This document shows positions 1 to 44,947 of a stretch of DNA of 44,947 nt, one piece after another. The position numbers and the translations under genes were made by a program. Source of the DNA: an uncultured Desulfosoma sp. (GTDB taxonomy: Bacteria; Desulfobacterota; Syntrophobacteria; Syntrophobacterales; DSM-9756); the NCBI GenBank assembly GCA_937960435.1, contig CALGPN010000036.1, positions 1-44,947 on the forward strand. The letters run 5' to 3'. The first letter of the stretch is position 1. Each line of letters begins with the position of its first letter. The notes beneath the pieces are model-generated. The model was not told the origin of the DNA. It worked only from the letters and a program-made list of their open reading frames with translations, and ran no database searches.

Positions 1-247
1 TGACGACGAACGCATCCAACAGCACACCAGTAAATCGCCCCCACAGCGAAAGCCATTGATCCCGTATCATCCGTCCCGCGTCATTCAGATGCATCACCCC
101 GTCGACGATATTCCCGAATAGGCACAGTCGACCCTGAACGACAACGGTGACGAAATACGCCCCGGTCCAGGAATAATCATACCCCTTGAGACGGAGGCTG
201 CGGCGGGTGGAGCGGCCGGAGGTTCGCCCGTCCAGATCGGGCCTCAT
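1..247 (-). CDS. REP-associated (Y1/IS200-like) transposase, 5' part only
   Basis: The minus strand is open from an ATG at 247 to the window edge (82 codons, no stop). The start has a purine-rich ribosome site (GGGAGAT) just upstream. The visible protein contains RRSLRLKGYDYS, then GAYFVTVVVQGRLCLFG, an LNDAGRMI stretch and WLSLWGRF...LLDAFVV. These are the N-terminal signature of RAYT transposases, in which the DAFVV strand leads directly into the MPNHxH catalytic motif. The HUH histidines and the nucleophile tyrosine would therefore lie just outside the window. Family knowledge: RAYTs are single-copy Y1 nucleases that act on REP palindromes. Whether the gene is intact cannot be judged here. 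Confidence 0.8.
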   Translation of the reverse strand, partial: MRPDLDGRTSGRSTRRSLRLKGYDYSWTGAYFVTVVVQGRLCLFGNIVDGVMHLNDAGRMIRDQWLSLWGRFTGVLLDAFVV

Positions 248-464
248 CTCTTATCTCCCTCAAAAACCTTTGCCCAACCTTAATCGGCAACGCGCCGGAA
301 ATGAGCCTGAGCAACAACGCGTCCATCGTTCCGACCTGCGACCCTGAGGCATCCGTTTGTCACACCTAGGAAACCCCGGGCACCCCGGCATGTCCAAGGC
401 ACAGCGCCGGCCGGCCCGTCCGCACCGCCTTGAGCGAGATGGGGCGTGCCCCGCCCGGTTCAAG

Positions 465-1316
465 TCACTTGGCCGGCATGCCGAAGGTATGTTCCGGGCC
501 GGGAAAGGTGCCCGATTCCACCTCTTGGCGGTATCGGCTCACGGCTTCCAGAAGCCTTTGTCCCAGCTGGTCGTATTGCTTGACGAAACGCGGGACAAAC
601 CGGTCGAAAAGCCCCACGAGGTCGTGCAGGACAAGAACCTGGCCGTCACAGGCCGGTCCGGCGCCGATGCCGATGGTCGGGATAGGCACGGCTTCCGTGA
701 TGCGTTGAGCCACAGCCGCCGGGATGGCCTCCAAAACCAAGCTGAAACAACCGGCCTGGGCGAGGGCGACGGCGTCTTCCACCAGTTTTTTGGCCGCCTC
801 TTCATCTTTTCCCTGAACTTTGAAGCCACCCAGTATGGCGATGCTTTGCGGCGTCAAACCCAAGTGGCCTTGGACCGGGATGCCTGCCTCCACGATGGCT
901 TCCACCTGTTTGAGCACCGAGGCCCCTCCTTCCAGCTTGACGGCCTGAGCCCGCCCCTCCTTGAGGAAACGGCCGGCGTTTTCCACCGCCTGCGCTACAC
1001 TCACCTGATAGGACAAAAAAGGCATGTCGCCGATGACGAGCGCCCGCTTGGCGCCTCGAACCACCGCACGGGTGTGATGAAGCATCTCGTCCATGGTGAC
1101 CGAGAGGGTGTCTTCGTGGCCCAGCATGACCATGGCGAGAGAATCCCCGACAAGGATCATGTCCACCCCGGCCCGATCCACCCAGACGGCCGTGCAGTAG
1201 TCGTAGGCGGTCAGCATGGTAAGCTTTCTTTTCCCCTTGGCCGCCATGATCCCCGGAACCGTCACCTTCGGTTCAGCCTTAACCGCTTGGCTCTGCTTTG
1301 TGCTTTCCGTCGCCAT
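465..1316 (-). CDS. panB: 3-methyl-2-oxobutanoate hydroxymethyltransferase PanB
   Basis: Makes ketopantoate from 2-oxoisovalerate and methylene-tetrahydrofolate, the first committed step of pantothenate and CoA synthesis, in the cytosol. The 283-residue protein has the usual length and family blocks: LTAYDY near residue 36, the metal-binding VGDSLAMV, GDMPF, VKLEGG, GHLGLTPQS and the C-terminal IGIGAG-CDGQ stretch of the TIM barrel. The ATG at 1316 has GGGAG about 8 bases upstream. It is downstream of panE and overlaps it by 38 bases, so the two are almost certainly co-transcribed and translationally coupled. No panC or panD is in the window. Confidence 0.95.
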   Translation of the reverse strand: MATESTKQSQAVKAEPKVTVPGIMAAKGKRKLTMLTAYDYCTAVWVDRAGVDMILVGDSLAMVMLGHEDTLSVTMDEMLHHTRAVVRGAKRALVIGDMPFLSYQVSVAQAVENAGRFLKEGRAQAVKLEGGASVLKQVEAIVEAGIPVQGHLGLTPQSIAILGGFKVQGKDEEAAKKLVEDAVALAQAGCFSLVLEAIPAAVAQRITEAVPIPTIGIGAGPACDGQVLVLHDLVGLFDRFVPRFVKQYDQLGQRLLEAVSRYRQEVESGTFPGPEHTFGMPAK

Positions 1317-2235
1317 ACGTCAGCTCCCTGATTTTCACCAGTTGCGTCAGCGTCCAATTGACGGGGGCGGTCAAACCGTGCCGCAGGGCGTAGCGGACCA
1401 CAACCCCGTTGATGGCGTCGATTTCCGTGGGCCGAAAATTTTCCACGTCCTGGCGCATGGATGAGCGGTTTGACGCGGTAGCCTGCGCAACGCTCAAGAC
1501 TCGATCCACCATATCGTCCGGCAGAACGGCCCCTTCCGCCCGGGCCACCGTTACCGCTTCCATGACCGCCGCCTCACAGAGCTTTCGGGCCGGATCCAGC
1601 GCGGCCACACGCCCGTTGTCGATCCCGCACAGCGCCGTGACGGCGTTGATGCCCACGTTGACGCACAGCTTCTGCCACAGGAGGTTTCGGATGTCGTGGC
1701 GATAGGAGGCTTCCAAGCCTGCGGCGGCAAAAAGTTGCAAGAGGCTCGACACCCCGGCCGGCTCATTTCCTGATAGGCTTCCGAAAGACGTCGGTCCCAC
1801 ACCGCCATGGCGGACCACGCCCGGCGCCACTTTCGTCGCCCCTTGGGCCGTCACCCCCACAAGGACGCGGTGGGCGCCCACGAGCTCCGCGAGGATCTCC
1901 CCGTTTCCCATGCCGTTTTGCAAGCTGAGAAAAACGGTGTGGGGCGCGATGGATTCAGGATGCACAAGGCGTAGAGCCTGTTTCGTGGCATAACTTTTCA
2001 CCATGACCAGCACCAGATCGGCAGGCGCGTCCCACACCGCGGGTTCGCACACGGCATCCAATCGAACTGTTTTCTCTTCGCCGTTGAGCTCCACCAGGCG
2101 CAACCCGCGGCTGCGGATCGCCTCCACATGGACCGCATCCACATCCAACAGAAGAACCGGGGCTCCGGCGGCCGCAAACCGCGCCCCGAAAAGGCATCCC
2201 ATGGCTCCGGCCCCGACGACCATGACCCGCATCAT
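1279..2235 (-). CDS. panE: 2-dehydropantoate 2-reductase PanE
   Basis: NADPH-dependent reduction of ketopantoate to pantoate, the step after PanB. The 318-residue protein opens with a Rossmann motif (VVGAGAMGCLFG), followed by VMVKSYAT, the SLQNGMGN block and an all-alpha C-terminal domain (NLLWQKLCVNVGINAVTAL) that carries the catalytic lysine region. This is the normal order and length for the ApbA/PanE family. Two consecutive ATG codons open the gene; GGAGGGG lies about 7 bases upstream of the first, at 2235. It is the promoter-proximal gene of the panE-panB pair. Confidence 0.94.
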   Translation of the reverse strand: MMRVMVVGAGAMGCLFGARFAAAGAPVLLLDVDAVHVEAIRSRGLRLVELNGEEKTVRLDAVCEPAVWDAPADLVLVMVKSYATKQALRLVHPESIAPHTVFLSLQNGMGNGEILAELVGAHRVLVGVTAQGATKVAPGVVRHGGVGPTSFGSLSGNEPAGVSSLLQLFAAAGLEASYRHDIRNLLWQKLCVNVGINAVTALCGIDNGRVAALDPARKLCEAAVMEAVTVARAEGAVLPDDMVDRVLSVAQATASNRSSMRQDVENFRPTEIDAINGVVVRYALRHGLTAPVNWTLTQLVKIRELTYGDGKHKAEPSG

Positions 2236-2340
2236 TGCCTTACCCCTCCCTCGAAAACGAGGCCCACACCCTTTGAAGGACTTCCCTCACGCGCCGTGAT
2301 CCCCGACATTCCGTGCATGGGCAAACGGCACCCATGCCAC

Positions 2341-2442
2341 CGACGGCATCCTTCGAGTCACATTGATACCCCGTCCGGTCTCAGGTGTCTTTGGGCGCAT
2401 GTTTGCTTTCCATCGACGGCGTCCGTCCGGCCACATTGACAC
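2341..2442 (+). repeat. Imperfect 29-bp direct repeat in the leader of the ECF operon
   Basis: The 341-base gap between panE and the exported-protein gene (2236-2576) holds two copies of a 29-base unit at 2341-2369 and 2414-2442. They match at 23 of 29 positions, share the CGACGGC start and the CACATTGA core, and each contains a TTGAYA hexamer. They are 73 bases apart, about seven helical turns. They may be tandem promoter or operator elements of the operon that starts at 2577; no convincing -10 element was assigned. Confidence 0.5.
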
Positions 2443-2576
2443 ACCTCGCTTTATGGGGCAAGGGCTTGCGGCCCAGGTGTCCCGCCCGGCTCACAGCCCA
2501 GAAGGAGTAAACCCTTTGCCGAGTCCGATGATCCAATGGAATGTCGAGAGCGATCCTTGAGGAGGGAGGAGAGGAC

Positions 2577-2906
2577 ATGAGAAAGATCACGATCACGGCT
2601 CTTCTGCTTTCGGCGATGACGGCCTTTTGGGCCGTTCCGGCGGCTCAGGCGCATAAACCCAAGCACCACACGGTGTACCACTATGCGCCGTGTCCGCCGC
2701 CCGCCGTGGTGCATCATTACTATCCGTACGCCAGGTACCGGTACGCGCCGCCCCCACCGCCGCCGCGAAGAGTGGATGTGTATCATCACTACTATTCGTG
2801 CTATCCTGTGTGCGGCTATGATCCGGCTCCGCGAAGGCCGTATGTGGGAGGTTACGTGGGGGATGCCGGATGGTCCTTGATTTTCGAGACGGGCGGTCGC
2901 TGGTAG
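2577..2906 (+). CDS. Small exported His/Tyr/Pro-rich protein
   Basis: A 109-residue protein with a clear Sec signal peptide (MRKITITALLLSAMTAFWAV, cleavage expected after AQA). The mature part is of low complexity: clusters of His-Tyr (YHHYYS, VVHHYYPY), a run of six prolines and several arginines, with three cysteines. The ATG at 2577 was chosen over an upstream in-frame start because it has an excellent GGAGGGAGGAGAGG ribosome site and puts the signal peptide at the N-terminus. It lies 18 bases before the ECF sigma gene and is probably its operon leader. The His richness suggests metal binding, but that is an inference; I do not recognise a named family. Confidence 0.75.
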   Translation: MRKITITALLLSAMTAFWAVPAAQAHKPKHHTVYHYAPCPPPAVVHHYYPYARYRYAPPPPPPRRVDVYHHYYSCYPVCGYDPAPRRPYVGGYVGDAGWSLIFETGGRW

Positions 2907-2924
2907 GATGTCTCCCAAGGCGGC

Positions 2925-3677
2925 ATGGCCCGGGCTGCTGGACCCCGCACGGAAGGCGCTTTTGTGACGCAAAGCATGTTGCCGCCGTCTCCTGACCACG
3001 AGCCGAGGCCCGACCGGATCGACGAGCCTCGAGACAAAGGCAACGGAGCGGACCGAGGAGACGGCGACGAATTCGGCCTGATTCTCAAAGCCCAGGCCGG
3101 CGACCCGAGCGCCATGGACGCTCTGATCGCCGCCTACCAGCCCATGGTCTTCTCCCTTGCTTACCCGCTGTGCGGGTTCGACCGGGATGAGGCCATGGAT
3201 GTGACTCAGGAAACCCTGATCCAGGTCTTCCGAAAGATCGGCCAATTCGAAGGGCGCTCAACCCTCGGCACCTGGATCCGCCGCATCGCCGTCAACACGA
3301 GTCTCCTCGCCCTGAAACGAAAAAGGCGACGGCTCCAGTTCATCATCCCGTGGCGCCTTTTCGAAAAAGACGAAGACGACGAACGGCCGTTCGACATGCC
3401 GGCGGAAGACAATGCTTCGGAAAACGACCCCTTGGAAGCTCTTTCGACCAAGGAATTGCAGAGGGATGTGCGCAAGGCCATGGAAGGCCTCTCGGAAAAA
3501 CAGAGGACCGTTTTCGTCCTCAAGGTGTTCGAGGAAATGACCATCGCAGAAATCGCCGACATGACGGGCATGGCCCTCGGCACGGTCAAAACCCATCTCT
3601 TCCGAGCCACTCGGACGGTGCGGGATCGGCTGACGGCCATGGGTTACGGCACGGATTCCTGGGAGACAACGTCATGA
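2925..3677 (+). CDS. ECF-type RNA polymerase sigma factor
   Basis: A sigma-70 family factor of the extracytoplasmic-function class. Region 2 spans about residues 50-115 (AYQPMVFSLAY, DEAMDVTQETLIQVFRKIGQFEGRSTLGTWIRRIAVN) and region 4 about residues 180-240 (LSEKQRTVFVLKVFEEMTIAEIADMTGMALGTVKTHLFRA, with the helix-turn-helix). The roughly 45-residue N-terminus is polar, charged and not conserved. The ATG at 2925 has a modest AAGG site; a GTG at 2964 has GGAAGG seven bases upstream and is a good alternative. The stop overlaps the next start (ATGA), so sigma factor and anti-sigma factor are translationally coupled. Such pairs usually autoregulate. Confidence 0.92.
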   Translation: MARAAGPRTEGAFVTQSMLPPSPDHEPRPDRIDEPRDKGNGADRGDGDEFGLILKAQAGDPSAMDALIAAYQPMVFSLAYPLCGFDRDEAMDVTQETLIQVFRKIGQFEGRSTLGTWIRRIAVNTSLLALKRKRRRLQFIIPWRLFEKDEDDERPFDMPAEDNASENDPLEALSTKELQRDVRKAMEGLSEKQRTVFVLKVFEEMTIAEIADMTGMALGTVKTHLFRATRTVRDRLTAMGYGTDSWETTS

Positions 3678-4384
3678 GCGGATGCAAGGAATTTGAAGAG
3701 ACTCTCATCCTGGATGTTTTCGGGGAGCTGGATCCGGAGCGGCGGTCCCAATGGGCGGCCCATGCGGCAGCCTGCCCCTCGTGCCGCGCACAGCGCGAAC
3801 GGCTTGCCCGGATGATCCATCAGCTCAAATCGGCCGCCGCACCGGCGCCCCTCAGCCCGCACGAAGCCGCCCAGATGAACGCCCGCATTCGATGGGCTCT
3901 GAAAAACAACGGTCGACCCACCCAACCGACACCAAGGACGCCATTCTGGAAAGGTTTCGGCCCCAAACCCGCATGGGCCTTTGGCATCCTTTTGTGCCTC
4001 GTCTTGGCCGTGAGCGGCGTCCAATGGAAAGGACCTTTCCAAAAGGCTCAGGAGTCGAGCCGTCCCGTGCCGGTTATGATCCCGGCAGCCCAAGAGGCCT
4101 CCGATCGGGCTCAAACAGAACCGGGATCCGCGTCCACGGCGGCGGCGCCTTCGTCGGACGAAAAACTCGTGGCCGTCATGTTCGAGGCTCCGTCTCCCGA
4201 AGAGGATCTGCCGGAGCAAGACCGGGAAATTCTCGAAAATCTTGATTTTCTAAAAGAGATGGACACCATCAAAAAACTCGTTAATGCGGTGGACCAGGAC
4301 GGGTCCCCCACCGAATCATCGGGACCGTCGGATGCCGATCGGCAGCCCATGTCGCTGGATCCTCGGAATCCTTCTTATGCGTGA
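3674..4384 (+). CDS. Membrane-anchored anti-sigma factor with zf-HC2 zinc finger
   Basis: A 236-residue protein starting at the ATG that overlaps the sigma-factor stop. The N-terminal cytoplasmic domain carries the zinc-binding anti-sigma motif HAAACPSC (H-x3-C-x2-C) near residue 30, typical of ZAS-type anti-sigma factors. One transmembrane helix follows (AFGILLCLVLAVSGV, near residue 100), then an acidic, disordered periplasmic segment ending in a helix (DREILENLDFLKEMDTIKKL). It is expected to hold the ECF factor inactive until an envelope signal arrives. Its 3' end overlaps the DUF3106 gene by 8 bases. Confidence 0.85.
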   Translation: MSGCKEFEETLILDVFGELDPERRSQWAAHAAACPSCRAQRERLARMIHQLKSAAAPAPLSPHEAAQMNARIRWALKNNGRPTQPTPRTPFWKGFGPKPAWAFGILLCLVLAVSGVQWKGPFQKAQESSRPVPVMIPAAQEASDRAQTEPGSASTAAAPSSDEKLVAVMFEAPSPEEDLPEQDREILENLDFLKEMDTIKKLVNAVDQDGSPTESSGPSDADRQPMSLDPRNPSYA

Positions 4385-4880
4385 GCCAGTGTCCGAAAAG
4401 CTCTGGATAAACATCCGGAAAGCGGCGCCGATCGCCGTGGCGCTTGCCTTTACCCTGGGCTTTTCCCTGGGAAACGGCCACTCGGCGTCCCAGCCTTCCG
4501 TCCCCGAAAAGATTTTGAGAACCCTCCCGACGCCCGGTACAGCATCCCTCGTCCGGCCTTGGGGCACACTCTATGCCAAACGGCCCGAAAACCAGGAACA
4601 AGGCTGGACGCCTTTTTCGGCCCCGCAGGGGCGCCGCGTCGTGCCTCCCCAGTATCAAGAATGGCAGTCCATGCCCCCGCAAGAAAAAGACAACTTAAGA
4701 CACCGCTTCGAAGAATACCGAAAGCTTCCTCCCCAAGACCAAGAGCTCTACCGGCAGCGTTACCGGCAATGGCAACAGATCCCTCCGGAAGACCGGCGAC
4801 GGATCGAGTCCGACATTCAGAGATGGAACGAATTGTCGCCGGAGCAGCGCGAGGCCATCCGGCGGCTTTTCAACAGGTAG
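4377..4880 (+). CDS. DUF3106 periplasmic protein
   Basis: A 167-residue protein with an N-terminal hydrophobic segment (IAVALAFTLGFSLG) that is either a signal peptide or an anchor. The C-terminal half holds four tandem units of about 20 residues with the pattern aromatic-x-x-(L/M/I)-(P/S)-P-(E/Q)-x-(R/K), for example WQSMPPQEKDNLRHRF and WNELSPEQREAIRRLF, which is characteristic of DUF3106. The ATG at 4377 is preferred over an in-frame start far upstream because it puts the hydrophobic segment close to the N-terminus and overlaps the anti-sigma stop. As the last gene of the operon it may be the sensor partner of the anti-sigma factor, a role inferred from position. Confidence 0.8.
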   Translation: MREPVSEKLWINIRKAAPIAVALAFTLGFSLGNGHSASQPSVPEKILRTLPTPGTASLVRPWGTLYAKRPENQEQGWTPFSAPQGRRVVPPQYQEWQSMPPQEKDNLRHRFEEYRKLPPQDQELYRQRYRQWQQIPPEDRRRIESDIQRWNELSPEQREAIRRLFNR

Positions 4881-4892
4881 GAGAGCCCAGCG

Positions 4893-5330
4893 ATGAAAGT
4901 TCTTAGGGCTTCCCGCATGGAACGGTGCATCGGATGCTATTCGTGCGCCTTGGCGTGCGCGAGGTTGGTCCACCGATGCCTTTCCTGGTGGCATTCGGGA
5001 ATACGCATCCGGAGTTCCGGGGGCCTCAGCACGGGGTTTGACGCTCAACTGTGTCTTGCGTGCGACCCGGCGCCATGTGCCGCCGTCTGCCCGACAGGCG
5101 CTTTTTCCCAGCGGTCCGGAGGCGGCGTGAAGGTGAAAAAGAGCTTGTGTATCCGGTGTGGGGCCTGCGCCGAAGCCTGCCCGGTGGATGCCGTCTGGAT
5201 GGATCCCGAAACCCATGAACCCATTGTGTGTCTCCACTGTGGCCGCTGCACGGCTTTCTGCCCCCATGAATGCCTGGAAATGGTCGCCGTGGAGCCAAAG
5301 GAGCGAAGCTCTCAGGAGGGCGCGCCGTGA
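4893..5330 (+). CDS. Polyferredoxin with four Cys clusters, AOR partner
   Basis: A 145-residue iron-sulfur protein with four cysteine groups: CIGCYSCALAC (residue 12 on), CLACDPAPCAAVCP, CIRCGACAEACP and CLHCGRCTAFCP. That fits up to four [4Fe-4S] clusters in a DMSO-reductase-beta/AOR-ferredoxin-like fold. The start has GGAGAG upstream. The next gene starts inside its stop codon (GTGA), so it is very likely the dedicated electron acceptor for the aldehyde oxidoreductase encoded there. Cytosolic, since no export signal is visible. Confidence 0.9.
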   Translation: MKVLRASRMERCIGCYSCALACARLVHRCLSWWHSGIRIRSSGGLSTGFDAQLCLACDPAPCAAVCPTGAFSQRSGGGVKVKKSLCIRCGACAEACPVDAVWMDPETHEPIVCLHCGRCTAFCPHECLEMVAVEPKERSSQEGAP

Positions 5331-7072
5331 AGGAAACCTTCCGCGTTCTCGTGGTGGATTTGGAAACGGGCCGAGGAAACCCCACGGAATTCGGCGACCC
5401 GCAGGAACACTTAGGGGGAAGCGGCCTGGCGGCGGCTCTTTTTGAAGCCTACGGCGACCCGTCGGCCCCGTGGGACGATCCCCGGCAGCCCTTGATTTTT
5501 GCCGTGGGGCCGCTGACGGGCTATTTCCCGCTCATGAGCAAGGTCGTCCTGGGGTTCAAATCGCCGTACCACAACCAATACGCGGAAAGTCACGCCGGTG
5601 GGCGGCTGGCGCTGGCGTTACGGTTTTCCGGCTACGACGCCCTGGTCATCCAAGGAGCGGCGCCCCGGCCCACTCTGCTCACTGTGGGAAGCCGGGAAAT
5701 GCGCCTCTGGGACGCCCACTACCTCTGGGGCATGGACATTTTCACCACAGGCAAATGGGTGCGAAAGATCCATCAGGGCGGGGGCGGACACCGCAGCATC
5801 CTGAGGATCGGCCCGGCAGGGGAAAATCAAGTGCCCATCGCCGCCATCAATGTGGATACCTATCGCCATTTCGGGCGGTTGGGGTGCGGCGCGGCCATGG
5901 GGCGAAAGCGCCTGAAAGCCGTTCTCGTCTCGGGGGATGTCAGCGCTCCCGTTCCGGCATCCAAGGACTACGCGGCGCTTTTCAAAGCCGTTTATCAAGA
6001 AGCCGTGGCCTCCCCCGTCATGCGCAAGTACCACGACCTGGGCACCCCGGAAAATATCCTGCCGCTGAACGCCTTAAGTGCCTTGCCGTGGCGAAACCTC
6101 CAAGCTACCCAGGACCCGAACGCCGAAGCCGTTTCGGGAGAACGGTTCGCCCGGGACATGCTGCTGCGCCAGACGGCCTGCGCCGGCTGCCCCGTCGGAT
6201 GCATTCATATCGGCCTTTTGCGGGAACGCTTCGGCGAAGAACATGAATACCTCTATCGGCAAGTGTCTTATGATCATGAACCGTTGTTCGGGCTCGGGCC
6301 CATGCTGGGCGTGACCGATCCCGGAGAGGTGTTGCGGCTGTTGGAATTTGTGGAACGTTTCGGCCTGGATGCCATCAGCGCAGGGGGATGCCTCGCTTGG
6401 GCGACGGAAGCGTCGGATCGGGGCGTTGTGGACGAGAAAGAGACACTGGTGCCGCTTCGGTTCGGAGCGGCCGACGCCTACGAGCAGGCTCTGGCCCATC
6501 TGGCTTTGGGGACCAACGAGTTCTACCGCGCTTTGGGCCGAGGCGCTCTGCATGCGGCGTCCCGTTTGGGCGGCACGGATTACGCCTGTGTGCTGGGACA
6601 AGAGATGGCCGGGTACGCCACCGGCGAAGTGTTTTTCGTCTCCCAGGCTTACGGCTTTCGCCATTCGCATTTGGACAGCGCCGGCTACAGCTACGACCAA
6701 GATGTCACAGAGAAAAACGTCGATGACGCTCTGACTTTCCTCCTTGACGAAGAACGCCGTCGGGTCGCGCTCACCTGCATGGTTTCATGCCTCTTTGCCC
6801 GAAAACTCTACCCCGAAGAGCGGCTGCAGGAAGCCTTGGAGGTTCTGGGTTACGGTGAGGTGGCCCGCAATCTTCCGGCCCTGTCGGAAAAAGTGCGCGC
6901 CGCTCGATGGCGTCTTCGGTTCCGCACGGGCTTCGACCCCGATGGGATCTCCCTGCCCAAGCGGTTTTACGAAGTCCGAACCTGGAAAGGACCCGTGGAC
7001 GGCGTCTTTATGGACACCCTTGCCGCCGCTTACAAAAAGGCCCTTCGGCACCTGGCCGGCCGGGAACCCTAG
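5327..7072 (+). CDS. Aldehyde:ferredoxin oxidoreductase (tungsten-type)
   Basis: Oxidises aldehydes to carboxylates with ferredoxin as acceptor, using a tungsto-bispterin and one [4Fe-4S] cluster. With a GTG start at 5327 (GGAGGG just upstream, overlapping the ferredoxin stop) the protein is 581 residues, close to the family norm of about 600. Visible blocks: AESHAGGRLALALRFSGYDA and VDTYRHFGRLGCGAAMG in the pterin-binding N-domain; the cluster ligands CAGCPVGC (C285, C288, C292); and a candidate fourth ligand at C484 or C488. Substrate is not readable from sequence; members act on acetaldehyde, aromatic aldehydes or aldehydes from amino-acid degradation. Confidence 0.92.
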   Translation: MKETFRVLVVDLETGRGNPTEFGDPQEHLGGSGLAAALFEAYGDPSAPWDDPRQPLIFAVGPLTGYFPLMSKVVLGFKSPYHNQYAESHAGGRLALALRFSGYDALVIQGAAPRPTLLTVGSREMRLWDAHYLWGMDIFTTGKWVRKIHQGGGGHRSILRIGPAGENQVPIAAINVDTYRHFGRLGCGAAMGRKRLKAVLVSGDVSAPVPASKDYAALFKAVYQEAVASPVMRKYHDLGTPENILPLNALSALPWRNLQATQDPNAEAVSGERFARDMLLRQTACAGCPVGCIHIGLLRERFGEEHEYLYRQVSYDHEPLFGLGPMLGVTDPGEVLRLLEFVERFGLDAISAGGCLAWATEASDRGVVDEKETLVPLRFGAADAYEQALAHLALGTNEFYRALGRGALHAASRLGGTDYACVLGQEMAGYATGEVFFVSQAYGFRHSHLDSAGYSYDQDVTEKNVDDALTFLLDEERRRVALTCMVSCLFARKLYPEERLQEALEVLGYGEVARNLPALSEKVRAARWRLRFRTGFDPDGISLPKRFYEVRTWKGPVDGVFMDTLAAAYKKALRHLAGREP

Positions 7073-7296
7073 CCTCTTTCAGGAAAAGGCATCCGCCGCG
7101 TCGGTCACCGGAAGAGACGAAGGAACATGGGGCATTGGAGGGTCCCGGGGTCAATCCCCGGCGATGTCTCGGGTGTCGATCGGGGCCCCGCTCTTCTGTT
7201 CGGCCGCGGCCCGGCCGCACGCTCCCCCGGCGGGTCGGAAACCTGCGATATCGGCGAAAACGCGCCCGCCGCGCTAGGGCCTTCCGGGGAATCCGC

Positions 7297-7728
7297 CTAC
7301 GAAAGAGGCTCGCCCTCGTAGGCCTCCACGGCCTTGCGCAGCCGGTCGGGAACCGGTACGGGCCGGCGCCCGCCCTTTTCCACCGCTACGGCCACAATTC
7401 GCCCGGTGGTGATCAGCTCGTCGGTATCCGCCTTATAAATGGCGAACTGGAACGTGAAACTGGTTCGACCGATGTGGGTGATGCGCGCATGGACGTGGAG
7501 CACCTCGTCGAACCGGGCGCTTCCTTTGAAGGTGCACTGGGTTTCGACGTAGAAAAAGTCGAACCCGTCTTCCAGCATCGCGTCGTAACCATAGCCGATT
7601 GCCTTGAGATAGTCCGTGAGGCCTTGGTCGAAATAGACGAGATAATTAGAAAAGAAGACGTGGCCCTGGGCGTCTGTGTCCGCGTAGCGCACCCGGACCG
7701 GCGTAAAAAACTTGTCCTTCTCGCTCAT
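7297..7728 (-). CDS. Hot-dog acyl-CoA thioesterase (4HBT/YbgC type)
   Basis: A 143-residue single hot-dog-fold protein. The N-terminal block VRYADTDAQGHVFFSNYLVYFDQG matches the 4-hydroxybenzoyl-CoA thioesterase family; Asp19 in DTDAQG aligns with its catalytic aspartate. Later blocks (RFDEVLHVHARITHIGRTSFTFQF) form the sheet that completes the fold. It should hydrolyse a small or aromatic acyl-CoA in the cytosol. The ATG at 7728 has GGAGCCC just upstream. It is monocistronic and convergent with the AOR operon. The 224 bases between them (7073-7296) contain a short GC hairpin at 7144-7160 without a T-run, and nothing else recognised. Confidence 0.88.
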   Translation of the reverse strand: MSEKDKFFTPVRVRYADTDAQGHVFFSNYLVYFDQGLTDYLKAIGYGYDAMLEDGFDFFYVETQCTFKGSARFDEVLHVHARITHIGRTSFTFQFAIYKADTDELITTGRIVAVAVEKGGRRPVPVPDRLRKAVEAYEGEPLS

Positions 7729-8047
7729 GGAGGGCTCCTCGGGAAATCTTCGGCTCAGTGGACCTCGACACGCTCAACCCATCCCCACCTCGGAAAAAGC
7801 GGCTCCGGAAACCCATTAGCACACCTGTGGAAAGCATGTCGAGCTCGCGCCGTCCGGCAGTGCCGTTTTTGGAGCATCGGGAAAAGGTTTCCTGATGCCG
7901 CCGTGAATCTTTCCATGCTATAGGAAGCCAAGTTCTTCACGTTCCGGTGTCTTGCGCTTCCCTTCCGTGCGGAGGAAGCGGCGTCTCGCATCGCCCATTT
8001 CCCTCACCCTTTCCTGGGGCTTCGGCCCTGCACAAGGAGGACCGGCC
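7729..8047. other. Intergenic region between divergent thioesterase and patatin genes
   Basis: About 320 bases separating divergently transcribed genes, so it should hold both promoters. An AT-rich TATAGG at about 7918 could be a -10 for the lipase gene, but I see no good -35 at 17 bases. No RNA gene, repeat or small ORF is supported. Confidence 0.4.
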
Positions 8048-9094
8048 ATGGCGTATCCGTTTCGAAACCTCGTGTTTGAAGGCGGCGGCATGAAGGGCAT
8101 CGCCTATGTGGGCGCCCTGCAGGTCTTGGAAGAGAAAAACATCCTTGCCCAGATTGTCCGGGTCGGGGGCACGTCGGCGGGGGCCATTACCGCCGTCATG
8201 GTGGGATTGAACTATACCCCTACGGAAATCTGGGACGCCGTGAGTTCCATGGATTTCAAAAAGTTCATGGACGACGACTTCGGGGTCGTGCGGGATCTCA
8301 ACCGACTCGTCCATGAATTCGGCTGGTACAAAGGCAACGCCTTTCGCAAATGGATCGGCGAAATCATCGCCCAAAAGACGGGAAACGCCGATGCCACTTT
8401 TCTGCAGGTGCAGCAGCAAAAGGCCGCCAAAGGCTTCCGGGACATGTATTTCATGGGAACCAACATTTCCACGCACTATGGCGAAGTCTTCTCCCACGAG
8501 CACACCCCCCGCACGTGCATTGCCGACGCCGTGCGCATCTCCATGTCCATCCCACTCTTTTTCACGGCGCGGCGCAGTCCCCGCGGCGATGTCTATGTAG
8601 ACGGCGGCGTGCTCGACAATTACCCCATCAAGATCTTCGACCGCATGCGCTACCTCGACCCGGCCGTAGCGGACACCCACGGCCGCATGACGGATTACTA
8701 CAGCCGGCACAACCGCGCCTTGCAACGCAAGGGAATCGACGTGAGTCCTTATATTTACAACCGGGAAACCTTGGGCTTTCGGCTGGATTCGGCCCGAGAG
8801 ATCGCCGTCTTCCGAGACCAGGCGGAACCCGCGGCCGAGACCGTGGACGATTTCTTCTCTTATTGCTTCAACCTGCTTCAGACCCTCCTGAACGCCCAAT
8901 CCAACTACCATCTCCATAACGACGACTGGCACCGAACCATTTACATCGACAGCCTGGGCGTGAAGACCACCGACTTCAAAATATCCAAGGCGCGCCAAAA
9001 CGCCCTGGTCGATTCGGGCCGCAAGGGCACGGAAGCCTACTTTGCCTGGTACGACGACCCGGCCAGCGAACCCGCCAACCGCCCGAGCTCATGA
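8048..9094 (+). CDS. Patatin-like phospholipase family protein
   Basis: A 348-residue lipid acyl hydrolase of the patatin family. All elements are visible: the oxyanion loop EGGGMKG (residues 11-17), the nucleophile elbow GGTSAGA with Ser43, and the catalytic aspartate in YVDGGVLDNYP (Asp185), giving a Ser-Asp dyad. The C-terminal 140 residues are a lid or extension rich in aromatic and charged residues. An in-frame ORF extends upstream, but the ATG at 8048 has a strong AAGGAGG site and starts just before the first conserved strand. No signal peptide is visible, so it is probably cytosolic or peripherally membrane-bound. Confidence 0.9.
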   Translation: MAYPFRNLVFEGGGMKGIAYVGALQVLEEKNILAQIVRVGGTSAGAITAVMVGLNYTPTEIWDAVSSMDFKKFMDDDFGVVRDLNRLVHEFGWYKGNAFRKWIGEIIAQKTGNADATFLQVQQQKAAKGFRDMYFMGTNISTHYGEVFSHEHTPRTCIADAVRISMSIPLFFTARRSPRGDVYVDGGVLDNYPIKIFDRMRYLDPAVADTHGRMTDYYSRHNRALQRKGIDVSPYIYNRETLGFRLDSAREIAVFRDQAEPAAETVDDFFSYCFNLLQTLLNAQSNYHLHNDDWHRTIYIDSLGVKTTDFKISKARQNALVDSGRKGTEAYFAWYDDPASEPANRPSS

Positions 9095-9293
9095 AGGCGC
9101 ACGCGGAACTCCCCTTCACTGGTCGAAAGAGAAAAGGGGATGAAGGGGGCCGAAACGTCTTGTGCTTGACGTCGTCGGACCGGCTGTCGCCTTATGCGGC
9201 GGCCGCCGCATGAAAAACCCTTGATCTTGATGGGTGAGGCGGGCATTTAATCTTAACCGGGCATGAGAGCCGCAAACTTTGCCGGAGGGCGCC

Positions 9294-10532
9294 ATGCACT
9301 CCTTAATTCCTCAAAAGCCCCAGCATCCCGCGCGCGTTGTCGGCCTGAAGGTGGAAAACTTCCGCGCGTTGCGCAAGTTCGAACTCAAAGAACTAAGCCC
9401 TCTAACGGTCTTGATGGGACCTAACGGCAGCGGGAAGTCCACGGTCTTCGATGTTTTCGCTTTTCTCTCGGAGTGTTTCGAGGCGGGGTTGCGCCGAGCA
9501 TGGGACCGACGAGGAAGAGCCAAGGAACTCAAAACGCGCGACAGCGAAGGGCCTGTCGTCATTGAAATTAGGTACAAAGAACCAAACTATCCTCTTATTA
9601 CGTATCGGCTTGCCGTGGACGAGCGGCGAGGAAAACCGATTGTGGTAGAAGAGTGGCTGCAGTGGCGCCGTGGGCGTCGCGGCAAGCCTTTTCGTTTCCT
9701 CGAGTACCGCGAGGGCAAGGGCAGGGCCGTCAGCGGCGAAAAGCCCGACAAAGAAGACAAGCGCGTCGAAACCTCTCTCAGTTCTCCGGATCTTCTGGCC
9801 GTCAACGCTCTAGGCCAACTCGCCGAACACCCGCGTGTGGCCGCGCTTCGGGATTTTATCACGGGATGGTATGTGTCTTATCTTTCCGCGGAAAGCGCTC
9901 GAGGCCAACCCGAGGCGGGCCCACAGGAACGGCTCACCAAGAGCGGGGACAACCTTGCCAATGTGATTCAGTACTTGGCAGAACAATACCCGGAAAGGCT
10001 GGAGGGGATCTTCGACATATTGCGCCGAAGGGTGCCGCACATTGAAAAAGTGATAGCGGACACAATGCCCGACGGACGGTTGCTGCTACAGATTAAAGAC
10101 GCGCCTTTCAAAGATCCGGTCCTTGCCCGTTTTGCTTCGGACGGCACCCTTAAGATGCTGGCTTACCTTGTTCTTCTTAACGACCCTACGCCACCGCCCT
10201 TCATTGGCATCGAAGAGCCGGAAAACTTTCTGCATCCGCGTCTGCTTCCTGAGTTGGCTGAAGAATGTCGGATGGCCACGGAGCGCACTCAAATTTTGGC
10301 CACAACCCACTCACCTTTTTTCCTCAATGCGCTGAAACCGGAAGAAGTTTGGGTGCTCTGGCGGGATAATCTTGGACACACCCAGGCCCGGCGAGCGGCC
10401 GATATCCCTAACGTAAAGTCGTTTGTGGCTCAGGGTGCCCAGATGGGCTACCTCTGGATGGAAGGCTATTTCGGCGTCGGTGATCCTCTGATCAACCAAG
10501 GGATGCCCAATCATCTTACGGGGCAAGGGTGA
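9294..10532 (+). CDS. AAA (ABC/SMC-like) ATPase of a putative defence module
   Basis: A 412-residue ATPase related to OLD/RloA/AAA_21 proteins. Walker A is GPNGSGKST (residues 42-50) after the typical [12 protein letters not shown] start. An ABC-like signature ([11 protein letters not shown]) is followed by Walker B with catalytic glutamate ([13 protein letters not shown]) and a switch histidine in [12 protein letters not shown]. The ATG at 9294 with GGAGGG upstream is preferred to a TTG at 9279. The stop lies 2 bases before the next gene's ATG. In this family the ATPase usually senses or assembles with a nuclease subunit; here the partner is the DUF4276 protein. The coding sequence looks more AT-rich than its neighbours, hinting at transfer. 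Confidence 0.85.
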
Positions 10533-10534
10533 TC

Positions 10535-11161
10535 ATGGACAGTCCTCACCTCGAACTGCTTGTGGAGGAAGCCTCCATGGAAGCCTTCCTCCGGGCATTG
10601 CTCCCGAGATGCTTACCCGCCGAAGTCACCTTTAACATCCATGTTTTCCAAGGCAAATTCGATTTATTAAAGCATCTTGAGAATCGGCTGCGCGGCTACG
10701 CCTCCTGGATTCCGCCCCACTGGCGCATCATCGTCGTTTTAGACTGTGACGACGATGACTGCTACCAACTCAAGGCCAAAATGGAAAAATGCGCAGAAAA
10801 TGCGGGGCTGCGCACCCGATCGCACGGCCTGAAGTCCAATTGGCACGTGGTTAACCGCATCGCCGTTGAGGAACTGGAAGCGTGGTATTTCGGGGACTGG
10901 GAAGCGGTCATCGCGGCATACCCTCGTGTGCCCAAGAGGGTCGTCCAACAAACGAAATACCGAAATCCGGATAAAATTGCGGGCGGCACGTGGCAAGCTT
11001 TCGAAAGGGTCCTGCAACGCCACGGTTATTTCGCCGGGGGCCTTCCCAAGATTGAGGTCGCCCGAGCCGTAGGCGGCCGATATGACCCACGCCGCAGTCG
11101 CTCTCCCAGCTTCGCCGTGTTTCACACGGCCGTCCTTGAAGCGGCGGGCTGCCGCTTTTAA
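10535..11161 (+). CDS. DUF4276 family protein, Toprim-like putative nuclease subunit
   Basis: A 208-residue protein matching the DUF4276 pattern: an N-terminal strand with conserved acid (LELLVEEASMEAFLRALL), then IIVVLDCDDDDCYQLK, and later LKSNWHVVNRIAVEELEAWYFGDWEAV. A strand-Glu followed by an Asp-x-Asp cluster is how Toprim folds bind Mg2+, so a nuclease role is plausible but inferred. The ATG at 10535 has AAGGG five to six bases upstream; a GTG at 10529 overlapping the ATPase stop is the alternative. It is coupled to the ATPase, as in other two-gene ATPase/Toprim systems. It ends 4 bases into a convergent, truncated hepT. Confidence 0.75.
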   Translation: MDSPHLELLVEEASMEAFLRALLPRCLPAEVTFNIHVFQGKFDLLKHLENRLRGYASWIPPHWRIIVVLDCDDDDCYQLKAKMEKCAENAGLRTRSHGLKSNWHVVNRIAVEELEAWYFGDWEAVIAAYPRVPKRVVQQTKYRNPDKIAGGTWQAFERVLQRHGYFAGGLPKIEVARAVGGRYDPRRSRSPSFAVFHTAVLEAAGCRF

Positions 11162-11562
11162 AGGGCTGTGGAAGGGAGGTTCCTGAATCGGGCCATCCGT
11201 TTATAACTCTCCGCCTCGGCTTGCGGCAAAACGCCATGGCGGCCCAATATTCGAAACGCTTCGCTGTAGGAAGCCGGCTCCTCAAAGCCTTCCTCGGCAA
11301 TGATGTGATGCGCGAGATCGATACAGGCCTCCACAAGAATATGCAGGGTTCTTTCCACAAACCGGCGGGCTCTCGGATCGCGCTGGTAGACCTCCCACGT
11401 AATGTCGTCCGATGTCCGAAGAAGTCGTACATTTTCCAGGATATCGCCGCACATCCTCTGGATTGTGTCGATCATCTCCCACACACACAATCGCTGGGCA
11501 TAAAATAAAGTCGGTCCAAGCGGAAAGCTTCCAGGACCCCCTTTAACCAAAATAAATTCCAT
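11158..11562 (-). pseudogene. Truncated HepT-like (DUF86) toxin
   Basis: The conserved part (about RRFVERTLHILVEACIDLAHHIIAEEG, SYSEAFRILGRHGVLP and YKRMARFRN) matches the helical HepT/DUF86 family closely. In intact HepT the sequence continues from FRN into the RNase motif R-x4-H-x-Y. Here it diverges to LPSTAL and stops, so the catalytic His and Tyr are missing. The stop overlaps the end of the convergent DUF4276 gene. The 5' end is also unclear: the ORF extends to 11655, the ATG at 11562 has a GGGG upstream, and residues before MIDTIQRM do not resemble the family. No MntA nucleotidyltransferase partner is adjacent. Confidence 0.7.
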
Positions 11563-11693
11563 GTCGTCCCCACCGTCTTGTCCAAGCAGCAGGCGCCAGC
11601 GCCGCAGTGCAGAGCCAAGACATCTTATCCTTGACTTTCGTGAGCGGTTGGCCATTGTGAGCGGGAACCCTCAAAAACAAGGAGGAGCCCGCC

Positions 11694-12425
11694 ATGGTCC
11701 ACACGCGTCGGTATCGCGCGCTGTTTTCCTCGGATTGGAGTGAGTGCCTCGCCCCGAGCGGCCCTTTTGACTGCATTTTTTTCAATTACCCTGCATTGAA
11801 AGACCCGCTCACAAAGGTTTTTCGCCAGTACACGTCCAACCAAATCACGCTGGGGGAGGCCATTCGGCAGATTGAGGCCCTAATGCCCGGGCCGGTCACG
11901 GAAAACATGATGGACGCCTATCTGGAGGCGAGCTACGGCACTTACCCCGGTGCCGCCGAATTCATCCGATGGTGCGACGAAAATGACATCCTCTTCATGC
12001 TGAACACCACGGGCATGAAAGGCTATTATCAGAGGGTCCTAGCCAAAGGGCTCCTGCCCCATGTGCCCGCCTTGTCCGCCCACCCCTTTATCGGCTATTC
12101 GGAAAGCCCCACAGACCCCGAGATTTTCTTTCCCTTGATGGAGATTCAGGACAAAGCGGCCAATTCCGCCGCCGTGGCCGAAAGATACGGGATCCCGCCG
12201 GGACGCATCATCGTCATGGGAGACAGCGGCGGCGACGGCCCTCACTTCGCCTGGGGCGCTCAAGTGAACGCTTTGCTCATCGCCAGCCGCCCGAAACCGT
12301 CCATCGAAAAGTATTGCGCGGATCGGGCGATCACGATCCACCATCGCATCGGCACCGCCGAAGAACCACACCAGGGGAATTTTATGGAAATGGTCCCGTG
12401 GGTGAAAGACTACTTGAGGTTTTAG
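11694..12425 (+). CDS. HAD-superfamily-like hydrolase with unusual motif I
   Basis: A 243-residue protein with HAD architecture. Motif I is FSSDWSECLAP: the nucleophile Asp is present, but the second Asp and the Thr are replaced by Ser and Cys. Motif II is LNTTGM and motif IV is VMGDSGGDGPHF (GDxxxD). A helical cap lies between motifs I and II (DPLTKVFRQYTSNQITLGEAIRQIEAL). Loss of the second Asp (the acid/base of phosphatases) suggests either a non-phosphatase reaction or altered activity. The ATG at 11694 has a strong AAGGAGG site. It stands alone between the hepT remnant and the repeat cluster. Substrate unknown. Confidence 0.7.
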   Translation: MVHTRRYRALFSSDWSECLAPSGPFDCIFFNYPALKDPLTKVFRQYTSNQITLGEAIRQIEALMPGPVTENMMDAYLEASYGTYPGAAEFIRWCDENDILFMLNTTGMKGYYQRVLAKGLLPHVPALSAHPFIGYSESPTDPEIFFPLMEIQDKAANSAAVAERYGIPPGRIIVMGDSGGDGPHFAWGAQVNALLIASRPKPSIEKYCADRAITIHHRIGTAEEPHQGNFMEMVPWVKDYLRF

Positions 12426-12977
12426 AACACGATTGAAAAAAGGAGCGGCATTTCCAAAACACGGGTGAGACGGCTGTCGGCAGCCTATAAAAGAGCCGCA
12501 TGCGGGGCTCCGCCTGTGCGCCGCCAAGCCCCTGTGAAGATTTCCCGAAAGACAAAAATCGGCCGGACATCGGAAAAGAGTGAAGCGCCGGCCGTCTGAA
12601 AAATTCATGGGGCGGACACAAAGGTCCGCCTTTACTACGGTTAGCGTGCCTCAGGCGGACAGGCAGGTTCGAGCCCACAGGCTTGGGCGGCCACGGCTGG
12701 GAAGAAGCCCGGCGGGTCTTGCCGAGAGGGAGGCAGCCGAAGAGCAGGCCTGCGGGGTGTGCCTTCAGAATCGGCACCGAGGGCGGCAATTCCACCGGGT
12801 TTCGGCAGGTTGCCCCCTCTTCTGTGAGGGCGCCTTCTGAGGGCGCCCATTCCCCTCGCTACACCGACCCCCAGGGTCGGGCGCATCGCGTTCGTAGAGG
12901 TGCGCCTTGTCGCCATCGCCGGAATTCCCCATGGCCGGGGATTCCCAAGCGCTAGGAACTGGGCCTCCGCTCTGTAG

Positions 12978-12998
12978 GGGCGCGCCTCGTGCGCGCCC
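12978..12998. repeat. REP-like palindrome, copy 1
   Basis: A 21-base hairpin with 8-bp arms GGGCGCGC and GCGCGCCC around a CTCGT loop, preceded by GTA. It is identical to the copy at 13060-13080. Confidence 0.75.
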
Positions 12999-13059
12999 GC
13001 AATTCCCCCGAGGCCGCTGAGGGATGAGGACGGAGAAGCTCCTACCCCCACGGGTGTGA

Positions 13060-13080
13060 GGGCGCGCCTCGTGCGCGCCC
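13060..13080. repeat. REP-like palindrome, copy 2
   Basis: Same 21 bases as 12978-12998, in the same orientation, 82 bases further on. The spacer between the copies contains ATTCCCCCGAGG, resembling the arm of another hairpin of the cluster. Confidence 0.75.
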
Positions 13081-13256
13081 TTAGTCATTCGAAATCTGGA
13101 AATCTTGTGTAGGAGCCACGATCGTCCGGACGAAAAGGGCTAGATGGATGCTGGCCCCAGAGAAGACGGGCGGCCACGCCCGTCTCCATTTCCGGAACGT
13201 GAGGCACGGGGCCCAAGAGGCCGAAAATTGGAGGCCGCCCCGCTGGGGGCGAAAAG

Positions 13257-14585
13257 CTAAATAACCCCACAGGCTTTCAGGCGCTCCAATTGGGAGCGTC
13301 CCAGGCCCAGAAGACGGCAGTAGACGGCTTCGTTGTCGGCGCCCACGGGACGACACGCCCACTTGATCCTCGGCGGTGTTCCGGTCATCTTCCACACGGG
13401 GCCCTGCAGGGATAGTTCGCCGTAAACCGGGTCGTAAACCTTTCGAAAGACGCCCCGATCCCACCAGTTTCGTTCCTCGAAGGTCTGGGACGGCCGGCAC
13501 ACCTTGCCCGTGACCACGGCGGCGGCCCGGCCCTCCTTCTTCGCCGTGGCTTCGGCGACCTTGTCGATGACTTCATCCACGGTGTATTGCAGGCTCCATT
13601 CCTCCAAAATCCGCTGCAGAGCCTCCTCGCTTTCGTAGCTCGTCCGTTTCAAGAAGGTGGAAAACCGAGGATCCTGCACCAGTTCCGGTCGGCCGATGAT
13701 CTCCATCAAGGTGGCGAAGGCTTCCTCATTGTAAGCGGCCATGAAAGTGTAACCGTCCTTGCACTGGATGAAGGTGTATGGAAAAACCGACGGGTCGAAG
13801 TTCCCCAGCCGTTCCTTGACGCCTCCGCCCATGTGGTACCAGCCCATGTTGTAATCGATAAACTTCATGATGCATTCGGCCCCGGAAACATCCACCATTT
13901 GCCCCTTGCCCGACTGCCGTCGGTATACAAGGGCGGCTAAAGTCCCGTAGGCGGCGAAGAGGCCCTCGGCATACCAACCGTACCAGCTGCCCGTCTTGGT
14001 CGGGACGGCATGAACCGATCGGTTTGCGTCCTCCGGTTCGCCGTTGATGTAGACAAGGCCGGAATAGGCCTGGTTGGCGATTTCCGAAGCCTGGCGGCCT
14101 TCCCGGGCTTTCGGTCCGAACTGACCGTAGGTGTGGAGCGCCGCGTAGATAAGGCGCGGGTTCATGTCGCGCACCTGACGGTATCCGATGCCCAAGCTGT
14201 CCAAAAAGCCGGGTTCGAAGGTTTCGATGACCACATCCGCATGGACGACTAGCTGCCTGAAAAGGTCGCGGCCTTCTTCGTCCTCCAGGTCCAGGGTGAT
14301 GTGATGTTTGTTTCGCCCTTCCACCAAGTAGGCCAAACCCGTGCCCTCGTGCATGAGTCCGAAGGGGCTGAATTCCCGGGCCGGGTCTCCTCCAGGGGGT
14401 TCGATGCGGATGACCCGGGCGCCCAGTTCGGCCAGGATGGAGGAAGCCACCAGCCCTCCGAAAGAGGCGTAACTGAGATCCAACACCAGGAGATCGTCCA
14501 GGGCTTCCGGGTGCTGGGACGCTTTTCGCGGATCGCTTTGGGACTTGGCCCATTCATACCAGTTCAAGGAAGTGTTTTCGTTCAT
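13257..14585 (-). CDS. Class III (CaiB/BaiF) CoA-transferase paralogue with Glu at the catalytic position
   Basis: A 442-residue CoA-transferase family III protein. It has the family's N-terminal block (LVLDLSYASFGGLVASSILAELGARVIRIEPP), RNKHHITLDL, ETFEPGFLDSLGIGY and the RLIYAALHTYGQFGP block. The catalytic aspartate of the family aligns with Glu168 (REGRQASEIANQAYSG), so activity may be altered or supplied by the partner subunit. The ATG at 14585 is chosen because it follows AAAGGG closely; a GTG at 14606 is in frame. It lies 66 bases downstream of the second CaiB gene and probably shares its mRNA. The pair may form a heteromer, as BbsEF does; this is inference. Confidence 0.88.
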   Translation of the reverse strand: MNENTSLNWYEWAKSQSDPRKASQHPEALDDLLVLDLSYASFGGLVASSILAELGARVIRIEPPGGDPAREFSPFGLMHEGTGLAYLVEGRNKHHITLDLEDEEGRDLFRQLVVHADVVIETFEPGFLDSLGIGYRQVRDMNPRLIYAALHTYGQFGPKAREGRQASEIANQAYSGLVYINGEPEDANRSVHAVPTKTGSWYGWYAEGLFAAYGTLAALVYRRQSGKGQMVDVSGAECIMKFIDYNMGWYHMGGGVKERLGNFDPSVFPYTFIQCKDGYTFMAAYNEEAFATLMEIIGRPELVQDPRFSTFLKRTSYESEEALQRILEEWSLQYTVDEVIDKVAEATAKKEGRAAAVVTGKVCRPSQTFEERNWWDRGVFRKVYDPVYGELSLQGPVWKMTGTPPRIKWACRPVGADNEAVYCRLLGLGRSQLERLKACGVI

Positions 14586-14651
14586 GGTCTGCCCTTTCTC
14601 CTTCACGCCACAGGAGGCCGGATGTGCATTGGTCTGCGCTGCCCCGTTCCA

Positions 14652-15986
14652 CTAGAAAAACCGTCCCGTGGAGCCGTCCCAATTTTCCGGCGGTTTGGCG
14701 CCGATGCGGTCCGCCCACGCTCCGACGATCCCCTCGTCTGTAAGGGCCTTGACGGTTTCCGGGTCCAAGCCCAAAAGATTTCGGAAAACATAGTCGTTGT
14801 GGAACCCGACGGGTTTGGCGATCCAGCGCATGCGCCCCGGCGTTTCCGAAAGTTTGGGTCCGGGGCCGTATTCCACCACGGTCCCGTAAAGAGGGTCTTC
14901 GAACTCCCAGACGGCTTTGCGAAACCGCAAATGCTCGTCTTCGTAATGATCGCGGGCCGAGGCCACCCGCTGGGCGGAAAAACCGTGCCGGCGGCCCGAA
15001 TCTTCCACCTGGCGCACCGTGCATCCTGAAGCCCACAGGGACAGGCGTTCGTAGATCCTGTCTCGATTCTCATCTTTAAGGCGACCGGCCAGGGTTTCCA
15101 GCGTCTCATCTTCAAGGAAGTCCTCAGCATCCATGGCGTCGCACAGCCCCTGAAACGAGCCGTCGTCCACGGCGGAAACGGCGACGAACCCGTCTTTGCA
15201 GCGAAACACCCCAGACGGGACCATGGCGACGTCCACATTGCCGTTGCGGCGCCGTTCCTTCCCGAAAAGGCTCCACAGCAGCCATGTCCAGTCCTGGATC
15301 CGAATGAGGCTTTCCCCCTGTGAGACGTCGATCATTTGGCCCGATCCCGTTTTGTCTCGCGCGTACAGAGCTGCCAAGATCCCCAGGGTGGCGAAAAGCG
15401 CCCCCGTGTAGTCGCCGATCCAGATGCCGATCTTGAGAGGGGGCCGCCCCGGAAAACCCGTTGTGGCCGAAAATCCGCTCATGGCCTGGGATGTCGCGTC
15501 ATAGGACGGCCGATCCCGATAAGCGCTCCATTGCCCGAAACCGCTGTTGGCTTGATAGATCAACCGAGGGTTCACTTCCTTGAGCTGCCGATAGCCCACG
15601 CCCCAGCGGTCCATGGTACCGGGGCGGAAGTTTTCGACCAAAACGTCCGAACGGGCCACGAGCTGCTTTAAAAGCTCGGCCCCCTTCGGCTTACGAATGT
15701 CGATGGCCACATGGTATTTATTGTGATTCATGTGGGTGAAAGCAGGAGACATGTTTTGATAAAAAAAACCTCGAGGCGCCACGTAGCGCATGAGGTCCCC
15801 CACGCCGGGAAGTTCAATTTTGATCACTTCGGCACCGAGGTCCGCCAGCAGGTCCGCCGTCACGGGGCCGAAGACGCGGGTACACAGCTCCAGGACGCGG
15901 ACACCTTTCAGGGCCTCCGGTTTGGCGAAAACGTTCTGAGGGTCGAACAGCTTCTCGGTCCAGTCGAAGTAGTTTTCCGTCTCCAT
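14652..15986 (-). CDS. Class III (CaiB/BaiF) CoA-transferase
   Basis: A 444-residue family III CoA-transferase, which moves CoA between an acyl-CoA donor and a carboxylic acid through an aspartyl-CoA intermediate. Blocks: VRVLELCTRVFGPVTADLLADLGAEVIKIELP, HNKYHVAIDI, VENFRPGTMDRWGVGY and the catalytic site RPSYDATSQAMSG with Asp163. The C-terminal interlocking domain is complete (KPVGFHNDYVFRNLLGL). The ATG at 15986 has GGAGGAG seven bases upstream. It is the first of two tandem family III genes. It lies 244 bases downstream of lrgB on the same strand, possibly in the same regulon. Substrate unknown; a hydroxy- or aromatic acid is plausible from context. Confidence 0.92.
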   Translation of the reverse strand: METENYFDWTEKLFDPQNVFAKPEALKGVRVLELCTRVFGPVTADLLADLGAEVIKIELPGVGDLMRYVAPRGFFYQNMSPAFTHMNHNKYHVAIDIRKPKGAELLKQLVARSDVLVENFRPGTMDRWGVGYRQLKEVNPRLIYQANSGFGQWSAYRDRPSYDATSQAMSGFSATTGFPGRPPLKIGIWIGDYTGALFATLGILAALYARDKTGSGQMIDVSQGESLIRIQDWTWLLWSLFGKERRRNGNVDVAMVPSGVFRCKDGFVAVSAVDDGSFQGLCDAMDAEDFLEDETLETLAGRLKDENRDRIYERLSLWASGCTVRQVEDSGRRHGFSAQRVASARDHYEDEHLRFRKAVWEFEDPLYGTVVEYGPGPKLSETPGRMRWIAKPVGFHNDYVFRNLLGLDPETVKALTDEGIVGAWADRIGAKPPENWDGSTGRFF

Positions 15987-16230
15987 GGGTCGCTCCTCCG
16001 AGGGTCTTTTGTCTTGTGCGCATCAGGCCATCTCACGCCGTTCCGATCCATCACGGCCCGATGTTCCTATAGCAGGCCCAAGGCGGTCCCCCAGAGGAAA
16101 CCCCGTGCCCCTTCTCAGGGGCCGTCTCGGTCGGTCGGGGCACCCACGAACCCCAAACGTTGCGCCGAAGCTGGTCCAGGTCACCCGTTCGGACCTCGGG
16201 GGTGTCGCCTGAGCGTTCTTTGCACTTCTT

Positions 16231-16938
16231 CTAAGGGTGGCGGACCCAGAGCATGACGAGCTTCATCAGCAGGGGCGTGACCACGGCCGTGGCGATCCCG
16301 TTGAGGCATATGGCCAACCCGCCAGCCGCTCCCTGGGCTTCCCCCTCTTCCACGGCCCGGGCCGTGCCGATCCCATGGGAGGCCGCCCCCATGGCGAGGC
16401 CGAAGGCCACGGGCTGTCGTACCCCGCATAAACGCAACACCCCCGGGCCGATGACGGCGCCGAGGATTCCCGTGGCGATAACAATGGCCGCCGTCAAGGG
16501 CGGGATGCCCCCGATCTTTTCCGCAATACCCATGGCAATGGGCGTTGTCACCGATTTCGGCGCCAGAGACGCCACCACGGGACCCGATGCGCCCAACAGG
16601 GCCGCCGTTCCCGCAGCGCTCAGCACCCCCACCACCGCGGCCACGCCGATGGAAACCCCAATGGCACGACCCCGTTTTCGAATCTCTTCCATCTGCAGGT
16701 AAAGGGGAACGCCCAGGGCCACCACGGCGGGGCCCAGAAAGAAACTGATGATCTGGCCGCCTTGGAAGTAGTCCTCGTAGCGAAGGCCCGTCAGCCTCAA
16801 AAAGGCCATGAGACCCAAGATGGCCAGCAAAACGGGGTTGAGCCAGAAATACTTGAACCGAAGGTAAAGGCGTTGGGCGCCGTAAAAGGCAAGAAAGGTG
16901 ATAAAGACAGAAAACGCCTTAGAGGTGAAAAAAGCCAT
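16231..16938 (-). CDS. lrgB: LrgB/YohK/CidB-family membrane protein
   Basis: A 235-residue polytopic membrane protein with hydrophobic helices throughout (for example FSVFITFLAFYGAQ, LNPVLLAILGLMAFL, ISFFLGPAVVALGVPLYLQ, AIGVSIGVAAVVGVLSAAG). The LrgB signatures SLAPKSVTTPIAMGIAEKIGG and SHGIGTARA are present. The true start is the ATG at 16938, overlapping the lrgA stop (ATGA). Family knowledge: LrgAB/CidAB were called holin-like, but PftAB of Bacillus subtilis takes up pyruvate and the plant homologue PLGG1 carries glycolate/glycerate. Placed beneath a GlcDF-GntR set, transport of a 2-oxo or 2-hydroxy acid is the likelier role. Confidence 0.92.
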   Translation of the reverse strand: MAFFTSKAFSVFITFLAFYGAQRLYLRFKYFWLNPVLLAILGLMAFLRLTGLRYEDYFQGGQIISFFLGPAVVALGVPLYLQMEEIRKRGRAIGVSIGVAAVVGVLSAAGTAALLGASGPVVASLAPKSVTTPIAMGIAEKIGGIPPLTAAIVIATGILGAVIGPGVLRLCGVRQPVAFGLAMGAASHGIGTARAVEEGEAQGAAGGLAICLNGIATAVVTPLLMKLVMLWVRHP

Positions 16939-17276
16939 CAGGACCGCTCCATCTTTTGCATGACCCATCCGACCACCACCAGCACCACCACCGTGCTCAC
17001 CACGTAGGCGACGACCAAAGGGAACCATTCGCGGGCCAAGAGATCCAAGTAGAGAAGGAGGCCCACACCCGGAGGCACAAAGAAAAAGGCCATGTTTTGC
17101 ACCAAAAGGTCCGCGGCGGGTTTGACGCTCTTGACATCCACCCAGCCCCGACACAAGGATACGGTCAGAAGCATCATGCCGATGACGTTTCCGGGGATCG
17201 GCAGTCCAAAGACGAAACTCACCAAATCGCCCAACGCAAGAAAGCCGAAGATGAGACACAGGCTTTGGATCAACAT
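16938..17276 (-). CDS. lrgA: LrgA/CidA-family small membrane protein
   Basis: A 112-residue protein with four predicted membrane helices and the family signature GLPIPGNVIGMMLL near residue 25, then MAFFFVPPGVGLLLYLDLL. It starts 4 bases after the gntR stop; a clear ribosome site is lacking, so translational coupling to gntR is likely. It overlaps lrgB by an ATGA. It should form a complex with LrgB in the inner membrane. Confidence 0.92.
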   Translation of the reverse strand: MLIQSLCLIFGFLALGDLVSFVFGLPIPGNVIGMMLLTVSLCRGWVDVKSVKPAADLLVQNMAFFFVPPGVGLLLYLDLLAREWFPLVVAYVVSTVVVLVVVGWVMQKMERS

Positions 17277-17280
17277 GCCG

Positions 17281-17997
17281 TTACGGGGCCTTGCGCGATC
17301 GGAAGAAATCCAACACGAATCCGATGTGGCGCCTCATGGCGTTGAGGGCCTCTTCGCTGTCCCTGTGCCTGATGGCTTCATAGATCGCCGTGTGTTGTTC
17401 CACGATTCGTGGAAGATTGGCCGGGTCCTCGTAGAGTTTCTGCAAGTTCATGCGAATGCCGTAAAAGAGAAAATCATAAAGGCTTCGCATCACCTTGACC
17501 TGGACGGGATTGCGACTGGCGTAGGCCACGGCCATGTGAAAGCTGATGTCCGGTTCATGCCCCAGACCCCCGGCGGCAATATCGGCTTTCATAGCTTCGA
17601 GGCTAGTGCGCAGGTGTTCTATATCCCGATCGTCGGCCCGATTGGCGGCCAAAGCCGCCGCCGTGCATTCCAAGCCCATGCGCACCTCCAGAATGTGCTC
17701 CAACGTCACATCCTCGCCCTCCATAAAGGTCGCCATGGGGTTTTCATGAAGCGGGTCCAGGCTGCGCACGAAGGTGCCTTGCCCGTGGCGCTGCTCCACC
17801 AAGTTCATGACGTTGAGCTGGTTGATGGCTTCCCGGACCGTAGGACGGCTGACGTGAAGTTGGCGCGCCAACTCCCGCTCCGACGGCAACCTCTCCCCGG
17901 GCTTCAAAAACCCCCGGTAGATGAGCTCGGTCAATTGCTGGGCCACTTCATCGGCCACACGCTTGGGCTTGATGGGCTTAACGGGAAGAGTCGTCAC
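17281..17997 (-). CDS. GntR-family regulator, FadR/LldR subfamily (FCD domain)
   Basis: A 238-residue repressor or activator. The N-terminal winged helix-turn-helix (residues about 10-75) contains GFLKPGERLPSERELARQLHVSRPTVREAINQL. The all-helical FCD domain (about 85-230) carries the metal/ligand residues in DISFHMAVA and EQHTAIYEAI. This is the subfamily of LldR, GlcC and PdhR, which respond to lactate, glycolate or pyruvate. The GTG start at 17997 overlaps the stop of the Fe-S subunit gene (GTGA). It sits between the dehydrogenase genes and lrgAB, so it likely controls this operon and perhaps the divergent TRAP-lut operon. Confidence 0.92.
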   Translation of the reverse strand: MTTLPVKPIKPKRVADEVAQQLTELIYRGFLKPGERLPSERELARQLHVSRPTVREAINQLNVMNLVEQRHGQGTFVRSLDPLHENPMATFMEGEDVTLEHILEVRMGLECTAAALAANRADDRDIEHLRTSLEAMKADIAAGGLGHEPDISFHMAVAYASRNPVQVKVMRSLYDFLFYGIRMNLQKLYEDPANLPRIVEQHTAIYEAIRHRDSEEALNAMRRHIGFVLDFFRSRKAP

Positions 17998-19295
17998 GGT
18001 CCCAAACTTTCGGCGTAAATTTCTATGGCATGTCGCACCTGCACGGCATCCCCGGCTTGACTCAGACGATCGTGAAACTGAATCATGCAGGCCGGACAGC
18101 CCGTGGTCAAGATATGGGCCCCCGTCGCCGCGACCATGTCTCTTTTCCTACGACCCACTCGAGACGACAAGTCGTAATGTTCCAGGCTGAAACTGCCGCC
18201 TAGGCCGCAACACCAATCGGACTGGGCCATTTCCACAAGACGGATCCCTGAACAGGATTTGAGAAGCCGCCGGGGTTCCTCGAACACTCCGAGGGATTTC
18301 TTGAGGTGGCACGGGTCGTGGTAGGTCACGGCAACGGCGTCGGAGCTCGGCACGGCCTCGACCGGGTGAAGCCCTAGACGGCGGATGAGGAATTCGTGAA
18401 TGTCCATGGTCTTTTCGCTCAGTCTTCGCACACGTTCCCCCATGGGAGAGCCGTCGTCGGAAAAAAGCACGGGCCAAACTTTGCGGATGGTGGAGGTGCA
18501 GGTGGCGCAGGACGTCACCAAGACATCGAAGCGATCCACGGGAAACCGGTCCAGGTTGTGTCGCACAAGCTTCTTAAAGGCCGTCATGTCCCCCGAAGAG
18601 GCTGCGGGAATCCCGCAGCATGCTTGATTGTCGGGAAGGTAGACGCCGACTTCGTGTGAGCGAAGCACCTTGAGGGTAGCCCGGGCGACGGAAGGGAAAA
18701 TCTTGTCGATGAGACACCCGACAAAAAAGCCGACCTTGATGCCTGAAGTACCCGGGGGAGTCTCCAGCGCAGGCAGTTCGGCATGAAAGGGTTTGAGGGC
18801 TAAAGGTTTAATGTGCCGATCCCCTAACAAAGGGGTTGTAAACCGGGCGCACGATGTGCCGAGGACTTCGTTGGCGGGTTCGGTAAAAAGATCCTGAAAC
18901 CGAGCGGCCCATTCGGTCACCTTGTCGAAAAAGGCGGGATTGGCCAGAATGCCGCGAAGAATGAGCTTCTTGACCGGCGAGAGCCCCATGTAACCGGCGA
19001 GAATGGCCCGGGCTTTCAGGAAAATGTCCAGGACCTTGACCCCGCTGGGACAATTGGCTGCGCAGGATCCGCAAAGCAAACAGCGGTTGAGCCGCTCGGA
19101 AACCCCTTTGGGATCGCGGAACATTTCCTTGGAAAGTCCCTCCAGCAGGGCCAACTTCCCGCGCGCCACATCAGCCTCGCGGCCCGTTTCGGCATATAGA
19201 GGGCAAACGGCTTGGCACATGCCGCAGCGCATGCACACCACCATCTGGTCTTCCAATTCCCGCACAAGCCGGGCCAGATCTTTCATGCCGGCCAT
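17994..19295 (-). CDS. GlcF-like iron-sulfur subunit of 2-hydroxyacid (D-lactate) dehydrogenase
   Basis: A 433-residue cytosolic Fe-S protein. Two ferredoxin motifs occur at residues 21-31 (CMRCGMCQAVC) and 72-82 (CLLCGSCAANC). Two CCG domains follow (VGCLIDKIFPS...NQACCGIP, and YHDPCHLKK...WCCGLGG...GCPACMIQF), as in GlcF and heterodisulfide-reductase HdrB modules. It passes electrons from the FAD subunit GlcD into the membrane or a HdrD-like acceptor. The gene begins 1 base after the glcD stop and overlaps gntR, so all are one transcript. The ATG at 19295 was chosen; a second ATG three codons on is possible. Confidence 0.92.
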   Translation of the reverse strand: MAGMKDLARLVRELEDQMVVCMRCGMCQAVCPLYAETGREADVARGKLALLEGLSKEMFRDPKGVSERLNRCLLCGSCAANCPSGVKVLDIFLKARAILAGYMGLSPVKKLILRGILANPAFFDKVTEWAARFQDLFTEPANEVLGTSCARFTTPLLGDRHIKPLALKPFHAELPALETPPGTSGIKVGFFVGCLIDKIFPSVARATLKVLRSHEVGVYLPDNQACCGIPAASSGDMTAFKKLVRHNLDRFPVDRFDVLVTSCATCTSTIRKVWPVLFSDDGSPMGERVRRLSEKTMDIHEFLIRRLGLHPVEAVPSSDAVAVTYHDPCHLKKSLGVFEEPRRLLKSCSGIRLVEMAQSDWCCGLGGSFSLEHYDLSSRVGRRKRDMVAATGAHILTTGCPACMIQFHDRLSQAGDAVQVRHAIEIYAESLGP

Positions 19296-19296
19296 C

Positions 19297-20682
19297 TCAC
19301 GCCTCCCCGATCACCTTGCCGGGATTCAAAATGTTTTTGGGATCCAGGGCTCGTTTGATGCGACGAGCGTACTCCAGGGTCGCTCGCGTGGTTTCCTTTT
19401 CCATGAAGGGGGCCTTGGCCAAGCCGATCCCATGTTCCCCGGACAGGGTGCCGCCCATGGCTAGGGCTCGATCAAAGATTTCTTCCACGGCCCGTTCCAC
19501 GCGGTGCCATTCCTCGCTGTTGCGCCGATCGGTGAGGATCGTGGGATGGAGGTTCCCGTCCCCGGCATGACCGAAGGTGCCGATGGTCAAGTTGTACTTG
19601 GCGGCGATGTCCTGGATCGCTTGGACCATGTCCGGGATGCGGCTTCGAGGCACCGTGGCATCTTCCAAAACCACCGTGGGTTTGAGCTTGGCGAGGGCGG
19701 AGAGGGCTGCGCGGCGCGCTTCCCACACCTTGTCCCGTTCCTGAGGCGTTTGCGCCACTCGAAGCCGCTGCGCCCCCAACTTTCGACAGATGGCTTCCAC
19801 CTTGGCGGCGTCCTCTTCCACCTGGGCCGGGTGACCGTCCACTTCAATGAGGAGCAGGGCGGCGGCATCGGTGGGAAGGCCGGCTCGGGAAAAAGATTCT
19901 ACGGCGCGGATGGTGAAATTGTCGAGAAATTCCAAGGTTGCGGGGACGATCTTTTCGGCGATGATGGTCGCCACCGTCTGGGAGGCTCCGGAGACGGCAT
20001 CAAAGACGGCCATCATGGATTTTCGATGCTGGGGCTGGGGAATGAGCTTGAGAAGGATCTTGAAAATGACCCCGAGGGTGCCTTCCGAACCCACGAGAAG
20101 GGACGCCAGATTGTATCCGGTGACACACTTGACGGTGCGCGCGCCCGTTTTGACGACGTTACCTTCGACGTCGAAAAATTCCAGGCCCATGACATAATCC
20201 CGCGTGACCCCGTATTTCAGTCCGCGCAGACCTCCCGCATTTTCCGCCACGTTGCCTCCCAAAGTGGAGACGGCCTGGCTCCCGGGGTCCGGTGGGTAAA
20301 AAAGGCCGCGGGCTTCCGCCGCGGCGGCGAATTTGGCCGTGATGACCCCGGGTTCCACCACGGCGTAGAGGTCTTCCGCGTTGATTTCCAAAATGCGGTT
20401 TAAGGCATTGGTGAGCACCACCACTCCTTGGGCTTTGGGAATGGTGCCCCCGCTCAGATTGGTGCCGGCGCCGCGAACGGTCAGGGGAACGGCGTTTTCG
20501 TGACAGAGCCGGACCACATGCCCGAGACTCTCAGCCGTAAGGGGCCTCACCACGGCGGCGGGGACCACCGCATCGAGCACCGCCGCATCGTAGGCGTACA
20601 CCGCCCGATCCGCCTCGTCTAAGAAGACATTGTCCTTGCCCACGGCTTCCATCAAAGCGTTGACGAAACTTGCCGAGATCAT
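19297..20682 (-). CDS. FAD-linked 2-hydroxyacid dehydrogenase (GlcD / D-lactate dehydrogenase type)
   Basis: Oxidises a D-2-hydroxy acid, probably D-lactate or glycolate, to the 2-oxo acid. The 461-residue protein has the FAD-binding PCMH fold (PLTVRGAGTNLSGGTIP, VEPGVI, YPPDPGS, TLGGNVAENAGG, KYGVTRDYVMGLE, GSEGTLGVI) and the C-terminal FAD-oxidase domain (GTFGHAGDGNLHPT, SGEHGIGLAK). The ATG at 20682 with GGAGGAG upstream is chosen; the in-frame extension to 20811 has no family similarity. It is the first gene of the operon with the Fe-S subunit, GntR, LrgA and LrgB. Such GlcDF pairs are the D-lactate dehydrogenases of many sulfate reducers. Confidence 0.92.
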   Translation of the reverse strand: MISASFVNALMEAVGKDNVFLDEADRAVYAYDAAVLDAVVPAAVVRPLTAESLGHVVRLCHENAVPLTVRGAGTNLSGGTIPKAQGVVVLTNALNRILEINAEDLYAVVEPGVITAKFAAAAEARGLFYPPDPGSQAVSTLGGNVAENAGGLRGLKYGVTRDYVMGLEFFDVEGNVVKTGARTVKCVTGYNLASLLVGSEGTLGVIFKILLKLIPQPQHRKSMMAVFDAVSGASQTVATIIAEKIVPATLEFLDNFTIRAVESFSRAGLPTDAAALLLIEVDGHPAQVEEDAAKVEAICRKLGAQRLRVAQTPQERDKVWEARRAALSALAKLKPTVVLEDATVPRSRIPDMVQAIQDIAAKYNLTIGTFGHAGDGNLHPTILTDRRNSEEWHRVERAVEEIFDRALAMGGTLSGEHGIGLAKAPFMEKETTRATLEYARRIKRALDPKNILNPGKVIGEA

Positions 20683-21237
20683 CGTGGACTCCTCCATGAA
20701 TCGGCCCGCCTCAGCACCAAACGGGCGCGGGGGAATGGGGAACGTCCGGGCCGCCGCAGCCTGAGAGCCGGCGGGGTGGTAAGTGGTAAGGCCATAAGAC
20801 ATGAGCACCAATTGGGATGGCGGTGACGGCCCGTCGCTTCAGAGCCTACCAGCCTCTTTCGGCTTTTGCAAGGCCTTTGTGAAATTTTTTCTTGACATCG
20901 CCGGGGAGCCTGTGCCAAGTATGTGGTCAAGCCATCAGCCGGATAAAAACTCGTGGCGCATCATCCGTGTCGGCGTGGGCTCCGATTTCCATGTTCTGGG
21001 GAAAAAGGGGCTCGGAACTCGCCCCCCTTTCCCCGCCGCTCCCCCTCATCCTCCCGCCGCGCTCCGCGGACCCGTCGACCGATAGAAAATCCTTGAAAGG
21101 GGGTGGGAGTTCCAACCGGCCGCACAGGGTTTTTAACCTTTTCCGAACCCTCGAACCGGAAAGCGTACGGTCCCAAAAGATGACAAGTTTCCACAAAGGA
21201 ATTTCTTTCGACACAACCGAGCAAAGGAGAAGGTGCC
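20683..21237. other. Divergent regulatory region between the glcD and TRAP operons
   Basis: A 555-base gap between two divergently transcribed operons; both promoters and a GntR operator should lie here. Visible elements: overlapping direct repeats of GTGGTAA at 20776-20790, the palindrome CCAATTGG at 20808-20815, and a perfect TTGACA at 20892-20897 without a good -10 at 16-18 bases. None can be assigned firmly as promoter or operator. No gene is supported. Confidence 0.5.
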
Positions 21238-22395
21238 ATGAAGCGCTGGGCAACGGGAACCATGGTTTGTGTTTTGGCGATTTTTCTGGCTCTGGGAACG
21301 GCTCTGGCCGCCAAAGAACAACGCGGCAAGTTCGCGGAAGACCCACGCCACGAAGTGGCCAAAAAGGTGGATTTCAAACCCTCCGACAAGACCTATCGCT
21401 GGAAGATGGTCATGCCCTGGACCAAGGGCCTTTTGTTCTACGACATCGCCCAACACTTTGCCGACAGTGTCCGGTTGGCCTCCGCCGGCCGTTTGGACAT
21501 CAAGATCTTTTCCGCCGACGAATTGGTGCCGGCCATGCAGACCTTCGACGCCGTCGCGCAAGGCACCGCGGAAGTGGGCCATGACTGGCCGGGCTATTGG
21601 AAGGGCAAAAACGAAGCCTTCGTGGCCTTTGCTTCCGTCCCCTTCGGGTTGGATGCCGAAGGCTACAACATCTGGCTCTATGAAAAGGGCGGTTTGGAAA
21701 TGATGCAGGAACTCTACGGCCGTTTCGGCCTGCACGCTCTGCCCTGCGGCCAGGTGGGCCAGGAAATGGGCCTTTTCTCCAACAAACGCGCCACCAAAAT
21801 GGAAGACTTCAAGGGCCTGCGCGTGCGCACCCCCGGTTGGTACATGGACATCATGAACATGCTGGGCGCTTCCGTGAGCCCTCTTCCCGGCGGTGAAGTC
21901 TATCTGGCCCTGGAACGCGGCGTCATCGACGCGGCCGAATTCTCCTCCCCGGCCATCAACTATCCCATGGGTTTCGACGAAGTCACCAAGTATTCCATCC
22001 AGCCGGGCGTCCATCAGCCGGGATGTCAGTGCGCCGTGTTTTTCAACAAGAAGGCCTGGGACGAGCTGCCGCAAGACCTCAAATGGATCGTGCAGCTTGC
22101 GGCCATGGAAACCCAGCTGTGGAGCTACAACTGGGTCAATGCCCTGAACGCCAAGGCCATTCAGGAATTTAAGAAGCGCATCGAATTCGTCCGCATGGAT
22201 ACGGACACCCTCGTCCAATTCCGCAAAACCACCAAACAGTACCTGGATTCTTTGAAGGAAAAATACCCGGATGTGAAAAAGGTTTTGGATTCCCAGGAAG
22301 CCTTCATCGAGGAATACGCCGTTTGGCGTGACGCCCGAAGCGGCGCGACCCCGTGGCCTTATGAAATTTACATTTCGGGGCGGGTCACCGAATAA
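21238..22395 (+). CDS. TRAP transporter substrate-binding protein (TakP/lactate-binding type)
   Basis: A 385-residue periplasmic binding protein with a signal peptide (VCVLAIFLALGTALA, cleavage after ALAA). It has the DctP fold with blocks MPWTKG, AVAQGTAEVGHDWPGYWKGK, FKGLRVRTPGWYMDIM (with the carboxylate-binding arginine of TRAP SBPs) and the ERGVIDAAEFSSP region. The GHxxxYYWxGK-like pattern resembles the 2-oxoacid binder TakP and the lactate binder TTHA0766. With lactate-oxidation genes on both sides, lactate or a 2-oxo acid is the probable ligand. The ATG at 21238 has AAGGAGAAGG upstream. A stable hairpin follows the gene. Confidence 0.9.
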   Translation: MKRWATGTMVCVLAIFLALGTALAAKEQRGKFAEDPRHEVAKKVDFKPSDKTYRWKMVMPWTKGLLFYDIAQHFADSVRLASAGRLDIKIFSADELVPAMQTFDAVAQGTAEVGHDWPGYWKGKNEAFVAFASVPFGLDAEGYNIWLYEKGGLEMMQELYGRFGLHALPCGQVGQEMGLFSNKRATKMEDFKGLRVRTPGWYMDIMNMLGASVSPLPGGEVYLALERGVIDAAEFSSPAINYPMGFDEVTKYSIQPGVHQPGCQCAVFFNKKAWDELPQDLKWIVQLAAMETQLWSYNWVNALNAKAIQEFKKRIEFVRMDTDTLVQFRKTTKQYLDSLKEKYPDVKKVLDSQEAFIEEYAVWRDARSGATPWPYEIYISGRVTE

Positions 22396-22427
22396 GGCTC
22401 CTTGGTCTGCAACCTCTGGAATGTGAA

Positions 22428-22464
22428 AGGGATCCGGCGATCCCTGGGGGGCCGCCGGATCCCT
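22428..22464 (+). promoter_or_regulatory. 12-bp-stem hairpin between the TRAP binding-protein and membrane genes
   Basis: Perfect inverted repeat AGGGATCCGGCG (22428-22439) and CGCCGGATCCCT (22453-22464) with a 13-base loop. No T-run follows, so it is more likely an mRNA-stabilising or attenuating structure than a full terminator. It fits the usual need for excess binding protein over membrane subunits. Confidence 0.7.
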
Positions 22465-22481
22465 CAGCGGAGATCCCCGTT

Positions 22482-22982
22482 ATGGCCAATCCATTCAGCT
22501 CTTTCATCGACGGTTTCGTCGACCGCCAAGGTCGGCTGTGTTCTCTGTTGATCCTTCCCTTGTGCGGGGTTGTCATCTATGAAGTCGTCATGCGCTATGT
22601 TCTTAACGCCCCCACCATTTGGGGCTTTGAAATGACCACCTTTCTTTACGGTTTGCATTACATGTTGGGCTTGGCCTACACCGAACTCAACAACGGCCAC
22701 GTGAAGGTAGATATCCTCACCGCTCGCATCAAGAAAAAGCCCGCTACGATTCTTTCCATCGTCACGAGCCTGGTGATCTTCGTGCCCGTCCTGAGCCTGC
22801 TCACTTACGGGACGTGGCTTTTCGCCATTAAGTCCACAAAAATGTTGGAAAAAAACCCCACCAGCTGGGCTCCACCCATCTGGCCCATCAAGATTCTCAT
22901 GGCGATGAGCTTCACGTTTTTGTTGCTTCAAGGCCTTTCCAAACTGTTTCAAGACATCGCGTCTCTAAAAAGCCGTTCCTAA
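22482..22982 (+). CDS. TRAP transporter small membrane subunit (DctQ)
   Basis: A 166-residue inner-membrane protein with four hydrophobic helices, including LCSLLILPLCGVVIYEVVMRYVL, WGFEMTTFLYGLHYMLGLAYT, IVTSLVIFVPVLSLLTYG and ILMAMSFTFLLLQGL. The E-x-x-R-Y-V-x-N-x-P-T-x-W-x-x-E pattern is typical of DctQ. GGAGA precedes the ATG. It forms the transporter with the large subunit encoded 23 bases downstream. Confidence 0.92.
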   Translation: MANPFSSFIDGFVDRQGRLCSLLILPLCGVVIYEVVMRYVLNAPTIWGFEMTTFLYGLHYMLGLAYTELNNGHVKVDILTARIKKKPATILSIVTSLVIFVPVLSLLTYGTWLFAIKSTKMLEKNPTSWAPPIWPIKILMAMSFTFLLLQGLSKLFQDIASLKSRS

Positions 22983-23005
22983 CCCCTGTGTCGAGGTGAC
23001 GTCCC

Positions 23006-24349
23006 ATGAGTCCTGAAGTACTCACCGTGGCCATGTTCGGCACCCTGGTGGTGGCCGTGGCCTTGGGCCATCCGCTGGCATATACCCTGGCGGGCGTGGC
23101 CACACTGTTCGGTCTCATCGATAACGGTTTCAATGTCCAGATGCTTTTCAACATGTATGCCAATCAATGTTGGGGGATCATGGACAACTACGTGCTGGTG
23201 GCCATTCCTCTTTTCATCTTCATGGCCCAGCTTCTGGATCGTTCCAAAGTCGCCGAGAAACTTTTTGAATCCCTCTACATCGTGCTGGGCTCGGTCAAAG
23301 GCGGGCTCGGGTTGGCCGTGGTGGTGGTCTGCACGGTCTTTGCCGCCACCACAGGCATCATCGGCGCTTCCGTCGTGGCCATGGGGCTTCTGGCGGCACC
23401 TGCCCTCGTGGAAAAAGGCTACGACAAGGCCATGACCTCGGGCATCATCTGCGCCGCCGGCACCCTGGGCATCCTCATTCCTCCGAGCATCATGATGGTT
23501 GTCTACGGCGGCCTCACGGGTCTCAAAGAAACCTCCGTGGGGAACCTCTTTGCCGGCGCCGTCATCCCCGGGCTCATTCTCTCCGGCCTCTACTTCATCT
23601 ACATCCTGATCCGCTGCACCATCAACCCGAAGATGGGCCCTCCCATCAGCAAGGAAGAAGCGGGACGCTATTCCGGGGCTCAGAAAATGGCCATGACGAT
23701 GAAGTCTTTGGTGCCCCCTCTGGCTTTGATTTTTATGGTCATGGGAACCATTTTGGGCGGCGTGGCCACCCCCACGGAAGCCGCTGGCTTGGGAGCTCTC
23801 GGCGCCTTCATCCTGGCCGTGGCCAACCGCAAACTCACCTGGAAGGTCCTTAAGGAATCCAGTTATGCCACACTGCGCACCACCGCCATGGTCATGATGC
23901 TCTTTATCGGCGGCAAATTTTTCAGCGCCGTCTTCCTCCGCATGGGGGGAGGCGATGTGGTGGCGGATTTGCTCATCGGTTCGGGTTTAAGCAAGTGGAC
24001 CATCGTCTTTATCATGATGCTCATCGTTTTCATCATGGGCATGTTTGTGGACTGGGCGGCCATTCTCCTGGTCACGGTGCCTATTTTCATGCCCATTCTT
24101 TTGGAGCTGGAAATCGATCCTCTCTGGTTTTCCATGCTCATGTGCGTGAATCTTCAAACCTCCTTTCTCACGCCGCCTTTCGGTTACGCGCTTTTTTACT
24201 TTGCCGGCGTCGCCCCCAAGGGCTACGACATGATGACCATTTACAAGGGAATTATTCCCTTTGTGGTTTTGCAGCTCATAGGCCTCCTCGTGATTTCGTT
24301 CTTTCCAGGAACCGTGACCTGGCTGCCCGATCTCTTCTTCGGTCGATGA
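23006..24349 (+). CDS. TRAP transporter large membrane subunit (DctM)
   Basis: A 447-residue, roughly 12-helix transport subunit of the DctM family, which couples substrate uptake to the sodium or proton gradient. Signature stretches include YVLVAIPLFIFMAQLLDRS, TTGIIGASVVAMGLLAAPAL, GILIPPSIMMVVYGGLTG, ATPTEAAGLGALGAF and TSFLTPPFGYALFYF. GAGGTGA lies upstream of the ATG. Length is normal for the stand-alone M subunit. The 135 bases to lutC contain a 6-bp GACGGG/CCCGTC hairpin (24442-24463) but no terminator-like T-run, so transcription may continue into lutC. Confidence 0.94.
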   Translation: MSPEVLTVAMFGTLVVAVALGHPLAYTLAGVATLFGLIDNGFNVQMLFNMYANQCWGIMDNYVLVAIPLFIFMAQLLDRSKVAEKLFESLYIVLGSVKGGLGLAVVVVCTVFAATTGIIGASVVAMGLLAAPALVEKGYDKAMTSGIICAAGTLGILIPPSIMMVVYGGLTGLKETSVGNLFAGAVIPGLILSGLYFIYILIRCTINPKMGPPISKEEAGRYSGAQKMAMTMKSLVPPLALIFMVMGTILGGVATPTEAAGLGALGAFILAVANRKLTWKVLKESSYATLRTTAMVMMLFIGGKFFSAVFLRMGGGDVVADLLIGSGLSKWTIVFIMMLIVFIMGMFVDWAAILLVTVPIFMPILLELEIDPLWFSMLMCVNLQTSFLTPPFGYALFYFAGVAPKGYDMMTIYKGIIPFVVLQLIGLLVISFFPGTVTWLPDLFFGR

Positions 24350-24484
24350 CATCATGGGCCTCAAAGGAAAAGACCGAGACCTCGGGGCTGCGGGAGGGAA
24401 ACGAAGAAAAGGAAGCGAAGGGTATATTTCATGCCGGGCGGGACGGGTACGAACCGCCCCGTCGCCGCGAACAGGAGCTATTCG

Positions 24485-25042
24485 ATGAACGATCAAGACC
24501 TGGTGGAACTCATGAGCGGGAAGGCGCAGGCGGTGCAAACGGTGGTCCGCCTGTGCGCCCATTGGGACGAGGTGGTGACGTACACTCTGGATCTCACCGC
24601 CTCCCAGGGCGGATCGTCCGTCGCACCCTGGGGCCTTCCCGACCAGGCTCGGGACCGCCTCATCCAAGGGGCCGCGCACAAGGGTCTTCGCGTCCTGGAT
24701 CCTCCTTTTCGCCGGCATTTGGAACAAATCCATACGGCGCTCACCCCGGTGGACTGGGGCGTCGCCGAAACAGGCACCCTGGTTCTGGATTCCACTTCGG
24801 AAGATCTTCGCCTCGCCACCATGCTCTCCGAAACCCACGTGGCCGTGCTCCCGAAAGAGCGCCTTCGGAGATCTTCTTTTGACGTGGCCGAAGCCATGAA
24901 GGCCTGGCACATGGATCCCCCCCGCTATGTGGCCTTCATCTCCGGAGCCAGCCGTACGGCGGACATCGAAAGGGTCCTCACCATCGGGGTGCATGGGCCG
25001 CAGCACCTGCACCTTCTCATTCTCAAGGAGGCCGACGCATGA
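24485..25042 (+). CDS. lutC: LutC/LldG-like LUD-domain subunit of L-lactate dehydrogenase
   Basis: A 185-residue LUD-domain protein. The conserved block WGVAETGTLVLDSTSEDLRLATMLSETHVAVLP and the C-terminal FISGASRTADIERVLTIGVHGPQHLHLLIL are diagnostic of LutC/YkgG. The ATG at 24485 has AGGAGC six bases upstream and is preferred to an in-frame start at 24431. It overlaps the LutBA fusion by 4 bases (ATGA). LutABC oxidises L-lactate to pyruvate in the cytosol; this arrangement (LldG plus fused LldEF) is known from the organic-acid oxidation regions of Desulfovibrio. Confidence 0.92.
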   Translation: MNDQDLVELMSGKAQAVQTVVRLCAHWDEVVTYTLDLTASQGGSSVAPWGLPDQARDRLIQGAAHKGLRVLDPPFRRHLEQIHTALTPVDWGVAETGTLVLDSTSEDLRLATMLSETHVAVLPKERLRRSSFDVAEAMKAWHMDPPRYVAFISGASRTADIERVLTIGVHGPQHLHLLILKEADA

Positions 25043-27231
25043 CAACGCACACGCCTCACGATATCAAAACTTATCGCCAAAGGCTTCGCCACGCTCTGGA
25101 CAACGCCTTCCTTCGGCAAACCCTCGATACGTTCGCCGCGGCTTACCGGGAATCCCGAGCCAAAGCCTTTGAAGGCATCGACTTGGAATCCCTCATCGAC
25201 GACATTGCCCGCCGCAAGGCTTCGGCACTGCCGCGATTGGAGGAACTGTTCGCCCAGTTCAAAGCGCGAGCGGAAGCCGCCGGTGCCGTGGTGCATTCCG
25301 CCAAGACGGCGCAGGAAGCCAACGAACTGATCGCCGCCATCGCGAGGGAAAACGGGGTCCGGAAGATCATCAAGTCCAAGTCCATGACGGCGGAAGAGAC
25401 ATTTCTCAACGCCCATCTGGAACGACACGGTTTTCACGTCACGGAAACGGACCTGGGGGAATGGATCATCCAGTTGCGACGTGAGGGCCCTTCGCACATG
25501 GTGCTTCCCGCCATTCATCTTTCCCGGCATCAGGTGGCGGAACTCTTTGAAAAGGTCACCGGGGAAAAACAGAACCCCGACGACATCGAACAAATGGTGA
25601 AGGTGGCCCGACGCACTTTGCGCCGGGCCTATCTGGAAGCCGATATGGGGATTTCCGGAGCCAATTTTGCCGTGGCCGAATCCGGCACTTTGGGCCTGGT
25701 GACCAACGAAGGCAACGGTCGGCTGGTGACCACCCTTCCCCGAGTCCATGTGGCCCTCGTGGGCTATGACAAGCTCGTGCCCGACCTGGAAACCGCTTTG
25801 ACCATTTTGAAAGCCCTGCCGCGAAACGCCACGGGCCAAATCATTTCCACGTACGTCACATGGATTACGGGAGCGGTGCCGTGCGATGCCTCGTTAAGCG
25901 GACGAAAAATCCTGCACATTATTTTCCTGGACAACGGCCGATTGCAACTGGCCAAAGACCCGGTCTTTTCCCAAGCCTTGCAATGCGTGCGATGCGGGGC
26001 CTGTGCCAACGTGTGCCCCATCTACCGCCTGGTGGGGGGGCACAACTACGGCCATGTCTACATCGGCGCCATCGGGTTGATCCTCACGGCCTTTTACCAC
26101 GGCACGGAAAACGCTCGGGCTTTGGTGATGAACTGCCTCAACTGTCAGTCCTGCAAAGCGGTGTGCCCGGCCGGCATCGATTTGCCGTATCTCATCAAGA
26201 ACGCCGTGCGCCATGTTCTGGACCAGGAAGGCCGTCGGCCCATCAAGAACGTGGTGCTTGCCAAGGTTCTCAAGGACCGGAAACTCTTTCACTTTCTTTT
26301 GCGGCGCGCCTCCCTGGTTCAAAAACCTTTGGCGGGAAAGGCCCCTCTCATTCGGCATCTGCCGCTTTTTTTCGACAAGGCCCACGGTTTTCGAAGCCTT
26401 CCGGTGATCCAAGCCGTGCCGCTCCGCGACCGATGGGAGCGGCTGCAGCCTCAAGTCAGTGATCCCGCCATGCGGGTCACCTTGTTCGGGGGGTGCTTGA
26501 CGGATTTCGTCTATCCGGAACAGGCGGAAGCCGCGCTGCCCATCCTGGCGGATCACGGCGTGGCCGTCGATTACCCCATGGCTCAGACTTGTTGCGGTCT
26601 TCCGGCGCTCATGGCCGCCGAAAAGGAGACGGCTCGCGACGTGGCCTTGCAGAACGTGCGAGCGGTGGATGTGGACCAAACCGATTGGATTCTCACCTTG
26701 TGCGCCTCGTGCGGATCGCACATGAAGGAAAATTATCCCAAGCTCCTAGGTGATGACCCTGTGTGGGGCCAAAGGGTGCGGGCTTTTGCAGAGAAAGTCA
26801 TCGATTTTAGCTCGTTCCTCAAAGACGTGCTGAAGGTCTCCTCCGATGCGTTTATGCCGTCTCACGAAAAAACCGCTTACCATGCCCCGTGTCATCTGTG
26901 CCGGGGTCTGAAAGTGGTGGAAGCGCCGCGGGATCTGCTGAAGACAGCCGGGTTGGATTATGTGCCTTCCCGGGACGAAGACGTGTGTTGCGGCTTCGGG
27001 GGGTCCTATTCCTTGGAATTTCCGGAAATTTCGGCGGAACTGTTGAAGCGCAAGTTGGATGCCGTCGAGAGCGCGGGGGCCCGGATGCTGGTGACGGACT
27101 GCCCGGGCTGTGTGCTTCAGCTTCGAGGCGGCGCCGACAAACAGGCCCGCTCGTTCCGTGTTTGCCATATCGCCGAAGCCGTGGCCCGCGCGTATCGAGG
27201 CAAGACGGACGAGGCATTAAAGTTTCTTTAG
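25039..27231 (+). CDS. Fused LutB-LutA L-lactate dehydrogenase iron-sulfur protein
   Basis: A 730-residue fusion. The LutB/LldF part (residues 1 to about 470) has the LUD domain ([50 protein letters not shown]) and two ferredoxin motifs ([12 protein letters not shown] near 316, [12 protein letters not shown] near 366). The LutA/LldE part (about 480-725) has two CCG domains ([11 protein letters not shown]...TCCGLPA...CASCGSH, then APCHLC...VCCGFGG...DCPGCV). With LutC it forms a complete L-lactate oxidising complex. The start overlaps lutC, and the 3' end overlaps the convergent CoA-transferase gene by 15 bases. Confidence 0.94.
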
Positions 27232-29211
27232 GGCTTCGCGGGCTTCTTCGGCCCTCACGTAAATATGCGGGGCCACCCCGCGCTTGGCCAAGGCATCGCC
27301 GAGTTTCATCCGCAAAAAGGCGCTGGTGGTGTAACGGGTGACCCCTGAGTAGTAGTGATCGACCAGGTATTTGACCATGTCTGTGTAGGGATCCACAACG
27401 TCGGGGAAAATGGTGAAGTTGTCATAATTGACAATGGCATACACCCTGTGCCCCACGGGTTTGAGGATTCTTTCCACGGCCTCCCGAATGATTTCCACCT
27501 CTTCCAGAGTCTTGACGCTGAAGCCTTCGAAATTTACGAAAAAGAGATTTTCTTCGGGATCGTAGACGAGGCGTTGTTCCAGGGGCAAAGAGAGCAAGTC
27601 CGCTTTGAGATCCATGGGTTCGTCCCAAAAGATTCGATCGTCCATGAGACGGGGCGTGCCTCGGAGGATCGGCGTAAAATCCATCTGAGCCAGGATGTCG
27701 CGATCCAGGTCCACACCGGGGGCGATTTCCACAAGTTCCATGCCCTCTTCCGTAAGGGCGAAAACACACCGTTCGGTCACGTAGAGCACGGGTTTCTTGC
27801 GCCGAGCGGCATAGGCGCCGCTAAAGGTCACGTGTTCCACTTGGGAAACAAATTTTTTGGCTCGTCCCTCTTGCAGAATGCGCAGCATGCCATCTTCAAC
27901 GGCGACTTTGAGCCCCCCTGCCGTAAAGGTGCCCATGAACACGACCTTTTTGGAGTTCTGGCTGATGTTGATGAACCCTCCAGCCCCGGCGATCTTGGGG
28001 CCGAATTTGCTCACATTGACGTTGCCCGAAGCATCCGCTTGCGCCATACCGAGAAAGGCCATGTCCAAACCGCCGCCGTCATAGAAATCGAATTGGGCCG
28101 GCTGGTCAATCACCGCATCGGTGTTGACGGCCGCGCCGAAGTTCAGACCCCCGGCGGGCATGCCGCCGATCACCCCCGGTTCGGCCGTGAGGGTCAGAAA
28201 CTCCAGGATCTTTTCCTCCACGGCGACATTGGCCACCCCCTCCGGCATGCCGATCCCCAGGTTGACCACACTATTGGCTTTGAGTTCGAAGGCGGCCCGA
28301 CGGGCAATGATTTTTCTCTCATCGAGAGGAATGGAAGGCACGGTGGTCATGGGGACGCGAATTTCGCAGGAAAAGGCAGGATTATAGGGCGCGGCGAAGG
28401 TTTGCCAGTGGTTTTCCAGAGACGCCACCACGATGCAGTCCACCAAAATACCGGGGATTTTGACTTGACGCGCGTTAAGGGTTCCTCGCTCTGCGATGCG
28501 TTCCACCTGCGCAATGACGAAGCCGCCGCTGTTGTGTGCCGCCGTGGCCAAAGACAGGGTTTCCAGGGTCAGAGCTTCCCTTTCCATGGTGATGTTGCCG
28601 TCGGTGTCCGCCGTCGTTCCGCGAATGATGGCCACGTGAATGGGAAAGGTCTTGTAGGCGAGAATCTCCTCACCGTCGATGACCATGAGTTCCACCAGAT
28701 CCTCTGTGGTGATCTCGTTGAGCTTTCCGCCGCCGTTTCTTGGGTCCACAAAGGTCCCCAGGCCGACGGTGGTGAGCGTTCGCGGTTTTTTGGCAGCGAT
28801 GTCCCGGTACATGTGCGTGATCACCCCTTGGGGCAGATTGTAGGCCTCGATCTTGTTTTCCATGGCCAGGCGCTGCAGTTTGGGCACCAAGCCCCAGTGG
28901 CCTCCCACAACCCGTTTGATGAGGCCCTCGTGCCCGAGGTGGTTGAGGCCACGATCTTTTCCGTCACCCTGACCGGCCGCATAAAAGAGGGTGAGGTTCC
29001 TCGGCTTTCCCGTTTCTAGAAAGCGCTTTTCCAAGGCAATGGCCACTTCTTCGGCGAATCCCGTGCCCACAAAACCACCGGTCGCCACCGTGTCTCCGTC
29101 ACGAATGACTTGGACGGCCTCCTGAGCGCTGACGATCTTGCCCTTGGGCGTCCTTTGAGGAGGGTAAGGAGAAAGAAAAGGATGGGTTCCGGAAACGATC
29201 TGATCCGTCAT
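27217..29211 (-). CDS. Acetate/propionate CoA-transferase (YdiF/Pct type) with C-terminal extension
   Basis: A class I CoA-transferase of 664 residues carrying alpha and beta domains in one chain. The alpha part has [26 protein letters not shown]; the beta part carries the catalytic glutamate in [15 protein letters not shown] and then [34 protein letters not shown]. YdiF/Pct proteins are about 520-530 residues, so the last roughly 130 (from about [20 protein letters not shown]) are an extra alpha/beta domain I cannot name. The ATG at 29211 has AAGGAG six bases upstream; the upstream in-frame extension has no similarity. It could activate lactate, propionate or acetate. It lies 43 bases after a HAD gene and converges on lutBA. 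Confidence 0.9.
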
Positions 29212-29254
29212 GTCGGCTCCTTCTATGCTTTGTGTCGAAAGCCATGCAACGACC

Positions 29255-29893
29255 TTAAACGCGCCGTGCCCCGGATGGGGAAACAGACAAACCATGAGAT
29301 TTTAGGAAAAGACGAAGCCCAATGGGGTCCTGATAGAGGTGCGACACCAAACCCAGGGCAGTAGCCGCGTCCACATTCTCTTGCGCATCGTCCACAAAGA
29401 GGACCTCCTGGGGACGCACTTTCAGCCGATCCAGAACCAATTCGTAGGCCTCCTTAGAGGGTTTGCGCACGCCTTCTTCCGCAGAACAAAAGACGGCGTC
29501 CAACATCGCCAGCACCCCCCATCGCTTCAACCACGATGATAACCCTCGAGGAGCGTTCGATAAAACCGCCAAGGACACCTGCCCGTAGAGGTTGCGAATC
29601 ATGTCGATGACCGGCGCGTTGGGTCTTTCGTCCCCATCGTAACGGGCTCGGAAAGCCTCCACGGCCTGAGGATCATGCAGACCAAGTCGAGGCCCGATGA
29701 TCCGCCAGTAGTCATCGAGGCTTCGGCGCCCCAAAAGGGTGTCTTCCCACACGGGATCGTCAAACATGATGCGGTTGAGACTCCCCGCGGGCAGCTTGAG
29801 CTCTTTTTCGTAGCTTTCAAAAAGAGACGGGGGTTTGGGCGCGGAGATCACCCGCCCAAAATCGAACAACACCACGCGCGGTCGGTTCCGCAC
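29255..29893 (-). CDS. HAD-superfamily hydrolase (YihX/epoxide-hydrolase-like group)
   Basis: A 212-residue HAD protein. Motif I is [10 protein letters not shown] (second Asp replaced by Gly, as in YihX-like members), motif II is AVLSNAPRG, motif III is the lysine in [12 protein letters not shown] and motif IV is [14 protein letters not shown]. The helical cap between motifs I and II is of C1 type. A GTG at 29893 with AAGGAT seven bases upstream is the preferred start; an upstream GTG at 29932 lacks a ribosome site. It is 43 bases ahead of the CoA-transferase, probably one transcript, and divergent from the operon at 29971. Substrate unknown. Confidence 0.85.
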
Positions 29894-29970
29894 CTTGTCA
29901 TCCTTTTTTAACGGCTTTAATTTTATGGGCACGCAAACGCCAAAACCTGGAAGAGGCAGAGTTCATCGAA

Positions 29971-31320
29971 ATGAACCAATTGACCCATCCGCATGGGCCG
30001 CCTCCCATGCCGTCAGGAATTTTAGTCCTCATGGGATCGGGGGAATTGTCCGCCAGTATGGTGGAAGTCCACAAATCCCTTCTTCGAACCAGACGTCCCG
30101 ATTCATCGGCCGTATTTATCGACACCCCGGCCGGATTTCAACTGAATGTGGAAGAGATTTCTCAACGGGCTCAAGAGTACTTCCAGTCCCGTGTCGGCCG
30201 TCCTTTGCTTGTGGTCTCTCTGAAATCCCGCCAGGAAATGGACACGGTCCAAGGTCGCCAAGCCTTGAAGCGATTGCAGCAGGCCGATTACATCCTCATG
30301 GGTCCCGGAAGCCCCACTTACGCCGCTCGACACTGGATCGGTTCGCCGGTGCCCAACCTTCTTCGATCCCGGTTGGCCGACGGGGCGATCATCACCGCCA
30401 GTAGCGCCGCCGCCCTCAGTATCGGCTGGAAGACGCTTCCCGTTTATGAGATCTACAAAGTCGGTATGGATTTGCACTGGACGGACGGGATCGACCTCTT
30501 GGAACCCTGGGGACTGCGCCTGGTCATCGTCCCGCACTGGAACAATGCGGAAGGCGGTACGCACGACACCCGCTTTTGCTACATGGGCAAGGCACGGTTT
30601 CAGGTTTTGGAGAGCCTGCTTCCCGACGAAGCCATGGTGGTTGGCATCGACGAGCATACGGCCCTCATTTTGGATTTCGCGCAAAGAGTCGCCGCCGTTC
30701 GCGGTGTGGGCACCGTGACTTTGAGAAAAGTCTCCATTATGCATGAAAAGGTGTTTTCCTCTGGAGACACTTTCCCCTTGGATCTTCTGTGGACTTTAAG
30801 CTCCGAGGCTGCGAAAGTGCCGGACGATTTCGAGCGGTTCCAAGACTCGGCGGCGGATCCATCCGTCGCTTTAGTCAAAGACTTGGAAAATCCCGCGCAG
30901 CCGGGGGCCACGCCTGCACTGGAAGATTTTTGGAAGACGCTTCGCCACTCCGAAGATCTTCTGGATCGTGGTCTCAAAAACCGCGATGCAGGAGAAACGG
31001 CGCGAGCTTTGCTGGATTTGGACCGACTCTTGTGGCACGCTTCGATCCACGGTGCGCCTCCGGACGACATTTCCCAAGGCCGTGAAGTTTTCCGAGAATG
31101 GCTGGTCCAGACGGCTCAGCGTCTGGTTTTGTCTCCCGAGGACAAACGGAAGGTTTTGGAACCTCTCGTGGAAGACCTGGTGCAGCTCAGACAACGGTTT
31201 CGACAAAAACACCTGTGGGATGCCGCCGATGCCTTGCGCGACCTTCTTGCCGCTCAAGGCGTCGTCGTCGAAGATACGCCCTCGGGCCCGCGTCGGCGTT
31301 GGGTTGATGGGGAAGGATAA
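29971..31320 (+). CDS. S51-peptidase/GATase-like protein fused to a CysRS C-terminal-type domain
   Basis: A 449-residue two-domain protein. Residues about 15-270 show the peptidase S51/cyanophycinase fold: GILVLMGSGELS, VFIDTPAGF, YILMGPGSPTYAARHW and the nucleophile elbow ITASSAAALSIG, where Ser145 aligns with the catalytic Ser of GxSAGA. A glutamate or dipeptide-type hydrolase activity is possible. Residues about 310-449 (ARALLDLDRLLW, then LVQLRQRFRQKHLWDAADALRDLLAAQGVVVEDTPSGPRRRW) match the C-terminal helical domain of cysteinyl-tRNA synthetase; the synthetase catalytic domain is absent. It is the first gene of the operon with the acyltransferase, MshA-like and PIG-L genes. Only a weak ribosome site precedes the ATG. 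Confidence 0.8.
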   Translation: MNQLTHPHGPPPMPSGILVLMGSGELSASMVEVHKSLLRTRRPDSSAVFIDTPAGFQLNVEEISQRAQEYFQSRVGRPLLVVSLKSRQEMDTVQGRQALKRLQQADYILMGPGSPTYAARHWIGSPVPNLLRSRLADGAIITASSAAALSIGWKTLPVYEIYKVGMDLHWTDGIDLLEPWGLRLVIVPHWNNAEGGTHDTRFCYMGKARFQVLESLLPDEAMVVGIDEHTALILDFAQRVAAVRGVGTVTLRKVSIMHEKVFSSGDTFPLDLLWTLSSEAAKVPDDFERFQDSAADPSVALVKDLENPAQPGATPALEDFWKTLRHSEDLLDRGLKNRDAGETARALLDLDRLLWHASIHGAPPDDISQGREVFREWLVQTAQRLVLSPEDKRKVLEPLVEDLVQLRQRFRQKHLWDAADALRDLLAAQGVVVEDTPSGPRRRWVDGEG

Positions 31321-32341
31321 GGTCGTGGGAAGGGAATGGGCTGAAACGGCGGTCACCATCTCCGATCAACTGGATCCCCTATGGCACACGTGGCGAAACG
31401 CCCGCCATCTGTTCAACGGCTGTCCTTTGTTTGTCACGCCGCCGTGGCTGAACGCTTGGCACAACACTCTAGGCCGCGACACCTCATTGAGCCTTTTGAT
31501 CGTCCATGGCCCCGGCGGCGTGGAAGGCTATGCCCCTTTGAAGGTCTTTCAAGGGGTCGGTTGTTTTGCCGGGGATCCCGAGGTGTGCGATTACTTTGAC
31601 GTGGTCGCCACGCGGGGAAAAGAAGATGTCGTGTGCCGAGCGCTTCTCCAAGCGGCCCGTCAAGCGGGTGTGAGAGCTCTGGATCTTTTCCCGGTGCGGC
31701 CCACCTCGGCGGTCATCACCCACATGGTCCCCCTGTGCCGCGCTTTGGGATACACCCTGTCCGTGGAACGCACCGATGTCACGGTGGAAATGCCTCTCGA
31801 CGGGTCTTGGGAAGGGTACCTCCGAAGCCTCAATGGAAAACAACGTCACGAAGTGCGCCGAAAAATGCGTCGGCTGCAAGAGGCCGGTTCCGTCGACTTT
31901 CGGGTCATCACCTCAGCGGACGGACTGGAACCGTCTCTGCACGTTTTCTTCGACCTCTTTCAAAGGAATCGCGACGACAAGGCGCAGTTTTTGACCCCAC
32001 CCGTCAAGGCCTACCTGGAAACCCTCTGCCGCAGCATGGCTCGGGAAGGCATGCTTCGCCTTTCCGTCCTTTCCCTGAATGCATCTCCCGTAGCGTCGGC
32101 TCTCTGTTTTGACGATGCTCAAGCCCTGTTCCTTTACAACAACGGCTATGATGCCGCTTTCGCCGCTCTCAGCGTCGGGCTCATGCATACCGTCTTCACC
32201 ATCAAAGACGCCGTGGAGCTTGGGCGCACACGGTATGAATTCCTGCGCGGTGACGAAAACTACAAAATTCGATTGGGAGGAAGGGAAGTCCCCTTGTATC
32301 GCGTGCGGATCTCTTTAAACACGCCTGAGGGAATCCTCTGA
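31307..32341 (+). CDS. FemAB/BioF2-type acyltransferase (GNAT fold)
   Basis: A 344-residue protein of the BioF2-like/FemAB acyltransferase group. The N-terminal half has FVTPPWLNAWHNTLG and EGYAPLKV; the C-terminal acetyltransferase half has NGKQRHEVRRKMRRL, then LRLSVLSLNASPVASALCFDDAQALFLYNNGYDAAFAALSVGLMHTVFTIKDAVELG and a final YEFLRGDENYKIRLGG, where the FLRG-x5-K ending is typical. Such enzymes transfer acyl or aminoacyl groups to amines. The ATG at 31307 overlaps the previous gene by 14 bases without a ribosome site; a GTG at 31325 with GGAAGG upstream is an alternative. In context it could acylate or aminoacylate the amino-sugar made by the next two enzymes. Confidence 0.82.
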   Translation: MGKDKVVGREWAETAVTISDQLDPLWHTWRNARHLFNGCPLFVTPPWLNAWHNTLGRDTSLSLLIVHGPGGVEGYAPLKVFQGVGCFAGDPEVCDYFDVVATRGKEDVVCRALLQAARQAGVRALDLFPVRPTSAVITHMVPLCRALGYTLSVERTDVTVEMPLDGSWEGYLRSLNGKQRHEVRRKMRRLQEAGSVDFRVITSADGLEPSLHVFFDLFQRNRDDKAQFLTPPVKAYLETLCRSMAREGMLRLSVLSLNASPVASALCFDDAQALFLYNNGYDAAFAALSVGLMHTVFTIKDAVELGRTRYEFLRGDENYKIRLGGREVPLYRVRISLNTPEGIL

Positions 32342-32355
32342 AAAACGGAAAGTAC

Positions 32356-33822
32356 ATGCCCATGGGCCATCGGTTCCCGTTTTCGTCACGAAAACCCGTG
32401 GAAACGGATCGACATCAAAGTGCTCGACCGCTTCGTATCGCCATGATCTGTGCCCATTCCAACCCGCTGGGCCCTCTTGGACGCCGAGATACGGGAGGCA
32501 TGAGCGTCTACATTCGGGAAATGTCTCGAGCCTTGGCTTCCCTGGGGCATATGGTGGATCTCTTCGTGGGAGAACCCTTGGACGGGTCGAGTTTTCAAAA
32601 GACTGATGACTCCGCGGAAGCCCTGTATCGGCATTTAGGACCGAATGTTCATTGGGTCTCCGTGCCGTGCCCGACCACGGCCCCTCAAGATCCCGGCGAA
32701 CAAATCAAAACGGCGACAGCTTTTCGCCGAGCCCTCCTGACGGCGTCCCGATATTCGGTCGTACGGACGAAGGCTTCGGCTTTCCCCGCCGAGCCACATG
32801 GCCCATGCCGGGCCTGGGCCGAGGCGAAGGAACGCCCCTTCGACATTGTCTTCAGTCATTATTGGCTTTCAGGACTAGCCGGCCTGACCACGGCGAAAAC
32901 CCTGGACGTGCCGCATGTGATGATGTTTCACACCTTGGCCCGCTCCAAGGCTGAAGCTTTGGGGCGGCCCGTGGATGGTTCTTGCCGCCTCTGTGCTGAA
33001 CACTGGCTGGCCTCCCAAAGTCATGGCCTGCTGGCCCCCACCAATGCGGAAAAGGAATCTCTCGTCACCCAATACGGCGTTTCCCCTTACCGCATCGCCG
33101 TGGTCCCGTGCGGCGTGGATGGAAATCTCTTCCGACCCAAAGACCGCGATTCGGCCCGTCGAGATCTTGGGCTCCCTCTGGATGAAGTGGTCTACCTTTT
33201 CGTCGGTCGCCTCGATCCCATCAAAGGTTTGGACCGCCTTCTCGAGGCCTTTGCCCGGCTTCCCCGTTCCGTGCCGGCACGATTGCTGGTGGTGGGCGGA
33301 GATGCTTCCGAAAAAAAATCTCTTGAAACCTTGCACGACATCGTCAAAGACAGGGGCATCTCTCAGCGAGTGAACTTTTCGGGTCGAGTGGAACAGGCTC
33401 GGCTTCCGGAATTTTACGCCGCCGCCGATGCCCTGATGATTGCTTCCCATTACGAAAGCTTTTGCCTGGTGGCTTTGGAAGCCCTGGCCTCGGGAAGACC
33501 CGTGGTGGGGCCTCCCGTAGGGGTCTTGCCGGAAGTGCTGTCCGAACCGAAAGCCGGCGTACTCCTTCGAGACAACAGCCCCGAAGAACTCCTTCGAGGG
33601 CTCACGGCCATCGCCAGGGACCGCCGAGAAACCAGCAGGTATTCCGGCGCGGTGTGCCGCCAAATTGCTCAGCGTTACTCGTGGCACCGGGTGGCTCAGG
33701 ATTTGGCCCGTACCTTGGCCGATCTTGTGAATTCCAAGGGGATTTCCGCAGCTTTAAGGAGAGACATAGCCAATGGATCCCGTTTATGCTCTCGTTGTGG
33801 CAGCGCATCCGGACGATCCTGA
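32356..33822 (+). CDS. GT4 glycosyltransferase resembling MshA
   Basis: A 488-residue retaining glycosyltransferase with GT-B fold. N-domain: RIAMICAHSNPLGPLG, RDTGGMSVYIREMSRALASLGHMVDLF and HYWLSGLAGLTTAK...MFHTLARSKAEALG. C-domain: VVPCGVDGNLFRP, YLFVGRLDPIKGLDRLLEAF, VNFSGRVEQARLPEFYAAADALMIASHYESFCLVALEALASGRPVVG, with the nucleotide-binding E-x7-E. GGM-VY plus HYWLSG and HTLA-K are hallmarks of MshA (UDP-GlcNAc:inositol-phosphate GlcNAc-transferase) and sucrose-phosphate-synthase-like enzymes. GGAAAG precedes the ATG. The gene overlaps the PIG-L gene by 50 bases. The acceptor is unknown. Confidence 0.9.
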   Translation: MPMGHRFPFSSRKPVETDRHQSARPLRIAMICAHSNPLGPLGRRDTGGMSVYIREMSRALASLGHMVDLFVGEPLDGSSFQKTDDSAEALYRHLGPNVHWVSVPCPTTAPQDPGEQIKTATAFRRALLTASRYSVVRTKASAFPAEPHGPCRAWAEAKERPFDIVFSHYWLSGLAGLTTAKTLDVPHVMMFHTLARSKAEALGRPVDGSCRLCAEHWLASQSHGLLAPTNAEKESLVTQYGVSPYRIAVVPCGVDGNLFRPKDRDSARRDLGLPLDEVVYLFVGRLDPIKGLDRLLEAFARLPRSVPARLLVVGGDASEKKSLETLHDIVKDRGISQRVNFSGRVEQARLPEFYAAADALMIASHYESFCLVALEALASGRPVVGPPVGVLPEVLSEPKAGVLLRDNSPEELLRGLTAIARDRRETSRYSGAVCRQIAQRYSWHRVAQDLARTLADLVNSKGISAALRRDIANGSRLCSRCGSASGRS

Positions 33823-34465
33823 ATTCGGCGCCGCAGGCACCGTCGCCAAATGGACACGCGAAGGGAAAAAGGTCGCCTACGTCATTTGCACGGACGGGGA
33901 CAAGGGGACAAACGACCGGTCCATGGACCCCGAGGAACTGGCCCGCATCCGCCAGGAGGAGCAGCAGGCGGCCGCCCGTGTTCTCGGGGTTCAGGATGTG
34001 GTGTTTTTGCACTACCCGGACCAAGGCTTGGAGGACACCCCAGAGTTTCGCAAGGAGGTGGTGCGATGGATCCGGCATTTTCGGCCGACCATCGTGCTCT
34101 CTTCGGACCCGTACCGACGTTACCTCTGGCATCGGGACCATCGCATCGTCGGCCAGGTGGTCATGGACGCTCTGTTTCCTTACGCTCGGGACCATCTCGC
34201 CTACCCCGACCTCCTGGCCCAGGGGTTGGAACCCCATAAGGTCAAGGAAGCCTGGTTTTGGGCGGCCGAAGACATCAATCACCGGGAAGATATCAGCGAA
34301 ACCTTCGACATCAAGATCGCGGCCCTGCAGCGCCATGCCAGCCAATGGAACGCTCATCCCGTGCGGGACATCCGCGCGTGGGTGGAAGAACGGTTTCGAA
34401 AAGCCGCCCAGGGGACCCCTTACACCTATGCGGAAGGATTTCACCGGGTGCTTTTGCCCGACTGA
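33773..34465 (+). CDS. PIG-L/LmbE-family N-acetylglucosamine deacetylase
   Basis: A 230-residue zinc deacetylase. The metal site is formed by AAHPDDPEFG (His and Asp near residues 12-14) and HRDHRIVG (His near residue 125). The fold otherwise matches MshB/BshB/LmbE: VAYVICTDGDKGTNDR, LHYPDQGLEDTPEF, RPTIVLSSDPYRRY. It should remove the N-acetyl group from a GlcNAc conjugate. The start overlaps the upstream glycosyltransferase by 50 bases, the same functional order as MshA-MshB, so it most likely acts on the product of that enzyme. GGAG lies 11 bases before the ATG. Confidence 0.92.
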   Translation: MDPVYALVVAAHPDDPEFGAAGTVAKWTREGKKVAYVICTDGDKGTNDRSMDPEELARIRQEEQQAAARVLGVQDVVFLHYPDQGLEDTPEFRKEVVRWIRHFRPTIVLSSDPYRRYLWHRDHRIVGQVVMDALFPYARDHLAYPDLLAQGLEPHKVKEAWFWAAEDINHREDISETFDIKIAALQRHASQWNAHPVRDIRAWVEERFRKAAQGTPYTYAEGFHRVLLPD

Positions 34466-34785
34466 TCTCCTCGGTCCAGACATCGGCCCAGGGCGCCGAG
34501 CGTTGGCTTAACTGCACAAAAAAGCCGCTGCGCAGACGAAAGAACGGGGCGGCCCTGTCACAAGACGCAACCTCTCTGGGTCCAGCCGTTAAGGCTGTTC
34601 GAGGAGGCGCAAACCCTTTTGTGCCGATTCGGCAGGAATTCCCAACGTGCCGAAACAATGAGATCACGGCTCAAGCCGCGGGCACGTTTTAGGGCAACAA
34701 TCAATCAAAGTCGCCAAGAGGGTGATAGGCCTTTTTCAACCACATTCCGGTGGGGCTCGCTGGAGTGTAGATGAACGATGGAAGA
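34466..34785. other. Intergenic region, convergent genes
   Basis: 320 bases between the convergent PIG-L and NifX-like genes. Only short imperfect dyads are visible (for example CCAC/GTGG around 34740-34753); no T-rich terminator, RNA gene or coding region is supported. Confidence 0.4.
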
Positions 34786-35115
34786 TCACCTCAGAAAATG
34801 ACGAACAATATCGGCCACGGGACCGGCCCAGTCGCTGAGCACCTTCACCCCCCGGCGCTCCAAAAAGGCCCGGGCCCGTTTTTCAATGGCCCCGCACACG
34901 AGCACTTGGGCGCCGAGGGCCAGCACCTTTTCCAGCTTTTGCTGCAGGGACTGTTCCACCACCTGCAAAGGGACATGAAGGCGCACACGGCCTTCGTGAA
35001 TGACGTAAAAGAGAATTTCCCGCGCCGCGGAAAAATGCGGCGCCACATCGGGCCCAAAGCTCAGAATGGCCAGTTTCAAAAAACCGCTTTCAGAGGAGGG
35101 GATGAAACCAAACAC
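34786..35115 (-). CDS. Small NifX/NifB-like (dinitrogenase iron-molybdenum cofactor) domain protein
   Basis: A 109-residue protein with the alpha/beta fold of the Nif FeMo-cofactor family: LAILSFGPDVAPHFSAAREILFYVI at the N-terminus (with the APHF-type motif), then VLALGAQVLVCGAIEKRARAFLERRGVKVLSDWAGPVADIV. Stand-alone members bind Fe-S or Fe-Mo clusters; outside nitrogen fixation their role is unclear. A GTG at 35115 with GGGAGGG just upstream is the start. It begins 13 bases after the sigma-54 regulator gene ends, and this pairing recurs in sulfate reducers by my recollection. Confidence 0.75.
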   Translation of the reverse strand: MFGFIPSSESGFLKLAILSFGPDVAPHFSAAREILFYVIHEGRVRLHVPLQVVEQSLQQKLEKVLALGAQVLVCGAIEKRARAFLERRGVKVLSDWAGPVADIVRHFLR

Positions 35116-35128
35116 GAAGCCCTCCCGT

Positions 35129-36508
35129 TTAGGAAATGCCGTAGCGCTTCATTTTCCTCCACAAAGTCGCCCGGCTGATGCCCAATTCCTGAGCCGCCTT
35201 GATGCGGTTGCCTTTGACCCGGCGCAGTACCCATCGAATGGTGCGCTCTTCGGACGAAGCCAGCGGAGAGAGTTCACTGTTTTCCTGGCGCTGGCGTACT
35301 TTGCGCACCATATCCATGGGCAGGTGTTTTGCTTCGATGGTTGTGCCGGAACAAAGCACACAGGCATGCTCCACGATGTTTTCCAGCTCCCTGACATTCC
35401 CGGGGAAGTCGTAATTCATCAAAAGGGCCAGGGCTTGATCGGAAAAATCGCGGATGTTTTTTCCCGAAACGGCGTTGTGCTTTCTCAGGATGTGGCGGGC
35501 CAACAAGGGAATGTCCTCCCGCCGTTCCGCCAGAGTGGGCAGACGAATGCCGATGACGTTGAGCCGGTAAAAGAGATCGGCTCGAAAAGTCCCCGCTTCC
35601 ACCTGTTGTTCTAAGTCCACGTTGGTGGCAGCCACAATCCGCACATCGGCAGAGACCGGTTCTGTGGCTCCCAAAGGCACAAAAACCCGTTCTTCCAGGA
35701 ACCTCAGGAGCTTCACCTGAAGGGCCGGCGACATGCACCCCACTTCGTCGAGAAAGAGGGTGCCGCCATCGGCGGCCTGCAACCGCCCCGGTTTGTCTTT
35801 TTTGGCGTCGGTAAAAGCCCCCTTGCGATATCCAAAAAGCTCCGATTCCAAGAGGCTGTCCGGGATTGCACCGCAGTTGAGCTTCACAAAGGGGCCGTCG
35901 CGGCGTGGACTGAGTTGATGGATGATCCGCGCCAACATGCTCTTTCCCGTACCGCTTGCTCCTTGGATCAAAACCGTGCTGTGGCTTTCCGCCACCACGG
36001 GCAAGAATTCCAAAATTTCCTGCATGACCGGGTTCTTGCTGACGACTTCGCCGAAGTGGTACGAGCCATTGAGGACTCTGCGCAAGTCTTCTTCGACGCT
36101 GCAATCCCGAACCACTTCCACCGCCGCCACCACCTGCCCCTGACTGTCTTTGATCGGCGAAATGGAAATACTTACGGGGATTTCACGCCCCTCACGAGTC
36201 ACGATACTCGCGGAACGATCACGAACGGCTTGAGCCGTTTGAAAAACAACTTCGAGAGGACATTGCGTCAGACACAGGTTGGAACGCAAAATATCGTAGC
36301 AGGGTCGTCCTAGAGCTTCGTCGACACGAAAACCCGTCAGGTGCGCAGCGGCTTTGTTGAAGAAATCCACGATGCGCCGATCCTTGAGCACCATAAAGAC
36401 GGCGTCGTCGATGCTGTCCAAGATCAAGCAACACGTATTGCCGTCTTTGACCAAGGAGCAAAGCAGCGGCACACGCTCCGACAGGTCATGAGGATCTCGA
36501 TCGTTCAT
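35129..36508 (-). CDS. PAS-domain sigma-54-dependent transcriptional regulator
   Basis: A 459-residue bacterial enhancer-binding protein. A PAS domain (residues about 20-140, ILDSIDDAVFMV...FFNKAAAHLTGF) contains a Cys-containing stretch (SNLCLTQCPLE). The AAA+ domain has Walker A GASGTGKS, the sigma-54 loop GAFTDA (consensus GAFTGA), Walker B GGTLFLDEVG and an arginine-finger region (FRADLFYRLN). The C-terminal Fis-type helix-turn-helix is KGNRIKAAQELGISRATLWRKMKRYGI. No receiver domain is present, so the PAS domain is the likely sensor. The ATG at 36508 is chosen over an upstream TTG. It is expected to control its own operon with the NifX-like gene. Confidence 0.92.
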   Translation of the reverse strand: MNDRDPHDLSERVPLLCSLVKDGNTCCLILDSIDDAVFMVLKDRRIVDFFNKAAAHLTGFRVDEALGRPCYDILRSNLCLTQCPLEVVFQTAQAVRDRSASIVTREGREIPVSISISPIKDSQGQVVAAVEVVRDCSVEEDLRRVLNGSYHFGEVVSKNPVMQEILEFLPVVAESHSTVLIQGASGTGKSMLARIIHQLSPRRDGPFVKLNCGAIPDSLLESELFGYRKGAFTDAKKDKPGRLQAADGGTLFLDEVGCMSPALQVKLLRFLEERVFVPLGATEPVSADVRIVAATNVDLEQQVEAGTFRADLFYRLNVIGIRLPTLAERREDIPLLARHILRKHNAVSGKNIRDFSDQALALLMNYDFPGNVRELENIVEHACVLCSGTTIEAKHLPMDMVRKVRQRQENSELSPLASSEERTIRWVLRRVKGNRIKAAQELGISRATLWRKMKRYGIS

Positions 36509-36845
36509 GCTCAAAAGCTTTCGTTCCAAGATGTCGATCCGGGACAGCCCCTCGGGGAGGGCCCTCGCCGAAGGGCCGGTCCCTTAAATCTCAAGGATCG
36601 ATGTTTCTCGAGACGTTCATTCAGCTTCGCCAGCCGCTCCGACTCATGATCGCCGACGGTTTTTGTTGAAGGATCCCGATGCCCCCATCTTTCCCAACGA
36701 CCCTCGAGCCATCCCAACGGTCCGTCCCCCCCAAGCTCGTCGGCCACGAACCGCCCACTCCAAACTTTTGGGCTGCCCATTGCTTGAAAGTTTCAGACTA
36801 AACCTTTGATTCGGCAAAAAAGTCCCCCGGGTTTTGCGGGCATCA
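36509..36845. other. Intergenic region upstream of the sigma-54 regulator
   Basis: 337 bases between two minus-strand genes. Just past the NadE-like stop, on the minus strand, a short CCCG/CGGG hairpin is followed after GGA by CTTTTTT (about 36815-36840), a weak candidate terminator. No -24/-12 element was found. An 89-codon ORF on the minus strand has no recognisable features and is not called. Confidence 0.35.
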
Positions 36846-37811
36846 TCACGGAGGGATTTCCGTCAGTGCCCGGTCCTGAAAACCTCGTCCTCCAGGCTGT
36901 GCTTCTTTTTCCCTACTCAAGGTTCGAAGCCTCCTGAGATGCTCCACATAAGCTTTCCGCACAAACGGCCGAAATCGCCTCAGAGAAGCACGCCCCATCC
37001 TCCGGACCTCATGGGTGAGAGCCCCAAGGACGGCTTCGTTGGTCCATCCGTTGTTGAGAGCGAGGAGAACGCGGTCGACGAGTTCATAGGGGCCCAAAAA
37101 GTCTTCGTCCCGAACCCCCCCGAATCCGGGCGATGGGCTTTGTTCCAGAAGAAAGCCGGGAAGATTGAGAAACCGGGCGAGACGTCGAACTTGAAACTTG
37201 TAAAGGTCGGCCAAGGGGGCCCAATGCCCGAAACGGATGTCATCAACGCCCTGTTCGACAAAGTAGCCCAATTCCCGCTCCGTCCGGTTGGCGCAGTTGA
37301 CGATGGCGGCCCCGAGGTCGGCTGCGAGAGTTTCCAAAATCGCGCGCCGCACGCGATGGGCCATGAGAAGGCGTTCGTAGTGGCGATGAAGCCACGTCCC
37401 ATTGTGGGAACCTTTAAGACGCCCCATGAGAGCCCAGAGTATGCTTTTCGGTGCCATACGAACGAGCGCAACCATCCCCCCTACGGTGACCCAATAGGGG
37501 GGGAGGTGAAGCGGTTTTTCACGCTCAATGATTTCATTCGTAATATCGATGGATTTCAATTCGGCTCCGAGGTCTTTGTAGAGCTTCGGATTGTAATGTT
37601 CTCCTCGGAGCCGCCGATCGATCATTTGCACCGCCAAGACCCGTACCCCTGCCGTTACGCTCAAGGCGGTGCACACCGCACTGTCCAGCCCCCCGCTCGC
37701 CCCTAGAATCACCATTCCAAATGTGCCGGCGGATACCTCGTCGTGGATCTTCCGCTTCCACGAGCTCACGAACTCCGCTTCCCACGGCCCCGGCGGCCCG
37801 TCAAGAATCAT
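36846..37811 (-). CDS. NAD synthetase-like (NadE/PP-loop) ATPase
   Basis: A 321-residue N-type ATP-pyrophosphatase. The P-loop is VILGASGGLDSAVCTAL, and the C-terminal half follows NadE: NCANRTERELGYF, FGHWAPLADLYKFQVRRLARFLNLP, SPSPGF...DEDFLGPYELVD. It should adenylate a carboxylate, canonically NaAD, and amidate it with ammonia; there is no glutaminase domain. The middle (about residues 95-150, APKSILWALMGRLKGS) differs from standard NadE. An ATG at 37811, 19 bases after the radical SAM gene stop, is the best start; a GTG at 37844 overlapping that gene is possible. Coupling to a radical SAM gene suggests a dedicated biosynthetic role. Confidence 0.8.
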   Translation of the reverse strand: MILDGPPGPWEAEFVSSWKRKIHDEVSAGTFGMVILGASGGLDSAVCTALSVTAGVRVLAVQMIDRRLRGEHYNPKLYKDLGAELKSIDITNEIIEREKPLHLPPYWVTVGGMVALVRMAPKSILWALMGRLKGSHNGTWLHRHYERLLMAHRVRRAILETLAADLGAAIVNCANRTERELGYFVEQGVDDIRFGHWAPLADLYKFQVRRLARFLNLPGFLLEQSPSPGFGGVRDEDFLGPYELVDRVLLALNNGWTNEAVLGALTHEVRRMGRASLRRFRPFVRKAYVEHLRRLRTLSREKEAQPGGRGFQDRALTEIPP

Positions 37812-37830
37812 CGATCCGCCGGCTTTGTTT

Positions 37831-39282
37831 TCAACAGGCTTCACGCAGCCGAACCTCTCGTTCCCACTCCGGATCCAAGACTTCCTGCAGACGACAATCG
37901 TAGTCGATGAATCGCTGCAGATACGCGTCGTCTTCGATGGCACCGGCGGCTTCCGCGTTGAGAGCTCGCGCCTGCGTCTTCGTGATGATGGTTCGGGCGG
38001 CCGCATGATGATCGCGGATAGGACACGGTCGAAAGAGATTCTGCACCCGTTCCGGAGGTTGATGGTATCCGTATTCCCCCTGCCAGGACCGGATTTCCCT
38101 GAAAAGCGGAGACTTCAGAGCTTCTGTAAGACTCAAGCCCTTTTCGTAGAGTTCGTAAACGTTGTCCAAGTAATAGGGGAAGAACACACATGGGGCGATG
38201 TTCCCGTTCCAGTCCACATGGAGGTAGCCTCCGGGACGACCGGCCGCGATACAGCCCAAGGATAAAACGCCGCCGTTCCAAAAGTCGACGTAGAAATATC
38301 CTTTTTCCTTCAAGATATGGAGCTCCCTCTGCAACATCCACAGTCGCTGCTCGGGAGTGACCAGGAGATCAAAAGAAGCATCTCGGCCGATGGGCATATA
38401 TTGAAAGATCCAGCCGTAAAGAGCGCCTTGCTCTTCAAAGAAGAAATCCAAGAAACGGTCCGAAAGGATCTGCTCGGCATTGCGCCGCGTGGCCGTTACC
38501 GAAATCCCGAAAGGAACCCCTGCTTCACGCAAAAACCTCATGGCTTGCAAAATTTTCGCAAAAGTGCCTTTGCCTCGCCGAGCATCCGTTTCTTCCTCAA
38601 AACCTTCGACGGAAATGGCCGGAGTGACGTTGCCCGCCTGCGCCAGTCGATCCGCAAGGGTTTCGTTGATGAGCGTCCCATTGGTAAAGGAGAGGAAATA
38701 CTGATCGGGATGTCGGGCGATGATCTGGACAAGGTCCATGCCGTCACTCCGGTAAAGAAAGGGCTCGCCTCCTGAGATGACGGTAAAATGGGATCCCCAC
38801 GCTTCCGCCTTTTCTTGAAGGATGCGCTGAAAGACAGCACCATCCAAAGATTTGGAAAAACGGGAACGATCCCCTGCGTAGCATCCCAGGCACCGGAGGT
38901 TGCAGTTTTCGGTGGGGCTGATGACCAGAAAGCTCGGCGGTTCAAACCCATGAACGGCGGCAAAGGCCCGAATTTTTTCCGGATCGCCCAGGACAAACCT
39001 TTCCACAAAGGTCTCCGTCAGCATGGTCAGGGGCTTGTGGGAAATCAGTCCCCTTTGGGCGCCTCGAGCCCCGGCATAAAGCAGGTTCTTCATGCCGATG
39101 AAGCGCAGTTGTTGGACCTGATGGGGCCGACCTTCGGGGTTTTCCACAACGATGTAATCATACAAGGACTTTTCGAGAAACTTCATCGTGTAAGGGCGAA
39201 ACCGATCGTTCCTCAACCCGAAGCCCAAAAGCCCCCTCTTGACTTTTTCCCGGAGAGTTCGCCGCGTCATTTGAGCCGACAT
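37831..39282 (-). CDS. Radical SAM protein with C-terminal cysteine-rich region
   Basis: A 483-residue radical SAM enzyme. The cluster motif is PTENCNLRCLGCYAGD (CxxxCxxC), followed by VISGGEPFLYR (GGEP) and the SAM-fold strands (LSFTNGTLINETLADRLAQAG, AISVEGFEEETDARRGKGTF). The C-terminus has further cysteines (SLGCIAAGRPGG, IAPCVFFPYYLDN, FRPCPIRDHH), like a SPASM/Twitch-type auxiliary cluster site. About 120 residues precede the radical SAM core. The ATG at 39282 has AAAGGAGG seven to eight bases upstream. It is the first gene of a two-gene operon with the NadE-like ATPase. The reaction is unknown; the group resembles peptide- or small-molecule-modifying enzymes. Confidence 0.87.
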   Translation of the reverse strand: MSAQMTRRTLREKVKRGLLGFGLRNDRFRPYTMKFLEKSLYDYIVVENPEGRPHQVQQLRFIGMKNLLYAGARGAQRGLISHKPLTMLTETFVERFVLGDPEKIRAFAAVHGFEPPSFLVISPTENCNLRCLGCYAGDRSRFSKSLDGAVFQRILQEKAEAWGSHFTVISGGEPFLYRSDGMDLVQIIARHPDQYFLSFTNGTLINETLADRLAQAGNVTPAISVEGFEEETDARRGKGTFAKILQAMRFLREAGVPFGISVTATRRNAEQILSDRFLDFFFEEQGALYGWIFQYMPIGRDASFDLLVTPEQRLWMLQRELHILKEKGYFYVDFWNGGVLSLGCIAAGRPGGYLHVDWNGNIAPCVFFPYYLDNVYELYEKGLSLTEALKSPLFREIRSWQGEYGYHQPPERVQNLFRPCPIRDHHAAARTIITKTQARALNAEAAGAIEDDAYLQRFIDYDCRLQEVLDPEWEREVRLREAC

Positions 39283-39326
39283 AACCGAACCTCCTTTCCT
39301 CGCGTGAAACTTTCTAAGGTACTGCA

Positions 39327-39355
39327 TTTATAAGCATCACGTCGACGTTGCTCAA
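39327..39355 (-). promoter_or_regulatory. Sigma-70 promoter of the radical SAM-NadE operon
   Basis: On the minus strand TTGAGC (39355-39350) and TATAAA (39332-39327) are separated by exactly 17 bases. The start point would be near 39320, giving a leader of about 38 bases before the ATG at 39282. Confidence 0.6.
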
Positions 39356-39393
39356 GTGCAACAGTCTCACACTATACGTTTCACTTCTGAGAC
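39347..39393. promoter_or_regulatory. Two dyads overlapping and flanking the -35 element
   Basis: GTTGC (39347-39351) and GCAAC (39358-39362) form a dyad over the -35 hexamer. Next to it GTCTCA (39364-39369) and TGAGAC (39388-39393) form a second dyad with an 18-base centre. Placement suggests an operator, though no regulator can be named. Confidence 0.45.
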
Positions 39394-40056
39394 ACTTAGC
39401 GGCTCTTTTCCCCCTTGCCAAAAAGCTGCGGCGGCGCCCGCTCATGCCGATCCCTTGAAAGGGTCTCTGGAATGCGAGAAAGGATTTGGCTTCTGCTTGG
39501 GTTCCCGATGTGCGGCTTTCCGGTCCTGAGCGGACCTCAAAAAACCGGGATCGAGTCTCGGCGCGTCCCTTTCGATTTCATTCAAACGCCCCTTCGCCTC
39601 ACGCCCCCGTCCTACGGTGAACTTGGTGAATGCCGTAAACGGCAGCGCTCCACAAGGCTTTCCCCCATCGCGGTTTCTCGAGGAAGGCATCACCACCCCG
39701 AGGTGTGCATGGAGGAAGCCTCCTCGCCTCCTCCTCTTAGAGCCCCTGACCCCACGCGCCTCCCTCAGCTCTCCCGATATGGGGAATGCGCCCTTTTCAA
39801 CCATTTTTTAAGCAAAACACATGCCGGATCTTTGGAACCTTACGGAAAAAGCGATCCCCGTTTCGTCAAGCCCCTTGTGCCGGGGCCGCATCGCCAAAGC
39901 AACGCCGTTCGGCCCCATCGGCAACTTACGGAAAAATCAGACAGGTTCGGAAAAAACTGCGCCGCCGCGGCTTTCAAAGCACCGCCGCATGGCTGCCATC
40001 GACCGTGAATGAGCCGAAAAAGGGTGTCGTTTTTTAGCTTTTTGACGGGTGAGGAA
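39394..40056. other. Intergenic region without supported genes
   Basis: About 660 bases between the radical SAM promoter and the MBL-hydrolase gene. ORFs of 120-200 codons exist on both strands but are arginine/proline-rich, lack ribosome sites and show no domain pattern. Nothing recognisable was seen. Confidence 0.4.
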
Positions 40057-40698
40057 TCACTCGTTCCAGACCACGTCCCCGCAGAGATTTTCCGGGTAGC
40101 CCCGACGAAGAAACGCCATGAAAGCTCTTCGTTCATACCCCACGTTGGTCGGAGCGCCATGACCAGGAAACACGAGGACGGTATCCGATAGGGTAAAGAT
40201 TTGCCGCTTAAGAGAATCCAGAATTTGGCGGAAAGCCTCGGGAGTTTCCGTTCGCCCCGGCCCGTTGGGAAAAAGCGTGTCTCCGGAAAAGAGCACATTC
40301 TGGAAGGAAAGACAGAGACTCCCGGGCGTGTGGCCCGGAGTGTGAAGGAGACGCACGCTCAAGGACCCCAAAAGAATATCCCCGTCCTCGTGGAACAGCC
40401 CGCGAGGGCTCACGGGAAGTCGAGGCGCATCCAGAGCGTGAACCCAGACGGCAACACCCGTTTTTTCCACGAGACTCTTCAGCCCCTGCGTGTGATCGCC
40501 GTGGCCGTGGGTGATCACCACGGCGCTCAGAGGCCCCTGGAAGGGGATGGTGTCGATCCCCAGGGGCGCGTCAATCAGCAGCACGCTCCCCGTTTTCCGG
40601 CATACCAGCTCATAGGCATTCACCGCGTAAGGGCCCAAGGTGTAGCGCGTGACCAGGGCATCCCCCAGAGTCAACAAAACACCGTCTTTCAGCCCCAT
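40057..40698 (-). CDS. MBL-fold metallo-hydrolase (glyoxalase II-like)
   Basis: A 213-residue metallo-beta-lactamase-fold protein with all metal motifs: VITHGHGDHTQG (HxHxDH), LLHTPGHTPGS, LFSGDTLFP and LVFPGHGAPT. It is shorter than hydroxyacylglutathione hydrolase (about 250) and lacks its C-terminal domain, so a thioester hydrolase or sulfur-handling role is possible but unspecified. The ATG at 40698 has AAAGGA six to seven bases upstream. It lies 85 bases downstream of proS on the same strand. Confidence 0.88.
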   Translation of the reverse strand: MGLKDGVLLTLGDALVTRYTLGPYAVNAYELVCRKTGSVLLIDAPLGIDTIPFQGPLSAVVITHGHGDHTQGLKSLVEKTGVAVWVHALDAPRLPVSPRGLFHEDGDILLGSLSVRLLHTPGHTPGSLCLSFQNVLFSGDTLFPNGPGRTETPEAFRQILDSLKRQIFTLSDTVLVFPGHGAPTNVGYERRAFMAFLRRGYPENLCGDVVWNE

Positions 40699-40783
40699 AT
40701 CTTATCCTTTTCACTCCCCAAGCATCCCCGGAACGGTTTACCCAGGAACCCTTTCATGGCTCCCCTGCGGCGGGGATCACGCC

Positions 40784-42541
40784 TCAGGCCGTTTCGGGCA
40801 AAAGAGGCAGCCCATCCAGGGAAGGAACCAGATCGGCAACCATTCGTTCTAGAGCGCGGACAAGCTCTGCCCGGCCGTGAAAAGACACCTCGCCCGTTTT
40901 GCGCACCTTGACCTCATAGGTTTGCTGCTTCAACCCTCGCTGGCTCACCACGACGCGAAGGGGTATGCCCAGGAGATCCGCGTCCTTGAGCTTCACTCCG
41001 GGAGATTCATCCCTGTCGTCGTAGAGCACCTCCCAGCGGGTTCGAAGATCTTCATACAAAGCTTCCGCCGCGGCATCCACTTCGGGGCTTTTGCCCAAGG
41101 TCGTGAGGATCACTTGGAACGGGGCAATAGTCACCGGCCAGATGATGCCGGCATCGTCGTGCCATTGTTCCACGGCCGAGGCCATGAGCCGCTCCACGCC
41201 GATGCCGTAGCAGCCCATGACCACGCGATGATTGTCGCCGTCGGTCCCGAGATAGGTCACATCCATGGTGTCGGGCGCCGTGTATTTGGTCCCCAATTTG
41301 AAAGTGTGTCCGAGTTCGATTCCCCGGCGGATTTCCAACCGGCCTCGGCCGCACACGGCACAGGGATCCCCGGGGCGCACTTCGGCGATATCGGCCCGGT
41401 CCTGGATCTGAAAATCCCGACCCGGGAGCACGTTTTTCACGTGGACATCCACCGCATTGCCGCCGGCGACGTAGAGGGTCCGGTCACCCACGGAGGTATC
41501 GACGACCACGCGCACACTTTTGTCCGAAAGCCCTACGGGAGACAAGAAGCCGCCGTGCAGGCCGTGGCGCTCCAGGAGCTCCTCGGAGGCCATCTCCAGG
41601 CGCACGGCCTTCAGGTGGTTGGTGAGCTTGGTGGGGGAAATGGCGAAGTCGCCGCGAACAACCCCCAACACCAGTCGGCCGTCCGCCTCGTAAGCCACGG
41701 TCTTTAAGAAATGGTCCTCGGCGGTGTGGAAGAAATCCATGAGCTGGGCAATGGTTTTGACGCCGGGCGTGGAGACTTTTTCCATTATCGGCGGATCCTC
41801 CGGAAGATCGTCCACGGGCGGCTTGATCCCCACCGCCTTCTCCGTGTTGGCTCGATAGTCACATTGTGTGCAGACCACAAACTGATCCTCGCCGTACGCC
41901 GACTCCAGCATAAACTCATGGGATCCCGTACCGCCCATGATGCCGGTGTCCGCTTCGATGGGTACGGCATTGAGGCCGCAGCGGGCGAAAATTCGCAGGT
42001 AGGCATTGTAGATTCGCGGGTAATACCGATCCAAGTCGTCGAAGTCGGGATGAAAGCTGTAGGCGTCCTTCATCTGGAATTCGCGCACTCGCAGCAGCCC
42101 CGCTCGAGGTCTCGCTTCGTCTCGAATTTTGGTCTGAATCTGGTAGAGCATCACCGGAAGATCCCGATAAGAGCGCAGGAATTTCTTGGCGATGTCCGTG
42201 ACGATTTCTTCGTGGGTCATGGCCAGCACGAATTCCCGCTGACGTCGGTCGCGGATGCGAAAGAGTTCCTGCCCGATGTCGAAATAACGCTTGGTGGCTT
42301 TCCACAGTTCCGCGGGGTTGAGGACGGGCATGGTCACTTCCAGGCCGTCGATGCCGTCCATTTCCTCCCGAATGATCTTTTTGACCTTTTCGGCCACCCG
42401 GTGGCCCAAAGGCAGCAACGAATAGATGCCGGCCGCGGCCGGGTAGATGTAGGATCCCCGGAGCAGCAAAATGTGGGACGGGGTTTCCGCTTCCTTGGGC
42501 ACTTCGTATTGCGTGTGGATAAACGAGCGGCTATAGCGCAT
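40784..42541 (-). CDS. proS: Prolyl-tRNA synthetase ProS
   Basis: Charges tRNA-Pro with proline. The 585-residue protein is the bacterial-type class II enzyme: N-terminal [25 protein letters not shown], motif 2 region [58 protein letters not shown], the inserted editing (INS) domain in the middle (about residues 225-390, including [15 protein letters not shown]), motif 3 [14 protein letters not shown], and a C-terminal anticodon-binding domain ([28 protein letters not shown]). The ATG at 42541 has AAAGGAGGT eight bases upstream, which excludes the longer in-frame ORF. Its length is normal. Confidence 0.97.
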
Positions 42542-42724
42542 GGGCTGGACCTCCTTTGGGGCGGCTAAAAACTTTCCGTTATTTATTAAGGCGTTAGACC
42601 TTACCACGGGAGCCTTCCCCCTCACAACTTGAAAACACCGCGTGCACTTCCGACTTGGCCGAAAGTCCCCCAGTTGTTATGAAGCGATTCGATTGACTCG
42701 GCCATCCCCCGAAAAAAGGAGTTC

Positions 42725-43684
42725 ATGAAAAGCATGTCGCCCGATCATCCCTTTGTTGCCCAACCGCCCGCCGACGCGCAATCCCCGGCATCCTGGCCCG
42801 TGGATGTGCTTCGAGAAAACGTGCTGGCCTACGTGGAGGCTTTGAGGCAGGACCCCGAAAACCGGGTGCCTCCGGAACGCGTCGTCCTGCAATTGACCCA
42901 GGACCCCGATTTCCAGGCCGTTTTAAAAACCTGGGACGGCCTTGACGGTGCAAGTCGCGTCTCGGCATGGAAAAAGGTGCTCGGTTTGGCCGAACACCAT
43001 GCCCGGGAAGTCCTGCCGGCATGCGTCATGTGCGGGGAATGCTGCCGCATGGGCAGCCCTACCTTGCACATGGACGATTTGGAACTGCTCCAGAAAGGGG
43101 CCATCCCCTGGGAAGCGGTCTATGCTTTGCGGCGGGGCGAGCCCGTCCATTCCCCGTTCAAGAAAGACCTTTTCTTCTTGCTGGACGAACGGCTCAAGGT
43201 GCGGGAAAAGCCCGGAACGAAAGAATGCCTGTTCTTGGACGGCGAATCCCGGCGTTGCCTCATCTATGCGGACCGCCCCCTCCAATGCCGTGCCCAGGCC
43301 TGCTGGGATCCGGCGCCCGCGGAAGATTTGAGCAAACAACCCTACCTTACCCGACGGGATATTTTTAAGGACGTGGAGCTGCTTCTGGAAGTCATGGCCG
43401 AACACGATCGCCGCTGCCGTTTCGATCAACTGGCGGCCGCCTTTTCGGAAATGGAGGCCTCCAAGGGAGCTTCGGTGGACCGGGTCCTCCATCTTTTGGC
43501 TTACGAAGACCATTTCCGCACCTTTATGGGAGAAAAATTGGGCATTCCGGCCGACCAGCTCGAACTGGTCTTCGGCCGCAGTTTCGCTTGCCTCGCCCAG
43601 CTTTTCGGCTACCGGGTAGACACCGAACCCGACGGCACACGCCTCCTGGTGCCGGATCGGGAACCGTCCGCCGAGAATCGGTGA
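42725..43684 (+). CDS. YkgJ-family cysteine-cluster protein
   Basis: A 319-residue protein with the CxxCxxCC motif near residue 99 (CVMCGECCRMGSP) and downstream cysteines (ECLFLDGESRRCLIYADRPLQCRAQAC), the signature of the YkgJ/UPF0153 zinc- or iron-chelating group. The long N-terminal (about 95 residues) and C-terminal (about 120 residues) helical parts are not recognised. An AAAAAAGGAG site lies just before the ATG. It stands alone, divergent from proS. Function unknown; binding of an Fe-S cluster or zinc is inferred from the motif. Confidence 0.85.
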   Translation: MKSMSPDHPFVAQPPADAQSPASWPVDVLRENVLAYVEALRQDPENRVPPERVVLQLTQDPDFQAVLKTWDGLDGASRVSAWKKVLGLAEHHAREVLPACVMCGECCRMGSPTLHMDDLELLQKGAIPWEAVYALRRGEPVHSPFKKDLFFLLDERLKVREKPGTKECLFLDGESRRCLIYADRPLQCRAQACWDPAPAEDLSKQPYLTRRDIFKDVELLLEVMAEHDRRCRFDQLAAAFSEMEASKGASVDRVLHLLAYEDHFRTFMGEKLGIPADQLELVFGRSFACLAQLFGYRVDTEPDGTRLLVPDREPSAENR

Positions 43685-44076
43685 GGCCGTCGATTCGGCA
43701 TCTCGGCACTCAAAAACTCAAAAAAGGCGGCAGGTGCCGGGAGGGTTCCATGCTTTTTGATCCGAAGGCATGGGCCCGACCGGACGGCGACCTCAGGCCC
43801 GGCTCGGTGGGGCCCAATCCTCGTTTATCGATAACTTTCAGAACGAGGAGCGCTACGATTGGCAGGTCGATCCAGCTCGTCGCGCTTTGACGGCCCGGTG
43901 GGCCGGCGCTCGCACGTCCACAGGGCGGCCCTGCTTTGAAATTGTCCGAGCTTGAATGGACTCGGCAAACCTCCAGGAGACCCTTCCTTCATTCCCCCAT
44001 AAACCCAGCATGCGCCTTAACTCCTAAATGACAAAGGCGATGAACTGCGCAGGATCGGTGCGACAGCCGAAAATCC

Positions 44077-44349
44077 TTGATCGTCAGTCACGAAACAGTC
44101 CGCGATTTTATTTTTCATCGTGCCATGCAACGCCGTGTCGCGCCAAGCACGCAGAACGAGGCCCGTGCCGCACACCTGATGCTTTGCCGGGAAACACTTG
44201 GAATGGACCCTGGGGATGTGAGACGCGCGGTCCCCCTCAGAAATGGTGTCTGCATGCCCATGGTTCCGTTCGCGGGTGAAATCCGTGGCGTTTTCAGTCA
44301 CATCAAGTTTTTCGAAGCTCCACCACAATCGCCTCCGGGAAGGGCGTGA
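44077..44349 (+). pseudogene. Remnant of an integron-type tyrosine recombinase (core-binding domain only)
   Basis: The 90-codon frame reads ...RRVAPSTQNEARAAHLMLCRETLGM... then VRRAVPLRNGVCMPMVPFAGEIRGVFSHIKF. This follows the integron-integrase pattern VAxSTQNQAxxALLFLYREVLG...RARRPxRLPVVLTxxEVRAVLxHL over about 70 residues, that is, the SAM-like DNA-binding domain and the linker to the catalytic domain. The reading then leaves the family (FFEAPPQSPPGRA) and stops, so the catalytic R-H-x-x-R-Y domain is absent. No ribosome site is visible. Interpreted as a decayed fragment. Confidence 0.5.
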
Positions 44350-44507
44350 GCGCCTTCTGCAGCCGGATCGGTGTATGAGATCGGATCGGCCTCCACCAAA
44401 AAACGGCTGCGAGTAGAGGCTTAAGGGCGCGCATGGCGGTAAGACCCGACGACCAGGGAAGGCCAACCCCCGTATCTCCAGAAATGGTCAGGCACGGGGT
44501 AATTTCT

Positions 44508-44526
44508 GGCGCACACAAGGTGCGCC
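44508..44526. repeat. REP-like palindrome, inverted copy
   Basis: GGCGCAC/GTGCGCC hairpin with an ACAAG loop. Read on the minus strand it begins GTAGGGGCGCACC, matching the layout of the units at 12978 and 13060 (GTAGGGGCGCGCC). Confidence 0.6.
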
Positions 44527-44718
44527 CCTACAGAACGGGGGCCAACCCATCCAACCTCGGGAATCCCCGGCATGGGGGAACGTGGGATGCTCCCGTAGAG
44601 ATGCCCCCACCAATATGGCTGTCGAATCGAGGAGCGTTGGAAATCGCTCGGAGAACCCCGCATGAGGCGGAGTCGGGCCACAGGGGCGGAATCGACGCCC
44701 CGGGCGTTATGGACCGTC

Positions 44719-44947
44719 TCACGGGGAAGGGAGACGAAACGGCGCGTAGCATACCCGGCCGCCAACCTTTGTGGCTTTGGCCAGTTCCAGGTGGCGCAGC
44801 ACGGCCAAATCCGCCCGGAAAGCGCTTTCATCGATCCCCAGCTTTTCCAGAATTGTTTCCAAAGGCGCCGGTCCGTTTTCCTCGAGAAGTTGCAAGATCT
44901 TTCTCTGCCGATCCGTCAGGGCGCCTTGCCCCTCTCCCGTTTTCTTG
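44719..44947 (-). CDS. Winged-helix DNA-binding protein, 3' end only
   Basis: The minus strand is open from the right edge to a TGA at 44719 (75 codons visible). The sequence GALTDRQRKILQLLEENG, LETILEKLGIDESAFRADLAVLRHLELAKA and VGGRVCYAPF has the helix-helix-turn-helix-wing layout of a winged-helix domain, with the recognition helix around SAFRADLAVLRHL. It is the C-terminal end of a protein whose N-terminal part is outside the window, so its function (regulator or a domain of a larger enzyme) cannot be told. Confidence 0.65.
   Translation of the reverse strand, partial: KKTGEGQGALTDRQRKILQLLEENGPAPLETILEKLGIDESAFRADLAVLRHLELAKATKVGGRVCYAPFRLPSP

Follow-up and report, generated by a model that had tools for sequence, protein, structure and literature searches.

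Mycothiol is a protective molecule. On a 44,947-nucleotide stretch of DNA from an uncultured Desulfosoma sp. (the whole stretch is called the window below), four genes recall its biosynthesis, and the question is what they make. The answer bears on which thiol buffers serve most anaerobes that have neither glutathione nor bacillithiol. The cluster occurs in several unrelated bacterial groups and resembles a rebuilt mycothiol pathway in which the usual cysteine-attaching enzyme has apparently been replaced by one that borrows its amino acid from tRNA. We give even chances to the reading that its product is a glucosaminyl-inositol carrying an aminoacyl group, and most likely a low-molecular-weight thiol resembling mycothiol; the pathway logic is well supported. 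Gene conservation, linkage, and family and fold assignments were computed directly, as was the result that no MshC exceeds its cut-off.

Four tightly packed genes form a conserved unit

All four open reading frames named in a preliminary description of this DNA were found on the + strand. The cluster begins with an S51-like protein of 449 aa (29971..31320), which combines an S51 (cyanophycinase/peptidase E) fold with a CysRS anticodon-binding arm. It is followed by a FemAB/FemX-type double-GNAT transferase (31307..32341), presumably an aminoacyl-tRNA-dependent ligase acting on GlcN-inositol, and by an MshA-like GT4 glycosyltransferase of 488 aa (32356..33822), which is presumed to join GlcNAc and inositol phosphate. 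The last gene encodes a PIG-L/LmbE deacetylase of 230 aa (33773..34465) that presumably frees the glucosamine amine. The S51 and FemAB genes overlap by 14 bases, 14 bases separate FemAB from GT4, and the 50-base overlap of GT4 and PIG-L that had been described was confirmed from the coordinates. Upstream, a HAD-family hydrolase gene (29255..29932, - strand) is the divergent neighbor of the S51 gene, likewise in L032, L033, and L039. A GloB-like hydrolase of the metallo-beta-lactamase fold (40057..40698, - strand) adjoins PIG-L in the three nearest relatives (L032 to L034) and is displaced in the window. The stretch between the two genes (34466..40056, no strand), missing in all three relatives, is either an insertion in the window or a loss in L032 to L034, and lies outside the system. 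We rejected the presence of a tRNA-Cys gene, as ARAGORN found no tRNA anywhere in the window. An anti-phage system was also rejected, with no PADLOC match for any of the four proteins.

Conservation of the four-gene order across Desulfobacterota had been proposed as a check. The order S51/CysRS-arm, FemAB, GT4, PIG-L was kept in 12/33 S51-bearing loci of the phylum sample (the window and 11 of the other 32). The four-gene grouping is more than chance and is a real conserved unit, although the S51-arm protein does not belong to every version of it. FemAB, GT4, and PIG-L occurred together in 41/80 loci fetched with PIG-L and in 23 of the 33 with a PIG-L of at least 300 bits and enough flank; these loci were found by PIG-L search, and the linkage counts are therefore biased. 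Most low-scoring PIG-L relatives (<300 bits, most of L126 to L143) had neither FemAB nor GT4 within the stretches examined. In L074, L107, and L114, PIG-L stood with an MshD-like gene and a hydrolase, without FemAB or GT4 in the stretch examined. Judged by the length and content of their contigs, two named loci duplicate members of the phylum sample (L087 = L037 and L108 = L046), and Fisher values are uncorrected for relatedness. The cluster is not confined to Desulfobacterota: record titles of the loci fetched with PIG-L name Desulfobacterota, Chloroflexi, Nitrospirae, Aminicenantes/Acidobacteria, and Bacillota, labels that come from metagenome-assembled genomes and may include binning errors, although the records holding L064, L065, L077, L079, and L111 bear the title chromosome.

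The glycosyltransferase is MshA-like

The hallmarks of MshA pointed out earlier in the GT4 (GGM-VY, HYWLSG, and HTLA-K) are all present. Its best NCBIfam match was MshA (TIGR03449, 245.6 bits, below the equivalog cut-off of 462.5), nearer than any other GT4 family; the distant second was GlcN-phosphatidylglycerol synthase (NF053787, 106.6 bits). All 46 GT4 relatives scanned matched the MshA profile. At the MshA acceptor site, where we take the roles of single residues from general knowledge, M24, Y110, T134, R154, and S317 were kept in 75/75 GT4s; the positions of M24, T134, and S317 differ in SPS. The K78 column holds K or R in 40/46 relatives and, in two further counts, in 19/19 and 9/10; the window's GT4 has P there. 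This column and that of R154 are shared with SPS Arg105 and Arg178, given as acceptor-phosphate arginines in the excerpt of PMC7264703 used here.

The deacetylase matched the PIG-L Pfam family with 122.6 bits. It fell below the MshB equivalog level (TIGR03445, 46.6 vs 224.35), and its best NCBIfam score was to BshB1 (110.1 bits, cut-off 182.5). Bacillithiol biosynthesis (BshA, BshB1/2, and BshC) likewise uses a GT4 and a PIG-L enzyme, but the GT4 scored 245.6 bits to MshA vs 97.1 to BshA. BshC was absent from the window's genome and was detected in 1 of the 24 genomes examined, which carry the cluster or part of it, and in 2/297 of the phylum sample. Because BshC is lacking, the bacillithiol pathway was rejected. 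The window's genome also had no GCS2 or GshA; among the 24, two carried a ligase of either type (GCS2 in G305 and G315, GshA in G305).

Linked genes of the mycothiol type

The parallel with mycothiol that had been drawn gained support from other loci. An MshD-like double GNAT lay within 1 kb of PIG-L in 22/80 loci. TIGR03448 (MshD) at E<=1e-15 matched 7/24 genomes, with the cluster gene as the single match in each and none over cut-off; among 14 controls, C. glutamicum alone matched. Ino1 of the mycothiol_INO1 type was linked in 9/80 loci and 9 further loci, and an inositol monophosphatase was linked in 7 loci. The parallel is partial: the matches to MshA, MshB, MshD, and Ino1 types all lie below NCBIfam equivalog cut-offs, and the TIGR03448 search found no MshD-like gene in the window's own genome. 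The only Ino1 there is unlinked and longer, and it matched no NCBIfam family at E<=1e-10. Ino1 is also present in genomes of the same order without FemAB. The GloB family acts on thiol esters; a GloB-like metallohydrolase was found in 32/80 loci and lay within 1 kb of PIG-L in 29/80.

In Actinobacteria, mycothiol is made by Ino1, MshA, MshA2, MshB, MshC, and MshD. The cluster shares with this pathway the MshA-like GT4 and a deacetylase of the PIG-L superfamily, and in some lineages the linked Ino1, inositol monophosphatase, and MshD-like double GNAT. It differs in its phyla, in the sub-equivalog scores, and in its enzymes: no MshC exceeds the cut-off (0/20 genomes, and none in the window's genome; 1/14 controls, taken to be C. 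glutamicum), and the FemX-type and S51-CysRS-arm proteins are there instead. The excerpt of PMC6282198 used here states that mshA-D occur in Actinobacteria only.

The FemAB-like protein resembles aminoacyl-tRNA-dependent transferases

The preliminary description had guessed that the FemAB-like enzyme performs the aminoacyl step, and both the lack of any MshC over its cut-off and the predicted fold favor this. The protein matched PF13480 with 114.5 bits and FemAB_like with 28.4 (cut-off 27). Foldseek ranked Sbb17/Sba18, titled aminoacyl-tRNA-dependent peptide synthases, first to third for its model. Z scores were 22.2 to FemA, 21.8 to FemX, and 21.5 to Sbb17, vs 15.1 to the best CoA-type tandem GNAT, and all but one of the matches with Z 17.8-22.2 were Sbb17/Sba18, FemA, FemX, or MprF. 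By its predicted double-GNAT fold, nearest FemX/FemA, the enzyme is thus closest to the aminoacyl-tRNA-dependent transferases; PF13480 is a broad family, so this closeness may hold for the whole of it. When PDB sequences were searched with a profile built from the FemAB alignment, all matches were at chance level and none was a FemABX enzyme.

With FemABX ligases (FemX, Orf11 of BD-12, Sbb17/Sba18, and DhpH-C), the enzyme shares the fold, a similar length, and perhaps a conserved aromatic-Lys pair near the C-terminus. Unlike them, it belongs to PF13480 and not to the FemAB Pfam family proper, and it is linked to inositol-glycoside genes. Tyr319 was kept in 92/92 and Lys320 in 91/92 aligned proteins, at least three of them duplicates; judged by position, Lys320 may correspond to the catalytic Lys305 of FemX and Lys329 of DhpH-C.

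The S51-CysRS-arm protein is an accessory gene

The C-terminal domain of CysRS had been recognized in the S51-like protein without the catalytic domain, and Pfam and the model bore out both points. CysS_C (PF23493) covers residues 396-437 (23.4 bits, cut-off 23). In the predicted model, residues 321-445 align with 333-461 of 1u0b (Z 8.1, with an rmsd of 10.9) and seem to match the whole CysRS C-terminal arm, beyond the last domain alone. The other half was sub-threshold for Peptidase_S51 (17.7 vs 23.9), and its model adopts the S51 fold, with Z 25.3 to 6nqc. Each half thus shares its fold with a known protein; we know of no described protein that fuses the two. Ser145, His189, and Glu228, which we take to be the catalytic triad from alignment and general knowledge of the family, were invariant in 21/21 homologues, although ASSAAA surrounds the serine instead of the usual GxSAGA. 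The arm residues R407, R411, D420, R423, and D435 were likewise all kept in 21/21.

Because it has no CysRS catalytic domain, this protein was rejected as the cysteine ligase. A FemAB scoring 160 bits or more accompanied it in the same genome in 30/33 cases, vs 18/264 other genomes. The S51 homologue had no FemAB, GT4, or PIG-L beside it in 16/32 phylum-sample loci, and 13 of those 16 genomes carry a FemAB of that strength at another site. The gene is missing from 18/48 FemAB-bearing genomes. As it is absent from some versions of the cluster, it is accessory, presumably a handler of tRNA-Cys.

A proposed pathway and its alternatives

From these assignments we infer all substrates, the identity of the amino acid, and the order of steps. 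Ino1 would supply inositol phosphate, onto which the MshA-like GT4 would transfer GlcNAc. The phosphate would be removed by the inositol monophosphatase in one family and perhaps by the HAD enzyme near the window's cluster, which could, speculatively, be the missing GlcNAc-Ins-P phosphatase. After PIG-L deacetylation to GlcN-inositol, the FemX-type enzyme, rather than MshC, would aminoacylate the sugar amine from an aminoacyl-tRNA, most likely Cys-tRNA. In some lineages the MshD-like enzyme would acetylate the product, and the GloB-like hydrolase may act on thioester conjugates. The S51-CysRS-arm protein would recognize tRNA-Cys for delivery or quality control. The product would be a thiol if the added amino acid is, as seems probable, cysteine from Cys-tRNA. 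The full proposal, a multi-phylum thiol pathway in which a FemX-type ligase joins cysteine from Cys-tRNA to GlcN-inositol, the first such tRNA-dependent pathway, with the hydrolase-CysRS-arm fusion as its dedicated tRNA-Cys partner, is tentative, and we put it somewhat short of even chances.

On the same GlcN-inositol core, FemAB could add a group other than cysteine, from another aminoacyl-tRNA or an acyl-CoA; the product would then not be a thiol and might be an aminoacyl or acyl glycoside used as head group or solute. PF13480 is named an acetyltransferase family, mycothiol-type S-transferases (PF11716) occurred in only 2/24 genomes, and the CysRS-arm protein is not found with every FemAB. 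Natural-product FemX-type enzymes, moreover, draw on Gly-, Leu-, Ala-, or Ser-tRNA in the portion of PMC12945691 used here. We nevertheless consider this possibility unlikely: FemAB keeps company with a protein bearing a CysRS anticodon arm, a hydrolase of a thiol-ester family often lies beside PIG-L, and CoA-dependent GNATs score below tRNA-dependent enzymes in fold.

Two further readings appear improbable. Ordinary mycothiol might be made if MshC had diverged, with cysteine ligated by a CysRS paralogue encoded at another genomic site and FemAB performing a side step. Arm-less CysRS-like proteins of 408-424 aa do occur in G276, G301, and G309, close to the 411 positions of the MshC profile, but they score higher against CysRS (TIGR00435, 271-321 bits) than against MshC (175-182) and are limited to 3/20 genomes. 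G299, G302, G304, and others have a single CysRS-like match, and the gene linked to GT4 is FemAB, not a CysRS. Equally doubtful is a role in modifying exopolysaccharide, LPS, or phosphoinositide. GT4, PIG-L, and FemAB-like families are common in surface-polysaccharide and glycolipid clusters, and the second GT4 match is a glycolipid synthase; MshA is nevertheless the top GT4 family. No Pfam family recurred in more than 3 of 104 flanking ORFs (33 loci; 104 of 158 candidates), and the 25 flanking families listed included no flippase, polymerase, or extra glycosyltransferase.

Among open-licence PMC papers, our searches listed no title or abstract describing a pathway of the proposed kind. If true, the tRNA-dependent route to a mycothiol-like thiol would tie translation to redox chemistry, and the inositol monophosphatase, which adjoins GT4 in all 7 loci where it is linked, would be suggested as the phosphatase for the MshA2 step.

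Four-gene cluster in the window and its relatives in the phylum

Four closely spaced genes were confirmed on the + strand at 29971-34465, as the preliminary description had it. By matches to Pfam/NCBIfam families, gene 1 encodes an S51-like protein (449 aa) with a CysS_C domain, and family matches identified genes 2, 3, and 4 as a PF13480/FemAB-like protein, a GT4, and a PIG-L protein, respectively. The successive spacings are a 14-base overlap, a 14-base gap, and a 50-base overlap. Among the best 80 loci of 550 PIG-L relatives, the nearest named ones were titled Deltaproteobacteria. A GloB-like metallohydrolase gene (40057-40698) is separated from the PIG-L gene by a stretch that is missing from three loci (L032, L033, and L034), where the hydrolase adjoins PIG-L. 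The insertion relative to these loci (34786-39327, - strand) encodes an NAD-synthase-like and a radical SAM protein, as well as a sigma-54 activator and a protein with a nitrogenase-cofactor-type domain.

Relatives of gene 1 (E below 1e-49) were detected in 33 of the 297 genomes of the phylum sample. Setting the window aside, 11 of the 32 S51 loci showed the order S51-FemAB-GT4-PIG-L on one strand; in one case two Gfo/Idh/MocA oxidoreductases were inserted. The S51 gene was alone at 16 loci; of the remainder, one lacked GT4, one had S51 apart on the opposite strand, and three were cut by contig ends. The FemAB profile matched 48 of the 297 genomes at ≥160 bits and 59 at E≤1e-20. FemAB occurred in 30 of the 33 genomes with S51 compared with 18 of 264 (Fisher 2.6e-25, with genomes counted as independent despite their kinship).

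Several side features were observed around S51. At least two Gfo/Idh/MocA oxidoreductases, one with a ThuA-like N-terminal part, were encoded near S51 at loci L041, L045, L050, L064, L065, L068, L090, and L109, and such genes lay between S51 and FemAB at L041, L045, and L064. A candidate nucleoside phosphorylase gene, assigned by eye, followed the S51-CysRS-arm gene in 8 of 8 loci of one family (L047, L048, L049, and L051-L055). A shorter second S51 protein that has the classical GSSAGA motif but lacks a CysRS arm was encoded close by at L050, L068, L071, L090, and L109.

Other versions of the cluster were seen among 31 FemAB loci fetched outside the four-gene loci: hydrolase-FemAB-GT4-inositol monophosphatase (family f23), FemAB-GT4-PIG-L (f42 and others), FemAB-GT4-Ino1 (f31 and f90; nine loci, with Ino1 adjoining GT4 convergently), and FemAB-GT4 only (f24). 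In the window's genome, Ino1 lies on a separate contig in a longer frame, and none of the NCBIfam families matched it at E≤1e-10. Because Ino1 is common in the phylum (167 of 297 genomes) and same-order genomes that lack FemAB have it too, the tie of Ino1 to the window cluster is weak, although FemAB-bearing genomes overall nearly always carry it (46 of 48 vs 121 of 249 others).

Resemblance of the GT4 to MshA

The MshA profile TIGR03449 matched 46 of 46 GT4 members at E≤1e-20 (best 3e-110). Against the PDB, the GT4 profile scored 359 bits with MshA and 350 bits with sucrose-phosphate synthase (SPS), so near-equal that the overall score cannot tell the two apart. By contrast, single residues in the alignment do set the cluster GT4s with MshA and not SPS: M24, T134, and S317 of MshA are kept in 75 of 75, where SPS has Q, S, and P. 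Y110 and R154 are likewise kept in all 75. Arg105 and Arg178 of SPS are described in sections of PMC7264703 as binding the acceptor phosphate, and the MshA K78 and R154 columns align with them. The K78 column is P in the window GT4, within a divergent loop.

Clusters beyond the phylum

From the 550 relatives in the PIG-L alignment scan, the 80 best loci were analyzed. FemAB was present in 48 of these 80 and GT4 in 47; 41 carried all three genes, which shared a strand in 35 cases. By record title, the three-gene loci among these best 80 comprised Desulfobacterota-type (15/23), Chloroflexi (14/37), Bacillota (5/8), Aminicenantes (3/3), Acidobacteria (2/2), Nitrospirae (1/2), and one untyped. Within the same 80, an MshD-like double GNAT was found at 22 loci, each ≤1 kb from PIG-L; a GloB-like metallohydrolase at 32 (≤1 kb in 29); Ino1 at 9, all ≤3 kb away; and S51 at 11. 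MshD was the top NCBIfam match for 4 of 4 GNATs scanned (79-108 bits, below the cut-off of 163), as was mycothiol_INO1 for 4 of 4 linked Ino1 proteins (416-441 bits, below 638). Among 104 further flanking ORFs, none of the families listed (25 of 179 Pfam) recurred in more than three. Two PIG-L relatives on one 1.7 Mb chromosome record (CP070645.1; L114 and L125) had neither FemAB nor GT4 in the flanking stretch examined.

FemAB and S51-CysRS-arm proteins

The FemAB model (47 sequences; mean pLDDT 93.5, pTM 0.90) was nearest to FemA, FemX, and Sbb17/Sba18 (Z 20.7-22.2), followed by aminoacyl-phosphatidylglycerol synthases (17.8-19.5), and 2hqy, of unknown function, was interspersed among all these; tandem CoA-type GNATs (15.1) and MshD (2c27; 15.0) were lower. 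The top Foldseek rows were Sbb17/Sba18, with streptothrisamine bound in two of three entries. For the fold of FemX-type enzymes, tRNA-dependent aminoacylation of amino sugars is known chemistry, and in the Orf11 reaction glycine lands on the amino-sugar amine. The relevant portion of PMC12945691 describes Orf11 of the BD-12 pathway as converting streptothrisamine to glycylthricin with Gly-tRNA. Tyr319 and Lys320, kept in 92 of 92 and 91 of 92 alignment rows, are probably the counterpart of the FemX/DhpH-C Phe-Lys pair.

The model of the S51 protein was moderate (pLDDT 78.4, pTM 0.62). In it, residues 14-274 resembled cyanophycinase/peptidase E (Z up to 25.3) and residues 321-445 resembled CysRS 333-461 (Z 8.1, rmsd 10.9). 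By alignment, R407, R411, W416, D420, R423, and D435 correspond to E. coli CysRS R423, R427, W432, D436, R439, and D451, several of which presumably read the anticodon. Five of the six were invariant in 21 of 21 homologues, and W416 was kept in 20 of 21.

Other thiol routes and the proposed pathway

No match to MshD, BshC, GCS2, or GshA was found in the window's genome. We searched 20 genomes for MshC and 24 for BshC, GCS2, PF04262, and PF11716; three of these genomes have yielded no more of the cluster than its PIG-L, MshD-like, and hydrolase genes (L074 and L107 in both sets, L114 only in the 20). MshC was above the cut-off in 0 of 20 genomes, all of which matched its profile through CysRS. 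An armless CysRS paralogue (408-424 aa), scoring higher as CysRS than as MshC, was present in 3 of 20, on the + strand at L193:4729-5979, L194:5756-6979, and L195:5089-6360. A putative MATE-type transporter gene precedes it in L193 and L194. BshC was detected in 1 of 24 genomes, GCS2 in 2, and PF04262 in 1. Thiol-transferase domains (PF11716) in only 2 of 24 genomes argue against a wide mycothiol-like detoxification set.

Mycothiol synthesis has five steps, as outlined in part of PMC4360819. The linkage order of the genes points to a route resembling it, in which a FemX-type enzyme would stand in place of MshC; as stated in the available text of PMC2922099, Fem ligases use aminoacyl-tRNAs, whereas MshC does not. 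Two features, the GloB-like hydrolase and the CysRS arm, suggest that cysteine would be the amino acid transferred. The best explanation, to which we give an even chance, is that the cluster represents a variant form of pseudo-disaccharide thiol synthesis found in several phyla. Its main rival, which we consider rather doubtful, is a GlcN-inositol conjugate without a thiol. The mycothiol-like reading first proposed for the window is upheld in part and extended to several phyla as a variant of thiol synthesis, with cysteine at the level of a suggestion.

Cys-tRNA formation in Chloroflexi and others is treated in PMC8762117 and PMC5424206, whose accessible parts mention no cluster of this kind. 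At L191:2973-5516 (- strand; contig C2 of genome G000), a cysteine synthase (PALP) forms a fusion with an entire CysRS-like protein, DALR and CysS_C domains included. Frames of comparable size (~770-870 aa) that match CysS_C are found repeatedly in the phylum, both with and without the cluster.
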